Shown: in pieces, positions 1 through 64,000 of the stretch
How positions within the stretch are numbered: the stretch's first letter is position 1
Layout: each line of letters starts with the position of its first letter
Origin: Microbulbifer sp. HZ11
GTDB lineage: Bacteria > Pseudomonadota > Gammaproteobacteria > Pseudomonadales > Cellvibrionaceae
Length of the DNA: 64,000 bases
NCBI RefSeq assembly: GCF_000708675.1
Contig: NZ_JELR01000001.1
Span: 248,001-312,000, forward strand
Direction of reading: 5' to 3'
Translations under genes and position numbers: made by a program
Notes under the pieces: model-generated
The model's database searches: none
The model's input: only the letters and a program-made list of their open reading frames with translations
Told to the model about the DNA's origin: nothing

Positions 1-651
1 ATTACCCAGTTTACCGTTTTGCCGTTGTATCCCCAGTATTCCGCCACTACCACTGGTGCCATCTACGATCAGGTGGCAGAGATCCTGCGCAGTAGCCGCA
101 ATGTGCCGGATATTTCCGTGGTACACGAATACTGGCAGCACCCTTTATATATTGAAGCGCTGGCCAACTCGGTGCGCGAGCATTGGGCGGGTCGGGGTGC
201 TGCGGAGAAATTGATGATGTCGTTCCATGGCATTCCCAAGGCAAACATTCGCAAGGGCGACCCTTACTATGATCAGTGCTGTGGCACAGCCAGGCTGCTG
301 GCTGCTGAACTGGGACTTTCTGAGGATAAATGGGCAATTACCTTTCAATCCCGCTTTGGTAAGGCGGAGTGGCTACAGCCTTATACCGACAAAACCCTGA
401 TAGCGTGGGGGCAAAGTGGGGTGGCCAGCGTAGATGTGATTTGCCCCGCGTTCTCTGCTGATTGTCTCGAGACCCTGGAAGAAATCGCGGTAGAGAATCG
501 CGCTAATTTTATCGAAGCGGGGGGTACCGAGTACCGGTATATTCCAGCACTGAACGCCCGCGAGGACCATTTAAAAGCATTGGAAGCGGTGGTTCGAGAT
601 CGTTTACCGGCGGTCATTGCAGATCAAATCGCGGAAGATGGAATAAATTAA
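1..651 (+). CDS. hemH: Ferrochelatase, C-terminal part (5' end outside window)
   Basis: The reading frame is open from base 1, so the gene starts upstream of the window. Ferrochelatase inserts Fe2+ into protoporphyrin IX, the last step of protoheme synthesis. The visible 216 residues carry the family motifs PLYPQYSATTTG near the start, SFHGIPK with the catalytic histidine, GDPYYDQCC, FQSRFGKAEWLQPYTD and the C-terminal CPAFSADCLETLEEI signature. The end, about 55 residues after that signature, is at the usual place for bacterial HemH. A short AT-rich hairpin follows. Family assignment is secure; only the N-terminal third is missing. Confidence 0.96.
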   Translation: MTQFTVLPLYPQYSATTTGAIYDQVAEILRSSRNVPDISVVHEYWQHPLYIEALANSVREHWAGRGAAEKLMMSFHGIPKANIRKGDPYYDQCCGTARLLAAELGLSEDKWAITFQSRFGKAEWLQPYTDKTLIAWGQSGVASVDVICPAFSADCLETLEEIAVENRANFIEAGGTEYRYIPALNAREDHLKALEAVVRDRLPAVIADQIAEDGIN

Positions 652-700
652 TTGCTATCCACTCCCTTCCTTTTCCTCTCCCGCGCTTGGGGTTTTCCGG

Positions 701-720
701 AAATTCCATCGGAATTTTGT
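701..720 (+). terminator. Possible weak terminator after hemH
   Basis: AAATTCC and GGAATTT form a 7-bp stem with a 3-nt loop, followed by TGTT. The stem is AT-rich and the T-run short, so this is tentative. The rest of the 652-920 gap is very AT-rich with long T-tracts, which suits a promoter region for the next gene, but no clean -35/-10 pair stands out. Confidence 0.3.
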
Positions 721-920
721 TAAATCCCTAAAAAAATCCAACTTTTTTGTGAAATTTGGTTGTTTTTAATCTTTTTTTCTTGCAAACCCTCTTTTTTTTA
801 TTAACTTTGATACAGCCGTGTCATTTTCAATGGCTGGGCTGCTCTCAATTTTCACGCTTGGTCGATACACAATTCAGTGTGAACAGTGACTTCTTTAATT
901 AGAGAAAGAGGAGACAAGGG

Positions 921-1703
921 ATGGCACGAGTCGCAAAGAAAAAGGCTAAGGCAAAACGGGTAGCAAAACCGGCCGCCAAAGCTTCCGTTGCCGCTTCACC
1001 AGTGGTAGTCAAAGCCCAGAAAGCAGTGGATGCCGCTGCAAAATCGCTGGATGCACAGCTGGACCGCGTTGGAAAAGCCCGTGCCCGGGTGCAAAAGTCC
1101 AACACTGCGGCGGCAAAAAAGTCGCTGACAGCCGCCAATGCAAAGTTGCGTGAGCAGCGCGCCAAGCTGGCTGAGGCCAAACTTGGGCTTGCAAAAGCCA
1201 ATACCATGGATGCCGTGCGCCAGGCTGAAGAATCCGCGAAGAAGTCGGTTTCCGAGTTGGCCGAGAAGTTGTCGAACAAAGCTGATAAGGAGCTGAGTAA
1301 GGCGCTGAAAGCCTTTGAGGCCCGCTGGAAAAAGACCCGAGCCAAGGCGGATGCCAAAAAAGTAAAAGCGGCAGAGAAGAAAGCTACCGCCAAAGTGAAA
1401 GCTGCGGCGAAGAAAGCTGCTGCGAAAGCCAAGGCGATGGAGAAAAAGGCTGCTGCCAAAGCGAAAGCAGAAGCCAAAAAGGCAGCCAAGAAAGCCAGTA
1501 AGAAAAAGGCGGTGAAGAAATCGGCCGGGCGTCCTAAAAAGGCCGCTGCGAAAAAGTCGACCGTGAAAAAGGCTGCCGCCAGAAAAGCGGCAACCAAAGC
1601 GGTAAAATCAGCACCCAAGAAGTCCGCACGTCGCGGTCGCCCACCGAAGGCTACTGCCAAAAAGGCCACAGGCCGGCGCGGTCGTCCGCCCAAGAAGGCA
1701 TGA
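921..1703 (+). CDS. Lysine/alanine-rich histone H1-like protein (AlgP-like)
   Basis: This 260-residue, strongly basic protein has an N-terminal KKKAKAKR segment, a central region (about residues 30-135) likely to be alpha-helical and coiled, and a long tail (about 140-260) of repeated KKAAAKAKA-type units. The tail contains three AT-hook-like cores: GRPKK, then RRGRPPK twice near the C-terminus. Proteins of this build in gammaproteobacteria (AlgP/AlgR3 in Pseudomonas) bind DNA non-specifically and resemble eukaryotic H1 tails. The start is supported by GAGGAG about 8 bases upstream. It is monocistronic: an AT-rich leader precedes it and a strong hairpin terminator follows. The repeat tail is low-complexity, so its length likely varies between strains. 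DNA binding is inferred; a role in exopolysaccharide control is not shown here. Confidence 0.85.
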   Translation: MARVAKKKAKAKRVAKPAAKASVAASPVVVKAQKAVDAAAKSLDAQLDRVGKARARVQKSNTAAAKKSLTAANAKLREQRAKLAEAKLGLAKANTMDAVRQAEESAKKSVSELAEKLSNKADKELSKALKAFEARWKKTRAKADAKKVKAAEKKATAKVKAAAKKAAAKAKAMEKKAAAKAKAEAKKAAKKASKKKAVKKSAGRPKKAAAKKSTVKKAAARKAATKAVKSAPKKSARRGRPPKATAKKATGRRGRPPKKA

Positions 1704-1746
1704 TCAACGGCCACTGACCCGGAGTGCCCTTCGCGGGCGCACTCGC

Positions 1747-1779
1747 AAAAGCCCTGGAACCTGGTTCCGGGGCTTTTTT
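1747..1779 (+). terminator. Rho-independent terminator of the histone-like gene
   Basis: AAAAGCCC-GGAACC pairs with GGTTCC-GGGCTTTT around a one-base loop region, followed by a T-run. The remaining gap up to 1970 holds no convincing gene. Confidence 0.85.
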
Positions 1780-1970
1780 GGTTTGTAGTAGGTCCAGTTT
1801 GGCGGCCAGTTGCGTTTACGGCTGGCCGTGCCACAATTCGCCCCCGAATACCGGAGCACGGTCAGTCTGGAAGAGGTAGGGGTGGTACAAGTCCTGCAGC
1901 TCACCAGGGGGCTGAATCGCCTGATATCCACCGTAACTGCTTAGTAAAACACCGGAATGGGACCTGTCTG

Positions 1971-2699
1971 TTGAAAATCCTTGCTATCGATACTACTTCC
2001 GGCGCCTGCTCCGTTGCCCTCTACGATCACGGAGCGGTGCGTGAGGCTTTTGTCCGTGCAGAGCGCGATCACACCCGCCGACTATTGCCTATGGTGGAGC
2101 AGGTATTGGCCGAAGGGCAATGTAGCCTGTCCCAGATCGATACCATGGCGGTTAGTAAGGGGCCGGGTTCTTTTACCGGTCTGCGTATCGCGATCAGTTG
2201 CGTGCAGGGGTTGGCGTTTTCCGCAGACAAGCCGGTAGTACCCGTTTCCAGTCTTGCTGCTCTCGCCTGTGGTGCGGTGCGTGAGAACCCGCAGTGGGCA
2301 GCAGAGTCGGTACCCGTACTGGCAGCTCTGGATGCGCGTATGCAGGAGGTTTACTGGGGGCTCTACGACGCCTCAAGCCCGGGAAAGCCTCTCGTTGACG
2401 ATCAGGTGTCCGCCCCGGATCAGGTCGTGTCCACCTTGGTGGCGGAGCAGTATATTGTCGAATCCGAGCCTTGCGCGCCGCTGCTGGGAGCCGGTCCCGG
2501 CTGGAAGTACACACCTTTGGCAGAGCTTAATCCACGGGCACTCGCGCTGGATGCTGCCATCCACGCCCAGGATATTGCGGTGCTGGCCGCTGATTTGTGG
2601 GGAACTGGGGTGCAGGTATCCGCAGAAGCGCTGGAGCCCGCTTACCTGCGCAATGAAATTACCTGGAAAAAGCGTGAACGTATTCGTCCGCTCAAATAA
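1971..2699 (+). CDS. tsaB: tRNA threonylcarbamoyladenosine biosynthesis protein TsaB
   Basis: TsaB is the non-catalytic partner of TsaD in the complex that installs t6A37 on ANN-reading tRNAs. The 242-residue protein opens with MKILAIDTTSGACSVAL, the ASKHA nucleotide-fold start of the family, and carries KGPGSFTGLRIA at residues 63-74. Length fits the family. The start is a TTG at 1971; an upstream ATG at 1956 is in another frame and stops at once, so TTG is the best choice although its Shine-Dalgarno is weak. uppP follows after 22 bases, so the two are probably co-transcribed. Confidence 0.93.
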   Translation: MKILAIDTTSGACSVALYDHGAVREAFVRAERDHTRRLLPMVEQVLAEGQCSLSQIDTMAVSKGPGSFTGLRIAISCVQGLAFSADKPVVPVSSLAALACGAVRENPQWAAESVPVLAALDARMQEVYWGLYDASSPGKPLVDDQVSAPDQVVSTLVAEQYIVESEPCAPLLGAGPGWKYTPLAELNPRALALDAAIHAQDIAVLAADLWGTGVQVSAEALEPAYLRNEITWKKRERIRPLK

Positions 2700-2721
2700 C
2701 GTTTTAATGCAGTAGAAGAGT

Positions 2722-3522
2722 ATGGAAACCTTTCAGATTGTCATCCTGGCGCTTATTCAGGGAATTACGGAATTTCTGCCAATTTCCAGTTCCGCACATT
2801 TGATTTTGCCTCATCAGGTACTGGGCTGGCCCGATCAGGGGCTGGCGTTTGATGTGGCCGTGCATTTCGGATCCTTGATCGCCGTACTGGTGTATTTTCG
2901 CAAAGACGTTTGGCAGTTGATTAGTGACGGCCTGGGGGGATTCAAGACTGGTCAGTTTTCCAGTGAAGGCCGCCTCGCGTGGCTTATAGTGCTCGCCACG
3001 ATTCCCGCTGGTCTTGTAGGCCTGGCATTCAAGGGCTTCATTGAGGAGCATCTGCGCTCCTCGGCGGTGATCGCAGCCACGACCATTATCTTTGGTTTGT
3101 TGCTGTGGTGGGCGGATGCTCGCGGCGAGCGCCGTGATGATATTGAAAAACTGAACTGGAAAAAGGCCTTATTGATTGGTGCGGCCCAGGCTCTCGCACT
3201 GATCCCTGGCACATCCCGCTCTGGTATTACCATGACAGCGGGCCTGATGCTGGGAATGAAGCGGGAGGCCGCTGCACGTTTTTCTTTTCTGATGTCGATA
3301 CCGGTGATTGCTCTGAGTGCGCTTCTATTGACCCTGGAGTTACTCGACACAAGCTCCGTACCCTGGGGAAGTATCTTCCTCGGGGTTGTTCTATCCGGTA
3401 TCAGCGCCTATCTGTGCATCCATTTTTTCCTTCAGTTTATTAGCCGTATTGGCATGGCGCCCTTCGCAATCTACCGGCTGCTGCTGGGGGGAGCACTGAT
3501 TTGGCTTATTCTATCCAGTTGA
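2722..3522 (+). CDS. uppP: Undecaprenyl-diphosphatase (UppP/BacA)
   Basis: This integral membrane phosphatase converts undecaprenyl diphosphate to the monophosphate, recycling the lipid carrier for peptidoglycan and surface polysaccharides. The 266 residues are mostly hydrophobic helices. Both family signatures are present: [14 protein letters not shown] at 13-26 and PGTSRSG at 162-168, which contain the catalytic Glu, His, Ser and Arg residues. Overexpression in other bacteria gives bacitracin resistance. It lies 22 bases behind tsaB, and the next gene starts 61 bases later on the same strand. Confidence 0.97.
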
Positions 3523-3583
3523 CCCGGCGTAAGCCTTGTGACCAGCTGGTGCGGCCGGTACTGCAAAACCTTCAGGTGTAATC

Positions 3584-4468
3584 ATGACGACCACAGTGGC
3601 ATTTATCGGGCTCGGAGTAATGGGGTTTCCCATGGCGGGCTTTCTTTCCCGGGCAGGGTACAAAGTACAGGTTTATAACCGTACGGCGAGTCGCGCTCAG
3701 TTGTGGCTGGACTCCTACGAAGGTGAAGCGTTCACGACGCCGGCCAAGGCTGCGGAAGGGGCGGACTATGTATTTTGCTGTGTCGGAAACGATGACGATT
3801 TGCGCCAGGTAACTACGGGCGAAAACGGAGCATTTCATGGTATGGCGGCCGGGACCCTGTTTATTGACCACACGACGGCCTCCGCCAATGTCGCAAGAGA
3901 GCTCGCCGATGCAGCGTCCCGTTGCGGTATCGGATTTCTCGATGCGCCGGTTTCCGGCGGTCAGGCTGGTGCGGAAAATGGTGCACTCACGGTCATGGTG
4001 GGTGGCGTGGATGCGGATTACCAGCGTGTCAGTCCCTTATTGAACTGCTATGCCCGCGCGGTGAACCTGCTCGGTCCCGTGGGCAGTGGACAGTTGTGCA
4101 AAATGGTCAATCAGATATGTATCGCAGGGCTGGTGCAGGGACTTTCGGAAGGATTGCATTTCGCCAGGGCTGCAGGGCTGGACCCGGCACAGGTTGTCGA
4201 AGTGATTTCCAAAGGCGCGGCACAAAGCTGGCAAATGGAAAACCGCTACAAGACCATGCTGGCAGGTGAGTATGAGCATGGCTTTGCAGTGGACTGGATG
4301 CGCAAAGATCTGGGAATTGTTCTGGATGAGGCGCAAAAAAATGGCGCTCTATTGCCGGTCACCGCGCTGGTGGATCAGTTCTACAGTGAAGTGCAGGCCC
4401 TTGGTGGCGGCCGCTGGGATACTTCCAGCCTGTTCGCAAGATTGACTAACCTGCGCGATTTCGACTGA
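3584..4468 (+). CDS. NAD(P)-dependent beta-hydroxyacid dehydrogenase (HIBADH family)
   Basis: The 294-residue protein has an N-terminal Rossmann domain with GLGVMG at 9-14, the substrate-binding segment DAPVSGGQAGAENG (119-132), and the catalytic lysine in GQLCKMVNQ (Lys172, with Asn175). This is the layout of 3-hydroxyisobutyrate, tartronate semialdehyde and related dehydrogenases and of short-chain aldehyde reductases of the GLYR type. The exact substrate cannot be told from sequence. Length is normal. AGGTG precedes the ATG. It sits between uppP and a tRNA-modifying glycosyltransferase gene on the same strand, with no functional link that I can see. Confidence 0.88.
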   Translation: MTTTVAFIGLGVMGFPMAGFLSRAGYKVQVYNRTASRAQLWLDSYEGEAFTTPAKAAEGADYVFCCVGNDDDLRQVTTGENGAFHGMAAGTLFIDHTTASANVARELADAASRCGIGFLDAPVSGGQAGAENGALTVMVGGVDADYQRVSPLLNCYARAVNLLGPVGSGQLCKMVNQICIAGLVQGLSEGLHFARAAGLDPAQVVEVISKGAAQSWQMENRYKTMLAGEYEHGFAVDWMRKDLGIVLDEAQKNGALLPVTALVDQFYSEVQALGGGRWDTSSLFARLTNLRDFD

Positions 4469-4525
4469 TACACAGACCCGCAGATCATGTGTGCCAGTGC
4501 TGAGTGCCCTTAACGAGTCATTTTT

Positions 4526-5644
4526 GTGAAAGTTTTGTTACTTTCTGCATACGATGCCGACAGTCACAAGCGCTGGCGGCGCGGTCTGGTGTCGGCCATT
4601 CCACACTGGCAGTGGACCCAGTTGACACTGCCCCCCCGCTTTTTCAGCTGGCGTATACGTGGAAACAGCCTGAGCTGGGGAAGGGGAGAAGCGCGCGCGC
4701 TAATGGAGCAGCCATGGGACCTGCTTGTCGTCACTTCCATGGTGGATCTGGCATCTCTGCGGGGTCTGGTGCCCTGTCTGGCGCACGTGCCGACAGCGGT
4801 CTATTTTCACGAAAACCAGTTCAGCTATCCGCGCAGCGAAAACGCGGTGGCCTCGGTCGAACCGCAGATTCTCAACATCTATTCCGCGTTGTGTGCGGAC
4901 TGCATACTGTTCAATTCGGAATTCAATCGCAGCAGCCTGCTGGACGGTGCCGCCGAGCTGCTGAATAAATTGCCGGATCAGGTGCCCGACGGTATTTGTG
5001 ACGAAATCCAGAGTAAGTCCTGGGTGTTGCCGGTGCCACTGGAAAGCAGCGCGTTCAGTATCGAGCGGATTCCTTCGACGAGGCCTACATTTATCTGGAA
5101 CCACCGTTGGGAGTACGATAAAGGGCCGGATATTTTACTCGCCGCCCTGCGTAGGTTCGGGCGTGCGCAAATTCCATTTACCTGTCACGTGGTCGGACAG
5201 CAGTTTCGGCGACAGCCCGCGGAGTTCGCCCAAATCCGCAAGCTTCTGCAGAAACTCGGAGCTCTTGGTGCATGGGGCTATCAGGAGCAACTGCCCGAGT
5301 ATCGGCGACTTCTCGGGCAAAGCCACGGGGTGATTTCCACCGCACGACATGATTTTCAAGGGTTGGCCGTGTTGGAGGCGGTGGCTGCTGGCTGCCAGCC
5401 GCTGGTGCCAGATAATCTGGCGTATCCGGAGTGGTTCGGTGGCGGAGGCTGGCGTTATTCCGATGATATTGAGTCCTGCGCGGCAAACCTCAGTGCCGCT
5501 ATGCTGCGTTGTGCGAGGGGAGTGCGAGACTGCGTAACGGCGCATGTACCGGATGTCCAGCACCTGAGCTGGACGCACATGGCCGGTGAATATGAGGTGC
5601 GGCTGCGCAATTGTGCCGATGGCGCAAGAGGTGTGCGCGCCTGA
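4526..5644 (+). CDS. tRNA-queuosine alpha-mannosyltransferase family protein (DUF3524)
   Basis: The 372-residue protein starts with MKVLLLSAYDADSHKRWRRG, a GT-B glycosyltransferase-like N-terminus, and carries the DUF3524 hallmark YFHENQFSYP at 93-102, followed by a second Rossmann-like half containing WNHRWEYDKGPD and a C-terminal HDFQGLAVLEAVAAGC donor-site segment with an acidic residue pattern like GT4 enzymes. Animal and bacterial members (QTMAN, GTDC1) transfer mannose to queuosine at position 34 of tRNA(Asp). The start is GTG at 4526. An 85-base gap leads to trpS, so the two may share a transcript, both dealing with tRNA. Family membership is well supported; mannose and tRNA(Asp) specificity are inferred. 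Confidence 0.85.
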   Translation: MKVLLLSAYDADSHKRWRRGLVSAIPHWQWTQLTLPPRFFSWRIRGNSLSWGRGEARALMEQPWDLLVVTSMVDLASLRGLVPCLAHVPTAVYFHENQFSYPRSENAVASVEPQILNIYSALCADCILFNSEFNRSSLLDGAAELLNKLPDQVPDGICDEIQSKSWVLPVPLESSAFSIERIPSTRPTFIWNHRWEYDKGPDILLAALRRFGRAQIPFTCHVVGQQFRRQPAEFAQIRKLLQKLGALGAWGYQEQLPEYRRLLGQSHGVISTARHDFQGLAVLEAVAAGCQPLVPDNLAYPEWFGGGGWRYSDDIESCAANLSAAMLRCARGVRDCVTAHVPDVQHLSWTHMAGEYEVRLRNCADGARGVRA

Positions 5645-5729
5645 GCGTACAACCGGCCGCAGGAAACAGGTATCATGCGGCCCTTAGTTCAGCAGATAGT
5701 CAATTTTAAGTACGGAATTTTAAGGACAT

Positions 5730-6737
5730 ATGAGCAAGCAGCGTGTATTGACCGGTATTACCACCACCGGTACTCCCCACCTGGGAAACTACGTGGGAGC
5801 GATTCGCCCGGCCATCGCCGCCAGTCAGGACGAGAACAATCAGTCTTTCTATTTCCTTGCGGACTATCACGCGCTGATCAAATGTCATGACCCGGAGCAG
5901 GTTCATCAGTCCACCCGGGAAATCGCCGCAACCTGGCTGGCGTTGGGGTTGAACACCGATAACGTTGTGTTCTATCGCCAGTCCGATATTGTCGAGATTC
6001 CCGAGCTGACCTGGTTGCTTACCTGCCAGACTGCCAAGGGCCTGATGAATCGAGCCCATGCCTATAAGGCGGCGGTGGATGCCAACCGGGATGATGGCCA
6101 GGATTCCGATTTCGGGATCACCATGGGCCTGTACAGCTACCCGGTGCTAATGGCCGCAGATATCCTGATGTTCAACGCCAACAAGGTTCCTGTGGGTAAA
6201 GACCAGATTCAGCATATCGAAATGGCCCGTGATATTGCGGCCCGTTTCAATCACCACTACGGAGAGCACTTCGCGTTACCCGAGGCGGTGGTGGACGATC
6301 ATGTCGCGGTACTGCAAGGGCTCGACGGTCGTAAGATGAGCAAAAGCTACGGGAATACCATTCCGTTGTTCCTGGCGGAAAAACAGCTGAAAAAACACAT
6401 CAACAAGATCAAAACCAACCTGCTTGAGCCAGGCGAACCCAAAGACCCGGATACCTCTACGGTATTTCAGATCTGGCAGGCATTCGCTACACCGGAGCAG
6501 ACCGCCGACATGCGGCAGGCATTCGCCGATGGTATCGCTTGGGGGGAATCCAAAAAGCAGCTGTTCGAGTTGATCAACGGCCAGATTGGCGAGGCGCGCG
6601 AGCGCTACAACGAACTGCTCGCTAACCCCGCTCAGATCGAGGCTGAACTGGAAAAGGGGGCGGAGAAGGCGCGCGCCTATTCGGCACCATTCCTGGAAAA
6701 ACTACGTGAAGCGGTCGGTATCCGCAAAATTAGTTGA
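5730..6737 (+). CDS. trpS: Tryptophanyl-tRNA synthetase
   Basis: TrpRS is a class I synthetase that charges tRNA(Trp). The 335-residue protein has the HIGH-type motif TPHLGN at 15-20 and KMSKS at 202-206 ([10 protein letters not shown]), plus the ADYHALI and [10 protein letters not shown] segments that shape the Trp site. Length and motifs are typical of bacterial TrpRS. A TAAGGA Shine-Dalgarno lies 4 bases before the ATG at 5730. Its stop is only five bases from the stop of the convergent MscS gene, with no terminator between. Confidence 0.97.
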
Positions 6738-6742
6738 GGCAG

Positions 6743-7699
6743 TTACTGGTCCTGCTTTGATTGGCTCGCAGTTTTCTTGACTGCGGGCCATCCTTCCCTC
6801 TGTCTCCCCCGTTGGCCGTCAGATTCATCGGTCTGGTCATGAAACAGATGCACCTGTGTCTCAAATGGCATATCGATGCCAGCCTCGTCGAGCGCTTCTT
6901 TCACCGCCTCTACGACCCGCGCGCGTACATGGGTAACATCTGTCTGTCGGCTGTTGGTCCACCAGCGTGCGCGGATGGTTACCCAGCTTGCGGCAAGATC
7001 CCACGGGAGTGCTTCTGGCGCCGGCTTCGTGACGATACCCTCCACATTCCCGAGTGCTTTTTCGATAACCTCACAGGCTTCAGTGATACTGTCACTGTAA
7101 CCAATGCCAATTTCGTAATCACTTCGGCGTAAGGAGCGAGCAGTTTTCACGAGGATCGCATTAGTGTAGATGTCGCTATTGGGAATGAGAACCCGCTGGC
7201 CATCATAGGTATTTATGACTGTTGCACGGGTTTCAATGCGTTTCACTGTGCCTTCAAAATCGGAAACCTGGATTTGATCACCCACTTCAAAGGGTTGTCG
7301 GATCAGTATCAGCAGTCCCGCCAGCCAGTTCTGTAATATGTCTTTGAATGCGAAGCCGATGGCAACTGAGCCGACCCCCAGGCCGGCGATCAGGTCGCCG
7401 GGCTTCAGGCTGGGCATGACGATGGTTGCCGCGAGGAGCAGCCCGATCAGGGTGATTCCCCATTTCACCAGCCCCCCCAGTACATCGCCCAGATTGGAGC
7501 GGTCACGGCGTTTAAGATGGCGTCGAATCAGAAGTCTTACCAGCGCGCCGATAGCGTAGAAAATGATGAGAACGACCAGTGCCACGGCAAAGTTTGGCAA
7601 GAGCTTGATGGCACCATCTACCCAGCTATCAACCTGACCGATCGCCTCACTCAGGTCGGCATCAATTTCACTGGCTTTTTCCCGGGTATTTTCCTGCAT
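6743..7699 (-). CDS. MscS-family small-conductance mechanosensitive channel
   Basis: The 318-residue protein has two clear membrane helices (about 33-58 and 76-95) and the glycine/alanine-rich pore-lining helix with GLGVGSVAIGFAFKDILQNW at about 107-126, followed by the beta domain beginning with RQPFEVGDQI. It should open under hypo-osmotic membrane tension and release solutes. A polar C-terminal tail of about 30 residues, rich in Gln, Asp and Arg, is longer than in E. coli MscS. The gene lies 15 bases behind the exported protein at 7715-8200, so they form an operon. Confidence 0.93.
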   Translation of the reverse strand: MQENTREKASEIDADLSEAIGQVDSWVDGAIKLLPNFAVALVVLIIFYAIGALVRLLIRRHLKRRDRSNLGDVLGGLVKWGITLIGLLLAATIVMPSLKPGDLIAGLGVGSVAIGFAFKDILQNWLAGLLILIRQPFEVGDQIQVSDFEGTVKRIETRATVINTYDGQRVLIPNSDIYTNAILVKTARSLRRSDYEIGIGYSDSITEACEVIEKALGNVEGIVTKPAPEALPWDLAASWVTIRARWWTNSRQTDVTHVRARVVEAVKEALDEAGIDMPFETQVHLFHDQTDESDGQRGRQREGWPAVKKTASQSKQDQ

Positions 7700-7714
7700 A
7701 TTGACCGCCTGGCG

Positions 7715-8200
7715 TTACCCGGGGTTTCGAATCCGGATATTCAGAAAAAACTCCGCTCGCTCTCCGTTTTTTGCGGCGGCGTCCATCAGGTAAACCAGCA
7801 CCCGATAGGTTCCGTCCCGCGGTAGGGTAACGGAGTACATCGAGTGTCGACCCTGGCCGCGGTGCAGCGCGCGCGGTGCCGCCGGCGCGGTGATACGGTA
7901 GCTGGCCTGGGCATGATCACTGCGCAGGTCCAGCTCCAGCGACTGGCCGGTTTTCGCCTCAATCAGATATTCGATGGTGTTACCTCCGCTCAGGGTGCCC
8001 TTGACTCCCGCAAACTCAAACGGACCGTTGCGTTGCTTATGCAGCTGGATTTTTTCGACAATCGGCTGGAGCGCTTCTGTCGCCTCTGTTTGTGGTGGGG
8101 TGTATTCGCCCGATGTGGAGGAGAGGGCGGATTGTGCCTGCAGGTGTGACGGCATGGACAACATGGACAGGAGTAACAGCCAGGTCGACACACGGTCCAT
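7715..8200 (-). CDS. Small exported protein with PPC-like beta domain, unknown function
   Basis: From the ATG at 8200 the product is 161 residues with a signal peptide (MDRVSTWLLLLSM through SHLQAQS). A GTG at 8257 would add 19 residues before the signal and is less likely. The mature part has a glutamate/glutamine-rich linker and then a beta-rich module with GTLSGGNTIEYLIEAKTGQS, an SYRITAP strand and YSVTLPRDGTYRVLVYLM. This resembles pre-peptidase C-terminal (PPC) domains and the periplasmic g-type lysozyme inhibitors built on that fold. It is the first gene of a pair with the MscS channel. No catalytic motif is visible. Function is not assigned; periplasmic location is inferred. Confidence 0.7.
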   Translation of the reverse strand: MDRVSTWLLLLSMLSMPSHLQAQSALSSTSGEYTPPQTEATEALQPIVEKIQLHKQRNGPFEFAGVKGTLSGGNTIEYLIEAKTGQSLELDLRSDHAQASYRITAPAAPRALHRGQGRHSMYSVTLPRDGTYRVLVYLMDAAAKNGERAEFFLNIRIRNPG

Positions 8201-8356
8201 GTGCAGAGAAGGCAGACGGTGAAAGAACCAGGAGATGGACTGCACGAAATGCCCCACTCGATAGATTTCTGAGCCATTCAGTGTAGTTTGCCCGGCGGAG
8301 AACTAGTCGTCGTAGGTATTCTTGGGTATTGGCGGTGGTGGACGAGGCTATGAAAC

Positions 8357-9145
8357 CTAGGATTCGGAAAGTCGCTCGAAATTCCCATGTTTGAGGTAGT
8401 GGATGACCTGTGCGATGACCTTGGGGTTTTTCATCATAAATACATGGGTCACCGGCATCTCCAGATGGTCATCCATGCCGTCAACGCGAGTGCGGGCGAC
8501 ACTGACCTTACCATCGTCCTGGTCCGGCAGCATCGTGGACAGGATCGGGTTGATACTGCGGGTGCCAGCAATAATACCGAGTTCAAAATCAACTGCACCG
8601 AGCTTGTTTGGCACGCTCAATTTCCCTGTCCCCAGCTGCAATCCGGCGTCGCCAAAAATAAAGTGGAACCCCGGTACCTTTCCCAGGTTGTCCACTACTT
8701 CACTGCCCTGATTGGGTGGGCCCAGCATGACAACACGGCCCAGGTTTTTCACCTTCACCCTGCTCAGGTACTGGCGCACGAGAATGCCCCCCATGGAGTG
8801 GGTAACGAAATGCACGCGGGAGGATCGGGCTGAAAGGGTGTTTTCCGCTGCATCAGTACTCTGTGCCGGGTCAGTACTCTGCCCTTGACGGGTCAGGGAG
8901 GCGCAACGATCGAGCGCGGGGGCAATTGCCGGGCCTGCCAGTGCTTCGATCGGATGATCTGTCGAAGGGTAATCCACATTGACCGTGGCAAATCCCGCTG
9001 CGGAAATCGCCGTATCCAACTTTTTCATCGCGCTTTTGGACTTTGCCAGGCCGTGCAGCAAAATCACACAATCTTCTGCCTGTGCCGAGAGGGGCAGGAA
9101 AAGTGCCATGGTTGCGCTGAGCACCGAGGAAATCAGGATTTTCAT
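8357..9145 (-). CDS. Exported alpha/beta-hydrolase, lipase-like
   Basis: The 262-residue protein starts with a signal peptide ending near LSAQAED. The alpha/beta-hydrolase core follows: oxyanion segment LLHGLAKSKSAM (about 29-40), nucleophile elbow THSMGG with the catalytic Ser, and candidate acid and base in PDQDDGKVSV and VTHVFMM near the C-terminus. This pattern fits small triacylglycerol lipase or esterase-like proteins that act outside the inner membrane. A low-complexity insertion QSTDPAQSTDAAENT lies before the nucleophile strand. The substrate is unknown. No terminator or partner gene is evident. Confidence 0.85.
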   Translation of the reverse strand: MKILISSVLSATMALFLPLSAQAEDCVILLHGLAKSKSAMKKLDTAISAAGFATVNVDYPSTDHPIEALAGPAIAPALDRCASLTRQGQSTDPAQSTDAAENTLSARSSRVHFVTHSMGGILVRQYLSRVKVKNLGRVVMLGPPNQGSEVVDNLGKVPGFHFIFGDAGLQLGTGKLSVPNKLGAVDFELGIIAGTRSINPILSTMLPDQDDGKVSVARTRVDGMDDHLEMPVTHVFMMKNPKVIAQVIHYLKHGNFERLSES

Positions 9146-9462
9146 CGTTCTTGGTCACTGCGTTGTGTATTGGTTCATCGCTGGGTTAGGGGCGCAAGCC
9201 AACGACTGGATTACCGTCGATGGAGACCATCATATACCCCAGCGATCCGCGTGTGCACTTTACGGACCTTGCGCTTACCGGGGCGGCGGTTGTCGATGCG
9301 TAAACCGATTCATCCGTTCCTCCGCGGCAGTCGCCAAAACCCAACCCTGAAAGTGTAGTTCAGCGTCAGATGGAGGGTTGAATGATGCCGCTTGCGGTGA
9401 ATGGGTCAAGCGGAGGTGCTGATTGCGGAAGCGCGTGGCCAGCTAGGCTATTGTCTGCACCA
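9146..9462. other. Non-coding gap
   Basis: This 317-base stretch lies upstream of the lipase-like gene and downstream of the PH-domain gene, both on the minus strand. It presumably carries the lipase promoter. I see no hairpin, repeat or convincing small gene. Confidence 0.4.
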
Positions 9463-9969
9463 CTAACCATTTTTTGTGACCAGATGGGCGACGCTATGGG
9501 CGAATGTTTCGGGGTCATCCGGAGTGATCACGATTGTTCTTGTTCTCAGTTTCAATACCACACTGCGGGCAGCATCTGTGGCATAGGCGCGATAGCGGCC
9601 CAGCGGTTTGTTCTGGAATAGCCCCAGATAGGCGAACAGGCCGCCATTGCCGAACAATCGAATAGAGCCATCCATTGCTGATGAATCGACAGTCACGGTT
9701 TCCAGTTGTGTCAATGACAGGCGGCTGTGCCACCCGAGGCGCAATACATAGAGCTGACTTCCTTCAACCTGATACCCGCGCACCGTGAAGAGGGCGCCGA
9801 GTACAAGAGTCGCCACTGGAATCCAGATGCCCAACTGGTAAACGGCCGGTGCTTCATCTGGCGTTTGCAATAGTAGCGCGAGAGTAATGCCCAGCAGAAT
9901 AATGCTACATAGCAGGGTAAGCAATTTCAGCTGGCGGCTCCAGGGAGCAGCGTAAATCCGGCTTTTCAT
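9463..9969 (-). CDS. Membrane protein with bacterial PH-like domain
   Basis: The 168-residue product has two hydrophobic helices (about 15-33 and 46-64) and then a soluble beta-rich domain including YQVEGSQLYVLRLGWHSR, a VTVDSSAMDGSIRLFGNGG segment and a C-terminal TRTIVITPDDPETF strand. This is the layout of small bacterial PH-domain membrane proteins (bPH family). Their role is not established; they are thought to mediate protein interaction at the inner membrane. It stands alone, with gaps of more than 300 bases on either side. Assignment to the fold is moderate. Confidence 0.7.
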   Translation of the reverse strand: MKSRIYAAPWSRQLKLLTLLCSIILLGITLALLLQTPDEAPAVYQLGIWIPVATLVLGALFTVRGYQVEGSQLYVLRLGWHSRLSLTQLETVTVDSSAMDGSIRLFGNGGLFAYLGLFQNKPLGRYRAYATDAARSVVLKLRTRTIVITPDDPETFAHSVAHLVTKNG

Positions 9970-10282
9970 ATTGTGGCAACAGTCCGTAGTCTGGCTGATT
10001 AGAGCGCGTATTATAAAGCTGACAGGGTAATCGCGTGCCCAATTGATAGCCTGTGCATCCAGTCGTTACCACGAGGCAAAATGCAGCATCAACATGTAGG
10101 TACCAAGTACCGGGCGTGCCCTGAGAAGGGGAACCGGTGAATGAGTGTCGTGATTACTACAATGGCGTCAGGCGTAAAATGCGCTCCCGATGCGCCTGTT
10201 CGATTGCTATACTCCGCGCCCTTTGAGCAGGGGCATAAAACCAGCCAGCCCCACCGCCAACAAGTGTGCACTGGAGATTCAA
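9970..10282. other. Intergenic region between PH-domain gene and gnd
   Basis: This 313-base divergent region separates the PH-domain gene (minus) and gnd (plus) and must hold both promoters. Apart from the extended -10 candidate listed next, I see nothing distinct. The frame of gnd is open back to 10190, but that extension is not conserved-looking. Confidence 0.4.
10205..10213 (+). promoter_or_regulatory. Candidate extended -10 promoter of gnd
   Basis: TGC-TATACT is an extended -10 element about 70 bases before the chosen gnd start. No -35 match lies 17 bases upstream, which is tolerated in TGn promoters. If used, the leader would be roughly 60 bases. Confidence 0.4.
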
Positions 10283-11803
10283 ATGAAAGAAACACTCTGC
10301 GATATCGGCTTTATCGGCGCCGGCGTCATGGGGAAGAACCTGATCCTCAACCTGGTGGATAACGGATACCGTGTGTGTGCTTTCGATCTTGATCACAGTC
10401 GCCTGGATGCGCTGCTTGAACAAGATGCCCGTGAACGCGGTGACAGTGCCCCGCGGGTAGAAGTGTGCAATTCCTATACAGAGCTGCTTTCCCGGGTAAA
10501 AGCACCGCATCTGGTCATTCTTTCTGTGCCGGCCGGTGCACCGGTAGACGACGTATGCAACAAACTGCTGGACGCCGGCTTACAGGCCGACGATATCGTG
10601 ATTGACACGGGCAACAGCCTCTGGACTGACTCGGTACAGCGCTGCAAGCGCTACGAGGGCAAGCTGATATTCTTTACTACCGCGGTTTCCGGCGGTGAGG
10701 TGGGTGCACGATTCGGGCCGTCGCTCATGCCCAGTGGCGATCGTTACGCCTGGGCGCGCATCGAGCCGGTATGGCACGCCATCGCGGCCAAGGTAGACCC
10801 CAAATCCGGCCAGCCCATCGAGCGATTTGAGCCCGGTAACCCGGTAAAAGTAGGGGATCCCTGTGCAGCCTATATCGGACCGATTGGCTCCGGCCACTTT
10901 GTGAAGATGGTGCACAACGGCATCGAATACGCCGACATGCAGATGATCTGCGAAGTTTATGATGTCATGCGCAGTGCGCTTGAAATGACCCCCAGTGAAA
11001 TTGCCGGCGTATTCCGTGAGTGGAACAAGGGAGTGCTGAACAGCTATCTGATCGATATCAGTGCGGAAGTACTGGACACCCGCGACTCGGAAACCGGCGA
11101 GCCCCTTGTCGATGTGATTCTCGATCGTGCGGGCCAGAAAGGTACCGGCCTCTGGACCGCGGTGGGCGCATTGCAGGTGGGTTGCCCGGCGCCCAGTATC
11201 GCCGAGGCGGTTTTTTCGCGCTCACTGTCCACGCGCAAGGTGTTGCGTGGTCGTGCGGCCAAGAAGCTGGTTGGGCCAGAGGTCGCACCGGTACCGGCGG
11301 ATAAGCGTCAGGAGGTGATCGACCAGCTGCACGACGCACTCTACTGCGCAAAAATCTGTGTGTACGCGCAGGGTTTCGACCTGATGAAACTGGCTGCCCG
11401 CGAACAGGGCTGGGAACTGAACTTTGCCGAGATCGCGCGCATCTGGCGCGCCGGATGCATCATTCGCGCCGTCTTCCTGCAGTCCATCAGCGATGCCTAC
11501 GAGCGCGACGTGAAGCTTTCCAATCTGTTACTGGATGATTTCTTTATTGAGCAGATTGCCAATCACCAGGGCAACTGGCGCCGCGCCGTCGCTGACGCCA
11601 CCATCGGTGGTATTCCGGTCCCGGCATTGTCTTCTGCCCTCAGTTACTACGACGCCTTCCGTCGCGAATCCCTTCCGGCCAACCTGCTGCAGGCCCAGCG
11701 GGACTTCTTCGGCGCGCACACCTTTTCGCGGGTGGATAAGCCAGAGCAGGAGAAGTACCACGTACTCTGGGGCGAGTCGGGTCGGCCGATGAAGAAGGTC
11801 TAA
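10283..11803 (+). CDS. gnd: 6-phosphogluconate dehydrogenase, decarboxylating
   Basis: The enzyme oxidises 6-phosphogluconate to ribulose 5-phosphate and CO2, yielding NADPH in the oxidative pentose phosphate pathway. From the ATG at 10283, which has GGAG six bases upstream, the product is 506 residues. It shows the Rossmann motif GAGVMG (12-17), VSGGEVGARFGPSLMPSG (135-152), and the catalytic segment GHFVKMVHNGIEY with Lys208 and Glu215, plus the C-terminal helical domain with the FGAHTF region. This is the long, E. coli-like dimer type. A bidirectional terminator follows. Confidence 0.95.
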   Translation: MKETLCDIGFIGAGVMGKNLILNLVDNGYRVCAFDLDHSRLDALLEQDARERGDSAPRVEVCNSYTELLSRVKAPHLVILSVPAGAPVDDVCNKLLDAGLQADDIVIDTGNSLWTDSVQRCKRYEGKLIFFTTAVSGGEVGARFGPSLMPSGDRYAWARIEPVWHAIAAKVDPKSGQPIERFEPGNPVKVGDPCAAYIGPIGSGHFVKMVHNGIEYADMQMICEVYDVMRSALEMTPSEIAGVFREWNKGVLNSYLIDISAEVLDTRDSETGEPLVDVILDRAGQKGTGLWTAVGALQVGCPAPSIAEAVFSRSLSTRKVLRGRAAKKLVGPEVAPVPADKRQEVIDQLHDALYCAKICVYAQGFDLMKLAAREQGWELNFAEIARIWRAGCIIRAVFLQSISDAYERDVKLSNLLLDDFFIEQIANHQGNWRRAVADATIGGIPVPALSSALSYYDAFRRESLPANLLQAQRDFFGAHTFSRVDKPEQEKYHVLWGESGRPMKKV

Positions 11804-11814
11804 AGACTCACCAG

Positions 11815-11858
11815 AAAAATGGCCGCACTAACTTTGAAAAGCTGCGGCCATTTTTTTT
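11815..11858 (+). terminator. Bidirectional terminator between gnd and the DUF4136 gene
   Basis: AAAATGGCCGCA and TGCGGCCATTTT form a 12-bp stem with a 17-base loop and T-runs on both strands, serving gnd and the convergent lipoprotein gene. Confidence 0.9.
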
Positions 11859-11883
11859 GAGTTTTTTGTGAGATTTTCGCGGA

Positions 11884-12405
11884 CTAGTGCACGCGCCGCG
11901 GAAAGCTGCGAAATGCTTCATCAACTGCCCGATCCATCGATCGTTGCGGATTATTCAGCACCTCCCGGGTGATCGGAGCGACGGTACGGCCTTGCCATAC
12001 CAGGTGTTTCTGGCGTGCATCAACAAGGTCTATGGTCAGTTGTCCCTCAGTAGCGGATTGACTTACGCGCGCGTGTGGGGCACTTGCTGGCATCTGGTGT
12101 GTGGGATATGCGCGTACCTGCACGTTCACCAGCAGGTCGGGATTGGTGCTCGGCATCATGCCGCGGGCCATCAGTTGTTGGGATACTTCGTTTTGTGCCA
12201 ATGACATTGCACGGCCGTTGCTGCCGGTAACCGGTGCAAAGCCGAAAGTCCGGTACTGGCTAAAAGCGGCTGCCGCTGCCTTATCGGAGGGCGGAGTGGC
12301 ACAACCCTGCAGGGTGGTGAATGCCACTGTTAGCGACCCGGTCAGGAAGAGCGCCCGTAGCGCTGCCGTGGTGAAGGGTTTGTGGAAGAAATTCCTGTGT
12401 TTCAT
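11884..12405 (-). CDS. DUF4136-type lipoprotein
   Basis: The 173-residue product has a long basic N-terminus, a hydrophobic stretch and a lipobox TLQGC (Cys35), so it should be lipidated and leave the inner membrane. The mature part has YRTFGFAPVTG, DLLVNVQVRAYP and QLTIDLVDARQKHLVWQGR, which is the pattern of DUF4136 proteins: a strand-helix fold of unknown function in the envelope of many proteobacteria. A basic C-terminus (FPRRVH) ends it. The three-way-junction repeat at 12450-12712 lies immediately upstream, between this gene and rdgC. Confidence 0.82.
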   Translation of the reverse strand: MKHRNFFHKPFTTAALRALFLTGSLTVAFTTLQGCATPPSDKAAAAAFSQYRTFGFAPVTGSNGRAMSLAQNEVSQQLMARGMMPSTNPDLLVNVQVRAYPTHQMPASAPHARVSQSATEGQLTIDLVDARQKHLVWQGRTVAPITREVLNNPQRSMDRAVDEAFRSFPRRVH

Positions 12406-12449
12406 AAGCCAACCCCGAAACGTCGGTAGTGATTACCGACACCAGCATA

Positions 12450-12712
12450 GGGAAACTCTGACCAAGTCCGTAATGCCTCAGCGTGACCTGAAGGCAGTAG
12501 CTGTAAGGCGCAGCTCGCAGTGAATGGCTCGCCCTTTACAAGAGCTGCAACGCAGCAGATGCTGTCTTCAGGTCGCGCCCTGCGGGGCTTTCAGAGCGAT
12601 TCACACTCTGCGTTGTGACTTCTTGAAAGGTCTAGACATTCCTGCGAAACCACGCCTTGATTGTGAACCGCTCTGAAAGCCTGAGGCATCATGGACTTGG
12701 TCAGAGGTTCCC
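12450..12712. mobile_element. 263-bp element with 32-bp inverted ends and two inner hairpins (MITE-like)
   Basis: The ends 12450-12481 and 12681-12712 are inverted repeats matching at 29 of 32 positions. Inside, 12485-12497 pairs with 12562-12574 (12 of 13), and 12587-12605 pairs with 12662-12680 (18 of 19); the second inner arm directly abuts the right end. Single-stranded, the element folds into a three-way junction: one long closing helix and two arms. No open frame of useful length lies within, so if mobile it is non-autonomous. I see no clear target-site duplication. The outermost bases GGGAACCTCTGA recur at 27285. It fills the gap between rdgC and the DUF4136 gene. Confidence 0.75.
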
Positions 12713-12782
12713 TTGATTCGGGCTGGCGTAAAAAACATTGCTGGAACCGGCTGGTCATTTGGGGGCGATTTCGCTCCCGCCT

Positions 12783-13775
12783 CTACACAACCTCTTCCAC
12801 TTCAGTGCTGAGCTGCTGCTCGCGATCCTCGCGGCTTGCGCGGGCGACGATCTCATCAACACTGGCGGTGTCCGTATTGAGCCCGCCGAAGGCGCTGAGC
12901 AGGTCCTTCAGTAGGGCGGAGATTTCCAGGGTCATTACCGAGAATTCAATATCGAATCGCTGGGCCGCGTTGTCCGCATCCACGTTGTCAGCTTTCTCGG
13001 TAACCGCATCACTGAATTTCAGGCGCTTGATCGCTAACTGGTCGTCCACCATCAACTCAACGCCATCGCGCCAGATCAGGCCAAGCTTGTGCACCTGCAT
13101 ACCGGCCACCAGATGGTTGTGAATCTCTTCCGCGCACAGGTCCTGGTTCTTACAGCGGATGACACTGCCCGATTCCTGCGGGTCGCGCAGTTCGCACTCG
13201 TGGCCGAACTCGAAGTTGGCGGGTGCCTCCGGGGCGGTCAGCCAGTGGGTCATGGACTGCTGGGGGATATTTTTCGCGGTCAGCGGAATTACAGACAGGC
13301 TGCTGATAGCTTCGCGCAGGTTTTCCAGCAGCTCTTCGGCAGCCTTGGCGGAAGAGGCATTGACCACAATCCAGCCATCTTTCGGGTCGATATAGGCAAA
13401 CTGCAGCCTGGAGCGTGCGAAGGCTTTGGGTCGCATTTCCAAGAGCACTTCGTCCTTGAGGTTTTGCCGTTCTTTGCGGCCAACACTGCGGGCTTCCTTT
13501 TCTGAAATGGCGAGGGCCATCTCTTCGACCTTCTCGTTTACCACTGCTGCGGGGATGACCTTTTCCTGCTTTTTCGCACATACCATCAGGTAGCCGTTGG
13601 CCGCATGCACCAGCTCGGTACCGTGCCGGCCCAGAGGGGGAACCCAGCCGTAGCGGGCCATATCCTGGCTGCCACAGGGGGTGAAGACGTCCGGCTCGAG
13701 CATTTCATTCAGTTGCTCGGCGGACAGGGAAAATTCGCGGGTGAGACGGTATACGCGCAGGTTTTTAAACCACAT
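12783..13775 (-). CDS. rdgC: Recombination-associated protein RdgC
   Basis: RdgC forms a ring-shaped dimer on double-stranded DNA and restrains RecA and replication-linked recombination. The 330-residue product begins with the family's MWFKNLRVYRLT and contains RYGWVPPLGRHG, KAFARSRLQFAYIDP and the acidic ELMVDDQLAIKRLKFSD region typical of RdgC. Length is close to the E. coli protein plus a short acidic tail (QLSTEVEEVV). It stands alone on the minus strand; downstream lies the three-way-junction repeat. Confidence 0.95.
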   Translation of the reverse strand: MWFKNLRVYRLTREFSLSAEQLNEMLEPDVFTPCGSQDMARYGWVPPLGRHGTELVHAANGYLMVCAKKQEKVIPAAVVNEKVEEMALAISEKEARSVGRKERQNLKDEVLLEMRPKAFARSRLQFAYIDPKDGWIVVNASSAKAAEELLENLREAISSLSVIPLTAKNIPQQSMTHWLTAPEAPANFEFGHECELRDPQESGSVIRCKNQDLCAEEIHNHLVAGMQVHKLGLIWRDGVELMVDDQLAIKRLKFSDAVTEKADNVDADNAAQRFDIEFSVMTLEISALLKDLLSAFGGLNTDTASVDEIVARASREDREQQLSTEVEEVV

Positions 13776-13906
13776 ACAACAGGCCAGGAGTCGATTGGAA
13801 AATTTGGCCGCGCATTATGCGATGTAAGCGGGCAGGGAGCCAGCCAAAGTCGGGACCGGCGGTTCCCTGCGGGCTTGGCGCAGCCGGAAAATATTGGTCA
13901 GAATTT

Positions 13907-14218
13907 CTACAGATCTACACTGCCTTGCTGACTTTGCGCATAGATGGTGTAGGGCAGTGCGACGGTGTCGGTGGCCGCTGAAAATACACTGTCGACCAGG
14001 TAAATACCTACCAGTGGGGCAAAGTAAATGGAGCTTCCATTGGAATTCAACTTGCACATATTGTAGGCAACACCGCTGTATACCCGGGGCACACTGACAC
14101 ACCCCGAGTTCTTCTGTTTCAGGTTGCGGGCTATCTCTGAGTCAGAGCTGGTCAGAGTGGTCACGGTGCCACAACCAGAAAGAAGCGCGAGGGACAGGGT
14201 ACATAAAATGCGTTTCAC
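13907..14218 (-). CDS. YceK/YidQ-family lipoprotein
   Basis: The 103-residue product has a signal with the lipobox LLSGC (Cys16). The short mature part, with SGCVSVPRVYSGVAYN, FAPLVGIYLVDSVFSAATDTVALPYTIY, is the family pattern of YceK/YidQ lipoproteins, which are small outer or inner membrane proteins of unknown function. The start is GTG with AGGAAAT about 6 bases upstream. The next gene upstream on the same strand, a HAD phosphatase, ends 43 bases before it, so they may be co-transcribed. Confidence 0.82.
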   Translation of the reverse strand: MKRILCTLSLALLSGCGTVTTLTSSDSEIARNLKQKNSGCVSVPRVYSGVAYNMCKLNSNGSSIYFAPLVGIYLVDSVFSAATDTVALPYTIYAQSQQGSVDL

Positions 14219-14261
14219 GAGATTTCCTTTTATTTTGCTATCGGCAGTCGGACCACAGAAA

Positions 14262-14900
14262 TCAGAAGATGTTCAGGATTTCGGATGGGTGGCGGAACAG
14301 GTGGCTGGGTGTGTGTTTCTCGAGCTCTTCTCTGGAGCCGTAGCCCCAGAGAACGCCGGCACCGGGGAGGCCGTTTTGTGCAGCAGCGGACAGGTCATAG
14401 CGCCGGTCGCCAATCATGAGGGAATTGTGCCCGATTCTGTTTTCTTTGAGCAGTGTCTCAAGCTGTTGCCCCTTGGTGATACCCACATCACCGCCACTGA
14501 CAAACTCGAAATAGTGGCGTAACTCAAACTGTTCGAGAATTCGCGTGGCAAAATCGGCTCTTTTTGAGGTACATACACCCAGGCGAATGCCGTCTTGCAT
14601 ATTGAGTTGCTGTAGCATGTCAGCGATTCCGGGATAAAGCCTGTTCTCCGCATAGCCTGTTTCGCCGTAGCGCTCACGGTATTTATCGACCAGGGCCCGG
14701 ACATGGGTGTTGTCGTCGGAGCCAGTGAGGTGCGCGAGGGTCACCTCCAGAGGTGGGCCAATATGCGGGGTAAGTTGAGTTGCGGGCCGCGGTGCGTAAT
14801 CGAAGGCTTGCAGGGCGTAATTCATGGAATTCACGAAACCATCTGCGGGGTCACTCAGGGTCCCATCCAGGTCAAATAACAGCCATTCATATTTACTCAT
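14262..14900 (-). CDS. HAD-superfamily hydrolase, phosphoglycolate phosphatase-like
   Basis: The 212-residue protein has HAD motif I DLDGTLSDP (11-19) with the nucleophile Asp, motif II in VCTSKR, motif III Lys near GITKGQQ and motif IV MIGDRRYDL. A helical cap follows motif I, as in class C1 enzymes such as Gph, YieH and 5'-nucleotidase-like phosphatases. The exact substrate is open. The ATG at 14900 has AGGAG seven bases upstream. The lipoprotein gene at 13907-14218 lies just downstream on the same strand. Confidence 0.87.
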   Translation of the reverse strand: MSKYEWLLFDLDGTLSDPADGFVNSMNYALQAFDYAPRPATQLTPHIGPPLEVTLAHLTGSDDNTHVRALVDKYRERYGETGYAENRLYPGIADMLQQLNMQDGIRLGVCTSKRADFATRILEQFELRHYFEFVSGGDVGITKGQQLETLLKENRIGHNSLMIGDRRYDLSAAAQNGLPGAGVLWGYGSREELEKHTPSHLFRHPSEILNIF

Positions 14901-14944
14901 GTATTGCTCCTGAGTCTAATTTCAATTTCCAGCAGGTGCGGAGA

Positions 14945-15412
14945 TTATGTGGCCAGCGGAGCAAGTTTTCCTCGGGTCAGCTCCAATAAGTCATTGGGGG
15001 CCAGCTCAATCTCCAATCCGCGGCGGCCGGCACTGACATAAATAGTGTCGTAGGACTTCGCTGTAGTGTGCAGGAACGTAGGTAGCGGTTTTTTCTGGCC
15101 AAGTGGGCTTACCCCACCAAGTACATAGCCTGAAGAGCGTGTCACCGCATTTTTGTCGGCCATCGCTGCTCTTTTTGCGCCCGCTGCCTTGGCGATCAAC
15201 TTCATATTGAGTTGACCCTCCACCGGTAGCACGGCTACCGCCAGCGATTTTCCATCCAGGGATACCACCAGGGTCTTAAACACCCGTTGCGGTGCCAGCC
15301 CCAGCTTTTCCGCCGCTTCCAGACCGTAGGATTCAGCCGCTGGATCATGGGAATACTCGTGAATCTGAAATGTCACGTTCGCTTTTTCGGCGGCTTTAAT
15401 TGCGGGGGTCAT
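14945..15412 (-). CDS. ybaK: Cys-tRNA(Pro)/Cys-tRNA(Cys) deacylase YbaK
   Basis: YbaK is a free-standing trans-editing enzyme that hydrolyses Cys mischarged onto tRNA(Pro) by ProRS. The 155-residue product has FKTLVVSLDGKSLAVAVLP, LIAKAAGAKRAAMADK (with the functionally important Lys), SGYVLGGVSPLGQKK and the C-terminal SAGRRGLEIELAP segment, all standard for YbaK/EbsC. Length is as expected. It lies after pepD on the minus strand, separated by a hairpin. Confidence 0.95.
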   Translation of the reverse strand: MTPAIKAAEKANVTFQIHEYSHDPAAESYGLEAAEKLGLAPQRVFKTLVVSLDGKSLAVAVLPVEGQLNMKLIAKAAGAKRAAMADKNAVTRSSGYVLGGVSPLGQKKPLPTFLHTTAKSYDTIYVSAGRRGLEIELAPNDLLELTRGKLAPLAT

Positions 15413-15463
15413 GCTGGGTACCTATCCGGTTTTCCACATTCTCTCCCGTTTACTTCCGCAATA

Positions 15464-15497
15464 CAAAACGGCCCGGCGTGCTGGCCGGGCCTTTTTG
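15464..15497 (-). terminator. Terminator of pepD
   Basis: GGCCCGG and CCGGGCC form a GC-rich stem flanked by A- and T-runs on both sides, 14 bases past the pepD stop on the minus strand. Confidence 0.75.
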
Positions 15498-15510
15498 AAG
15501 CGGTTACGGT

Positions 15511-16983
15511 TTATTTCTGCGGAATTGCGGAAACCACTCTCACAAAGTAATCCCAGAAGTTTGCCACGCTCTGAATATGTACCCGCTCTTCTGGCGAGTG
15601 GGCGCGGCGGATGGTGGGGCCAAAGGAGACCATGTCCCAGTTGGGGTAAGGCTTGGCGAGCAGGCCACACTCAAGCCCAGCGTGGATTACTTTGACTTCC
15701 GGTTCCTTGCCTTCCATTTCTTTGTAGACATCTTTCATTAGCGCCAACAGCGGAGACTGCATATTGGGGGTCCAGCCTGGGTAGGCGTTGTCGAGGCTGG
15801 CCTCGGCACCGGCGAGTTGGAATGCGGCGGCGACGTTCAGGCCGTGTTCGTCCCGGGCACTGTCAGACAGGCTGCGTACTAGGCACTGGATTCTTACCTG
15901 ATAATTGCCGCTTTCGCCGGTCTCGGTTACTACGCGAGCAAGGTTGTTCGAGGTGTCGGCGATGCCTTCCAGTGCGGTGCTCATGCGCTCCACCCCGTTG
16001 GGGCAGCAGCGGATGCAGTGAATCAATTTTTGCTGTGTTGCCAGGTCCATCACCACTGCGGGTATTTCAGCGGTTTCCAGTGCAATGTCCAGTTTGGGTT
16101 CATTATCGAACTCAGCTTTGATGGTTGCGCTTGACTGCTGCACGATATCCCTGAAGAGCTCAGCGTTACCTTCCGGTACGGTAACAACGCTGAAAGATTC
16201 CCGCGGGATGGCGTTGCGCAGGCTGCCACCGTCTAGGCTGGCGATGCGCAGTGCCGGAATCTGTTGTTGCGCCGTATCGATAATGCGGTTGGCAATCTTG
16301 TTGGCGTTGCCGCGACCTTTATCGATATCCAGGCCGGAGTGCCCGCCGCGCAGGCCGCGCACACTTAATTTGAAGGCCTGGTGACCTGTCTTGACCGGCT
16401 CGGCGACGTAGGGCAGGGAAATATTCACGTCGACGCCACCTGCGCAGCCCACATACAGCTCGCCTTCATCTTCGGTATCCAGGTTCAGCAGCAGTTCTGC
16501 CTCGAAGTGGCCCGGTTGCAAGTGTTTGGCGCCGGTCATACCCGCTTCTTCGTCAATGGTCAGCAGGGCTTCCAAGGGTGGGTGCGGAATATCGGTGGAT
16601 TCCATCAGTGCGAGAATGGCCGCGACGCCGATGCCGTTATCGGCTCCCAGGGTAGTACCTTCTGCCGTGACCCATTCGCCGTCCATATAGGGTTTGATGG
16701 AGTCGGTCAAGAAGTCGTGCTGGGTATCGGCATTTTTCTGCGGCACCATGTCCACATGGCTCTGCATGGCCAGAGTTTTTCGATCTTCCATACCGGGGGT
16801 GGCCGGCTTTTTAATGATGATATTGCCGATCTGATCCAGTTTAACGTCAAGACCGCGGCTTTTCGCAAAGTCGACAATATAAGCCACCACCTTGTCTTCG
16901 TGTTTGGATGGACGTGGTATTTCACAAAGCTTTGCGAAGTGTTTCCACAGCGGCGTCGGTGTCAATTCTGCAATGGTCGACAT
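15511..16983 (-). CDS. pepD: Aminoacyl-histidine dipeptidase (peptidase D, M20 family)
   Basis: PepD is a cytosolic di-zinc exopeptidase that cleaves Xaa-His dipeptides such as carnosine. The 490-residue protein shows the M20 metal-binding residues in QSHVDMVPQ, LGADNGIGVAAIL, TIDEEAGMTGA and the later VIHAGLECGLLA, with a lid/dimerisation domain in the middle (about 195-400). N-terminal LTPTPLWKHFAKLCEIPRPS is the standard PepD start. AGGAAA lies just before the ATG. It is the upstream neighbour of ybaK, separated by a terminator-like hairpin. Confidence 0.95.
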   Translation of the reverse strand: MSTIAELTPTPLWKHFAKLCEIPRPSKHEDKVVAYIVDFAKSRGLDVKLDQIGNIIIKKPATPGMEDRKTLAMQSHVDMVPQKNADTQHDFLTDSIKPYMDGEWVTAEGTTLGADNGIGVAAILALMESTDIPHPPLEALLTIDEEAGMTGAKHLQPGHFEAELLLNLDTEDEGELYVGCAGGVDVNISLPYVAEPVKTGHQAFKLSVRGLRGGHSGLDIDKGRGNANKIANRIIDTAQQQIPALRIASLDGGSLRNAIPRESFSVVTVPEGNAELFRDIVQQSSATIKAEFDNEPKLDIALETAEIPAVVMDLATQQKLIHCIRCCPNGVERMSTALEGIADTSNNLARVVTETGESGNYQVRIQCLVRSLSDSARDEHGLNVAAAFQLAGAEASLDNAYPGWTPNMQSPLLALMKDVYKEMEGKEPEVKVIHAGLECGLLAKPYPNWDMVSFGPTIRRAHSPEERVHIQSVANFWDYFVRVVSAIPQK

Positions 16984-17135
16984 GGTGTTTCCTTTTTAAA
17001 CGTGAATCATCGGCTCCGGGGTGTGGAGCCGGTGACGGCCACAGGCTTTTGGTCAGTGGCTGGATGTTTAGTTACTCTGAGTCGGTGACCGAGTGTGTCC
17101 GTCAGACTACTGGGCGGCTAAAGTGGCAGCCGCAC

Positions 17136-19085
17136 TTACGCGCTAGCAGATTCGTTTGCGACCAGCTCAAACGCGATGCGGCGCTTGTCGGTATCTACTG
17201 CCGCAATTTTTATCTCAACTCCCTGGTCGAGTTGAAAACGTTCCTTGCCGCGGGTGATGCGCAGACGTTTGCCGTCGAACTCAAACGGGTTCTTTTTACT
17301 ATTGAATCGTACGAAGCCGTTGATGCCGTTGTCATCCAGACGTACGCCAATACCGGCGCCGTTTACCAGAGTGACTTTCCCAGTAAAGGTCTCCCCGATT
17401 TTATTTTCCAGAAATTGGCAGTAGAGCCATTGTTGAAGAGCGCGATCGGCCTGTCTGCCGGTAGTGACGCTTTGTTGCAGAGACTCACCGTCATCGCCAG
17501 TGAAAACGGGTAGAGGCTGTGCTTCTGCAGCGGCACGCAGCACCCGGTGATTGTGCATGTCATTGAATTTACGAATCGGGGAGGTGACTGTGGCATAGTG
17601 GGCGAGTCCCAGACCCAGATGCGCAGCCGCATTCCCGGAAAGCTCGCCGGGGCGGAGCATGCGCTTCAGCACCGCCAGTACGTTTTTCGATTCGTCATCG
17701 CCTCGGGATGCGAGCGTCTTGACCAGATTCAGGTAAATATCCAGTTGGTGCAGATCCTGGTCTGCAAATTCGGGCATGGCATCTTTCAAAAGTGCGCGGA
17801 TTTCCGCCATGCGCTCGTCACGGAAGCCCAGGTGCACCGAGAAACACCCTCCGCCAAGTGCGGCGAGCTTTTCTCCGGCGCAAATATTGGCTGCGAGCAT
17901 GGCTTCTTCCACCATGCGCTGTGCGGATGAACGCTCCTGTTTTTCAATACGCTCGATTTTGCGCTGTTCGTTGAGAATCAGCTCGTAGTCCGGGCGATCC
18001 TCCATTACCAGCGAGTGGCCGGCACGATATTGGGCGCGGGCCTTACTGAGAGCATCCAGTTCACTGAGTGGTGCATGGTGTGCCGTCGGCACAGCGCTGG
18101 CATCGCCGTCAATAAACCGCGCCACTTGCGCGTAGCTGAGTTTGTGCTGTGAGCGAATCGTGGCAAATTCGTAGTCAAATCCGTTCAAGGCGCCGTCGCT
18201 AGTGATGGTAATGTGCATCACCAGCGCTGGGCGTTGCTCCCCTTGCAGTAGTGAGAAACTGTTTTCGCAAAGGTTGGCAGGCAGCATGGGAATGGTTTCA
18301 CCAGCGAGGTACACGCTGTTCGCCCGTGCGCGAGCTTCTTTATCCAGCGGGCTCTCGGCTTCAATCAGACTGGAAGGGTCGGCGACGGCAATATGCAGTT
18401 TCCAGCCATTTTCAGTTCTGGTCACGGCGATGGCATCATCCATATCGCGGGTGCTTTCCGCATCGATGGTGACAAACCCCAGGTCAGAGAGGTCTTTGCG
18501 CCCGGCGCATACACTCTCGAGTTGCGAGGGAATGGCTTCCGCCTGTTTCAGCGCAGCCTCGGAAAATTCATTGGGCAGGCGATGCTGCGCTACTACAAAG
18601 GCGTGCTCGATGCCCGCCATATCCGGTTTGCCGATGATGTTCTCGACCTTCGCCTGGGACTTGCCATCCTTGAACGGGTGGCGGGTAATGCTACAGGCAA
18701 TAAACTCGCCCGGTTGGGCCTTGCCGCGCGCCTTGGGCGGCAGGAAGATCCAGCGGGATAGCCCGTGCTCACTGGGCTGAATAAAGTGACCCTGGCCTCG
18801 TTGGATATATTGACCTACCAGATATTTCAGGTCGGATGCGATCAGGCTGTCCAGCTCTGCCGACAATTTACCTTTATCCTCCTCCGTTAAACTGACTTTT
18901 ACCCGGTCTCCGGGAAAAACGCGGTCCATTTCCGCAGGAGGTAAGAATGCCTCCCGCCCATCATCCAATACCACAAAGCCAAATTTTCCATTGGCGCCAC
19001 GCACGCGGCCTTCGGCGAATTCCTTGGTGGAGCGGATATCGGTCTTCAGCTGGGAAAGCTGCTTGAGGGCGTCGGCATTGAGCAT
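17136..19085 (-). CDS. rnb: Exoribonuclease II (RNB family)
   Basis: RNase II degrades single-stranded RNA processively from the 3' end. From the ATG at 19085 the protein has 649 residues, matching E. coli RNase II (644). The frame is open 39 codons further upstream, but that extension is basic and unlike the family. Domains in order are two N-terminal cold-shock folds (about 20-190), the RNB catalytic domain with TIDAESTRDMDDAI at 206-219 holding the four metal-binding Asp residues (208, 214, 216, 217), and a C-terminal S1 domain starting near IGETFTGKVTLVNGAGIGV. It is divergent from the dehydrogenase gene at 19455 with a shared 369-base upstream region. Confidence 0.93.
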   Translation of the reverse strand: MLNADALKQLSQLKTDIRSTKEFAEGRVRGANGKFGFVVLDDGREAFLPPAEMDRVFPGDRVKVSLTEEDKGKLSAELDSLIASDLKYLVGQYIQRGQGHFIQPSEHGLSRWIFLPPKARGKAQPGEFIACSITRHPFKDGKSQAKVENIIGKPDMAGIEHAFVVAQHRLPNEFSEAALKQAEAIPSQLESVCAGRKDLSDLGFVTIDAESTRDMDDAIAVTRTENGWKLHIAVADPSSLIEAESPLDKEARARANSVYLAGETIPMLPANLCENSFSLLQGEQRPALVMHITITSDGALNGFDYEFATIRSQHKLSYAQVARFIDGDASAVPTAHHAPLSELDALSKARAQYRAGHSLVMEDRPDYELILNEQRKIERIEKQERSSAQRMVEEAMLAANICAGEKLAALGGGCFSVHLGFRDERMAEIRALLKDAMPEFADQDLHQLDIYLNLVKTLASRGDDESKNVLAVLKRMLRPGELSGNAAAHLGLGLAHYATVTSPIRKFNDMHNHRVLRAAAEAQPLPVFTGDDGESLQQSVTTGRQADRALQQWLYCQFLENKIGETFTGKVTLVNGAGIGVRLDDNGINGFVRFNSKKNPFEFDGKRLRITRGKERFQLDQGVEIKIAAVDTDKRRIAFELVANESASA

Positions 19086-19454
19086 AACCAGATCTCTGTA
19101 ACTCTGTCTGTAATGGGGGAAATCGGCGGAAGACCGCATCAGGGCGCGGATTCTACCAGACGAGGGTTTCCAGACCAGTTGCCGATGGCGCTTGCCGGCC
19201 AATTTACCCTATTGGATCGACTAAAAAATGACCAGATGGCCTGCCTGATCACCTGCGAAATATTTATCCCAATTTGTTTCTTGGATTAGGATGTTCTTGG
19301 TCGTGTTTGATTGATTCATGCAAAGATCGCAATGATAATTTGCTGCTGCTGGCTATATTCTTAGTGGCTACAATAAATCGCGGTTGCGGGTTGTGTCGAC
19401 AAAATCGGCCGCGCCTGGCGCCGTAGTAATTCCGACCTCTGGAGAGGAATGCAC

Positions 19455-20543
19455 ATGAGTATTTTTTCCCATCCTGCCTACGACAATCACGAAGAAGTTG
19501 CTTTTTACCACGACGCCAAAAGCGGCCTGAAAGCGATTATTGCCGTGCACAATACCAATCTGGGGCCCGCACTGGGTGGGTGTCGTATGTGGCCATACGC
19601 GGATGATGCAGAGGCGCTGAATGATGTGTTGCGCCTGTCGCGCGGTATGACCTACAAATCGGCCATGGCCGGTCTCAAGCTGGGTGGTGGCAAGTCGGTC
19701 ATTATCGGCGACCCGCGCAAGCAGAAAACTCCTGAACTGTTGCGCGCCATGGGTGACTTTCTGAATACCCTGGGTGGGCGCTATATCACCGCCGAAGACA
19801 GTGGCACCAGCGTGGCCGATATGAAGATTATCGGCGAACGCAGCAAATATGTATCTGGTGTGATTGCCGGTCAGGAGCACGGTGGTGATCCTTCGCCTTC
19901 GACTGCATATGGCGTATTTGTTGGCCTCAAAGCCGCAGCTGCCCACCGATGGGGGCGCACCGATCTGAGTGGCATGAAGGTCTCTATCCAGGGGGTCGGT
20001 AATGTGGGCTTCCGCCTTGGCAAACTGTTGAAGGATGCGGGTGCCGAACTGTTTGTTACGGATATTTTCCAGGACAACATCGATCGCGCGGTAAGCGAAT
20101 TGGGTGCCACAGCCGTTGGTGCCGATGAAATTTTCGATCTGGATGTCGATCTGTTTGCCCCCTGTGCACTTGGTGCCATTCTCAATGACAGCACTATTGA
20201 TCGCCTCAAAGTAGGCGCCATTGCCGGTGCCGCGAATAACCAGTTGGCGGAAGAGCGCCACGCTCAGGTACTTAAAGAGCGCGGCATCCTTTATGCCCCG
20301 GATTATGTGATCAATGCCGGTGGCATTATCGATGTTTATTACCAGCAGCTGGGTCAGGAGCAGGGTGAGTACAATGCCGCTCAGGTGAAGGCGCATATTG
20401 AAAGTATCGCCACCACCATGGAAGAGGTTTTCCAGCGTGCTGACGAAACCGGCGATACCACTGCACAGGTCGCAGACCGCGTTGCCGAAGAGCGGTTCGG
20501 CCACAAAGATGCGCTGAATGGCACAGATTCCGCCGCCGCCTGA
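19455..20543 (+). CDS. Leu/Val/Phe-type amino acid dehydrogenase
   Basis: The 362-residue protein belongs to the Glu/Leu/Phe/Val dehydrogenase superfamily, which reversibly deaminates branched or aromatic amino acids with NAD+. Catalytic lysines are Lys68 (MTYKSA) and Lys80 (LGGGKSVI), and the second domain has the Rossmann motif GVGNVG. Length and these residues fit leucine dehydrogenase better than the longer glutamate enzymes. Two in-frame ATGs exist; GGAGAGG at 19441-19447 is too near the first (19449), so 19455 is chosen. A terminator follows at 20633. Substrate (Leu, Val or both) is not certain. It likely feeds branched-chain amino acid degradation. Confidence 0.9.
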
Positions 20544-20632
20544 TTTCTCTTTCCTTTTTTCGCCCCGGTACATTTGGCACTGGGGCTGCAGTTTTCCTCT
20601 GGCGACATGTCGTCTCTCTGTGAGGTATTCTT

Positions 20633-20657
20633 CGGGCGCTACGGCGCCCGCTTTTTT
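20633..20657 (+). terminator. Terminator after the amino acid dehydrogenase
   Basis: CGGGCGC and GCGCCCG pair around a short loop, followed by TTTTTT. Confidence 0.8.
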
Positions 20658-20753
20658 GCCTACACTGTTACTCGCGTACCATACGTGATATTCCCGTCAC
20701 ACCTTACCGTTCACGACTTGAATGGCGTTCCCAGAAAATCAGGCTAATTGACA

Positions 20754-23597
20754 ATGGACATGCGATTTTCCCGGCTGTTTTTACCCCTGTGTGCTTCTTG
20801 TTTGATTTTTGCTCTGGTCGGGTGCGATCGGCACCAGGGCGATGCAAGTGGCGACGAAAACGTGCACAAGGCGCTCACGGTGGATAAGCAGGCTGCGGCC
20901 AGCAGCAAAGCGGCCGCCAGTGGAAATGCCGCTTTTGTGAAAGCCCCCGATATAGAACTCTCGTACCACAAAGAAGTACTGAAAAATGGATTGACGGTGA
21001 TCGTGCATGAGGATGATAAAGCGCCGGTCGTCGCCATCAATATCTGGTACAAGGTCGGGTCGAAAGATGAACCCCCTGGGAAAACCGGGTTTGCCCATCT
21101 GTTTGAACACCTCATGTTCAACGGTTCCGAAAACTTTCCGGGCGAATATTTCGAGCCGTTTCAACGTTCCGGCGCTACGGACATGAACGGTACCACCAAT
21201 AACGATCGCACCAACTATTTTGAAACTGTCCCGGTGGGTGCCCTGGATATGGCTCTGTGGATGGAGTCGGACCGCATGGGTCACTTCAAAGGCGCCATTA
21301 GCCAGGAGAAACTGGATGAACAACGTGGCGTGGTAAAAAATGAAAAGCGCCAGGGTGAAAATGCGCCTTATGGCACCGCGTTTGATGAAATCGCCCGCGC
21401 AACCTTCCCCTCAGACCACCCATATTCCTGGACCACAATAGGATCGATGCAGGACCTGGACAATGCCAGCCTGGAAGATGTTAAGCAGTGGTTTTCCGAT
21501 TACTACCAGCCGGCCAACGCCATTCTGGTCATTGCCGGGGATATCACTGTCGCGGAAGCCATGGAAAAGGCGCGTAAATATTTCGGTAATATTCCCAGTA
21601 CCTCTGTGCCACCGAAATTGGAAAACTGGGAGTTGCCCACGCAGGTCGAGAAGCGCAAGGCGATTACCGATCAGGTCCCTCAGACCCGCATTTACAAAGT
21701 CTGGAACGTGCCAGCCATCGGTAGCGAAGAAGAAAATGCACTGGACCTGATGACGTCGCTGCTCGCAAACCGAAAAAACTCATGGCTTTACCGCCGTCTG
21801 GTGCGCGATGAACAGGTTGCTACCAGTGTCAGTGCGTTCTATTACGGCCGCCAGCTTGCTGGTCAACTGATCATTATGGTGGATGTAAAGCCCGGTCAGT
21901 CTGTTGAAAAAGTGGAAACGCTGCTTGATCACGAACTGGAGGCGTTCGTGAGCACGGGAATTAGTGCCGATGAGTTGCGCCGGATCAAACAGAGTGAATT
22001 TGCCAGTCTGGTAAAGGGACTGGAGAAAATTGGTGGTTTTGGAGGGAAGACGGATATTCTCGCGCGCTCTGAGTTCTACTATGGCGATCCGGGAGCACTG
22101 ATTAGTGGCCTGGATGACTATGCAAAAGTCTCGGTGGCGGATGTTCAGGGTGTCGCGCAGGAGTGGCTCACCTCCGAGCAGTTCACTCTGGTCATATCCC
22201 CTCAGGAGGAATACACGACAACCGGCCAGGACGTTGACCGCAGCACCTTGCCGTCGATCGACAAGACTGTTGATCTTGAACTGCCGGAACAGCAGGAATT
22301 TACACTGGAAAATGGCTTGAAGGTTGTGCTGGCTGAGCGGCACGATACCCCCGCTGTGTTTATGAGTCTGCAATATCGCAGTGGCGCATCCGCAGATGGT
22401 GAAACCCCCGGGTTGGCTTCCATGGTGGCGCGAATGTTGAGTGAGGGTGCCGGTGAGTATGACAGCCTGTCCTTCAGCTCGCGTCAGGAAGAGCTGGGGG
22501 CGAGTATTGGCGCCAGCAGCGGGCTCGATTACAACACACTGAGTTTCAGTGCGCTGAAATCTCAGCTGAAGCCATCGTTGGAGCTGTTTCGCGATGTGAT
22601 CTCAAGTCCACTGTTTCCGGAAGATGATCTAAAGCGGGTCAAATCTAACTGGTTGGACTCCATTCGCCAGGAAGAGGCGCAGCCCCAAGGGCTGGCGATG
22701 CGTAAACTGCCGCCCCTGCTGTATGGTGAAAATCACCCCTATGGCGCGCCACTTACTGGCTCTGGTACGCCCGAGGCCATCGAATCAATTACCCGTAAGG
22801 ATTTGGTGAAGTTCCATCAGACCTGGTTGCGCCCGGATAACGCCCAGCTGGTTGTTGTTGGGGATGTAACCAAGCCGGAAATTGAAAAGCTGCTGAATGA
22901 AACCCTCGGCAACTGGACCGCGCCGGCAGAAGCGTTGCCCTCTCTGGAGATCCCGCTGGTCGAGCGCCCGCCCAAGGCGCGAGTGTATTTGCTGGATCGT
23001 CCCGGTGCTCAACAGAGCTATATTATGGCGGGGCTGATCATGCCTCCGTGGAACCCGCAGGGAGCGGAAGCGTTTGATGCTATGGCGTCGGCGATCGCGG
23101 GTAAATTTACATCACGCATTAACATGAATCTGCGGGAAGATAAGCACTGGTCCTATGGCGCCCGGGCTGTTTCCATGGATGCAGAAGCGCAGCGTCCATA
23201 TATCGTGGTCGCCCCGGTCCAAACAGACAAGACCGCGGCGGCGATGAAAGAGCTGGTCAAGGAATATCGGGATTACCTCGGTAAGCGCCCGATCAAGGAC
23301 AGTGAACTGAACGATTACAAAGATGATGAGGTACTGAAACAGAGCGCCCGCTTTCAGACAAAAGGTCAGTTACTATCCAGTATTGCCTGGCAGGTGGAGA
23401 AGGGGTTACCCGCAGATTACATTGCTGATTACCCTGAGCGTGTGGCGGCACTGAGCAAAGAACAGGTGGAGAAAGCGGCGAGAGAATACCTGGCTCCGGA
23501 CCAGTTTACCTGGCTGGTGGTTGGCGATCTGAAAAAAATTCAGGAGTCGATTGAGGCATTGAACCTGGGGCCGGTTGAGGTGCTCCCAACCGATTAA
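20754..23597 (+). CDS. M16-family zinc peptidase, lipoprotein, two tandem M16 units
   Basis: The 947-residue protein has a lipoprotein signal with lipobox ALVGC (Cys24 from the ATG at 20754) and a charged linker. The first M16 unit holds the inverted zinc motif HLFEH at 115-119, with the downstream zinc Glu in the VVKNEKRQG helix. The second half (from about residue 515) is a second M16 module that lacks an HxxEH, as in pitrilysin-like proteins where it forms the inactive half of the clamshell. Periplasmic or outer-membrane anchored peptide degradation is inferred. Two ATGs two codons apart (20754, 20760) leave the exact start open. A strong terminator follows. Confidence 0.93.
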   Translation: MDMRFSRLFLPLCASCLIFALVGCDRHQGDASGDENVHKALTVDKQAAASSKAAASGNAAFVKAPDIELSYHKEVLKNGLTVIVHEDDKAPVVAINIWYKVGSKDEPPGKTGFAHLFEHLMFNGSENFPGEYFEPFQRSGATDMNGTTNNDRTNYFETVPVGALDMALWMESDRMGHFKGAISQEKLDEQRGVVKNEKRQGENAPYGTAFDEIARATFPSDHPYSWTTIGSMQDLDNASLEDVKQWFSDYYQPANAILVIAGDITVAEAMEKARKYFGNIPSTSVPPKLENWELPTQVEKRKAITDQVPQTRIYKVWNVPAIGSEEENALDLMTSLLANRKNSWLYRRLVRDEQVATSVSAFYYGRQLAGQLIIMVDVKPGQSVEKVETLLDHELEAFVSTGISADELRRIKQSEFASLVKGLEKIGGFGGKTDILARSEFYYGDPGALISGLDDYAKVSVADVQGVAQEWLTSEQFTLVISPQEEYTTTGQDVDRSTLPSIDKTVDLELPEQQEFTLENGLKVVLAERHDTPAVFMSLQYRSGASADGETPGLASMVARMLSEGAGEYDSLSFSSRQEELGASIGASSGLDYNTLSFSALKSQLKPSLELFRDVISSPLFPEDDLKRVKSNWLDSIRQEEAQPQGLAMRKLPPLLYGENHPYGAPLTGSGTPEAIESITRKDLVKFHQTWLRPDNAQLVVVGDVTKPEIEKLLNETLGNWTAPAEALPSLEIPLVERPPKARVYLLDRPGAQQSYIMAGLIMPPWNPQGAEAFDAMASAIAGKFTSRINMNLREDKHWSYGARAVSMDAEAQRPYIVVAPVQTDKTAAAMKELVKEYRDYLGKRPIKDSELNDYKDDEVLKQSARFQTKGQLLSSIAWQVEKGLPADYIADYPERVAALSKEQVEKAAREYLAPDQFTWLVVGDLKKIQESIEALNLGPVEVLPTD

Positions 23598-23618
23598 ACA
23601 TGTATGTCACCTTATCCG

Positions 23619-23651
23619 TAAGCCCGAAGCAGTCCGCTCCGGGCTTTTTTT
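23619..23651 (+). terminator. Terminator of the M16 peptidase gene
   Basis: AAGCCCG and CGGGCTT form the base of a hairpin followed by a seven-base T-run. Confidence 0.85.
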
Positions 23652-23725
23652 ATGGCCTCAGATTACGTTAAATTGCACCGGACCTATAAATCAATAATAC
23701 CGGGGCGGCGACTGCCGGGCCCGAA

Positions 23726-25081
23726 ATGGCCGGATTACTCATGATCACATTGACATACATACTCAACGGGCTCAGACGCTGTCTGGGTGGGTTGCCCGTT
23801 TTGTGCACATTACTTCTCGCCACCTTCACAACCCTCAGTACTACAGTGAATGCGGAACAGATTGCGGTGCACGCGGGCTGGCTGTTCGATAGTGAAAAAG
23901 GGCGCCTGCTGGAAAAACGTACGGTACATATCGTGGATGGCAAGGTGGAGTCTGTGGAGCGAGGCTTCAACCAGCGCGAAGGTGAGCGGGTAATCGATCT
24001 CCGCGCTTTCTCTGTGTTGCCCGGCTTGATGGATATGCACACGCACCTCTCCTATGAGTTTGGGCCGCGTACTTACACAGAGGCCTTCACGTGGAACCCG
24101 GCGGATTACACACTGCGCTCGGTGAATACAGCGGAGCGAACTCTCAAGGCTGGTTTTACTACCGTGCGGGATCTCGGAGACAGCGGCAACGTCACGGTCA
24201 GTCTGCGCAATGCCATCAATCGGGGCGATATCATTGGCCCGCGGATATATACGGCAGGTAAATCCATCGCTACCACCGGCGGCCACGCAGACCCGACCAA
24301 TGGCCATCGTCACGACCTGATGGGCAGCCCCGGCCCGGCGGAGGGTGTGATCAATGGTGTGGCCAGTGCCCGCGAGGCTGTGCGGCAGCGCTACAAAGAG
24401 GGTGCGGATCTGATCAAAATTACCGCCACCGGAGGCGTGCTGAGTGTGGCCAAAAGTGGCCAGAATCCGCAGTTTATGCAGGACGAAGTCGAGGCGGTGG
24501 TAGAGACGGCAAAAGACTATGGGCTCACCGTGGCGGTGCACGCCCACGGAAAAGAGGGTATGCAGCGGGCAATTCGCGCGGGTGTGGATTCTATCGAGCA
24601 CGGCACCTACATGGATGATGAGACCATGGGGATGATGGTGGACCATGGCACCTGGTATGTGCCAACGCTGCTCGCCGGTGACTGGGTCACTCAAAAGGCC
24701 GCGGTGGAGGGTTTCTTCCCGGACATGGTACGTACCAAGGCAGCCAAAATTGGCCCCCTGATCCAGGATACGTTCAATCTTGCGCACAAAAAGGGCGTGA
24801 AAATCGCGTTTGGTACCGATACCGGGGTAAGCCGGCACGGGGATAACGCGAAAGAATTTGCATTGATGGTGCAGGGTGGTATGAGCCCTGCCGATGCGAT
24901 CCGCTCGGCCACCTGGAATGCGGCACAGTTGCTGCAGGTCCAGGATGAACTGGGCAGCATTGCCCCGGGTAAGTGGGCGGATATGGTGGCGGTGATTGGT
25001 AACCCCTTGGAAGATATCACTACCCTTGAACGGGTTCGGTTTGTGATGAAGGGTGGGGAGGTTTACAAGCAGCCCGAGTGA
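23726..25081 (+). CDS. Exported amidohydrolase (Xaa-Pro dipeptidase/imidazolonepropionase-like)
   Basis: The 451-residue protein has a long N-terminal hydrophobic segment ending near VNAEQ, best read as a signal peptide. The amidohydrolase TIM barrel follows with HTH at 105-107 ([12 protein letters not shown]), a probable carboxylated lysine strand in [10 protein letters not shown], metal histidines in [11 protein letters not shown] and [11 protein letters not shown], and the catalytic Asp in [11 protein letters not shown]. This set matches periplasmic metal-dependent hydrolases shown in other bacteria to cleave Xaa-Pro or N-acyl amino acids. Substrate is not determined. The convergent SIMPL gene follows, with a palindromic repeat element between them. 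Confidence 0.9.
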
Positions 25082-25120
25082 TTTCGAAGGCTGAATAGTG
25101 CGTATGCGTTTGGGCGAACG

Positions 25121-25230
25121 TGGCACTGACGGGGATAGGTGTGTGAGACCTTCACCGCCAGGGATGGCGGTGCAGAGCCCCCAGGGATGGGTTCACGGCG
25201 TGTCTCGCACACCTATCCCCGACAGTGCCA
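25121..25230. repeat. Palindrome-armed repeat element, copy 1
   Basis: Arms 25121-25149 and 25202-25230 are inverted repeats matching at 27 of 29 positions. Inside lies a hairpin at 25153-25172 (8-bp stem, loop GGGA) and a conserved 30-nt core at 25175-25204 that can form a second hairpin, GAGCCC with GGGTTC. The element has the same organisation as copy 2 at 56510-56610, in the opposite orientation. It sits between two convergent genes, where a terminator would be expected, and may serve as one structurally although no T-run follows. Confidence 0.85.
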
Positions 25231-25253
25231 CCGCTACCGGGGCAAATAATTTT

Positions 25254-25979
25254 TTACTTGGCTAGTTCAAAAACGAGTTCCACATTCACCGATACCGAAG
25301 TCTCCCCCGGCGCCACCGGCGTGCTGGCACTGTCTTTGGCCATGGCACTTTCTGCGCGCATTACCATTGGGCGCGGCATGCCGCCGTGGCTGCCCTCCGA
25401 GATGCTCACAATTCTACGTACCTTGGTACCCAGTGCTTCCGCATAGGAGTCCGCGCGGGCCTGAGCCATTTTCAGGGCTTTTTCCCGGGCTTCCCCCAGC
25501 AGGGGTTCCGGATCGTCGATGGAGAAACTGGGGCCGTGGATCTGGTTGGCACCTTCCGCGGTCAGTGCGTCGATCACTTTGCTCAGGTCATCCAGTTTGC
25601 GCACGGTAATACTCACACTATTGCGGGCCTGGTAGGCAATGATCTTGCGTTCGCGGTTGGGCTGGTAGTCGTAGCGCGGGTTGAGGCTGATGCCGCTGGT
25701 CTGCACATCTTTTTCCTCGATACCGGCTTTCTTGATTGCCCGCATGACTTTTTCCATCTGCTCAGCATTGGCCTGCATGGCTGCCTGGCTTTCATCGGCT
25801 TCGGTAACCACGCCCGCGGAAATGTTTGCGATGTCTGGTACCTGGCTGGCTTCTCCCTGTGCCGAGATACTGATCAATGTGCCTGCCGGGCGCTCGTCGG
25901 TGTCGCTACCGCATCCGGTTGCGAAAATGGCGAGGCCGGCAATCAGGCCAGCGGAGAAAAGCTTTATGGTCTTGTGCAT
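25254..25979 (-). CDS. SIMPL-domain lipoprotein (YggE/DUF541 family)
   Basis: The 241-residue product has a lipoprotein signal with lipobox FATGC (Cys23). The SIMPL/DUF541 domain spans most of the rest, with ISAQGEASQVPDIANISAGV, KAGIEEKDVQTSGISLNPRY and a C-terminal VSVNVELVFELAK strand. Members form periplasmic or membrane-linked oligomers; E. coli YggE lowers oxidative stress effects, but a molecular activity is not established. The gene is convergent with the exported amidohydrolase, separated by the palindrome-armed element, and its promoter region ends near the PLP enzyme gene. Confidence 0.9.
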   Translation of the reverse strand: MHKTIKLFSAGLIAGLAIFATGCGSDTDERPAGTLISISAQGEASQVPDIANISAGVVTEADESQAAMQANAEQMEKVMRAIKKAGIEEKDVQTSGISLNPRYDYQPNRERKIIAYQARNSVSITVRKLDDLSKVIDALTAEGANQIHGPSFSIDDPEPLLGEAREKALKMAQARADSYAEALGTKVRRIVSISEGSHGGMPRPMVMRAESAMAKDSASTPVAPGETSVSVNVELVFELAK

Positions 25980-26047
25980 GGCGAATCCTTATGTTGCCAA
26001 AAGTACTTCTCGTTACGGCGGCCATTGTGGCGCCAATAAGATGAATA

Positions 26048-27226
26048 TCAGGTGAACAGACGTTCGAATGTTTCGCTTTCCGGATGGTACAGGGCAAAGC
26101 CGAGGCGCAGCAATTGCTGGCGCCGGTCACACAGCACATTCTTTTTCCGCAGCTGCGCCTGGAGTCTTTCTGCTGCATCGGCACTGCCACAGCGGAAGGT
26201 GAAAAAGTGGCCGTGGCCATTTTCCAGGTCGTGTGCGATAAGGTTTTTCCGGTTCAGGATCGGGTGCGCGGCGTTGTCCATGGCTTGCAGAAAGCGTTGC
26301 TGATTATTTTGCACATAGCGGTGGATGTTGGGTATCGTCACTTCTTCCTGCCGATACAAATCCAGTACCGCGAGTGCTTTGTACAGTGGTGAGAAATCCA
26401 TAGTGGCGCCAGCAAAACGCAGCCAGTCATTGCCAAAACCGACACCTTCAGCGCGATTTTCCAGCTCTGCCATCTCTGCAAACCAGCCGGTGTTGAGTGG
26501 CCGCAATTGGCAGCCTCGCGGGATGCTCATGAAGCACATGCCCTCACCAGCGCCGAGATATTTGTAAGATCCTGCGGTGTAGAAAACCTTGTCCGCTACG
26601 GTGCCGAGATCGGTGGGGCGGGCAAAGAAACCATGGTAGCCGTCGATCACCATTTCTGTGGTTTCGGGTTTGCGCTCGGCCAGCGCCAGCAGATCCGGAA
26701 AGGCAACGCCGGAGTCAAAGAAGACCTGGCTGGCGTAGGCCAGCTGGTACTGCCCGGACTGCAGCTCCTCATCAAAGCGCTCCGCCAGCGTGGCGTAGGG
26801 CAGGGTGGGTATGCGGGTTACCTGCACATTGGGCAATTCTTCCAGGCGCAGCAATTGCCGGGTAAAGCTGTAGAATTCGCCGTCGGTGGTCAGGATGCGC
26901 AGGGGCTCGTTCAGATCAAATGCACTCAGCAGCCGGAATATCAGTTCATGGGTATTTGGCGCCAGCGCGATTTGCTCCGGCGCGGGCAGGTTGAGTGTGC
27001 TTGCAATACTTCGCTGAAAGGCCGGTATCATCTCGCCAAAAATCTTCTCCCACTTGAGATCGGCCATGGCCGCAGCGTCCTGCCAGTAGGCATTCACCGC
27101 ATCCAGGGTGACGTCGGCCCAGTAGTGGTGGGAGTGGCATGCCATATGCAGAACCGGCAGGTCGCAGCCAGGAGAGGCAGCTTTTTGGGCGGCCTGTAAA
27201 AAATGTCGATAGTATTTTTGATACAT
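26048..27226 (-). CDS. PLP-dependent aminotransferase class V-fold enzyme, kynureninase-like
   Basis: The 392-residue protein has a fold-type I PLP site with Asp195 in VIDGYHGF and the Schiff-base Lys222 in TAGSYKYLGAGEG. An N-terminal HMACHSHHYW segment and the overall pattern place it near kynureninases and cysteine-desulfurase-like class V proteins. Kynureninase operon partners (kynA, kynB) are absent here, so the substrate is unknown. It is on the minus strand, 69 bases upstream of the SIMPL gene and divergent from the glyoxalase gene. A relic repeat lies just upstream of its start at 27285-27338. Confidence 0.75.
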   Translation of the reverse strand: MYQKYYRHFLQAAQKAASPGCDLPVLHMACHSHHYWADVTLDAVNAYWQDAAAMADLKWEKIFGEMIPAFQRSIASTLNLPAPEQIALAPNTHELIFRLLSAFDLNEPLRILTTDGEFYSFTRQLLRLEELPNVQVTRIPTLPYATLAERFDEELQSGQYQLAYASQVFFDSGVAFPDLLALAERKPETTEMVIDGYHGFFARPTDLGTVADKVFYTAGSYKYLGAGEGMCFMSIPRGCQLRPLNTGWFAEMAELENRAEGVGFGNDWLRFAGATMDFSPLYKALAVLDLYRQEEVTIPNIHRYVQNNQQRFLQAMDNAAHPILNRKNLIAHDLENGHGHFFTFRCGSADAAERLQAQLRKKNVLCDRRQQLLRLGFALYHPESETFERLFT

Positions 27227-27284
27227 TTCGCTCTGGTAACTTTATCTGGGATGGCTAAATTGTCATCCGTTATTCGATGTACTA

Positions 27285-27338
27285 GGGAACCTCTGAACAA
27301 GTCGGCAATGTTGTCGTATGGCTTGAACAAAGAATCCC
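27285..27338. repeat. 54-bp relic with ends like the 12450 element
   Basis: The first 19 bases, GGGAACCTCTGAACAAGTC, match the reverse-complemented right end of the element at 12450-12712 at 18 of 19 positions. The other end (27320-27338) reads inward as GGGATTCTTTGTTCAAGCC, matching the first end at 12 to 13 of 19 positions. This looks like two transposon-type termini with little between them. It lies in the divergent promoter region of the PLP enzyme and the glyoxalase. Confidence 0.5.
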
Positions 27339-27370
27339 TGAGATTTTAATCCCGCAAAGGAGGCGTTGCA

Positions 27371-27811
27371 GTGGAATATTTGCACACAATGGTGCGTGTC
27401 ACCGACCTGGAAAAATCTTTGGAGTTTTATTGCGACAAATTGGGCCTGTACGAGGTCAAGCGCAATGATTACGAGAAAGGTCGCTTCACTCTGATATTTC
27501 TGGCGGCGCCGGGAGACAAGAGCACAGCGGATGCCGACGCGCGGCCCTGCCTTGAACTGACCTACAACTGGGACCCGGAGTCATACTCCGGTGGCCGGAA
27601 CTTTGGCCATCTCGCCTACCGCGTAGACAATATCTACGAAACCTGTCAGCGCCTGATGGACATGGGGGTCACCATCAACCGTCCGCCACGGGATGGTCAT
27701 ATGGCGTTTGTACGGTCCCCGGACAATATTTCCATCGAATTGTTGCAGAAGGGTGACTCTCTGCCGCCGCAGGAGCCCTGGGCGTCTATGGAGAACACCG
27801 GGGAGTGGTAA
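27371..27811 (+). CDS. VOC-family protein, lactoylglutathione lyase (glyoxalase I)-like
   Basis: The 146-residue product is a single-module vicinal oxygen chelate protein. Candidate metal ligands are in place for a glyoxalase I: His5 (YLHTMVRV), Glu in CLELTYNW, His in NFGHLAYRV and Glu in ISIELLQ. Glyoxalase I isomerises the methylglyoxal-glutathione hemithioacetal to S-lactoylglutathione. The start is GTG with a strong AGGAGG eight bases upstream. Length is slightly more than E. coli GloA owing to a C-terminal extension ([17 protein letters not shown]). The patatin gene follows 56 bases later. Confidence 0.88.
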
Positions 27812-27867
27812 CCCGCCACAGGTAATCGCAGTTAACGAAGTACGCTGTAGTTGAGTTGAGAGTAAAG

Positions 27868-28980
27868 ATGGTGAAGCCAAACAAACCCCGAAGCTGTGTG
27901 ATTCTTGCCGGCGCCAGCGCGGCCCGGCGAGTGCGAGAGGAAGGTCTCAATCAGGGCATGGTGTCCACCCTGGTCGGAGCATCCGGCGGCCCCAAATGGT
28001 TGTCGATCAGCCAGTTGGATCGGGTACTGATTGGCGAGTTTTTCCGCGACCGCAAAACGCCCATCGCTACTCTCGGCTCATCCATCGGTAGCTTCCGCAA
28101 CATGTGTTACGCCACCGCCAACCCGATGGCTGCGCTGGAAAAGCTTGAGTACGGCTACGTCAATCAGACGTACGCCAGCGACCGACCGTTGCCGGCGGAG
28201 ATTACCGGTGCTGGTGAGAAGATCCTGCTGGATGTGCTGGGGGAAGAGGGCGCGCAGCAGGTGGCGGATAACCCCGTGTGGCGCAGCCACTTTGTAACCG
28301 TGCGTGGACGCGGGCCGCTGGCCAGTGAGAAAAAAGCCCTGCTGGCGCCGGCGCTGCTGGCGTCGGCCCTGGCGAACGCGGTCAGTCGCCGCAGTCTGCG
28401 AGCGTTTTGGGATCGGGTGGTATTCCACTCTGGCGAGGCGCCGAGTGTGGCTTTTCGCAACCTCAGCACGGTCAACACTCCGCTCAGTGCAGATAATGTG
28501 TGCCCGGCGGTGCTCGCCAGCGGATCTATTCCCCTGGTGATGGCCGGAGTGCCCACGCCCGCCGGGGCCCCCACAGGAAACTACCGCGATGGCGGTATCA
28601 CCGACTACCATTTCGACCTCGGCTTTGAGCACCCGCAGGGGCTGGTTCTGTATCCCCACTTCTTTCCTTATATGGTGCCGGGCTGGTTCGACAAGAGCCT
28701 GCGCTGGCGCTGGGTACGTGGGGGCGCCATGGAAAATGTGATTCTCGTTGCACCGTCGCCGTCCTGGGTGGCCAAGTTGCCCTTCAGCAAAATCCCGGAT
28801 CGGGACGATTTCGTGAAGCTCTCTACCGAGGAACGCCTCAAGTACTGGAATGCGGTGACCGAAGCGGGCAAACAGGTAGCGGAGGATTTCTTCGAATTGT
28901 GGCAAACTGGCGCCATTGCCAGCGAGTTGATCGAAGTTGGCAGCGACCAGGCACCCCACAAGCTGGCCCTTTCCGCTTAG
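27868..28980 (+). CDS. Patatin-like phospholipase
   Basis: The 370-residue protein has the patatin Ser-Asp dyad elements: GASGGPKW (37-44, oxyanion region), GSSIG (70-74, nucleophile elbow) and DGG (in YRDGGITDYHFD). These lipid acyl hydrolases act on membrane or foreign lipids. No signal peptide is visible, so a cytosolic or membrane-surface role is likely. A TTG at 27856 is also in frame, but ATG 27868 is preferred. It is on the same strand as the glyoxalase before and the GntR regulator after, but gaps of 56 and 76 bases make an operon unproven. Confidence 0.87.
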   Translation: MVKPNKPRSCVILAGASAARRVREEGLNQGMVSTLVGASGGPKWLSISQLDRVLIGEFFRDRKTPIATLGSSIGSFRNMCYATANPMAALEKLEYGYVNQTYASDRPLPAEITGAGEKILLDVLGEEGAQQVADNPVWRSHFVTVRGRGPLASEKKALLAPALLASALANAVSRRSLRAFWDRVVFHSGEAPSVAFRNLSTVNTPLSADNVCPAVLASGSIPLVMAGVPTPAGAPTGNYRDGGITDYHFDLGFEHPQGLVLYPHFFPYMVPGWFDKSLRWRWVRGGAMENVILVAPSPSWVAKLPFSKIPDRDDFVKLSTEERLKYWNAVTEAGKQVAEDFFELWQTGAIASELIEVGSDQAPHKLALSA

Positions 28981-29056
28981 GCGGCGTTCAAGCCGTGCGT
29001 GACGGTGCCTTAAGGACTGAATCCGTGATCGCGGGACCAATAGCAAAAGGCCACCA

Positions 29057-29731
29057 GTGAAAGACGCCGAGTTTACCGAACCGCAGGAAGAATTCCGCAC
29101 GACCCAGGAACGGGTTTACTACCAGGTACGGGATGCCATACTCCGCGGTCAGTTTCTGCCTGGAAATCCAATTACGATTCGCGGCCTTGCCGCGGAGCTG
29201 GGCTGCAGCCCGATGCCCGTGCGCGAAGCGCTGCGGCGGTTGACCTCAGAGCGGGCGCTGGAACTGTCGGATACGCGGCGGGTCACGGTGCCCACCATGA
29301 CCCGGGAAAAACTGGACGAAATCTGTGCGGCGCGAGTGGCGCTGGAGTGTCAGGCCGCAGCTCAGGCTTTGCCCCACGTCGGCGAGTCAGAGCTGGAGGC
29401 TTTGCGTGCTCTGGATGATCGGGTCACAGCGGCGCTGGATAAAAACGATATTCAGGAATATGTGACAGGTAACCTGGATTTTCACTTCACCCTCTACCGT
29501 CTCGGGCGCCCGCATATCATTTTGTCCTTGATCGAGAGCCTGTGGCTGCAAACGGCACCATTGCAGCACCTGGTTTTTCAGCGCTTCGGTGTCCAGGAGT
29601 TGCCGGACAGGCACCAGGACCTGGTTGAGGCCATTGCGCAAAAAGACGAGCAAGCCGTGCGAACGGCCATCCGTCAGGATATCGAAGAGGGTCTGGGTTC
29701 TATTTCTGCTGAAGAGTTAATGCCGCACTGA
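29057..29731 (+). CDS. GntR-family regulator with FCD effector domain
   Basis: The 224-residue protein has an N-terminal winged helix (about 15-78; AILRGQFLPGNPITIRGLAAELGCSPMPVREALRRL) and a C-terminal FCD domain (about 85-215) with metal-binding type residues in NLDFHFTLYRL and ELPDRHQDLVEAI. FadR/VanR subfamily members dimerise and bind palindromes, releasing DNA on binding a small carboxylate or amine. A perfect 18-bp palindrome lies just upstream of the aminotransferase gene 0.6 kb downstream, so it likely controls that polyamine catabolism unit. Start is GTG. Its stop overlaps the start of the next gene by one base. Confidence 0.9.
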   Translation: MKDAEFTEPQEEFRTTQERVYYQVRDAILRGQFLPGNPITIRGLAAELGCSPMPVREALRRLTSERALELSDTRRVTVPTMTREKLDEICAARVALECQAAAQALPHVGESELEALRALDDRVTAALDKNDIQEYVTGNLDFHFTLYRLGRPHIILSLIESLWLQTAPLQHLVFQRFGVQELPDRHQDLVEAIAQKDEQAVRTAIRQDIEEGLGSISAEELMPH

Positions 29732-30039
29732 TGTTCAGTTATTTACATATCGTTTTACATTTCCTGATTCCCCTCGCCATCGCCTGGTATTTCTTTCGTG
29801 ACGAATGGAAGAAGGCCGCGCTGTTTATGCTGGCGGCAAACCTGGTGGATCTCGACCACCTGCTTGCGTCGCCGATGTACGACCCGGATCGCTGCAGTAT
29901 CAACTTCCATCCTCTGCACACTATGTTCCCGATTTCTTTCTACGGCGCGATGATGTTTCTGCCGTGGAAGCCGGTGCGTTGGCTGGGTATTGGACTGGTT
30001 ACCCATATGCTGTTGGATGCCATCGACTGTGGAATTTGA
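29731..30039 (+). CDS. Small DUF6122-type membrane protein
   Basis: The 102-residue protein is mostly hydrophobic, with helices at about 5-20, 28-45, 65-78 and 83-97. It has conserved polar positions in NLVDLDHLLASP and SINFHPLHT, a Asp/His pattern like that of YdjM-type membrane-bound proteins proposed to be metal-dependent hydrolases. Translational coupling to the GntR gene (overlap ATGA type, one base) is visible. Function is unknown. Confidence 0.75.
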   Translation: MFSYLHIVLHFLIPLAIAWYFFRDEWKKAALFMLAANLVDLDHLLASPMYDPDRCSINFHPLHTMFPISFYGAMMFLPWKPVRWLGIGLVTHMLLDAIDCGI

Positions 30040-30401
30040 TTTGGTTTCCCCCAGCCTGGAGCGATGGTCTTGGGGCGAGAGTCTCCATATGACCACCCGG
30101 TGCATGCTTCGCTGAATGCTTAGCCTATTTCCCGGTTGTGTAATTCGTTAGCGAAACCTTATTTCCCGCATCTTTACCCTCCGATACCCTCCGATAACTC
30201 CGCAACCACTGCACGTTGTTTGGCACTACGCTTGTGCTTGCCGTGCTACTGTGATTTGGCGGGAATATCGTGTTTGTGACCTCCCGGTGAATAGCAGTTG
30301 CACTACTTCCGTTCTTACCCCTAAAATGTGATCACATTTTGTGGCGGCCGCTTCGGAGTGCCGTGGTAGCCGCTGGCGTCATTCGAATCAGGAGTGAGTT
30401 C
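30040..30401. other. Leader region of the polyamine unit
   Basis: This 362-base gap carries a tandem 10-base duplication CCCTCCGATA CCCTCCGATA at about 30177-30196 and the palindromic operator listed next. No gene is seen in it. Promoter elements are not clear. Confidence 0.4.
30323..30340. promoter_or_regulatory. Perfect 18-bp palindromic operator
   Basis: AAAATGTGATCACATTTT is perfectly self-complementary and lies 61 bases before the aminotransferase start. The TGTGATCACA core suits GntR/FCD-type regulators and there is such a gene 0.6 kb upstream. A CRP site would need six bases between TGTGA and TCACA, so it is not a CRP site. Confidence 0.72.
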
Positions 30402-31751
30402 ATGAACAAGAGCCAGTTACAACAGCATGACCGCGAGCACCTGCTGCACCCGTTTACGGATTTCAGCGATCTGGGTAAACAGGGCACCCGTGTGATCACC
30501 AGTGCGGAAGGCGCTTATATCACCGACATTGACGGCCACAAAATGCTCGATGGCATGTCCGGCCTCTGGTGCTGCAACCTGGGCTACAGCCGTCGGGAAA
30601 TCAGCGAGGCCATTTACGAGCAGCTGAACAAGCTACCGTTCTATAACAGCTTCTTCCAGTGCACCACCGTGCCCTCTATCGAGCTCGCCGACCTGTTGTC
30701 GGAGGTGACGCCGGCGCACATGAACAACGTATTCTTCACCGGCTCCGGCAGTGAAGCCAACGATACCAACCTGCGTATCATCCGCCGCTACTGGGACTTG
30801 CTGGAGCAGCCAGAGAAGCGCATCGTGATTTCCCGTACGAACGGCTACCACGGGTCCACCATCGGCGGTGCCAGCCTGGGTGGTATGAGCGGTATGCACA
30901 AGCAGTTCCAGAAACTGGATTACATTGAGCATATCCAGCAGCCTTACTGGTTCGGCGAAGGTGGTGACATGTCACCGGAAGAGTTCGGCGTGTACGCTGC
31001 CCGCTGTCTGGATGAGAAAATTCAGGAATTGGGTCCGGAGAAAGTCGCGGCCTTTATCGCCGAGCCCATTCAGGGTGCTGGCGGTGTGATTATTCCGCCG
31101 GAGACCTATTGGCCAGAAGTGAAGAAGGTGCTCGATCAGTACGACATTCTGCTGGTGATGGACGAAGTGATCTTTGGCTTCGGGCGCACCGGTGAGTGGT
31201 TCGGTGCGGACTACTACGGCATGAAGCCGGACCTGATGACCTTTGCCAAGGCCGTTACCAACGGCTATTTTCCGCTGGGTGGCACCATGGTGAGCGACCG
31301 CGTAGCGGAAGTGATCAAAGCCAAGGGTGGCGAGTTCACCCACGGCTACACCTACTCGGCCCACCCCGCGGCCTGTGTTGCTGGCATTGCCACCCTGAAC
31401 ATTCTGCGCGAAGAAAAGATTATCGAGACGGTGCGGGATACCACCGGGCCGTACCTCGCCAAGCGTTGGGCCGAGCTGGCAGATCACCCGATTGTCGGGG
31501 AGGCTCGTAGCCTAGGCCTGGTTGGCGCCCTCGAGCTGGTACAGGACAAGGGAAGCCGAGCGCGCTTTGACGACAAGTGCACCGCCGGTGCGGTATGTCG
31601 CGATATGAGTATCAAGAATGGCCTGGTGATGCGTGCCACCGGCGATACCATGATCATCGCACCACCGCTGATTCTGGACACTACCCAGATTGATGAACTG
31701 GTAGAAAAAGCCCGTCGCGCACTGGATGATACCGCCAAAGCCATGGCGTAA
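30402..31751 (+). CDS. Omega-aminotransferase, putrescine:pyruvate type (SpuC-like)
   Basis: This class III PLP aminotransferase has 449 residues from the ATG at 30402, which has AGGAG seven bases upstream. The PLP-binding residues are visible: GSEAND (117-121), Asp254 in VMDEVIFGFGR and the Schiff-base Lys283 in TFAKAVTNGYFPLGG. SpuC of Pseudomonas transfers the amino group of putrescine or cadaverine to pyruvate. The next gene is a PuuA-like ligase, so the pair fits polyamine breakdown. A palindromic operator stands upstream. Other substrates such as beta-alanine are possible. Confidence 0.88.
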   Translation: MNKSQLQQHDREHLLHPFTDFSDLGKQGTRVITSAEGAYITDIDGHKMLDGMSGLWCCNLGYSRREISEAIYEQLNKLPFYNSFFQCTTVPSIELADLLSEVTPAHMNNVFFTGSGSEANDTNLRIIRRYWDLLEQPEKRIVISRTNGYHGSTIGGASLGGMSGMHKQFQKLDYIEHIQQPYWFGEGGDMSPEEFGVYAARCLDEKIQELGPEKVAAFIAEPIQGAGGVIIPPETYWPEVKKVLDQYDILLVMDEVIFGFGRTGEWFGADYYGMKPDLMTFAKAVTNGYFPLGGTMVSDRVAEVIKAKGGEFTHGYTYSAHPAACVAGIATLNILREEKIIETVRDTTGPYLAKRWAELADHPIVGEARSLGLVGALELVQDKGSRARFDDKCTAGAVCRDMSIKNGLVMRATGDTMIIAPPLILDTTQIDELVEKARRALDDTAKAMA

Positions 31752-31849
31752 ACTCCGTGAGTGGCTCCTGTGGTTACCAACTGCGGGAGCCCACGTATTC
31801 AGCCAATGCTCTATCAGCCAATATCCACCAATTGTGTGAACCCTTTTTT

Positions 31850-33235
31850 ATGGCAGCAGAACAACAATATCAGCCACCGGCGGAGATCCTGGAATCGTCG
31901 GAAACCTTCCTCAAAACGCACCCCGAACTGAAATGGATTGAGGGCTTTGCCTTTGATATCAACGGTGTGCCGAGAGGCAAGTGGTTGCCGGCGGACTCCG
32001 CCAAGAAGCTGTTGGCTGGTGGCCTGCAAATGCCGCGCAGCGCCGTCAGTCTGGATATCTGGGGTCGCGATATTGAAAATAGCCCGCTGGTGTTTGCCAG
32101 TGGTGATAGCGACGGCGTGTGCCATCCGGTTTCACCCATTTGCCTGGCGCCCTGGCACCGGGAGCAGACTGCACAGCTGCATATGCAGTTGTTTGAGGCG
32201 GATGGCAATGTGCTCTACGCAGACCCCAGGGCGCAATTACAAAAAGTTGTCGAGCGTCTGGGTAAGCTGGGCTACAAGGCGGTTTGTGCCACCGAGCTGG
32301 AGTTTTACCTGTTGCGGGAAGAGGCCGATGAGCTGGGGCGCCCGCGCCCGGTTAGCGACAACGACTCTGACCTGGTTCCTTCCACCGATGTGTACGATCT
32401 TGCCGAGCTGGACGCACAACGGCACTTTTTTGCCGACGTGCGTGCTGCCTGTGAAGAGCAGGGGATACCAGCGGATTCAATCCTCTCGGAATGCGCACCT
32501 GGTCAATTTGAGATCAATCTGCTGCACTGTGATGATCCGGTAAAGGTGGCGGACCAGACCCTGTTGTTCAAACGCTTGTTGAAGGGGGTGGCACGCAGTC
32601 ACGGTCTGCGGGTAAGCGCGATGGCCAAGCCGTTTGGTGAGCTGGCAGGCAACGGCATGCATGTACACATGAGTCTGGTGGACAAAGACGGCAATAACGT
32701 TTTTGACGATGGCAGTGATGAAGGGGCGGAGTTGCTGCGCCACGCTGTGGCAGGAATGATGCGTACGGCCAATGACGCCATGGCGATTTTTGCCCCACAC
32801 GCCAATTCGTACCGCCGTTTTCAGGAAAGCAGCCACGCGCCACTCAACCTGTGTTGGGGGTATGACAACCGCACAGTGACGTTCCGGATTCCTGCCAGTG
32901 AGGCAAAAGCCCGCCGAATTGAACACCGTATCTCAGGCGCTGATGTCAATGCCTACCTGGTGTTGGCGGCAATTCTCGCTGGTGTGTGCCACGGCCTGGA
33001 GAATAAATTACAGCCGCCAGCACCGGTTGAGGGCGATGCCTATCAGGTGGAAAGCGAACAGCTGATCAATACCTGGGATGGCGCTCTGAAGCAGTTCGAG
33101 CGCAGTGCACTTTGGCGGGAATATCTGGACCCGGAGTTTGTTGAGCTGTTTGTTTTACTCAAACGTCAGGAGCAGGCGGAGATTGCCGCCCGGGTGACTG
33201 ATGTGGAGTACCAGAGCTACCTGCAACGGGTCTGA
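31850..33235 (+). CDS. Glutamine-synthetase-family ligase, gamma-glutamylputrescine synthetase-like
   Basis: The 461-residue protein belongs to the type I-like GS superfamily: an N-terminal beta-grasp domain with EGFAFDINGVPRGKWLP, then the catalytic domain with ATELEFYLL, GNGMHVHMSL and CWGYDNRTVTFRIPAS. PuuA/SpuI-type enzymes attach glutamate to putrescine or other amines to start their degradation. The gene is 98 bases behind the aminotransferase. An in-frame GTG at 31757 would extend the protein by 31 residues but the ATG gives the normal family start. The exact amine is unknown. A terminator follows at 33424. Confidence 0.87.
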   Translation: MAAEQQYQPPAEILESSETFLKTHPELKWIEGFAFDINGVPRGKWLPADSAKKLLAGGLQMPRSAVSLDIWGRDIENSPLVFASGDSDGVCHPVSPICLAPWHREQTAQLHMQLFEADGNVLYADPRAQLQKVVERLGKLGYKAVCATELEFYLLREEADELGRPRPVSDNDSDLVPSTDVYDLAELDAQRHFFADVRAACEEQGIPADSILSECAPGQFEINLLHCDDPVKVADQTLLFKRLLKGVARSHGLRVSAMAKPFGELAGNGMHVHMSLVDKDGNNVFDDGSDEGAELLRHAVAGMMRTANDAMAIFAPHANSYRRFQESSHAPLNLCWGYDNRTVTFRIPASEAKARRIEHRISGADVNAYLVLAAILAGVCHGLENKLQPPAPVEGDAYQVESEQLINTWDGALKQFERSALWREYLDPEFVELFVLLKRQEQAEIAARVTDVEYQSYLQRV

Positions 33236-33423
33236 TGATCCTGCCGGTCTGCATTTTTATCACTTCATATACTTCCGGCGTGGTTTGCGTCCACAACCCA
33301 AAGGGTTTGATGACAGATGGGCTGGCAGGGGGAAATGCTCTGCTATACCTAAACACAGACAGCTGTGCACTTGCGTTCACAGCCGGTCGCAAACTCTCCT
33401 CCTGAAAGTGTGTTCGAGAAATC

Positions 33424-33452
33424 TGGCCCGCCATTTGGCGGGCATTTTTTTT
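33424..33452 (+). terminator. Terminator after the glutamine-synthetase-like gene
   Basis: GCCCGCC and GGCGGGC pair around ATTT, followed by an eight-base T-run. Confidence 0.9.
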
Positions 33453-33510
33453 GCCCGAAAACTTTTTGCAGAAATTTCTTCCCATTTGCGGGTTAAACCT
33501 TAGTCGGTAC

Positions 33511-33541
33511 TTGCTGTTTTCCTGAAAACTCCACCTATACT
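33511..33541 (+). promoter_or_regulatory. Candidate sigma-70 promoter of ompW
   Basis: TTGCTG and TATACT are separated by 19 bases, longer than the ideal 17. It lies about 80 bases before the ompW start. Confidence 0.4.
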
Positions 33542-33622
33542 GAAACTAACCGCACGCACGGGTCACTTTTTATTCTGTGGCCCCGGCGGCCCTGGAGCAT
33601 TTCGTGTTAAAAGGAGTTACCC

Positions 33623-34435
33623 ATGCGAACCAAGTCCCTTCTTCTGCCGCTGGCGATTGCTGCCGCCAGCGCGACTTCTCCGGCATTTGCCGATTTCAAC
33701 GCCGGTGATTTCATTGTGCGTGTTGGCGCGGCCTACATGGACCCGGAGAATTCCGCTTTCTCCCAAAGCACTATTGTGGATGTCATTGACCCTCTGGATC
33801 CGGAAGAGACGATCAGAGTAGAGCTGGGTGATGCACTGGACCTGGATTCAGATACCACCTGGTTTATCAACGGCACTTACTTTGTGGCGGACCACTGGGC
33901 TGTTCAATTGAACTACATGGGCGCCGCCAAACTGGACGCGGACTACACCACTTATGTCATTGGCGAAAACATCGATTTTCGCAGCTACGACAGCCTCGGT
34001 AATTTCGAAACCAACATCACAAGCGCATTCGTTAACTGGTATCCGGTCTGTGTCGAGAGCTGGGTCCAGCCCTATGTGGGAATTGGCGTAAACTATACGG
34101 ATATTGACCAGGATTTCCTGCGTCCGGTATTTGTTGAAGACGTCACTAATGACAACGGTCAGGTTGTCGATCGGGTAAACCGCGGCCTGGTGAACTTCGG
34201 CAGCTCCTGGGGTTGGACTGCTCAGGTTGGTATCGACATCGAATTTGGTCGTGATGCCAACTGGCTGTTCAACGCCTCTGCGATGTATGTTGACGCCTCT
34301 CCGGAAGTAGAAATTGGTGTTGATGATGTGATTCTGAGCAATGGCATTGCGGTTGAGAGCATCCGTTACCGGGACGATCTGGACATGGATTCCTGGGTGT
34401 TCAATCTGGGCGTGGGTTACAAGTTCAGTTTCTGA
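33623..34435 (+). CDS. OmpW-family outer membrane protein
   Basis: The 270-residue product has a cleavable signal peptide (MRTKSLLLPLAIAAASATSPAFA) and then beta strands with the OmpW opening DFIVRVGAAYMDPEN, VADHWAVQLNYMG, VQPYVGIGVNYTD and a C-terminal aromatic end NLGVGYKFSF, typical of an eight-stranded barrel. OmpW proteins form hydrophobic channels in the outer membrane. A negatively charged extracellular-type segment (DPLDPEETIRVELGDALDLD) is longer than in E. coli OmpW. AAAAGGAG precedes the ATG. It is monocistronic. Confidence 0.93.
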   Translation: MRTKSLLLPLAIAAASATSPAFADFNAGDFIVRVGAAYMDPENSAFSQSTIVDVIDPLDPEETIRVELGDALDLDSDTTWFINGTYFVADHWAVQLNYMGAAKLDADYTTYVIGENIDFRSYDSLGNFETNITSAFVNWYPVCVESWVQPYVGIGVNYTDIDQDFLRPVFVEDVTNDNGQVVDRVNRGLVNFGSSWGWTAQVGIDIEFGRDANWLFNASAMYVDASPEVEIGVDDVILSNGIAVESIRYRDDLDMDSWVFNLGVGYKFSF

Positions 34436-34684
34436 TCGGATAAGTGCTCCAGACATCATTGCCTCGGTGCGCCACACGGGCGGGCCGGGGCTTTGTCGTG
34501 CCTGTATGGGTGAAAACTGATCGCACTCTCACTTTGCGAGTGATCCTGATAGTGCCCGCGGGCTGAAAAGTCTTGTACCGGACGTGGACGGATTCTGTCT
34601 AGCGGTCATAACCGCGCCAGTGTATTCTTCGCCTTTCTTGGCACCGGATCAGACGCCAGCCAGAACGATAAATACGGGGAAATT

Positions 34685-36082
34685 ATGACCGCCTTGGGGA
34701 ATCATACAGACGGTCCATCGGCCGGGTTGCGGCCACTGCATATCTGCTTGTTGGGGTACCGTAGCCACCCGCATTGTGGTGGTCAGGGAATCTATCTCCA
34801 CTACCTGAGTAAAGCCCTTGTTGAGGCAGGGCACAGGGTTGATGTCATTTCGGGGCAACCGTACCCGGAACTGGACCCTCGGGTGAAATTGATAAAAATG
34901 CCCGGCCTCAATCTCTACGAGCATGAACATCCCACTCGCGCCTTGAAGCTTAAGCACCTGCTGAGCTGGGCGGATTTTTACGAATGGTTCGGCAAGTTGA
35001 CCGGGGGCTTCGTTGAACCGTACACCTTCGGCCGGCGAGTGGCGCGTTATTTACGCCGGCACCGGGGCCGTTACGATGTTGTGCACGATAATCAGTCTCT
35101 TTGTTACGGGCTGCTTGATATCGAGAAGGCGGGGTTGCCTGTTGTTGCCACCATTCACCACCCGATTACCCGCGACCGTCAACTCGCACTGGATGCTGCA
35201 CCCGACTGGTTTTACCGGCTGCTGGTACGTCGTTGGCACAGTTTTCTCGGAATGCAAATCAAGGTTTCACGCAAGCTCAAGCATATTGTCACTGTGTCGA
35301 CGCAATCACTGAACGATATCGTGTCCCAGTTCGGCGTCAGGCGTGAGCAGCTGAAATTGATCTATAACGGCATCGACACCAACATTTTCGCCCCCCAGGC
35401 CGGCGTGGTGCAGAATCCGATGCGCATAATGACCACGGCTTCTGCAGATCAGCCGCTGAAAGGGTTGCGTTTCTTATTGCAGGCGATGGCGCTGCTGCGC
35501 GTGCGTCACCCTGAGCTGGAATTACTGGTGGTGGGGAAATTGAAAGAGGGGGGAGCTACCGAACAGTTGCTGCAGGAGCTGAAACTGCAGGACTGCGTAA
35601 CCTTTGTCTCGGGCATTTCCAATGAAGAGATGGTTCGTCATTACGCCTCATCCGGTATGGTGGTATGCCCGTCTCTTTACGAAGGTTTCGGACTGCCCGC
35701 AGGAGAAGCCATGGCCTGCGGTATCCCTGTTATTTCCAGTGATGGTGGTGCACTGCCCGAGGTGGTCGGGGATGCGGGTATTGTAGTGCCGGCCGGTGAC
35801 AGTGGTGCGCTGGCCCGCGCCATTGAGCAACTATTACAGGACCCGGCCTTGCGTATGTCGTTGGGTGAAGCGGGGCGCCGCCGGATCGAAGAGCAGTTCT
35901 CCTGGCAGGTGGCGGCGACACACCTGGTGCGCTTTTACCGGGAAATCCTCGCTGCTGGCAACGAACGCACGAACTCAATTGATCGTGCGGTTGCCCATGC
36001 GCCAGGCGGTGTTGATGGAGAAACCGTTGAGCGGTCGGAAATCAGTGCTGAAGCCGCCGCGCGCCGTGGGGAAGCAGCCTGA
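34685..36082 (+). CDS. Glycosyltransferase family 4
   Basis: The 465-residue GT-B enzyme has the N-terminal acceptor half with CGGQGIYLHYLSKAL (31-46), and the donor half with STQSLNDI, LIYNGID and the EX7E signature YEGFGLPAGEAMACGIP (Glu333 and Glu341). It resembles bacterial mannosyl/glucosyltransferases of cell-surface glycan synthesis. A C-terminal tail of about 40 residues is low-complexity (Arg, Ala, Glu). Stop and the next start share one base (ATGA), so it is co-translated with the methyltransferase. This is the first gene of a compact glycan cluster up to 40 kb. Acceptor and donor are unknown. Confidence 0.9.
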   Translation: MTALGNHTDGPSAGLRPLHICLLGYRSHPHCGGQGIYLHYLSKALVEAGHRVDVISGQPYPELDPRVKLIKMPGLNLYEHEHPTRALKLKHLLSWADFYEWFGKLTGGFVEPYTFGRRVARYLRRHRGRYDVVHDNQSLCYGLLDIEKAGLPVVATIHHPITRDRQLALDAAPDWFYRLLVRRWHSFLGMQIKVSRKLKHIVTVSTQSLNDIVSQFGVRREQLKLIYNGIDTNIFAPQAGVVQNPMRIMTTASADQPLKGLRFLLQAMALLRVRHPELELLVVGKLKEGGATEQLLQELKLQDCVTFVSGISNEEMVRHYASSGMVVCPSLYEGFGLPAGEAMACGIPVISSDGGALPEVVGDAGIVVPAGDSGALARAIEQLLQDPALRMSLGEAGRRRIEEQFSWQVAATHLVRFYREILAAGNERTNSIDRAVAHAPGGVDGETVERSEISAEAAARRGEAA

Positions 36083-36864
36083 TGATTACTGTTGATCCCC
36101 GTCGCTTGAACCTGCAAGCCGGCCAACGTGTGTTGGATCTTGGTTGTGGGGAAGGTCGCCATGCCATCCACTTTTCAATTACCGATCAGGTAGACATTTT
36201 CGGCCTTGACCTGAGCGCGAATGATCTGGCGACCGCCGCTGAACGTGCGCAGCCTTTTGCCGAATGTGGCCAGCAGAGGGGACGCCTGCAGTTGTGTGTG
36301 GGAAATGCGCTGCAACTGCCATTTCCCTCAAATTTTTTTGATGTGGTGATTTGTTCTGAGGTGCTGGAACATATCGAAGATTATCAAGGGGTTCTTCAGG
36401 AAATTTATCGCGTGCTCAAGCCCTGCGGTATTTTTGCTGCGACTGTCCCTGCGTTTTTTCCTGAGTGGGTGTGCTGGAAACTGTCCGATGCTTACCATCA
36501 GGTTGAAGGTGGCCATATCCGGATATTCCGCGAGAAAAAATTACGGTATGCCATTGAAGCGCTGGGGCTAACGTATTTCGCCCGGCACAAAGCCCATGCA
36601 CTGCATGCGCCTTACTGGTGGCTCAAATGCCTGTTCTGGGGGCGGGATGACTCGCCGGTTGTACGTCAATACCACCGTTTGCTGGTGTGGGACATGATGG
36701 AGCGTCCGCGAATTACCCGCTGGGTGGAGACGCTGTTAAACCCGCTGCTGGGCAAAAGTGTCGCGTTGTATTTCGTGAAGTCTTCGGCAGAGGATAGCGC
36801 TGGTGTGCCACTGTCAGTGGCCGCGGCCGGTGCCGCCGGTTCCCGAGAGGAGCAGGCTGCATGA
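36082..36864 (+). CDS. Class I SAM-dependent methyltransferase of the glycan cluster
   Basis: The 260-residue protein has motif I VLDLGCGEGRHA (17-28), motif II-III with FFDVVICSEVLEHIEDYQ and a VLKPCGIFAATVPAF strand, as in UbiE/COQ5-type methyltransferases. The C-terminal half has a membrane-associating look (APYWWLKCLFWG). It is coupled by overlaps to the glycosyltransferase before and the alpha/alpha-toroid protein after. It likely O- or C-methylates a sugar or lipid-linked glycan, but the substrate is unknown. Confidence 0.88.
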   Translation: MITVDPRRLNLQAGQRVLDLGCGEGRHAIHFSITDQVDIFGLDLSANDLATAAERAQPFAECGQQRGRLQLCVGNALQLPFPSNFFDVVICSEVLEHIEDYQGVLQEIYRVLKPCGIFAATVPAFFPEWVCWKLSDAYHQVEGGHIRIFREKKLRYAIEALGLTYFARHKAHALHAPYWWLKCLFWGRDDSPVVRQYHRLLVWDMMERPRITRWVETLLNPLLGKSVALYFVKSSAEDSAGVPLSVAAAGAAGSREEQAA

Positions 36865-38045
36865 GTCGGTGTACAGAAACCCTGAAGCCCCTGAAGCGAG
36901 ATGGTGTCGGGGCTGCCGATGGCGCGTCGATGAGCGCAGAGCTGCCACTGTTGCCGGAAGGTTTTATCCGCAGTAGCGCAGATTACATTCTTTCCCAGCA
37001 GCAGCCAGATGGTTGCATCCCCTGGTTTGAAGGGCACTACGCTGACCCATGGGATCACGTTGAAGCTGCTATGGGGCTAAGCATTGCCGGTGAGTTCGCC
37101 GCAGCAGAACGGGCATACGGCTGGCTTGCGGGCAAACAGCTGCAAGACGGCAGCTGGTGGGCGGCTTACCGTGATGGTGAAATTGATACCAGCAGTCAGG
37201 CTGGCGAGCGTCGTGAGTCCAACTTTGTCGCTTATGTGGCGACCGGTGTCTGGCACCACTTTCTGATTCGCAGGGAGCAGGCATTCCTTGAGCGTCACTG
37301 GCCCATGGTCGAGGCCGCCCTGGAATTCGTGCTGAAACTTCAGTCGCCCGATGGTGAGATTCAGTGGGCCGTAGATAAGAGCGGCGTCCCAATGGAGGAT
37401 GCACTGATTACCGGCTGCGCGTCTATCTTCAAAAGTCTTGAGTGCGGCATCAATATTGCGGCAGTTTTGGGGCGGCCCAAGCCCCGTTGGATGGATGCCC
37501 GTGAGCGATTGGGCTCAGCCCTGCGTGACAAGCCCCATCGGTTTGATCGCACCTGGGAAAGCAAAGACCGCTTTTCCATGGACTGGTTTTACCCGGTGTT
37601 GACCGGCGCAGTGGCGGGCGATGCGGCCAAATTTCGCCTGCACAAAAAATGGGGTGAATTTGTTGTGGCGGGACTGGGTTGCCGCTGTGTCAATGACGAG
37701 CCCTGGGTTACCGTGGCCGAGTCTTGCGAGTTGACCATGGCTTTGCTGGCGGCCGGCGAGACTGGTAAGGCGCGCACTCTGTATCGCGGGCTGCACCGTT
37801 GGCAGGATAAGGATGGCGGCTACTGGACCGGGTACGTGTACCGTGACAGGGCTATTTGGCCGGAAGAAAAAACCACCTGGACGGTTGGGGCAATGCTGTT
37901 GGCGGCGGATGCGCTGGCCGGTTTGACGCCGGCCAGCAGACTGTTTACCAGCGTGAGTTTGACGGGGAGTACCTCAGAGACGGCGCAGGATACCGAGCGT
38001 CTCGACCAACTCGACCAGCTCGAACTGACCGGAAGCCAGCGCTAG
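36861..38045 (+). CDS. Alpha/alpha-toroid protein annotated as prenyltransferase/squalene-cyclase-like
   Basis: The 394-residue protein contains several QW-type repeats, including QQQPDGCIPWF (46-56), QLQDGSWWAAY (93-103), QSPDGEIQW (161-169) and WQDKDGGYWTGYVY (314-327), spaced as in an alpha/alpha barrel. The DxDD motif of class II terpene cyclases is absent, so a cyclase activity is unlikely; similar folds occur in glycoside hydrolases and prenyltransferase beta subunits. Its start overlaps the methyltransferase stop by four bases. Its last 72 bases overlap the end of a convergent methyltransferase gene. Function is unknown; being in this cluster suggests a role on a glycan or glycolipid. 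Confidence 0.8.
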   Translation: MSRCTETLKPLKRDGVGAADGASMSAELPLLPEGFIRSSADYILSQQQPDGCIPWFEGHYADPWDHVEAAMGLSIAGEFAAAERAYGWLAGKQLQDGSWWAAYRDGEIDTSSQAGERRESNFVAYVATGVWHHFLIRREQAFLERHWPMVEAALEFVLKLQSPDGEIQWAVDKSGVPMEDALITGCASIFKSLECGINIAAVLGRPKPRWMDARERLGSALRDKPHRFDRTWESKDRFSMDWFYPVLTGAVAGDAAKFRLHKKWGEFVVAGLGCRCVNDEPWVTVAESCELTMALLAAGETGKARTLYRGLHRWQDKDGGYWTGYVYRDRAIWPEEKTTWTVGAMLLAADALAGLTPASRLFTSVSLTGSTSETAQDTERLDQLDQLELTGSQR

Positions 38046-38603
38046 TTTGTAGATGTCGTAAGGTGCCTGGCCGCCGTCCTCCGGGTTGGGGAAAATGTCG
38101 TGAATGGCCAGATAACCACCAGGCACGATATGCCGGGACCAGCTGCGGTAGTCCGTCAGTGCCGCTTCAAGCGAGTGGCCGCCGTCGATAAAAACGAGGC
38201 CGAGTGGGGTGTTCCAGTGGCGCGCTGCGACAGCCGTCGGCGCAACGACTGGCACTACGTGATCCTCCAGTTTTGCTGCACGCATATTGGTGCGGAATGC
38301 GTGAAAACTGTCCATCAACTGGCTGCGGTCATCAAACAGTTCTCGATCGTGGTACTCCTCTCCGGGCTGATGCTCCTCCGACCCCCGGTGATGGTCCACC
38401 GCAAATAGGGTGTTGTCCATCAGCTTGCAGGCGCTGCCCAGGTAAATGGTGGACTTTCCACAATAGCTGCCCACTTCCAGACAGGGGCCGCGGTCACTGG
38501 CATCGGCGGCCAGTCGGTAGAGTGCTTCGCCTTCGGTATCTGCAAGAAAACCTTTTACGGTTGTGATATCCAGGGGGAGTTCCATGGGCAGGGCGGTATC
38601 CAT
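37974..38603 (-). CDS. Class I SAM-dependent methyltransferase, minus strand
   Basis: From the ATG at 38603 the product is 209 residues. It has motif I CLEVGSYCGKSTIYLG (41-56), the VFIDGGHSLEAALTD segment with a probable metal-binding Asp and His, and GGYLAIHDIFPNP, the pattern of Methyltransf_24 proteins that methylate phenolic or sugar hydroxyls. An ORF extension upstream to 38723 looks non-coding. Its 3' end overlaps the preceding plus-strand gene by 72 bases, tail to tail. It sits inside the glycan cluster but on the opposite strand. Confidence 0.85.
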   Translation of the reverse strand: MDTALPMELPLDITTVKGFLADTEGEALYRLAADASDRGPCLEVGSYCGKSTIYLGSACKLMDNTLFAVDHHRGSEEHQPGEEYHDRELFDDRSQLMDSFHAFRTNMRAAKLEDHVVPVVAPTAVAARHWNTPLGLVFIDGGHSLEAALTDYRSWSRHIVPGGYLAIHDIFPNPEDGGQAPYDIYKLALASGQFELVELVETLGILRRL

Positions 38604-38834
38604 AGTGGGGTAATCTCTGAGCGGTAATTCGTAAGTTTTGCGAGACGTTACGTGCAATAGCGCACTTTGGCAATGCGCTGGAGCGACAGTTTTACTGGCG
38701 GAAGTTGCAAACCCAAAATTCAAAATAACGAACAGGTTTCGGTATCAGAGGTAGTTGGGCAGCGATCGGCAATTGCGGTCTGTCAGCCGTGAGTTGTCGA
38801 GCGCTAGGTTGATACTCGAAACAAAAGGCGCATT

Positions 38835-39557
38835 ATGCGAAAAGATCATAGACCATACTGGCTTAAGCGCGCGCTGATTGCCTTTCGCAATTGGCGCTGC
38901 CGGCATTTCCTGCTGCCGCAGTTTGATGCCATAGGCCGTGAGCCTGAAATCATGCACCCGGCTTCGGTCAAGGTATTTGGCAGTAACATTTGCCTGGGGG
39001 ATTTTCCGCACCTGATATCAACACCGGATAATTGCATTCGCTTTACCGCAATGGGCCATCGTGGTGGCGATGCGCAAATCACCATTGGTGACTACGTGCT
39101 GATTTCCCCGGGGGTGCGTATATCGGCTGGCGAATCCATCACTCTTGGCGATGCCTGCATGCTTGCCGCCAATGTGTATATATCCGATTCAGACTGGCAC
39201 GGGATCTACAACCGTACCCGGCCGTTTCGCTGCACCGCACCGGTTGCCATCGGCAACAATGTCTGGATAGGCGACAGCGCGATTATCTGTAAAGGGGTAT
39301 CCATTGGCGACAACTCGGTTGTCGGAGCCGGCAGTGTTGTAACCAGGGATGTGCCAGCGAATACGGTGGTGGCAGGGAATCCGGCCAGGGAGATTAAGCA
39401 GATCAATCCGCGCCGGCGAATGATTACCCGGGAAGCCCTGTTTGCGGACAGTTTCAGGCAGGCGCACAATCTGGATGAATTAGATAAAATGCTGCTTGCA
39501 GGTAATGGCCTGTTGGGTTGGCTGCGGTCACTGCTGTGGCCGAGGCGAGGGGATTAA
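38835..39557 (+). CDS. Left-handed beta-helix (hexapeptide) acyltransferase
   Basis: The 240-residue protein has a basic N-terminus, then hexapeptide repeats from about residue 75 to 190 ([59 protein letters not shown]) and the NPAREI end motif of LbH acyltransferases such as WbbJ and sugar O-acetyltransferases. The catalytic His is probably in SDSDWHG. It most likely acetylates a surface glycan. It lies in the glycan cluster, 24 bases before the kinase-like gene. Confidence 0.9.
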
Positions 39558-39580
39558 CGTAGTTTGGATACCGAATAACA

Positions 39581-40090
39581 ATGCAAAAACAGGGCAGTGT
39601 GGTACTGATTGGAATGCCGGGGGCGGGCAAAAGTACGCTGGGGGTATTGCTGGCCAAGGAGCTGGCGAAAGATTTTGTGGATACGGACGTGCTGATCCAG
39701 CTGCGGGAAGATAAGACGTTGCAGGAGATCATGAATGAATCCGATTACCTCAACCTGCGCCGTATCGAAGGGGAAGTGATTGCGGATGCCGAGCTGCCCA
39801 ATCATGTGATCGCAACCGGTGGCAGTGCGGTGTACAGCGAGGACGGTATGCGCAACCTTTTGTCCTATGGCCCAGCGGTGTTCCTGAACTGTTCCGCAGA
39901 CGAGCTCCGTCGCCGTATTCACAATTACGAGAGTCGCGGAATCGCCAAGGCCCCCGGTCAGAGCTTTGAGGCACTGTTTGAGGAGCGTCAGGCGCTGTAT
40001 CGCCGATACGCCGATATCGTGGTGGATTGCGATGGTCAGGATCTGGAGCAGGTGCTGGGGCAGGTGATTGCTAGGCTGGAGGCTCGTTAA
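39581..40090 (+). CDS. Shikimate-kinase paralogue
   Basis: The 169-residue P-loop kinase has Walker A GMPGAGKS (11-18), Asp34 and Asp36 in DFVDTD, Arg60-Arg61, TGGS at 79-82 and Arg136 in ERQALY, equivalent to shikimate-binding residues of AroK. It departs from AroK in having GGS for GGG and in the adenine lid (ESRGIAKAPGQS), where the usual KRPLL is missing. The true aroK normally sits with aroB and pil genes. Located at the end of the glycan cluster, it may phosphorylate a different small molecule. Tandem hairpins follow. Confidence 0.75.
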   Translation: MQKQGSVVLIGMPGAGKSTLGVLLAKELAKDFVDTDVLIQLREDKTLQEIMNESDYLNLRRIEGEVIADAELPNHVIATGGSAVYSEDGMRNLLSYGPAVFLNCSADELRRRIHNYESRGIAKAPGQSFEALFEERQALYRRYADIVVDCDGQDLEQVLGQVIARLEAR

Positions 40091-40103
40091 GCGCCCGCTC
40101 TCT

Positions 40104-40162
40104 CATTCCGGGCTGGGCCCGGAATGCAAAGCTGAAAAGCCCGACGCCGGATTGTATCCGGC
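40104..40162. terminator. Tandem hairpins between convergent genes
   Basis: CATTCCGGGC/GCCCGGAATG forms a 10-bp stem at 40104-40126, and GCCGGAT/ATCCGGC a 7-bp stem at 40146-40162. No long T-run is present. They lie between the kinase-like gene and the convergent Lrp gene. Confidence 0.55.
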
Positions 40163-40195
40163 ATGATGGATCTGGATGTATCTTTTCGCGCCCGC

Positions 40196-40666
40196 TTAGA
40201 GCGGCAACTGTGTGGTGTACTTTACCTGTTTCAATGCGAAGGTGGAGTTCACCGATGCAACATTCGGCAAATGCACCAGTGAGCGTTTCAGTAGCTGCTC
40301 GTAATGCTCAACACTGTCCACCACTACACGCAGTACATAGTCCTTGTCACCACTGGTGGAATAGCACTCCACCACTTCTTGTACGTCCTGTACCGCCGAT
40401 TCAAAATTATTCAAAGAATCTTCATCGTGGTTGTGTATGGTGACATAGCAGTATACTGTGACCCCCAGGTCAAGTTTGCGCGGATCCAGGAGGGTGACGC
40501 GGCCACGGATGATACCTTCGGCCTCCAGGCGCTTGATGCGGCGCCAGCAAGGTGTATGGGACAAACCCACTTTGTCTCCCAGCTCAGCCATGGAATAATC
40601 GGCGTTCTCCTGCAGCGCCCTCAGAATCTTGCGGTCGAAATCATCCAGGTCGGTTGAGCGCTTCAT
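40196..40666 (-). CDS. Lrp/AsnC-family transcriptional regulator
   Basis: The 156-residue protein has an N-terminal AsnC-type HTH (about 8-60; DRKILRALQENADYSMAEL) and a C-terminal RAM ligand domain (about 70-150; VTVYCYVTIHNHDEDSL, KDYVLRVVVDSVEHYEQLL). Such proteins sense amino acids. It is divergent from the indolepyruvate ferredoxin oxidoreductase gene across a 268-base region, so it likely controls that gene and senses an aromatic or branched amino acid; a TTGGCGCCAA palindrome at 40836-40845 is a possible site. This regulatory link is inferred. Confidence 0.9.
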   Translation of the reverse strand: MKRSTDLDDFDRKILRALQENADYSMAELGDKVGLSHTPCWRRIKRLEAEGIIRGRVTLLDPRKLDLGVTVYCYVTIHNHDEDSLNNFESAVQDVQEVVECYSTSGDKDYVLRVVVDSVEHYEQLLKRSLVHLPNVASVNSTFALKQVKYTTQLPL

Positions 40667-40934
40667 ATAAACTCCTGTCCTACAGTTTCACTATTGGCCG
40701 AGATGGCTGTCATAATTTTACGTGCAAACCTGTAAATAAAGCAATGTTTCAATGCGCTTTAAGCACTAGTATGACCTGACCACGCCGTCGCTATCTTTGG
40801 CAGCCCCGGCCGAGACACCCATCGGTCCGATCAATTTGGCGCCAATTTCGGCGATGCGCGCCCCGAATCACAATAATTAGCGGAAGCCCGTGTCCAAGGC
40901 GGTGCTTCAACGATCAGCGGGAAGAAGTAGGCGT

Positions 40935-43900
40935 ATGAACGAGCAGAAGGTGAACACCGGATCTCAGTCCGAGTCTCAGCAAGGTCTGGATCAGGCGGTC
41001 AGCGGCAATTCGGCTGCGGCGAAAGCAGTCTCTCTTGATGACAGGTACACCACCCTCAAGGGGCGAGTGCTGTTATCGGGTATTCAGGCGCTGGTGCGCC
41101 TCCCCATCGATCAGATGCGTATTGACGCTGCGCGGGGACTGAATACCGCCACGTTTATTTCCGGTTACCGCGGTTCCCCCCTGGGTGGGTATGACCAGCA
41201 ACTGGCCCGCGCCAAAACACTCCTAGATCAATTCAATATCCGTTTTACACCCGGCGTGAATGAAGAGCTGGCCGCGACTGCCGTGTGGGGTTCCCAGCAG
41301 GTGGGCCTGTTTGACGGGGCTGAGGTCGATGGCGTCTGCGGAATCTGGTACGGCAAAACGCCGGGCGTCGACCGCTCCTGTGATGCGTTCCGCCACGCCA
41401 ACGCGGCAGGCTCCTCTCCGAAGGGCGGTGCACTGATTATTGCTGGCGATGACCACGGCTGTAAGTCGTCGTCCTATCCGGGCCAGTCCGAATTTGCCTT
41501 CGTGGATATGCATATTCCGGTACTGAACCCGTCGACGGTACAGGAGGTGTTGGACTACGGCCTTTACGGCCTGGAGCTGTCCCGCTTCAGTGGTTGCTGG
41601 GTGGCGATGATTACCCTGGCGGAAAATATGGACAGTGCCTCCACTGTGGATGTGGACCCGGCAGGTGTCTCGTTCGAGTACCCGGAAATCGAGCGCCCGC
41701 AGGGCGGCCTGAATATCCGCAAACAGGACAACCCGCTCGAGCAGGAAGAGCGTCTGTGGCGCTACAAGCGCCCGGCGGCACTCGCCTTTGCTCGCGCTAA
41801 CCAGTTGAACAAACTGGTGCTGGATAACCCGAGTGCGACACTCGGTATCGTCACTGCCGGTAAAGCCCATCTGGATTTGATGCAGGCATTTGAGGATATG
41901 GGAATCGATGAGGAGCGCGCTCGCGACCTCGGTATTCGGATTCTCAAGGTGGGTATGACTTATCCGCTGGATGTGCCCGGCATTCAGGAGTTTGCCCGTG
42001 GCCTCGACTCTCTACTGGTCCTGGAAGAAAAGCGCAGTCTGATGGAAGTGCAGCTGAAGGAAGAGTTGTACAACGTACATCTGCGCGACCCCCATTTCCC
42101 GCGCATTCTCGGCAAGGTGGACGAGCACGATAAGCCGCTGCTGCCCATGTACGGCGAACTGTCGCCAGCGGTTGTGGCGCAGGTACTCGGTTACCTGCTG
42201 GGTGAAGAAAATCTGCACGATCGCGCCAAACACCGCCTGATGCGACTGGACGCCCTGGCCGAGCGTATTTCTGCCCAGGCCGGATCCAGTGTCGCGCGCC
42301 TGCCGATGTTCTGCGCCGGTTGTCCCCACAACCGCTCCACGCGTGTACCAGAAGGCAGCCGCGCGTTGGCGGGGATCGGTTGTCATTATATGGCCCAGTG
42401 GCTGGACCGTGAGACCTATACCTTCACCCAGATGGGGGCTGAAGGCGTCAACTGGATCGGCCAGGCGGCATTTACCAGTGAGCCTCATGTCTTTGTGAAT
42501 CTGGGGGATGGAACCTACTTCCACTCCGGGATTCTCGCTATCCGCGCGTCTGTCGCCGCCAAGGTCAATATTACCTACAAGATTCTGTTCAACGATGCGG
42601 TGGCGATGACCGGTGGCCAGCCCCACGATGGTGAGCTGCACCCGGATATGATCTGTCGCCAGGTTCTGGCGGAAGGGGTCAAGCGAGTCGTGTTGGTGAT
42701 GGACGACACCGACAAGTACAAGGGTGCCCTGAGCTTCCCGTCGGAAGTGGAAATTCGCCACCGGGACCATATGCCTGCGGTGATGAAAGAGCTGCGCGAG
42801 GAGCCCGGCTGCACCGTTATCATTTATGACCAGACCTGTGCCACCGAACTGCGCCGCAAGCGCAAGCGTGGCCTTCTGCCAAAAGCGGAAGGGCGCCCGT
42901 TTATCAATGAGTTGGTGTGTGAAGGCTGCGGCGACTGTGTCACGCAGTCCAGCTGTATTGCCGTCGAGAAGGTTACCACGGCGCTCGGTGACAAACGCCG
43001 GATCAATCAGACCGCGTGTAATCAGGATATGTCCTGCGTAAACGGTTTCTGCCCGTCGTTTGTTACTGTGAAAGGCGGAAAACTGAACAAGCGTGCAGGT
43101 GTCGGTGACGCCCTTTGCCAGGCGGCCGACAAGTTGCCGGCCCCGCAGATGCCGGATCTGAGTGAGCCGTTCAACCTGCTGGTAACTGGCGTCGGTGGCA
43201 CCGGGGTGGTCACCATTGGTGCACTTCTGGCCATGGCGGCGCACATTGAACAGAAAGCCTGCAGTACCCTGGACCAGACCGGTCTCGCGCAAAAGGGAGG
43301 GGCGGTGTACTCCCATGTGCGCTTTGCGGATCGACCGGAATCCCTGAAAGCGGTGCGTATTTCCGATGGGCGTGCGGACGCTCTCATGGCTTGTGACCTG
43401 ATTGCCGCAGGCAATCTGTCTGCTAGTCTCGCCAAACTGGATGAGACCCACAGCCGCGCAGTGGTGAATACCCACCTAAGCCCGACCGCGGCATCGGTGC
43501 TGGGACGCGAAGATATTCATTCGCCGCAGGCGGTACTGGACACCATCAAGGATGCGGTGCTGGAGCTGGATGTGGTCGAGGGGCACACCCTCACCAAGGC
43601 GGCGCTGGGAGACACTCTTGCGGCGAATATCTTCATGCTCGGCTTTGCCTGGCAGAAAGGTCTGATTCCCCTGGGGCTAGAGGCGCTCCAGGAGGCGATC
43701 CGGCTCAATGGGGTGGCGGTAGAAGGTAACCTGCAGGGGCTGGCAGCGGGCCGTCTGGCTGCGGCGGATCGCGAGGCACTGGACCAGCTCCTGTCGAAAG
43801 AGGAAGAGCTCGTTCTGCCGCAGGGGCTGGAGGCGATTGTCGCCCACCGTGTGGAGCATTTGACCGGCTATCAGGGTGCGGCGCTGGCCCGCCGTTACCG

Positions 43901-44525
43901 TCATCTGGTAGACAAGGTGAAGGACGCGGAGATTCTCAAGGTGCCGGGCAGTGAGGCACTGGCCGAGGTGGTGGCAAGGCATTACGCCAAACTCCTCGCG
44001 TACAAGGACGAGTACGAAGTGGCGCGTCTGTACTCCGATGGGCGTTTTATTGAGTCCCTGAAAGAGAATTTTGCCGGAGACTTCGAGCTGGAATTCAATC
44101 TGGCACCACCACTTTTGAGCCCGTTCGATAAAAATACCGGGCGCCCGCGCAAACTCAAATTCGGCGGCTGGATGCACAAGGCGTTCGGTGTACTGGCAAA
44201 GTTTCGATTCCTGCGCGGCAGCGCGCTGGATATTTTCGGTTACACCGCAGAGCGCAAAATGGAGCGTGGCCTGATTACCGAATACGAAAAAATTGTCGAC
44301 GAAGTACTGGGCCGACTGAATGCCGAGAACCACGCAGCGGCGATTGAACTGCTGAGCTATCCAGACCAGATTCGTGGTTACGGTGTAATCAAGGAAGAAA
44401 ATGTAAAACTCGCACACCAGGCTCGCAATCAGGCGTTACAGCGTTTTTATAATCCGAAAGTGGAAGTTCCGGAGACTTCACAAGTAGAAGTGTTTGACCC
44501 CGCCAAGGCACAGCAGGTGGGGTAG
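40935..44525 (+). CDS. Indolepyruvate ferredoxin oxidoreductase, fused alpha and beta subunits
   Basis: This 1196-residue fusion oxidatively decarboxylates aryl pyruvates (indolepyruvate, phenylpyruvate and relatives) to acyl-CoA with ferredoxin as acceptor, using TPP. The pyrimidine-binding domain (GLNTATFISGYRGSPLGGYD) comes first, then the TPP domain (FCAGCPHNRST, GIGCHYM, LGDGTYFHSG, ILFNDAVAMTGGQ), a ferredoxin-like segment (CEGCGDCVTQSSC, QDMSCVNGFCP) and the gamma/beta domain with VTGVGGTGVVTIGALLA. The ATG at 40935 is preferred; an in-frame GTG at 40890 would add 15 residues. The fused form is typical of aerobic proteobacteria. A bidirectional terminator follows. Confidence 0.93.
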   Translation: MNEQKVNTGSQSESQQGLDQAVSGNSAAAKAVSLDDRYTTLKGRVLLSGIQALVRLPIDQMRIDAARGLNTATFISGYRGSPLGGYDQQLARAKTLLDQFNIRFTPGVNEELAATAVWGSQQVGLFDGAEVDGVCGIWYGKTPGVDRSCDAFRHANAAGSSPKGGALIIAGDDHGCKSSSYPGQSEFAFVDMHIPVLNPSTVQEVLDYGLYGLELSRFSGCWVAMITLAENMDSASTVDVDPAGVSFEYPEIERPQGGLNIRKQDNPLEQEERLWRYKRPAALAFARANQLNKLVLDNPSATLGIVTAGKAHLDLMQAFEDMGIDEERARDLGIRILKVGMTYPLDVPGIQEFARGLDSLLVLEEKRSLMEVQLKEELYNVHLRDPHFPRILGKVDEHDKPLLPMYGELSPAVVAQVLGYLLGEENLHDRAKHRLMRLDALAERISAQAGSSVARLPMFCAGCPHNRSTRVPEGSRALAGIGCHYMAQWLDRETYTFTQMGAEGVNWIGQAAFTSEPHVFVNLGDGTYFHSGILAIRASVAAKVNITYKILFNDAVAMTGGQPHDGELHPDMICRQVLAEGVKRVVLVMDDTDKYKGALSFPSEVEIRHRDHMPAVMKELREEPGCTVIIYDQTCATELRRKRKRGLLPKAEGRPFINELVCEGCGDCVTQSSCIAVEKVTTALGDKRRINQTACNQDMSCVNGFCPSFVTVKGGKLNKRAGVGDALCQAADKLPAPQMPDLSEPFNLLVTGVGGTGVVTIGALLAMAAHIEQKACSTLDQTGLAQKGGAVYSHVRFADRPESLKAVRISDGRADALMACDLIAAGNLSASLAKLDETHSRAVVNTHLSPTAASVLGREDIHSPQAVLDTIKDAVLELDVVEGHTLTKAALGDTLAANIFMLGFAWQKGLIPLGLEALQEAIRLNGVAVEGNLQGLAAGRLAAADREALDQLLSKEEELVLPQGLEAIVAHRVEHLTGYQGAALARRYRHLVDKVKDAEILKVPGSEALAEVVARHYAKLLAYKDEYEVARLYSDGRFIESLKENFAGDFELEFNLAPPLLSPFDKNTGRPRKLKFGGWMHKAFGVLAKFRFLRGSALDIFGYTAERKMERGLITEYEKIVDEVLGRLNAENHAAAIELLSYPDQIRGYGVIKEENVKLAHQARNQALQRFYNPKVEVPETSQVEVFDPAKAQQVG

Positions 44526-44542
44526 GGATAGAAAATTGGATA

Positions 44543-44577
44543 CAAAAAAAGCGAGCTAAATAGCTCGCTTTTTTTGT
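44543..44577 (+). terminator. Bidirectional terminator
   Basis: AAAAAAAGCGAGCTA pairs with TAGCTCGCTTTTTTT around AA, serving the oxidoreductase gene and the convergent porin gene. Confidence 0.93.
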
Positions 44578-44606
44578 GCTCTTTAGCTCAACACACCAGA
44601 ACCTGC

Positions 44607-45860
44607 TTACCAGGCCATCTGTACTCGTAGGCCAAGCTGATTGGTGTTGTCGCCAGTAAAGTCATCATCACCGAAGATCATATTCATCATCACGCGCACA
44701 TTACGATTGGCGTAATAGTTGAGGCCGATCTGTGCACTGCTGGCTTCGAGACTGTGAATGTCGCGGTTTTCCATGGTGTCGTAGCGGGCTGTCAGTTCCC
44801 AGGCTCCGCCCCACAGGCCGTTGCCAGAAGGTTTGGCGGAATTGAAGGCACCGCGTTTCTTGCTGTAGGTCTTGTGTTCACCGGTAATCATCCAGCTGCC
44901 CTGCACATACCAGGTGTGTACGGATTGATCGTCAATATAGCAGCCGAACATCGGGTCGCAGTAGAAGGGAGGTGGCGCACCAAATTCATCTTCAAATTCG
45001 ACTTCGGTCAGGTAGTAGTCTGCCTCAAACTCCCCGATAGCGTATTCCGCCTGAAGGTAGAGCGGCCCGTAACTGCCTGCGATTTCAAAGCCGGCGTAAG
45101 ACGCGTCTTCGCCCAGATCGCCGGGTGTCAGCGCCATTAGTTGCGAAGGGCCGCGGCGCCCAGCATAGTCGGCCTCTGCGTATAGATCGCCGGAGTCGCG
45201 ATTGGCATTCTCATAGCTTAGGTAGGTGCCTAAATGGAATACCGCGTGATCGGTATTGATGGGTGCCCAGGCCAGCCGCCCGGCGGCTCCGACCCCTTCA
45301 TTGCGAGACTCGGCAGCATCGCGGAGGTTGAAGGCCATCATTCCTAGAGTGAAGCAGTCCAGAACGCCGGTCCAGCCAATACCCTGTTGGAACTGGTAAC
45401 CGTCATACAGGCCGGTGGCGCTGGAGAAAGGTCGCTCCAGCATGGTTATCTCATTGGAGCTGGTCATTTCCGCCATTGAGCGGAACGGCTTGAACTGTCC
45501 GATACGAATTTCGCCATCTAGAAATTTATGGGCAATAAACACGTCGCGAAAGCCTGCGTGGGTGTCGCCCGCGGCGAAGTCCTGCTCCAGCACGTATTTC
45601 CAGTCGTAGATACTGCCTTTCAGGGTGATTCGCGCGCGACGAAATTCCGTGGTACTTACGGGATCTTCGATATCGGTGTCGAAAAGATAGGTATCGAAGT
45701 GGATGCGCCCCCCCAGCGAGGCAGAAAAATTGCCGTCGTCCGAAGTGATTTTCAGTCCGCCCTTGGTTTCAGCGTCGTCGGCGATGGCGGTGATGGAAAG
45801 CAGGCTGCATGTGACCGCGGCGAGCGCCTTGCCCATTTTCCCTGTACCTGAGGCTTTCAT
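44607..45860 (-). CDS. Phosphate-selective porin O/P family outer membrane protein
   Basis: From the ATG at 45860 (AGGAG seven bases upstream) the 417-residue protein has a signal peptide ending at AIADD, then beta-barrel strands: GGRIHFDTYLFDTD, FRRARITLKGSIYDWKYVLEQ, RIGQFKPFRSM, and the C-terminal LGLRVQMAW aromatic end. This is the OprP/OprO layout of anion-selective 16-stranded porins, which form trimers for phosphate or polyphosphate uptake. The selectivity-determining arginine/lysine ladder cannot be judged here. The open frame extends upstream to 45983 without a convincing start. Confidence 0.9.
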   Translation of the reverse strand: MKASGTGKMGKALAAVTCSLLSITAIADDAETKGGLKITSDDGNFSASLGGRIHFDTYLFDTDIEDPVSTTEFRRARITLKGSIYDWKYVLEQDFAAGDTHAGFRDVFIAHKFLDGEIRIGQFKPFRSMAEMTSSNEITMLERPFSSATGLYDGYQFQQGIGWTGVLDCFTLGMMAFNLRDAAESRNEGVGAAGRLAWAPINTDHAVFHLGTYLSYENANRDSGDLYAEADYAGRRGPSQLMALTPGDLGEDASYAGFEIAGSYGPLYLQAEYAIGEFEADYYLTEVEFEDEFGAPPPFYCDPMFGCYIDDQSVHTWYVQGSWMITGEHKTYSKKRGAFNSAKPSGNGLWGGAWELTARYDTMENRDIHSLEASSAQIGLNYYANRNVRVMMNMIFGDDDFTGDNTNQLGLRVQMAW

Positions 45861-46104
45861 TGGAACTCCTGATCGCAGCGTTATGAAAAACGATTGATAA
45901 AAATTTGGGGCGCAATGGAAACATAACGCGCGCAGAAATGAAATATTTCCGTAACATCTGCTGGCGGCGGGTCTGAAAGACATATCCCATAACGCCGATA
46001 TGCATAGGGATAATAGTTCACTTGAGTGGGAGTATTTTGCGCGAGAAACCCAATGGCACAGCGGAATTGTCGAAATAAACGATGAGTATCGGTAAGGAGG
46101 GATG

Positions 46105-46125
46105 GAGCCCGGCGTTGCCGGGCTC
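46105..46125 (-). terminator. Hairpin downstream of the TraB/GumN gene
   Basis: GAGCCCGGC and GCCGGGCTC form a perfect 9-bp stem with a 3-base loop. No T-run follows on either strand, so termination may be weak. Confidence 0.5.
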
Positions 46126-46142
46126 GTAGAGGGCGCGATATG

Positions 46143-47087
46143 TCAGATTTGCTCGATGGAATAGCCGGCTTCTTCGAGTAACTCCGTAACGGATTTCTTT
46201 CCTACGAGATGCCCGGCGCCAACTACGACAAACAGGGTATTGTAATCCGCGCTGAAGTCGCGGATTTTCTCAGCCATTGTCTGGTTGCGTTGATAGAAAA
46301 GTTTGTCGAACAGCGGGGCAAACCCGGGGTTTTCCTCCAGGCTTTCTCGGATCACCAGGTCGTATATGTCGTTCTGGTCTCCCTTTTTCCATGCCTTGGT
46401 GATGCGCGGGACAAAACTGTCCATTTCGGATACCTGAGCAAGGGTCTGTTGCAGGTACAGTTCGGGATTGTCGAGATTGTTCAGCATTTCGATCTGTCCG
46501 AGCACGCTTTCCAGTTCAAGAATGGTCCCGTTGTTCCGGTGGGCCTGGTTGAGGAAATGGCGATCAATACCCGCTTTAGGGTCCAGTCCCCGGGCCTGCA
46601 TTTCAATCATGCTGAGGGTGATCATGGCAATTGCCGGGCGCAGGCGGCTAAAGTTTTGCTCTGGAATCTGTCGTTTGGCCAGCCAATCCTGCAACTGTTT
46701 ATACACCGCGGGTGAAATGTGGTCTTTCAGTTGCTGGCCCGCAGGATAAACCGACTCCTGCATGATTTTCATTTGCAGCGCCGGATCGGTTTCCATGGCG
46801 AGAATATCCGCCTCCACAACCAGCGCGTCGCTGCTGGAGTAAGCGCGCTCAATCTGGTCGCGCAGTGGGTAAAAGCTTTTGTCGGCGAGGTGGATGGATC
46901 CCAGCAGGTAAACGCGCTTCTCCCCCTTTTTTGCCTCCAGCAGAAGACCTCGATCATTTGCCGCCTGTGCGGAAGCCGCCAGCGCTATTGCCAAAAGGGC
47001 AATACTGAAGCTGGCGAGCCAGCGGGTGAAAAGACCCTTCCTGGTAAGACCCGGTATCGAGGTTGAAGATACGCCTTGAGTTGCCAT
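46143..47087 (-). CDS. TraB/GumN-family protein
   Basis: The 314-residue product from the ATG at 47087 (AGGAAA upstream) has a signal-type hydrophobic stretch (SIALLAIALAASAQA) and then the TraB/GumN fold with YLLGSIHLADKSFYPL, ALVVEADIL and, near the C-terminus, FVVVGAGHLVGKKS. The GSxH and GxxH motifs are those of the family, related to Tiki metalloproteases. GumN lies in a xanthan gene cluster but its activity is unclear; TraB proteins inhibit pheromone production. Function here is unknown. Divergent from the glycosyltransferase gene. Confidence 0.87.
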   Translation of the reverse strand: MATQGVSSTSIPGLTRKGLFTRWLASFSIALLAIALAASAQAANDRGLLLEAKKGEKRVYLLGSIHLADKSFYPLRDQIERAYSSSDALVVEADILAMETDPALQMKIMQESVYPAGQQLKDHISPAVYKQLQDWLAKRQIPEQNFSRLRPAIAMITLSMIEMQARGLDPKAGIDRHFLNQAHRNNGTILELESVLGQIEMLNNLDNPELYLQQTLAQVSEMDSFVPRITKAWKKGDQNDIYDLVIRESLEENPGFAPLFDKLFYQRNQTMAEKIRDFSADYNTLFVVVGAGHLVGKKSVTELLEEAGYSIEQI

Positions 47088-47324
47088 TCGTGTGTTTCCT
47101 TCCACTGTTATTCGAGTAGCCCATTTGTCGCGGTGGGCTCTTTTGTTGAAGTCTATGCCGGTCATTCGGCCGCGAGCCATGATACCCCGCTTTTCGGCCG
47201 CGAGGGTGACGGGATTCCGCAGGTTTTGTGAAGCGGTCGCGAGAAAATAAAAATGTGGCTTGTGGCGCAGAATTTGCCGGTACAATGTAATGATCAGGAC
47301 AGGAGTCGTTTAGGATCGAGTCGC

Positions 47325-48512
47325 ATGCGGATTGTTCAATTGGTACCGTCCATGGACGGCAGCAAGTTGGCCCAGGAAACACTGGAGTTTGCCCAGGAGC
47401 TGGCCCGCCAGGGGCATGAGTCTTCGGTGATCTCGGCTGGTGGTACGCTGGTATCCCGTCTGACGTTGCACAATTGCCAACATCTGGAGTTACCGGTAAA
47501 TCGCAAAGGGTTTTTCAACCACCGCCTGCACCGCCGTCTGTATCATCAGCTTGAATCTCTGCAGGCGGATGTCCTTCTATGTCGCGACTCCCTGTGCAGT
47601 TGGCACGGTTGGAAAGTGTGGTCCCGCCTGCCTGAGACGACGCGTCCACGGTTGGTAACAGCGCTGCACCGCTGGCCAGCGGGTGGGCCGTTCAGCGGGG
47701 CCTGGCAGAACGGCGCGGTGTCGCGTGGTGAATTAGTATTGGCCTCTTCACGGAATCTCGCGCAGCGGATGTCACAGCGTTTCTCCATGCCGGTTGCTGA
47801 GCCCGGGTCCTGTGAACAGGGAATCCAGGTTATCTACCGTGGAGTGAACACCCGAGAACTGGATCGGCGCGCCCCGGTCTCCGGGCACTGGCAACATCGG
47901 CTGCTGAACAGCTTCCCGCAGATTGAAGGTCGCAGCTGGCTGTTGCTACCCGGTGACATCGGCCCCGGGCGTGGCCAGGAACGGTTTCTCGAATTGTTGG
48001 CCGAGTTGAAAAAAACGCGCGACGACCTGTTTGGGCTGGTGGTCGGAGAGGCGCTTCCCGGGCAGGAAAAGTTTGCCCGCGGCCTGGAAAGACGGGCGGA
48101 AGCCATGGGCCTTGCCGAACATGTTCTGTTTCTCGGCGCGCGCAGGGATATGCGCGAGCTCTACGCCAGTGCACGGATAACCTTCGACCTGGCGGAACCG
48201 GCTTTGACTGACGGGCGGGTGGTCTGTGAGTCCCTGGCAATGGGGTGCCCTGCGATTGCCGATGGTGGGCTCGGGCTTGAGCTACTCCAGCAGTGCTTTC
48301 CTCAGGGAGTGCCAGTGGAGGCTGCCGCACAGGGAGAGGGCGGTTGCGGGATGGAACCGCTGGTGCGTACCAGTGTGTCGGTACTGGATGCCGCAAAATC
48401 CATCCAGTTTGCCGGCTTCAGTCTCGCGGAAACGACGGCCCAGGCCGTTCGCTGGTTCGACGAGCTTACTGCAGCGTCCTCTCAGCCGTTGGCCGTTAGT
48501 GTTGTCAAATGA
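47325..48512 (+). CDS. Glycosyltransferase (GT4-like)
   Basis: The 395-residue protein starts at ATG 47325 with MRIVQLVPSMDGSKLAQETLEFAQELA, a typical GT-B N-half. The donor half has LLPGDIGPGRGQERFLELLAEL, VLFLGARRDM and the EPALTDGRVVCESLAMGCPAI segment with two spaced Glu residues as in GT4. It may build the LPS core or another surface glycan. Its last 8 bases overlap the end of the convergent glycosyltransferase gene. Confidence 0.85.
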   Translation: MRIVQLVPSMDGSKLAQETLEFAQELARQGHESSVISAGGTLVSRLTLHNCQHLELPVNRKGFFNHRLHRRLYHQLESLQADVLLCRDSLCSWHGWKVWSRLPETTRPRLVTALHRWPAGGPFSGAWQNGAVSRGELVLASSRNLAQRMSQRFSMPVAEPGSCEQGIQVIYRGVNTRELDRRAPVSGHWQHRLLNSFPQIEGRSWLLLPGDIGPGRGQERFLELLAELKKTRDDLFGLVVGEALPGQEKFARGLERRAEAMGLAEHVLFLGARRDMRELYASARITFDLAEPALTDGRVVCESLAMGCPAIADGGLGLELLQQCFPQGVPVEAAAQGEGGCGMEPLVRTSVSVLDAAKSIQFAGFSLAETTAQAVRWFDELTAASSQPLAVSVVK

Positions 48513-49554
48513 TGGCTTCTGGCAGTAGCTGGGTGTAAACCTGCCAGGTTGCCTTGGCCATGGAGTCCAGGGTGAAGCTGTTTGCGGCGCGGTCATAAAG
48601 GGCCGAGAAATCCGTGCTCAGAGTTGGGTTCTGCAGTGCACCGCGGATTTTTTCCGCGAGGTGGTCCGGATCTGTCGTGTCCAGTAAATACTTTTCCGGA
48701 AGGTAATCGATGGCATTCCCTGCCCGGTTGGCCAGTACTGGGGTTCGTTGCAGCAATGCCTCAATAAGGGTGTAAGGCGTGCCTTCTGCCTCTGCGGGGA
48801 TGACCACAAGATCTGCCGCTTCCATAAACTGCGCAACAATCCCATTGCCCGAAAAGAACTCCACCCGTTGCGCGAAATCCGCCAGCGCCGGTTTGCTTGA
48901 GCTCAAGTTTCTTACCTGTTGCTGCAGGTTTTCCTTCTCCGGACCTTCCCCCAGAATCATCAGGCGTGTTCCCGGCAGCAGTGCGACTGCATCGATCAGC
49001 TTGTCGACGGCACGTGCTTTGATCAGCCGGCTGGCGACCAGCAGGGTTGGCTGCTCTGCACTGAGAGATAGTTGGGGTGTTGATTCGCTGGGGGCTGCCG
49101 GTAATTCGACGCCATTGGGAATAATATTCCAGTCCAGTTTTGAGTTGGCCACGGTATTTTCGCTGATGGCAATGCGCGCGTCGAATGCGCTGGCGAGCTT
49201 ATCGCGCGGGTGCCGTACATTGTGCCGGGTAATGATCTGGCGAGTTTCCGTGTAAGGTTGGACCGCGGCGAGTAATTGCGCAGATTTGGAACCGTGGCCG
49301 TGGACAATCTGGTATTCCCCCTTACGAATCAGGTTGGCCAGGCGCCAAACCAGGTTGGGGTGATGCCGGCTGCGGTCTGTATTCAACGGAATAAACTGAA
49401 TGCGCTCATCGAGCGTCTGGAGGTATCGGGGGTGGGCAATCACCGCCACCTGCGCGTCAGTGTTACAGGCCTGCCAGCGGGACAGGTCGGCGACATGCTT
49501 TTCCATACCGCCGTGCTCACGGCTGGCAATCAGGTGACAGATACTTTGAATCAT
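48505..49554 (-). CDS. Glycosyltransferase family 4
   Basis: From ATG 49554 the 349-residue enzyme has the N-half HLIASREHGGMEKHVADLS (residues 7-25), IVHGHGSKSAQLL, and the donor half with IIPNGVELP, LLVASRLIKARAVDKLIDA and the IPAEAEGTPYTLIEALLQRTPVL segment with the conserved Glu pair. It resembles LPS-core or exopolysaccharide GT4 enzymes. It is convergent with the 47325 glycosyltransferase, ends overlapping by 8 bases, and lies 207 bases downstream of a PagL-type gene on the same strand. Confidence 0.9.
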   Translation of the reverse strand: MIQSICHLIASREHGGMEKHVADLSRWQACNTDAQVAVIAHPRYLQTLDERIQFIPLNTDRSRHHPNLVWRLANLIRKGEYQIVHGHGSKSAQLLAAVQPYTETRQIITRHNVRHPRDKLASAFDARIAISENTVANSKLDWNIIPNGVELPAAPSESTPQLSLSAEQPTLLVASRLIKARAVDKLIDAVALLPGTRLMILGEGPEKENLQQQVRNLSSSKPALADFAQRVEFFSGNGIVAQFMEAADLVVIPAEAEGTPYTLIEALLQRTPVLANRAGNAIDYLPEKYLLDTTDPDHLAEKIRGALQNPTLSTDFSALYDRAANSFTLDSMAKATWQVYTQLLPEAII

Positions 49555-49761
49555 ACGGCTACACGTCCGATGTCTCTGCGCCGCGTTGGGTTTATTGGTG
49601 TCAGGCAGGATAGGCACGTGTGTGCGGTATCGGTACGGCGCCAGACTGACCGCGCGTGGTGCACGGTGCAGGAATGGCGTTATTGTCCCTCACAGGTGTG
49701 ACAATATTTTGATGTAAATATTACGGTTAGTTTTAAGTTGGTTGGAAAATAACCGTACACC

Positions 49762-50385
49762 TCAGAATTTGGCGTGCCAGTTCAGTGATGCAAAATCGAA
49801 GCCGGGATTGGGGGAATTGGTATAGCCGTTGGAAAAATGACTGTACCGCAACGATATGGTGTGCCCGTTCTCAAGAGTGTATCCGCCGGCAAAATGCAGC
49901 GAAAAATTCAGATTAGTTGACAGGTCTATGGCACCGAAACTGCGCTCGGTCAGGTAGGCTGCACCAACGCCGAATTCGCCGAAAATCCCTTTTGCCTCAC
50001 GTTGCGGGTACCAGCGAACCACTGGTTTCAGCTCCCAGATCTGCTGTTTCTGATCCTCACCCTGATAGTCAATCCACATATGGCTGTAGCTGACCTGCGC
50101 CCACCACTGGAAGTGGTGATTGCCCGGATAGTCATAAAACTGATACGACCAGTTGACGCCGACCATATCCGACCCGGCAATGGATTTCTGCTGGATCAGA
50201 GCGCTTCCGATTCCCTTGCCGCCGCTCAAAATCAGCTCCTGAGAGCCGTCACGCCAAACTGCACCGGCTTGAGCAGCCATTGAGTTCAGGGTCAGAAGGG
50301 CGCCGGTAATCACCAGGGCAAATATTTGTTTCCCGATGGTGCGGGAGGGTACGGGCACCGGGGCCGCGGTGGGGGAGTGAGGCAT
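49762..50385 (-). CDS. pagL: PagL-type lipid A 3-O-deacylase (acyloxyacyl hydrolase family)
   Basis: The 207-residue protein has an N-terminal basic extension and a signal peptide (about 18-41), then an eight-stranded outer membrane barrel. The active-site strand RYSHFSNGYTNSPNPGFD (180-197) holds the catalytic His183 and Ser185; Asp197 is at the position of the catalytic Glu in Pseudomonas PagL. PagL removes the 3-O acyl chain of lipid A in the outer membrane. A periplasmic-side C-terminal F (HAKF) fits an outer membrane protein. Neighbouring glycosyltransferases support an LPS context. Whether Asp can replace Glu is inference. Confidence 0.85.
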   Translation of the reverse strand: MPHSPTAAPVPVPSRTIGKQIFALVITGALLTLNSMAAQAGAVWRDGSQELILSGGKGIGSALIQQKSIAGSDMVGVNWSYQFYDYPGNHHFQWWAQVSYSHMWIDYQGEDQKQQIWELKPVVRWYPQREAKGIFGEFGVGAAYLTERSFGAIDLSTNLNFSLHFAGGYTLENGHTISLRYSHFSNGYTNSPNPGFDFASLNWHAKF

Positions 50386-50503
50386 GATGTAATCGCCGGT
50401 TATCGCTGTTAGTGGGCAGTATTACAAGGTTAGCCGGAATCGAAATGAAGGCAAGCAGGCGCCCCGTTTCCGGGGCCCTGGTATGATAGATTTGGTTGCT
50501 ACC

Positions 50504-51655
50504 TTAGCGCCACTGACGCTTCAGTTGCCGCAGCGCATCGGAATGCAGTTGCCGCGCTCGCTCCTGACTAAGGCCCAGCTGCTCACCGATAACCCGGAAT
50601 GAACAATCCCGGTCTGAAATAAGTCCGTAACGCAAACTGAGAACCGTGCGCTGACGTGGTGGCAGCTTGGCAACCGCGTCCCGCAGGCGCTGGGCCAATT
50701 CCTGATTGGATACCAGCTCGTCGGTATTGAACATATCCCCGGCGGGGGCATAGTCCAGTCGTGTGCTGGCCTGGTCGTCGGAGATCGGGTCATCCAGCGA
50801 GCCGGTTGGGCCGGGTAACTTGAGCAGGCTCTGTACGCGCTCCAGGTCGAGACCCGTTTGTTTCGCCACATTTTCATCCGAGGCCGGGAGCCCCTCTGAA
50901 CGCACCTGATTGATGGCCCGGTAGATATTGCGCAAATCGTCCTGCACATTGGCGGGCTGGCGCACCAGGTCGTCGTTGCGTCGCAGGGTCAGCTGGATTT
51001 CCTGCTGAATCCACCAGTAGGCGTAAGTGGAGAACCGGTAACCCATCTGGGGTTTAAAGCGCTCAATGGCCTTCATCAGGCCTACGTTGCCTTCCTGAAT
51101 CAGATCGATGAATGGCACCGAAGGGTTGCGAAAACGCTTGGCGATGGCAATGACCAGGCGCAGATTACACTGAATGAGTTTCTTGCGCTGCGCCTTGAAT
51201 TTTTTCATCAGGTTTTGCAGCGCGCTGCGATCGCGCTGGGAAATATTACCGCTCGCTAACAGGCCGTCAGCTTTGGCGATAATCAACCCGTGGTCGTAGG
51301 CCCCGGTACTCCCGCGTTGCTCAACCCCTTCACTGCGCAGGTCTACCAGCGTCACGCCGCGTTTTTGCAGTAGCGTGATAATTTTCTCCTCCAGCTCCCG
51401 CAGCAGGCAGGTGGTGGTGTGCTCATCCTCCGGGGTCAGCAGATCAAGCCGATAGAGATGCTTAAGGTAATTCTGCATCGGCGTGCCGACGTTATCGCCA
51501 AGGGAGTCTTCTGAGCCTGAGTCTTCTTCGATTGCCTCCGCGCGGGGTTGCATGGATGGATCCGGGTCTTCCTGTTGGAAGCTGCTCCCGGTTGCGTTGT
51601 TGCTATTTTCCTTCAGCCACTGGTCATCCCTTGTTTCAATATTTACTCGGGACAA
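50504..51655 (-). CDS. Sigma-70 family sigma factor (group 2-like, divergent)
   Basis: The 383-residue protein has an N-terminal acidic, disordered region with region 1.2 (TPMQNYLKHLYRLDLLTPEDE, about 58-78), region 2 (LIQCNLRLVIAIAKRFRNPS, FIDLIQEGNVGLMKAIERFKPQMGYRFSTYAYWWIQQEIQ), region 3 (about 245-300), and region 4 (LPPRQRTVLSLRYGL and IGEQLGLSQERARQL). An 80-residue stretch between 1.2 and 2 is longer than in RpoS. It lacks the usual rpoS neighbours nlpD/surE. The start is a TTG at 51655 with AAGG upstream; the next Met is residue 35. Likely an alternative sigma for stress or envelope genes; the regulon is unknown. Confidence 0.85.
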   Translation of the reverse strand: MSRVNIETRDDQWLKENSNNATGSSFQQEDPDPSMQPRAEAIEEDSGSEDSLGDNVGTPMQNYLKHLYRLDLLTPEDEHTTTCLLRELEEKIITLLQKRGVTLVDLRSEGVEQRGSTGAYDHGLIIAKADGLLASGNISQRDRSALQNLMKKFKAQRKKLIQCNLRLVIAIAKRFRNPSVPFIDLIQEGNVGLMKAIERFKPQMGYRFSTYAYWWIQQEIQLTLRRNDDLVRQPANVQDDLRNIYRAINQVRSEGLPASDENVAKQTGLDLERVQSLLKLPGPTGSLDDPISDDQASTRLDYAPAGDMFNTDELVSNQELAQRLRDAVAKLPPRQRTVLSLRYGLISDRDCSFRVIGEQLGLSQERARQLHSDALRQLKRQWR

Positions 51656-52022
51656 AAGTCTGAACCTTATGCTGAGGCAGCGCAGTTTTACCTTGTGGAC
51701 CGCGCTGCTGCCGTAAAACTACCGGCGTCATCCTTTCGCAGGATCGCTGCATGGCGCAGAAATTGCCATGCGGACCATTTGACTATAGATGACGGCGCGG
51801 GCTCTGTGGAAATTAGCGCCGCAAAAAACGGGACCGGTGAGTACTCGGAGGGAGTGTGTGCGGGGCTAGGGGGAGGGTTAACGGCAAAACCCGGCAGGTT
51901 GCCGGGATTTCACGAATTTTACTGGAAAATAGTGGTATAGAGGCGTTTTCAGTTACTGATGGGCGGCTTATTTTGTCCGGTTATAACCGCACCTGACGGC
52001 GCGGTTTTACCGACGTTGACGA
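51656..52022. other. Region upstream of the sigma factor gene
   Basis: This 367-base stretch contains no recognisable gene on either strand. AACCGC and GCGGTT at 51985-52006 could form a weak hairpin after the 52023 gene. The sigma factor promoter must lie here, but no clear element stands out. Confidence 0.4.
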
Positions 52023-52493
52023 TTACTTGATGCGTTTGACCCGCAGTGAACGACCGCCAGTTGCCTTGCGCATAAAAAAGGAGCCCAGGGCACCGCGTTC
52101 CAGTGTGATCTGCTCACCCTCGCGCCAGATGGCGCGGCCACTGCCGGTTTGCCGCCAAACCTGGCCGTTATCCAGCGTGAACGTATATTTCCCGTGGGCG
52201 CCTTCCACTGCGCTGGTAATCGTGGCCGAAATGGATTCGGGGGCTTCTTCAGCTACGTCTTTTCCTTCGTGACCAAAGCGCAGCTCAGCGCGCTGTTTGA
52301 GATTTCCGGAAGCCTTGTCGAAGCAGGCGAGCCGCTTCTTGTCATCGCTGAATTCTGTGCAGCGGCGCAGTGCGTCTTCCAGAGTCTCGGCACTGGTGGC
52401 GGGTGTTAGAAGGGGCGTCATTGCGAACAGGAATAGCAGGGGGGCGAAGAAGGGTTTGGCATGGGGCAAATTAGGAGCGCCTATTTTTCGCAT
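52023..52493 (-). CDS. Exported protein of unknown function with CxxxxDDxxRLACxD motif
   Basis: From the ATG at 52493 the 156-residue product has a signal peptide ending near TSAET. The mature start LRRCTEFSDDKKRLACFDKAS is a two-cysteine motif seen in many small exported proteobacterial proteins, including type VI-associated VasI-type proteins. The rest has a TYTFTLDNGQVWRQTGSG segment and a C-terminal basic end. No type VI genes are in this window. Function is unknown; the two cysteines may form a disulfide. Confidence 0.72.
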   Translation of the reverse strand: MRKIGAPNLPHAKPFFAPLLFLFAMTPLLTPATSAETLEDALRRCTEFSDDKKRLACFDKASGNLKQRAELRFGHEGKDVAEEAPESISATITSAVEGAHGKYTFTLDNGQVWRQTGSGRAIWREGEQITLERGALGSFFMRKATGGRSLRVKRIK

Positions 52494-52667
52494 AATGTCA
52501 GGTCCGTTCGTTAGGTCTGTCGAATATTGCACCAGTCGTGCGCGCTACACAATGCAATTTGAGTTGCCTGTCACATTTCCAATTGGCACACCGTGGAAGA
52601 ATATTCGAGCCGAGAGCTTACAAAAATCATAAGACATCATAAACAACACTCAGGGGTGTAGCCGAAT

Positions 52668-53003
52668 ATGAAAAAGCTGTTGATTCCCGCAATTGCCATT
52701 GCCGCCGTCGGTGGTTATTTCTATTACACCAACCTCGAAGCGACTGCGCCGCAGGCGGAAGAGGTTGTTGTCGAGGAAGAGCAAATCGTTGACGAAGTCG
52801 AATCCGCCGTAGCAGAAGCAGAGGCGGCGGCAGACAACTCTCCTGAGGCCGCAGGCGATATGATGGCCTCTGCAGAAGGGGATGTGTTTGCCGATGTGCC
52901 GGAAGCCATGGGGCACGCTCTGGATGAAACGTCAGAGGCAATGCACGAGATGGCCGAGGAAGTGGAAGAACTGGTCGAGGAAATTGATCACAGCGGAGAG
53001 TAA
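52668..53003 (+). CDS. Small membrane-anchored, glutamate-rich protein
   Basis: The 111-residue protein has an N-terminal membrane helix (MKKLLIPAIAIAAVGGYFYY) and a strongly acidic Glu/Ala tail (EEVVVEEEQIVDEVESAVAE) that ends with HEMAEEVEELVEEID. I do not recognise a family. It could be an anchored periplasmic acidic coiled protein, or a cytosolic-facing one; the topology of the helix (basic MKK before it) puts the tail in the periplasm. It stands alone with a bidirectional terminator after it. Confidence 0.65.
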   Translation: MKKLLIPAIAIAAVGGYFYYTNLEATAPQAEEVVVEEEQIVDEVESAVAEAEAAADNSPEAAGDMMASAEGDVFADVPEAMGHALDETSEAMHEMAEEVEELVEEIDHSGE

Positions 53004-53032
53004 CTCTCGCTGACGTTTGCTGCAGCCGTTGA

Positions 53033-53086
53033 AAAATACCCGGGGCGCGGGAGGAGTTATCCTTTTCGCTATCCGGGTATTTTTTT
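53033..53086. terminator. Bidirectional terminator
   Basis: AAATACCCGG and CCGGGTATTT form a 10-bp stem with a large loop and T-runs on both sides, between the acidic protein gene and the convergent murQ. Confidence 0.8.
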
Positions 53087-53110
53087 GTGGCAATTCACTA
53101 ATTTTAGTGA

Positions 53111-54094
53111 TTAGTGCTGCTGCAGGTTCTGCAGTGCCAGGCGCAGGAAGCCGTCGGCTCTTTTTAGTGCCTGTTCCGCTTCTGCGCGCTCTAGTCCACT
53201 CAGTATCATCATGATTGCCAGCTTGGCGTTGTGATCGCAGCGCATCAGCACCTGATCGGCTTCTGTGTAGCTCACCCCTGTGGCCTCGACAACAATCCGC
53301 CGGGTGCGGTCCACCAGTTTCTGGTTGGTGGCTTTCACATCCACCATCAGGTTGTAAAAGCTCTTGCCGATGCGAATCATACTGGCGGTGGTAAGCATAT
53401 TCAGCACCAGTTTCTGTGCGGTGCCGGCTTTCATGCGCGTGGAGCCGGTTAATACTTCCGGTCCCACCTCCGGCAGAATGGCGATGTCTGCTTCTTTGGC
53501 AATGGCTGCGGATTTGTTACAGGCAAGGGCTACCGTTGTGCAACCGAGGCTGCGCGCGTAGCGCAACCCGCCGGTGACATAAGGCGTGCGCCCGCTGGCC
53601 GCAATGCCTACCACCATGTCCTTGCTGGTCAGCTTGATGCTGCGAAGGTCTTGTTCACCCAGTGCGGGGTTGTCTTCCGCACCTTCCTGAGCGCGGTGTA
53701 CTGCCTGTTCACCGCCGGCGATCAGTGGCACCACCATTCCTTCCGGAACACCATACGTTGGAGGACATTCCACTGCATCCAGCAGGCCGATGCGCCCGCT
53801 GGTGCCGGCACCCATATAGATCAGGCGGCCCCCGGCCTTGAAGGCCTCTACCGCTTTATCCACCGCCTCGGCGATCGCCGGCAGTACCTGCCGCACCACG
53901 CCGGGGACACCGCTGTCAGCGTCGTTGATCTTCTCGAGAATCCCGTAGGTGGGGAGCAGATCAATGTCCTGAGTGTCCGGATTGCGGGACTCACTGGTAA
54001 GTACGCCCAGATCCTCTTTTTGAGAGTCGCTAGTGCGATTGGGTGTAGCGCTGGCGCCTGAACTGGCGATTGATTTGGAGCTGTGGTCGGTCAT
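53111..54094 (-). CDS. murQ: N-acetylmuramic acid 6-phosphate etherase
   Basis: MurQ cleaves the lactyl ether of MurNAc-6-phosphate to give GlcNAc-6-phosphate and D-lactate, in peptidoglycan recycling. The 327-residue SIS-domain protein has [22 protein letters not shown] (about 93-114), [13 protein letters not shown] with the sugar-phosphate contacts, and [13 protein letters not shown], all standard for MurQ. A Ser/Thr-rich N-terminal extension of about 30 residues precedes the fold. GAGGGG stands just before the ATG. It is the last gene of the ubiG-mupP-yciK-like row, 147 bases after the SDR gene. Confidence 0.93.
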
Positions 54095-54241
54095 ATCCCC
54101 TCGCCGGCGATTGATTTATGCCCGGAACCTGGCGGTCGACCTGAAATGCGTGTTGGTCGAGATTGGGGAAAGTGTAATCACCGGGGCTGCAGTGCACCAC
54201 TGCAGCCCGGATCTTTCGAATTGATTGCAGGGAGGAGGGGA

Positions 54242-55012
54242 TCAACCCTGAGCGTTGAACTGCTTGCCGTTAACGCCAACGCTGTCGTCACCCATCAGGT
54301 ACAGATAGGTAGGCATGATGTCTTCCGGCGTGGTCACCGAGGCGGGGTCTTCCGCCGGGTAGGCTGCAGCACGCATGTTGGTGCGGGTGGCGCCCGGGTT
54401 GATACTGTTGACCCGGATATTGGAAACACCGTCCACTTCATCCGCTAGGGTCTGCATCATGCCTTCGGTCGCGAATTTGGAAACCGCGTAAGCGCCCCAG
54501 TAGGCGCGACCTTTCAGGCCTACCCCGGAACCGGTGAAGATCACTGAGCCCGCTTTGGATTCTTCCAGGAGTGGCAGCATTGCCTTGGTCAATCCAAACG
54601 CGGCATTCACGTTGATCTGCATCACCTGCTGCCAGGTCGCGTAGTGGTAGTTGGCCATGGGGGTGCGCTGGCCGAGTGCGCCTGCGTTGTGCAGCAGGCC
54701 ATCTAAACGACCGAATTCCTGGTCGACACCCTGGGCCAGGTATTCCAGCTCTTCCCAGCGTACTTCGGAAAGATCCACCGGTAGAATGGCGGGCTTGGCG
54801 CCGCCCGCGGCTTCGATTTCGTCATAGACCGCTTCCAGCTTGGGTACGGTGCGGCCGAGCAGGATCACGGTGGCGCCGTGCGCAGCGAAGGTCTTGGCGG
54901 CAACACGGCCGATGCCGTCGCCAGCGCCGGTGATCAGAATGACTTTTTCTTTGAGCAGGTCGGCGGGTGCCTGATATTGCGTGGCAGTGTCGTTGGTGAT
55001 GGTTTCAGACAT
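54242..55012 (-). CDS. Short-chain dehydrogenase/reductase, YciK-like
   Basis: The 256-residue SDR has the cofactor motif GAGDGIG (about 29-35), the NAG motif in HNAGALG, and the active-site Tyr and Lys in YAVSKFA. In Pseudomonas and many gammaproteobacteria a YciK-like SDR of unknown substrate sits with mupP and ubiG as here. It lies between mupP (54 bases before) and murQ (147 bases after) on the minus strand. A role in envelope or quinone metabolism is only a guess from the neighbourhood. Confidence 0.87.
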   Translation of the reverse strand: MSETITNDTATQYQAPADLLKEKVILITGAGDGIGRVAAKTFAAHGATVILLGRTVPKLEAVYDEIEAAGGAKPAILPVDLSEVRWEELEYLAQGVDQEFGRLDGLLHNAGALGQRTPMANYHYATWQQVMQINVNAAFGLTKAMLPLLEESKAGSVIFTGSGVGLKGRAYWGAYAVSKFATEGMMQTLADEVDGVSNIRVNSINPGATRTNMRAAAYPAEDPASVTTPEDIMPTYLYLMGDDSVGVNGKQFNAQG

Positions 55013-55066
55013 GTATTTTTACTGGCTCGTTGATCGCGTGTGTTTGGTAAAGATTGCGTGTCGCAA

Positions 55067-55732
55067 TCATTTGTTCAGGTAGTGTTTTTCCAAGAGCGGC
55101 CAGATCTCTTCCGCGTGGTGGATCAGGTGGTCTGCCTGCCAGTTCTCCGGATCATCACCAGTATCGATATAGCCATAGCTACAGGCGATGGTGGGCATGC
55201 CGGCGGCGCGGCCTGCCATGATGTCGCGCTCGTGATCACCGACGTAAATTGCTTCCGAGGGATTACAGCCGATGCGGCTGCAGGCGAGCAGAATGGGCTC
55301 AGGGTCGGGTTTGCGATGGGTGACGTCGTCGGGGCAGATGATGGCACCGGGGGTGGGGAGGTGCGCAAAGGCTTGCATCAGGGGAATGGTGTAGGCCGAG
55401 GGTTTGTTGGTCACCACGCCCCAGGCGATACCGTTTTCCGTCAGTTGATTGAGCAGTTTTTCAATGCCCGGAAAGGGTACGGTGTGTTTGGCCAGGTGCA
55501 TCAGGTACAGGTCCAGGAGGCGTTGGCGCAGCATGTCGAACCCGGGTTGCCCTTCGTCGACGCCGAAACCCAGGTGCACCATGGCGCGGGCGCCATTGGA
55601 GACCACTTCGCGAATGGTGGCGTCTGCCAGAGGCGGCAGCTTTTCCTGCTCGCGCAATTGATTGAGCACCACCACAAAGTCTGGAGCGGTGTCGAACAGG
55701 GTGCCGTCGAGATCAAAGAGTACAGCTTTCAT
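55067..55732 (-). CDS. mupP: N-acetylmuramic acid 6-phosphate phosphatase (MupP-type HAD)
   Basis: MupP dephosphorylates MurNAc-6-P to MurNAc, feeding the AmgK-MurU route to UDP-MurNAc. The 221-residue HAD protein has DLDGTLFDT (7-15), the VVTNKPSA motif II, Lys in VTHRKPDPEP (motif III) and VGDHERDI (motif IV). Family separation from phosphoglycolate phosphatase is based on its place between ubiG and the SDR gene, as in Pseudomonas. murQ, acting on the same substrate, is 1 kb away. Confidence 0.85.
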   Translation of the reverse strand: MKAVLFDLDGTLFDTAPDFVVVLNQLREQEKLPPLADATIREVVSNGARAMVHLGFGVDEGQPGFDMLRQRLLDLYLMHLAKHTVPFPGIEKLLNQLTENGIAWGVVTNKPSAYTIPLMQAFAHLPTPGAIICPDDVTHRKPDPEPILLACSRIGCNPSEAIYVGDHERDIMAGRAAGMPTIACSYGYIDTGDDPENWQADHLIHHAEEIWPLLEKHYLNK

Positions 55733-55750
55733 AGTCGGGTAATTCTGGAT

Positions 55751-56455
55751 TTATTCGGCGGGGCGAATGGTGTGCATCAGGTAGTTGACGTCGACGTCCC
55801 TCGGATTCAGTTTGTACTGTTTGGTGAGGGGATTGTAGGTCATACCGGTGATGTCGCGGGTTTGCAGGTCTGCTTCCCGTACCCAGCGCCCCAGTTCTGA
55901 CGGGCGAATAAATTTGCCGTATTCGTGGGTGCCTTTGGGCAGCATGCGTAGGACGTATTCGGCTCCGACCACGGCAAACAGCCACCCCTTGGGGGTGCGG
56001 TTGATGGTGGAGAAGAAGACGTGGCCGCCGGGTTTGACGAGCTTGGCACAGGCGCGGATTACCGAAGAGGGGTCCGGTACGTGTTCGAGCATTTCCAGGC
56101 AGGTGACGATGTCGAAGCTGCCGGGCTGGTTTTCGGCCAGCTCTTCCACGGGGATGCGTTGGTAATCGATCTTTACGCCGGATTCCAGGGCGTGCAGTTT
56201 GGCGACGTTCAGTGGGGCTTCGCCGAGGTCGATGCCGGTGACATCGGCGCCGCGCTGCGCCATGGCTTCGGTGAGAATGCCGCCGCCACAGCCTACGTCG
56301 AGCAGTTTTTTGCCGGCGACGGGTGCGCGCTGGTCGATGTAATTGGCGCGCAGGGGGTTGATCTCGTGCAGGGGCTTGAATTCACCCTGCTGGTCCCACC
56401 AGCGGCTGGCCAGTTGTTCAAATTTGGCGATTTCCGCCGGATCTACGTTGATCAT
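55751..56455 (-). CDS. ubiG: Ubiquinone biosynthesis O-methyltransferase UbiG
   Basis: UbiG makes both O-methylations of ubiquinone synthesis, acting at the inner membrane. The 234-residue protein has [20 protein letters not shown] at the N-terminus, motif [21 protein letters not shown] (about 51-70), and the membrane-binding [17 protein letters not shown] region. mupP follows 18 bases after its stop, so both are one operon. The palindrome-armed repeat element lies immediately upstream, between this gene and the mtaD-like gene. Confidence 0.95.
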
Positions 56456-56509
56456 TTGGGCCTTGTTTAGGTTGTGGGGTCCGTTATTCCCACCTGCAGT
56501 GGCGCCGTC

Positions 56510-56610
56510 GCTCCCGGTAACCGTTTCCGGGACACGCCGTAAACCCGTCCATGGGGGCTCGGCTGCGGCCGTCCTGGCCGCAGACGGTCCCGGAAACGGT
56601 TACCGGGAGC
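56510..56610. repeat. Palindrome-armed repeat element, copy 2
   Basis: Arms 56510-56533 and 56587-56610 are a perfect 24-base inverted repeat. The inner hairpin at 56563-56583 has an 8-bp stem, and the 30-nt core at 56531-56560 (on the minus strand) matches copy 1 at 27 of 30 positions. Both stems differ in sequence from copy 1 but keep pairing. It lies between the mtaD-like gene and ubiG, both on the minus strand, with no T-run. Confidence 0.88.
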
Positions 56611-56648
56611 GCCAGCTTCGATTCTTGGTGTTTGGCTTCGTTAGCAGC

Positions 56649-58010
56649 CTAGTGCGTGCGACCCGCGATTCTATCACGCCAGTTCGCCGCCCGTTGCTTC
56701 AGTTCTTCTTCATTGAGTGTGGTGAGTTTGCGGTCTTTCAGCAGCTGCTTTCCGGCCACCCACACATTGCGCACATGGTGACCGTTGGCGGTGTAGATCA
56801 GCTGTGACAGCGGGTCGTGCAGGGGTTGTTGTTCCAGGGCGCTGAGGTCGATGGCACACAGGTCTGCGGCTTTGCCTACTTCAATGCTGCCAGTGACATC
56901 GTCAATGCCCAGGGCGCGTGCACCGTTGATGGTGGCCATGGCGAGGGCCTGGTGGGCGGGGAGGGCGTCGGCCTGTCCGGAGACGGCTTTGGCCAGTAGT
57001 GCGGCGGTGTTGGTTTCCGCGAGCATGTCGAGGCCGTTGTTGCTGGCGGCGCCGTCGGTGCCGATGGAGACGTTGATGCCGGCTTCCAGCATTTTCGCCA
57101 CCGGGCTGAATCCGGAGGCCAACTTGAGGTTGGAGCGTGGGCAGTGGCTGATGTGGGCGCCGGTTTTCTGGATCAGGGCGATGTCATCGTCGTTCAGTGC
57201 GGTCATATGTACGGCCAGGAATTGAGGGGAGAGCAGGCCGAGGTTGTGCAGTCGTTTTGTGGGGCGTTGGCCGGTCTCGGCCACGGCGCGTTCTACTTCG
57301 CCGGCGGTTTCGTGCAGGTGCATCTGCACCGATATTCCCAGCTCGTTGGCGTAGATGGCAATTTTCTTAAGGGTCTCGTCGCCCACGGTGTAGGGCGCAT
57401 GTGGGGCGAAGGCGACGCCGATGCGGTGGTGGGAGCGGTAATCGTCCCGCAGTGCCAGCCCTTTTTCGATGGCGTCGTCGCCATTTCTGGACCAGTTGTT
57501 GGGGGAGTCGATGATTGGGAAGGCGATCTGGGCGCGCATGCCGGCTTCGCGGACGGCGGCGGCGGTGGCTTCCGGGAAGAAGTACTGGTCGCAGAAAGTA
57601 GTGGTGCCGCTGCGCAGCATTTCGGCCATGGCGAGTCTGGTGCCGTCGCTGACGAATTCCGGGCCGACCCACTGTTGCTCCGCGGGCCAGATGTGTTTTT
57701 CCAGCCACGTCATCAGCGGATAGTCGTCGGCGAACCCCCGCAGCAGACTCATGGCGGCGTGGTTATGGGTGTTGATCAGCCCTGGAATAAGCAGTTGATC
57801 ACCAAGCTGCCGTTCTTCCTTTGGTGCGAAGCGGTTGCGGGCTTCACTGCTGGGCAGGATGGCGGTGATGGTGCCGTTAGTAATCGCCAGTGAGCAATTT
57901 TCGTACAGTCGCTTTTCCGGTACTACCGGAATAATCCAGCGAGCGTGGATCAGGGTGTCGATCGCCTGTTTATTGTGCGTTCTTTCAGTGGGTGCGGTGC
58001 GGTTTACCAT
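56649..58010 (-). CDS. mtaD: Amidohydrolase: 5-methylthioadenosine/S-adenosylhomocysteine deaminase-like
   Basis: From ATG 58010 the 453-residue protein has the amidohydrolase metal site HNH in NTHNHAAMSLLRG, later His in VAFAPHAPYTVG and EHTAL-type VQMHLHE, and the catalytic Asp in VSIGTDGAASNNGLD. It matches TRZ/ATZ-family deaminases found beside ubiG in Pseudomonas (PA3170 type), which deaminate MTA or SAH. The frame is open 25 codons upstream, but the ATG gives the normal start. The gyrA promoter region is divergent from it. Confidence 0.88.
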   Translation of the reverse strand: MVNRTAPTERTHNKQAIDTLIHARWIIPVVPEKRLYENCSLAITNGTITAILPSSEARNRFAPKEERQLGDQLLIPGLINTHNHAAMSLLRGFADDYPLMTWLEKHIWPAEQQWVGPEFVSDGTRLAMAEMLRSGTTTFCDQYFFPEATAAAVREAGMRAQIAFPIIDSPNNWSRNGDDAIEKGLALRDDYRSHHRIGVAFAPHAPYTVGDETLKKIAIYANELGISVQMHLHETAGEVERAVAETGQRPTKRLHNLGLLSPQFLAVHMTALNDDDIALIQKTGAHISHCPRSNLKLASGFSPVAKMLEAGINVSIGTDGAASNNGLDMLAETNTAALLAKAVSGQADALPAHQALAMATINGARALGIDDVTGSIEVGKAADLCAIDLSALEQQPLHDPLSQLIYTANGHHVRNVWVAGKQLLKDRKLTTLNEEELKQRAANWRDRIAGRTH

Positions 58011-58098
58011 GGCTGTTGTGTGTTTTTTGTTCCGTTGGAAAGGCGCAGACTTTAACTGCGGGAAGGTGCGCGAACAAGTCCGCACTTGGCGTCTGATG

Positions 58099-58107
58099 TG
58101 CTAGAAT
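58099..58107 (+). promoter_or_regulatory. Candidate extended -10 promoter of gyrA
   Basis: TGC-TAGAAT lies about 145 bases before the gyrA start in the divergent region. No good -35 lies 17 bases upstream. Tentative. Confidence 0.35.
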
Positions 58108-58250
58108 CGCCCGCTTGATCGGGGTCCGTGACTTACTGGCCCCACCAGTTCCCAGCCTGTTGCTGTGCGCTCCCAGAGAAGGGTGGTGGTTACAGGTGTA
58201 GCCGGGGCCTGCCCCGCGGGTGGCGTTAACGATAAGGAATGCCTGAAAAT

Positions 58251-60833
58251 ATGGGCGAATTAGCCAAAGAAATTTCTCCGATCAATATCGAAGAAGAGCT
58301 GAAGCAATCCTACCTCGACTATGCGATGAGCGTGATTGTGGGCCGTGCGTTGCCAGATGTGCGCGATGGCCTGAAGCCGGTGCACCGGCGCGTGCTCTAC
58401 GCGATGAACGAACTCAAAAACGACTGGAACAAACCCTACAAAAAATCTGCCCGTGTGGTGGGTGACGTAATCGGTAAATACCACCCGCACGGCGACAGTG
58501 CTGTGTACGACACCATTGTGCGTATGGCGCAGCCATTCTCCCTGCGTTACATGCTGGTAGACGGTCAGGGTAACTTCGGTTCCATCGACGGTGACAGCGC
58601 GGCAGCGATGCGTTACACCGAGATCCGCATGGATAAGCTCGCCCACGAGCTGTTGTCGGATCTGGATAAAGAAACCGTCAACTTTGTTGATAACTACGAC
58701 GGCTCCGAGCAAATGCCGGAAGTGTTGCCGTCGCGGGTGCCCAATCTGCTGGTCAACGGTTCTTCCGGTATTGCCGTGGGCATGGCCACCAATATTCCGC
58801 CGCACAACCTCAGTGAGGTGGTGAAAGGGTGCCTGGCGCTGATCGATAACAGCGAGCTGACCATCGATGAGTTGATGGAGTACATCCCGGGTCCGGATTT
58901 CCCCACCGGCGCGATCATCAATGGTCGTGCGGGAATCCTGATGGCGTACCGCACAGGTCGCGGACGCATCTATATCCGTGCCAAAGCGGAAGTGGTGCGC
59001 GATGACAAGACCAATCGTGAAACCATCATCATCCACGAGATTCCCTACCAGCTGAACAAGGCGCGCCTGATCGAGCGTATTGCCGAGCTGGTTAAAGAAA
59101 AGAAAATCGAAGGCATTTCCGAGCTGCGCGACGAGTCTGACAAAGACGGCCTGCGCGTAGTGATCGAGCTTAAGCGCGGTGAGCTGGGTGATGTGGTTCT
59201 GAACAATTTGTATGCCCAGACCCAGCTGGAAAGCGTGTTCGGCATCAATATGGTGGCGCTGGTGGACGGCCAGCCCAAGTTGCTGAACCTGAAACAGCTG
59301 CTGGAATACTTTATCCGTCACCGCCAGGAAGTGGTGACCCGCCGTACCGTATACCTCTTGCGCAAAGCGCGTGAGCGCGGTCATATTCTGGAAGGTCTGG
59401 CGATTGCCATCTCCAATATCGACCCGGTCATCGAGCTGATCAAAGCCTCCGCCACTCCGGCAGAAGCCCGTGAGGCGCTGCTGGCCAAAGGTTGGCCGGT
59501 GGGTGAAGTGGAGCAGTTCCTGGAGCGCGCCGGTGCCGACGCCTGCCGCCCGGATGATCTGCCGAAAGAATTTGGTATGCGCGATGGCGCTTACTATCTG
59601 TCGCCGGCTCAGGCCCAGGCCATTCTCGAACTGCGCCTGCACCGCCTGACCGGTATGGAGCACGACAAGCTGTTGGCGGAATACAGCGAGCGTCTGGAAC
59701 AGATCGCCGAATACCTGGAGATTCTCGGCAGCCCCGAGCGCCTGATGCAGGTAATCCGCGAAGAGCTTGAAGTGCTGGAAAAAGAGTACGGCGATGAGCG
59801 TCGTACCGATATCGTCGCTTCCCGCCAGGATCTGTCCGTAGAAGACCTGATTACCCCCGAAGACAAGGTCGTAACCATCTCCCACGGCGGCTACGCCAAG
59901 AGCCAGCCGCTGGCGGACTACCAGGCTCAGCGCCGTGGCGGTATGGGTAAATCTGCCACTCAGGTAAAAGACGAAGATTTTGTTGAGCACCTGCTGATCG
60001 CCAACTCCCATGACACCATTCTGTGCTTCTCCAACAAGGGTAAGGTGTACTGGTTGAAGGTGTATGAGGTGCCCACCGCCGGTCGCGCTTCCCGCGGTCG
60101 CCCAATGGTGAATATGCTGCCACTGGAAGATGACGAGCGCATCAGCAGCCTGATGCCGGTGTCCGAGTACGACGAAGACCACTTTATTTTCTTTGCCACT
60201 GCCAACGGCACCGTGAAGAAAACCCCGCTGACGGCATTCTCCCGTCCGCGTAGCGTTGGCCTGCGAGCCATTGAGCTGGAAGAAACCGATCGCTTGGTTG
60301 CCACTGCCATTACCGATGGCAAGCAGGATGTGCTGCTGCTGACCAGTGCCGGTAAAGCGGCCCGTTTCGCGGAAGAAAACGTACGCTCCATGGGGCGTGT
60401 TTCCCGTGGTGTGCGTGGTATCCGCATGGCCGAAGGTGTACATGTCATCGCCATGGTGATCCCGGAAGAGGGTGGCTCGGTGATGATGGTGACCGAGAAT
60501 GGTTACGGTAAACGCACTGCGACTTCCGACTTCCCCACCAAAGGGCGCGGCACTCAGGGTGTGATTGCCATTGCGGAAAGTGAGCGCAACGGTGCCCTGG
60601 TTGGCGCCTGTCAGGTGCACCCATCAGAGGAAATCATGCTGATTTCCGATCAGGGCACCCTGGTGCGTACTCGCGTTGATGAGGTTTCGGTTCTCGGTCG
60701 AAATACCCAGGGCGTTCGGGTGATTCGCCTGAAGAGCGGCGAGCATCTGGTTGGTCTGGCGCGTATTCAGGAGACCGAAGGTGAAGAGGGCGAAGAGGGT
60801 GGTGCAGCCGAAGGCGGCGCTGCCGAGGAGTAA
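58251..60833 (+). CDS. gyrA: DNA gyrase subunit A
   Basis: GyrA cuts and rejoins DNA in the A2B2 gyrase that introduces negative supercoils. From ATG 58251 ([18 protein letters not shown], aligned with E. coli) it has 860 residues; an ATG at 58239 would add four. Catalytic Tyr122 is in AAMRYTEI. The quinolone region reads [10 protein letters not shown] with Ser83 and Asp87 intact, the wild-type form. The C-terminal pinwheel starts at a GyrA-box QRRGGMG, and an acidic, Glu/Gly-rich tail ends it. A terminator follows. Confidence 0.98.
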
Positions 60834-60855
60834 CCTCTGAACCGGATTTATCTCG

Positions 60856-60887
60856 AAAAAGGCTGCGAAAACTCGCGGCCTTTTTTG
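60856..60887 (+). terminator. Terminator of gyrA
   Basis: GGCTGCG and CGCGGCC pair with one mismatch, flanked by an A-run and a six-base T-run. Confidence 0.8.
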
Positions 60888-61024
60888 ACTTTAGCGGCCG
60901 GGAATGTGTCGGTGGCGAAAGGTCTGTAATCGCAAGTGTTGAAAGTGGGGTTTGCCCATCTCGACATTGCGTCTGAGGCCAAAGAATTTATCCAAGTTTG
61001 TTTTTTCTCTGTGGAAGTGAATCG

Positions 61025-62104
61025 ATGAGAAAGTTTAATTTCTGTGCGGGACCTGCGGCGCTGCCGGAGCCGGTATTGCAGCAGGCACAGGAAGAATTGC
61101 TGGATTGGCAGGGGTTGGGCTGCTCTGTGATGGAGGTAAGCCACCGCTCGCCGGAGTTTACCGAAGTGGCGGAAACCGCCGAGCAGGACCTGCGCGACCT
61201 GCTCGCTATCCCGAGCCACTACAAGGTATTGTTTCTGCAGGGAGGCGCCACCGGTCAATTCAGCGCCATTCCCTGGAACCTGCTGGGGGGCGGCAGCAAG
61301 TCCGCCGACTATATTCATACCGGGCAGTGGGCGGACAAGGCGATCAAGGAGGCACGGCGCTATGGTCAGGTGAATATTGTCGCTTCATCGGAAGACCGCA
61401 ACTTCAGTTACGCGCCGGCGGCGGATAGCTGGCAGGAAAGTGATGATGCAGCTTATTTTCACTATACACCGAATGAAACCATCGGCGGTGTGGAGTTCCC
61501 ATACATCCCGGATGTAAAAAGCCCGCTGGTTGCGGATATGTCGTCCTGCATTCTGTCCAAGGAAATTCCGGTGGATAAGTTCGGCTTTATTTACGCTGGC
61601 GCCCAGAAAAATATCGGTCCGTCCGGAATTGCGGTGGGTATCGTGCGCGACGACCTGTTGGATCGTGCTTTGCCGGATATTCCGCGCAGCCTGAACTGGA
61701 AGGTCGCTGCAGACGGTGGTTCTATGGACAATACACCGCCGACTTTCGCCTGGTACCTGTCTGGACTGGTATTCAAATGGTTGAAAGCGCAGGGTGGCGT
61801 TGCCGCCATGGCGGAGCTGAGTAAGAAGAAGTCTGCATTGCTGTATGACTTCCTCGACCGCAGCGATTTCTTTTCCAGTCCGGTTTCGAAGGAAAGCCGC
61901 TCGCGCATGAATGTGCCGTTCGTGCTGGCAGACGAAAAACTGGACAAGCTGTTCCTCGAAGAGTCTGAAGCGGCAGGCCTGCTGAACCTCAAGGGGCATC
62001 GTTCCGTGGGTGGTATGCGTGCTTCCCTGTATAACGCGGTGCCTTTGGCAGCGGTTGAGGCTCTGGTCGCCTTTATGGCGGACTTCGAACAGCGCAACGG
62101 CTGA
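61025..62104 (+). CDS. serC: Phosphoserine aminotransferase
   Basis: SerC makes phosphoserine from 3-phosphohydroxypyruvate and glutamate, and also serves pyridoxal synthesis. From ATG 61025 ([20 protein letters not shown]) it has 359 residues. Motifs are [14 protein letters not shown], the PLP lysine in [11 protein letters not shown], and the C-terminal [21 protein letters not shown]. pheA follows 47 bases later, the usual gyrA-serC-pheA order. Confidence 0.97.
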
Positions 62105-62151
62105 TTGCAGCCGGATATTGATTGGAAGGATTAGGTAAGAGGGCGATAGTT

Positions 62152-63255
62152 ATGTCTGAAGATAAGCCCAAGCAGGACCCGCGCCTGCTCGAACTGCGTG
62201 ATCGTATCGACAGTCTCGATAGCGACATTGCGAAGCTCATTTCCGAGCGCGCCAACTGTGCGCTGGAAGTGGCAGAAGTCAAAAAAAAGAACGGTGAGAA
62301 CGCACTCTACTACCGTCCCGAGCGCGAGGCGCAGGTACTGCGTCGTGCCATGGAGCGCAATCAGGGGCCGCTGACCAATGAGGAGATGGCGCGGCTGTTC
62401 CGTGAAATTATGTCTGCCTGCCTGGCGTTGGAAGAGCCCATCAAGGTCGCCTACCTGGGGCCGGAAGGCACCTTTACCCAGCAGGCGGCATTGAAGCATT
62501 TCGGGCATTCTGCGGTTTCCAAGCCGCTGGCGGCCATCGATGAAGTGTTCCGCGAAGTGGAAGCCGGTGCGGTAAATTACGGTGTAGTGCCGGTGGAGAA
62601 CTCCACCGAGGGTGTGGTGAACCACACCCTGGACAACTTTATGACGTCCAACCTGAAAATCTGTGGGGAGGTGGAGCTGCGTATCCACCAGCACCTGATG
62701 ATTTCCGATATCACCCGCAAGGAATCCATTACCCGCATCTACTCTCATGCACAAAGCCTGGCCCAGTGTCGCAAATGGCTGGATTCCTACTATCCGAATG
62801 TGGAACGGGTAGCGGTGGCCAGTAATGCAGAAGCCGCCAAGCGCGTCAAAGGTGAGTGGAATGCGGCGGCCATCGCCGGCGATATGGCTGCGGAGATGTA
62901 CGGCCTGAAGATCCTTAATGAGAAAATTGAAGATCGCCCGGACAACTCCACCCGCTTCCTCATTATCGGGACTCAGGCTGTGCCCGCCAGTGGCGATGAC
63001 AAGACTTCTCTAATGGTCTCCATGCGCAACGAGCCGGGTGCCTTGCACGATCTGCTGGTGCCATTCCAGACCCACAAAATTGATCTGACCCGTGTGGAAA
63101 CCCGTCCGTCCCAGAGTGGCAACTGGACGTACGTATTCTTCATCGACTTTGTTGGTCACCGCGATACCGAGAATATCGCCGCGGCGCTTAAGGATGTGGG
63201 TGCCTGCGCATCGGATATGAAAGTGCTGGGCTCCTACCCCCGCGGAGTTCTGTAA
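62152..63255 (+). CDS. pheA: Chorismate mutase/prephenate dehydratase (P-protein)
   Basis: PheA turns chorismate to prephenate and then phenylpyruvate for phenylalanine synthesis. From ATG 62152 (AGAGGG upstream) the 367 residues hold an AroQ chorismate mutase domain (about 8-95, LRDRIDSLDSDIAKLI), the prephenate dehydratase domain (VAYLGPEGTFTQQAA and NSTEGVVNHTLD), and a C-terminal ACT domain (SMRNEPGALHDLLVPF, ETRPSQSGNWTYVFFI) for feedback inhibition by phenylalanine. tyrA starts directly after its stop codon. Confidence 0.97.
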   Translation: MSEDKPKQDPRLLELRDRIDSLDSDIAKLISERANCALEVAEVKKKNGENALYYRPEREAQVLRRAMERNQGPLTNEEMARLFREIMSACLALEEPIKVAYLGPEGTFTQQAALKHFGHSAVSKPLAAIDEVFREVEAGAVNYGVVPVENSTEGVVNHTLDNFMTSNLKICGEVELRIHQHLMISDITRKESITRIYSHAQSLAQCRKWLDSYYPNVERVAVASNAEAAKRVKGEWNAAAIAGDMAAEMYGLKILNEKIEDRPDNSTRFLIIGTQAVPASGDDKTSLMVSMRNEPGALHDLLVPFQTHKIDLTRVETRPSQSGNWTYVFFIDFVGHRDTENIAAALKDVGACASDMKVLGSYPRGVL

Positions 63256-64000
63256 ATGCCGGAAGCAGGGACTTTGGCGGGTCAGGATGCAGCAGCCGGG
63301 ATTGGCCGTTTGGTCGTGGTCGGTATTGGTTTGATTGGTGGCAGTCTCGCGCTGGGATTGAAGGCGGCCAGTGGTTGTCGTGAGGTTATTGGCGTTGCCC
63401 GCCGCCCCCAGACCTGTGAGCAGGCAGTGGCGCTGGGTGTGGTGGATCGCGCGGTTACCGATATCGCGGATATCCTACCGGAGCTGGAAGCCGGGGATGT
63501 GATTTTCGTAGCGGTACCTACGCTGACGGTCGAGGCGGTATTCGCCCAGCTAAAAGACCGGGTACCTGCGGGTGTCACCATTACCGATGGGGCCAGTGTA
63601 AAGGGCAGCGTGATTGCCGCGGCAAAAAATGTCTGGGGCGAAGTGCCAGAATTTCTGGTGCCGGGCCACCCCATCGCCGGCTCCGAGCAGAGTGGGGTGA
63701 CCGCCGCTCGCGACGATCTCTATATCGCGCACCGCATTATTCTCACACCGATGGAAAATACCGCGGATGAGCATGTACACCGCATTCGGAAAATGTGGGA
63801 AGCGGTGGGTGCAGAAGTGCTGAGTATGCCGGTCGATGAGCACGACGAAGTGCTCGCCGCTACCAGTCATTTGCCTCATGTGATCGCTTTCGGTCTTGTC
63901 GATACCCTGGCCCATGATGCGGAGAACGAAAATATTTTTCGTTACGCGGCCGGCGGTTTCCGCGATTTCACCCGTATCGCTTCCAGTGATCCGGTGATGT
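63256..64000 (+). CDS. tyrA: Prephenate dehydrogenase, 5' part (runs off window)
   Basis: The frame from ATG 63256, right after the pheA stop, stays open to the window end (248 codons). It has a Rossmann motif VVGIGLIGGSLAL, TITDGASVKG, VPGHPIAGSEQSG and DEHDEVLAATSHLPHVIAF, the signatures of prephenate dehydrogenase, which gives 4-hydroxyphenylpyruvate for tyrosine. In Pseudomonas this domain is fused to AroA, and a fusion is possible here, but its end is not visible. Confidence 0.94.
   Translation, partial: MPEAGTLAGQDAAAGIGRLVVVGIGLIGGSLALGLKAASGCREVIGVARRPQTCEQAVALGVVDRAVTDIADILPELEAGDVIFVAVPTLTVEAVFAQLKDRVPAGVTITDGASVKGSVIAAAKNVWGEVPEFLVPGHPIAGSEQSGVTAARDDLYIAHRIILTPMENTADEHVHRIRKMWEAVGAEVLSMPVDEHDEVLAATSHLPHVIAFGLVDTLAHDAENENIFRYAAGGFRDFTRIASSDPVM

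Follow-up and report, generated by a model that had tools for sequence, protein, structure and literature searches.

The two long palindromes in the window (the whole 64,000-nucleotide stretch of Microbulbifer sp. HZ11 DNA analyzed here) are, with high confidence, copies of a non-autonomous, MITE-like palindromic repeat of the YPAL/RU-2 kind. The best overall explanation of this repeat, to which we give slightly less than an even chance, is that its GGA strand, as folded RNA, offers a paired site for CsrA/RsmA. The evidence presented here concerns structure, covariation, loop conservation, a strand-specific pairing bias, placement, and taxonomic spread.

Both copies lie where the first-pass annotation had located two palindrome-armed repeats, with the edges off by a few bases (Table 1), and its count of 27 identical positions in a 30-nt core was recovered. 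Over 30 positions outward from the junction, the arms form 27 Watson-Crick pairs plus one G.T pair in copy 1 and copy 2 alike; the repeat search gave 93% complementarity of the arms in each. The plus strand of copy 1 folds with -83.3 kcal/mol (z -9.15) and the minus strand of copy 2 with -87.8 kcal/mol (z -9.70), none of 200 shuffles being as good in either case. The fold also agrees with the annotated inner hairpin, which is unlike in sequence between the copies yet paired in both. The core pattern, allowing up to 3 mismatches, matched the window twice versus 0.00 matches expected. A covariance model (R1) found copies 1 and 2 alone in the window at E<=1, with 93.3 and 88.1 bits, but these matches are not independent evidence since both copies (L029 and L003) were among its 84 training sequences. 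The gene preceding copy 1 ends 32 bases short of the element. The consensus ends used in Table 1, GCGAAGG and CCGCCAC, were derived from 93 copies in two genomes, of which 88 contributed a left and 90 a right end.

Table 1. Features of the two copies of the repeat and of the neighboring genes (positions in the window)
Feature	Position	Strand	Description	Basis
Copy 1, whole element	25114..25237	+	GCGAACG to CCGCTAC	ends set by family consensus
Copy 1, outer stem, 5' arm	25120..25149	+		pairing count and repeat search
Copy 1, hairpin 1	25153..25172	+	CACCGCC-AGGGAT-GGCGGTG, loop AGGGAT	fold
Copy 1, hairpin 2	25177..25199	+	GCC-CCC-AGGGAT-GGG-TTCAC(bulge)-GGC, loop AGGGAT	fold, helices 3 and 4 of the covariation analysis
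Copy 1, outer stem, 3' arm	25202..25231	+		pairing count and repeat search
Copy 2, outer stem, 3' arm of the element	56504..56533	- (element on minus strand)		repeat search
Copy 2, hairpin 2	56536..56558	-	loop ATGGAC, TTTAC bulge	placed by analogy with copy 1
Copy 2, hairpin 1	56563..56583	-	CTGCGGCC-AGGAC-GGCCGCAG	fold
Copy 2, outer stem, 5' arm of the element	56587..56616	-		repeat search
Gene upstream of copy 1	23726..25081	+	presumably amidohydrolase-like, by reading alone	listed ORF start; gene caller starts at 23846
Convergent gene past copy 1	25254..25979	-	presumably SIMPL-domain-like, by reading alone	gene caller
Gene downstream of copy 2 in its own direction	55751..56455	-	presumably a methyltransferase (UbiG-like), by reading alone	gene caller
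Gene upstream of copy 2 in its own direction	56649..58010	-		gene caller

Another large branched palindrome lies at 12449-12713 of the window, with 33-nt outer and nested 23-nt arms and a fold of -153.5 kcal/mol; three full-length copies of it (itself counted) and one partial copy occur in the genome.

That the palindromes belong to a dispersed repeat is supported by the many copies found in the HZ11 genome. A 21-nt core pattern (<=3 mismatches) occurred at 69 places, compared with 3 for the reversed control, and the stretches retrieved around such places yielded 62 distinct copies with this type of core. R1 gave at least 140 matches at E<=0.01, the last few of them weak; as 150 candidates were scored, the total may exceed 140. 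The element is a three-way junction of about 124 nt, composed of an outer stem of about 30 bp (29 to 30 bp in most own copies) and two hairpins. It spans from GCGAAGG to CCGCCAC, with little conservation past about 10 nt outside in 93 copies from HZ11 and its relative G021, and a conserved promoter is not supported because the flanks have no strong consensus beyond that distance. Hairpin 1 has several stem types, while the stem of hairpin 2 is CCC..GGG in type A and TACA..TGTA in type D, with a TTYAC bulge following it. The arms differ by lineage, as judged by eye among the matches listed. Extra modules are nested in the loop of hairpin 1 in L013, L040, and L049 and in L019, L045, L053, and L063, one of them resembling, by eye, a worn reversed copy of hairpin 2.

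The first-pass annotation had described the palindromes as structured, with two helices that covary independently of each other and a loop of constant type, and had proposed a genome-wide search for copies and a test of arm covariation. Both were carried out on the own genome and its relatives, and the outcome, drawn from many-copy alignments, upholds the description. Alignment A1 comprised the 51 copies (50 distinct), out of 67, that have a 33-nt inner stretch. In A1, 95.9% of the cells were paired (78.1% in shuffled alignments), two-sided changes were seen in 396 cells (102.4 in shuffled ones), and 33 of the 45 pairs had changed on both sides (22.0 in shuffles); the covariation score was 0.505, compared with 0.159 for shuffled alignments and 0.113 for the best slid version. 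Alignment A2 consisted of 84 sequences picked for diversity from 148 copies with pairing arms, covering several genera and two core types. Here the figures were 91.3% versus 60.5% paired cells, 598 versus 174.1 cells with two-sided changes, and a score of 0.731 versus 0.178. The 22 pairs changed on both sides in A2 were matched by 18 of 500 shuffles and the 72 further pair types by 121 of 500, because nearly every pair varies.

The loop of hairpin 1 is conserved on many different stems. GGA was present in the loop or closing bases of hairpin 1 in 208 of 223 copies (49/54 own type A, 24/25 in G021, 112/120 in other species, and 23/24 own type D) and absent there in 15; hairpin 2 was left out of this count because, for the other species, the search pattern itself had dictated it. 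The GGA-to-GGA spacing was 20 or 21 in 152 of the 223 copies, and the raw spacing of 11 obtained for another 39 reflects a GGA in the stem of hairpin 1, on its 3' strand.

If the DNA duplex alone, or each of the two strands, were of importance, G.T and A.C mispairs should occur in similar numbers. On the GGA strand of the arms, G.T outnumbered A.C by 35:2 in the own genome, 19:1 in G021, and 85:12 in other species, as counted at positions flanked by Watson-Crick pairs in 45/54, 22/25, and 86/112 copies, respectively, with weak stems dropped. The ratio over all A1 helices was 66:9. The A2 columns had no strand bias (arms 32:23, hairpin 1 8:16, total 40:40), which we put down to gapped, mis-registered columns because direct reading of those arms restores the bias: 4:0 for own type A, 17:4 for the others, and 2:2 for own type D, 23:6 overall. 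A direct reading of hairpin 1 that gave equal scores to G.T and A.C yielded 8:2, 1:0, and 6:3, plus 2:0 for type D (17:5 in sum). The strand bias is strong in type A, with own type D arms at 2:2. In copies antisense to both neighboring genes, the ratios were 14:0, 7:1, and 23:1 (own, G021, and other species). Since the bias of the GGA strand persists there, the selected feature is probably the fold of one strand, the one with GGA, rather than just the tail of an mRNA. Single-stranded DNA would be expected to show a comparable bias.

The element, left unnamed in the first-pass annotation, can be named because it aligns with the published Yersinia pestis RU-2/YPAL. The RU-2 letters printed in the accessible part of PMC2759123 align with it in equal order through both hairpins, the TTYAC bulge, and GGCG, and the fold of Y. 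pestis RU-2 is branched in a similar way (z -3.22) and has one small hairpin more. As far as the available parts of the YPAL/RU-2 descriptions go, the likeness covers the order of the parts, the hairpin loops, the bulge, the core letters, the placement after genes, and the dispersal of copies, intergenic copies scattered near gene 3' ends being found here as well. The differences are of length and outline: about 124 nt with a nearly unbroken stem of about 30 bp here, as opposed to RU-2, given as 168 nt in the same part of PMC2759123, where the arms as printed form a stem interrupted by an internal loop. Several core types and inverted doublets also set the present family apart from YPAL/RU-2 as described in those parts. 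Further material for comparison is found in the accessible parts of Table 1b of PMC2759123 and of PMC2267715, and the visible part of a table in PMC2847712 counts 3 YPAL in E. coli. A literature search with the core letters matched one bacterial paper, PMC2759123, the others being unrelated by title, and searches under related words gave nothing on this element among the papers listed.

At the Rfam gathering cut-offs, nothing was reached in the window, and no TwoAYGGAY/Ysr224-type RNA families were found in 38 loci. At a low threshold, TwoAYGGAY matched the window at full length with 25.3 of 43 bits and Ysr224 matched the other strand with 18.7 of 70; microRNA and other families among the low-threshold matches were taken for chance. 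Ysr224 (RF02770) had 49 places in the own genome at E<=1, the best with 44.9 bits, and none above its cut-off of 70 there or in any of 274 genomes of the class. Its consensus reads as the complement of our element, with the difference that it models the antisense strand, and Ysr224 as a whole resembles a YPAL-type repeat read in antisense. TwoAYGGAY (RF01731), according to the available part of PMC2864571, likewise consists of an outer stem enclosing two hairpins whose loops are of the A-N-GGA-Y form; it differs in the lengths between the parts and in scoring below its cut-off, and is a sub-threshold relative of the element.

The element is patchy in its genus: a strict pattern found it in 28 of 58 relatives (own genome included). 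With stricter filters, the covariance model matched 52 of 274 sampled genomes of the class, belonging to 46 of 222 genera; Stenotrophomonas, Xanthomonas, Rheinheimera, Oceanisphaera, Marinobacter, and Sodalis were among the matches listed.

The CsrA/RsmA site has a known consensus, and pairs of sites a known bridging distance. A CsrA-binding RNA has GGA in hairpin loops and two sites within that distance, as found here, and since this is the layout expected for one CsrA/RsmA dimer site, RNAs transcribed across the element would be expected to bind CsrA or titrate it. The GGA strand would then act as a folded molecule, most probably RNA, in which the long outer stem, nearly free in sequence, would serve as a clamp and the three-way junction would hold the two hairpins, with loops of the A-N-GGA-Y type, about 20 to 21 nt apart (GGA to GGA). 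The repeat would spread to sites just downstream of genes, sometimes as inverted pairs. Through the two GGA hairpin loops as putative sites, the repeats may act on the regulator CsrA. We infer the RNA nature of the element, transcription of its GGA strand, CsrA binding, and the mode of movement. Sponge RNAs of the CsrB/RsmZ type also carry GGA in hairpin loops, but they are single genes with many sites, whereas the present element is a dispersed repeat with two. A match of TwoAYGGAY to the CsrA-site motif, itself a prediction, is reported in the accessible part of PMC4333381. The gene for CsrA was found in 48 of the 52 genomes with the element and in 187 of the 222 without, a co-occurrence that decides nothing because CsrA is about as common without the element; the element but no CsrA match was seen in G076, G137, and G168 (67 to 88% complete) and in G263 (98% complete). 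No papers dealing with both YPAL and CsrA were found in a search that had most subscription journals outside its reach. A bolder version, which we consider doubtful, is that these are selfish repeats of Gammaproteobacteria with a bivalent CsrA/RsmA site, the copy number of which would tune the regulator, and that the copies in a slot would be rewritten or exchanged and not lost.

A rival explanation, possible though not likely, is that the fold serves movement, the GGA strand being a folded single-stranded DNA or RNA intermediate for an enzyme, as REP is for RAYT. The strand bias would then be the footprint of passing a movement filter, since resident copies are often exchanged. The orientation of the copies relative to the neighboring genes is free (own copies, n=62: ++27, --19, +-13, -+3; other species, n=112: ++25, --31, +-32, -+10, and 14 with a missing neighbor), so that many copies lie antisense to the nearest gene, which also tells against the CsrA reading. 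Moreover, among the 140 own matches there were 17 neighbors within 400 bp (random mean 2.0, maximum 6 in 500 trials), and all 17 were inverted, 14 of them minus-then-plus with the 5' ends facing and 149 to 195 bp apart. By eye, the linkers and outer flanks are partly complementary in the doublets L008, L314, L317, L319, L320, L321, L322, L323, L324, and L333, which suggests a larger unit. Intergenic palindromes and inverted doublets are also typical of REP/REPIN with RAYT, but the unit here is a three-way junction without a matching pattern of Y1 genes.

Comparison of slots also speaks for movement. A counterpart in 1.6 Mb of G021 was found for 27 of the 62 own slots, 22 with a core and 5 without; the slots of L023 and L055 hold no remnant at all there, by eye. 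Of the 22 slots, 8 carry the same copy and 14 differing ones, three of them reversed (L019, L052, and L057); in the 14, the arms are strongly unlike and hairpin 1 is mostly of another type. L017, L019, L021, and L053, mis-sliced owing to inserted modules, were classed by eye, L017 and L021 as same and L019 (reversed) and L053 as differing. The G021 slot matching L015 is occupied by a different palindrome containing GCGAAGG. At the copy-1 slot, 30 loci of the genus (own included) have, by eye, a terminator-like hairpin, a full element in one orientation or the other, or a remnant consisting of arms alone, and in G031 and G028 the element lies inside a terminator-like palindrome. Empty and filled sites, reported for YPAL in the accessible part of PMC2229807, are thus seen among the relatives too, with no clean footprint at the copy-1 and G021 slots. 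An extended form of the element sits in the loop of terminator-like hairpins in L041, in L046, and at the copy-1 slot in L075/L079; it is surrounded by direct repeats of 10 bp in L041 and 8 bp in L046, and by a 17-bp inverted repeat in L041.

Against movement as the reason for the fold stands, first, that the two copies of a differing slot resemble each other a little more closely than mismatched pairs do: in 12 such slots, arm identity was 0.60 to 0.79, with a mean of 0.711 versus 0.664 for mismatched pairs, a value reached in 10 of 2000 permutations (same-copy slots, 0.91 to 1.0). L017, L019, L021, L053, and L069 were omitted from this comparison by name, and a stricter core search dropped others. 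Not all slot differences need therefore be exchanges; the residual likeness hints at pairing kept in place, and rewriting in place and exchange of whole copies may both be at work. Second, Y1 transposase matches, relevant to the check for a RAYT-like gene proposed in the first-pass annotation, do not track copy number in the genus (no Y1 match was found in G012, with 5 copies, or in G022, with 3), and on this presence of the Pfam family in one genus Y1 transposase was rejected as a partner; no mobilizing enzyme was found among those looked for. Third, YPAL is described in the accessible part of PMC2229807 as inserted at dyad targets with duplications of 3 to 26 bp, but a general target-site duplication is weak at best here: direct repeats of >=8 flank 12.6% of 87 copies, a small excess over the approximately 5% of 1500 random pairings, and inverted repeats 11.4%, again versus about 5%. 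Finally, movement leaves the choice of GGA as the kept loop unexplained.

The suggestion that a mobile core captures flanking palindromes is not supported, as the arms share a lineage consensus and the ends of the element are fixed. In keeping with this, arm-only hairpins are rare (58 own-genome matches of the GAAGG..CCGCCAC pattern, with one clear core-less arm hairpin by eye), and the flanks have few paralogues: compared with 1.6 Mb of G021 and the own loci retrieved, most matched nothing beyond themselves and their orthologous site; exceptions are L008 (partner copy), L041/L056 (extended form), L042, L062, and the G021 copies near 872,982 and 1,485,171. Carriage by phage was rejected (no phage match), as was carriage by plasmids: 2 plasmid records matched 42% of copy 1, and 12 records covered 32 to 40% of the Sodalis element, which had no match in E. 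coli genomes.

Improbable in our estimate is an mRNA 3'-end hairpin that ends or protects transcripts, the role proposed for YPAL, even though the placement is what it predicts. All 62 own copies are intergenic (own gene caller, looked over in two window regions), 13 of them between convergent and 3 between divergent genes. Between genes of the same direction, 32 of 46 copies are nearer the 3' end (median 27.5 versus 81.5 bases, p 0.011), and an ordinary terminator-like hairpin replaces the element at the copy-1 slot in several relatives. The bias toward the GGA strand even where both neighboring genes run opposite argues against this role, and a plain stem needs no kept GGA loops. Least probable is a neutral palindrome kept perfect by template switching in replication, which would fit A1 arm columns 19-24 (151 two-sided changes, one one-sided change, and 0 unpaired cells) but gives no reason for G.T over A.C on one strand or for keeping the GGA loops.

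A Yersinia repeat thought of as a local hairpin is now tied to a structured element of many gammaproteobacterial genera. The strand-specific pairing bias is a reason to seek a folded RNA or single strand in it and not a passive terminator. The link to CsrA, now directly testable, would mean, if true, that each new copy adds CsrA-binding capacity and that a mobile element tunes a global regulator.
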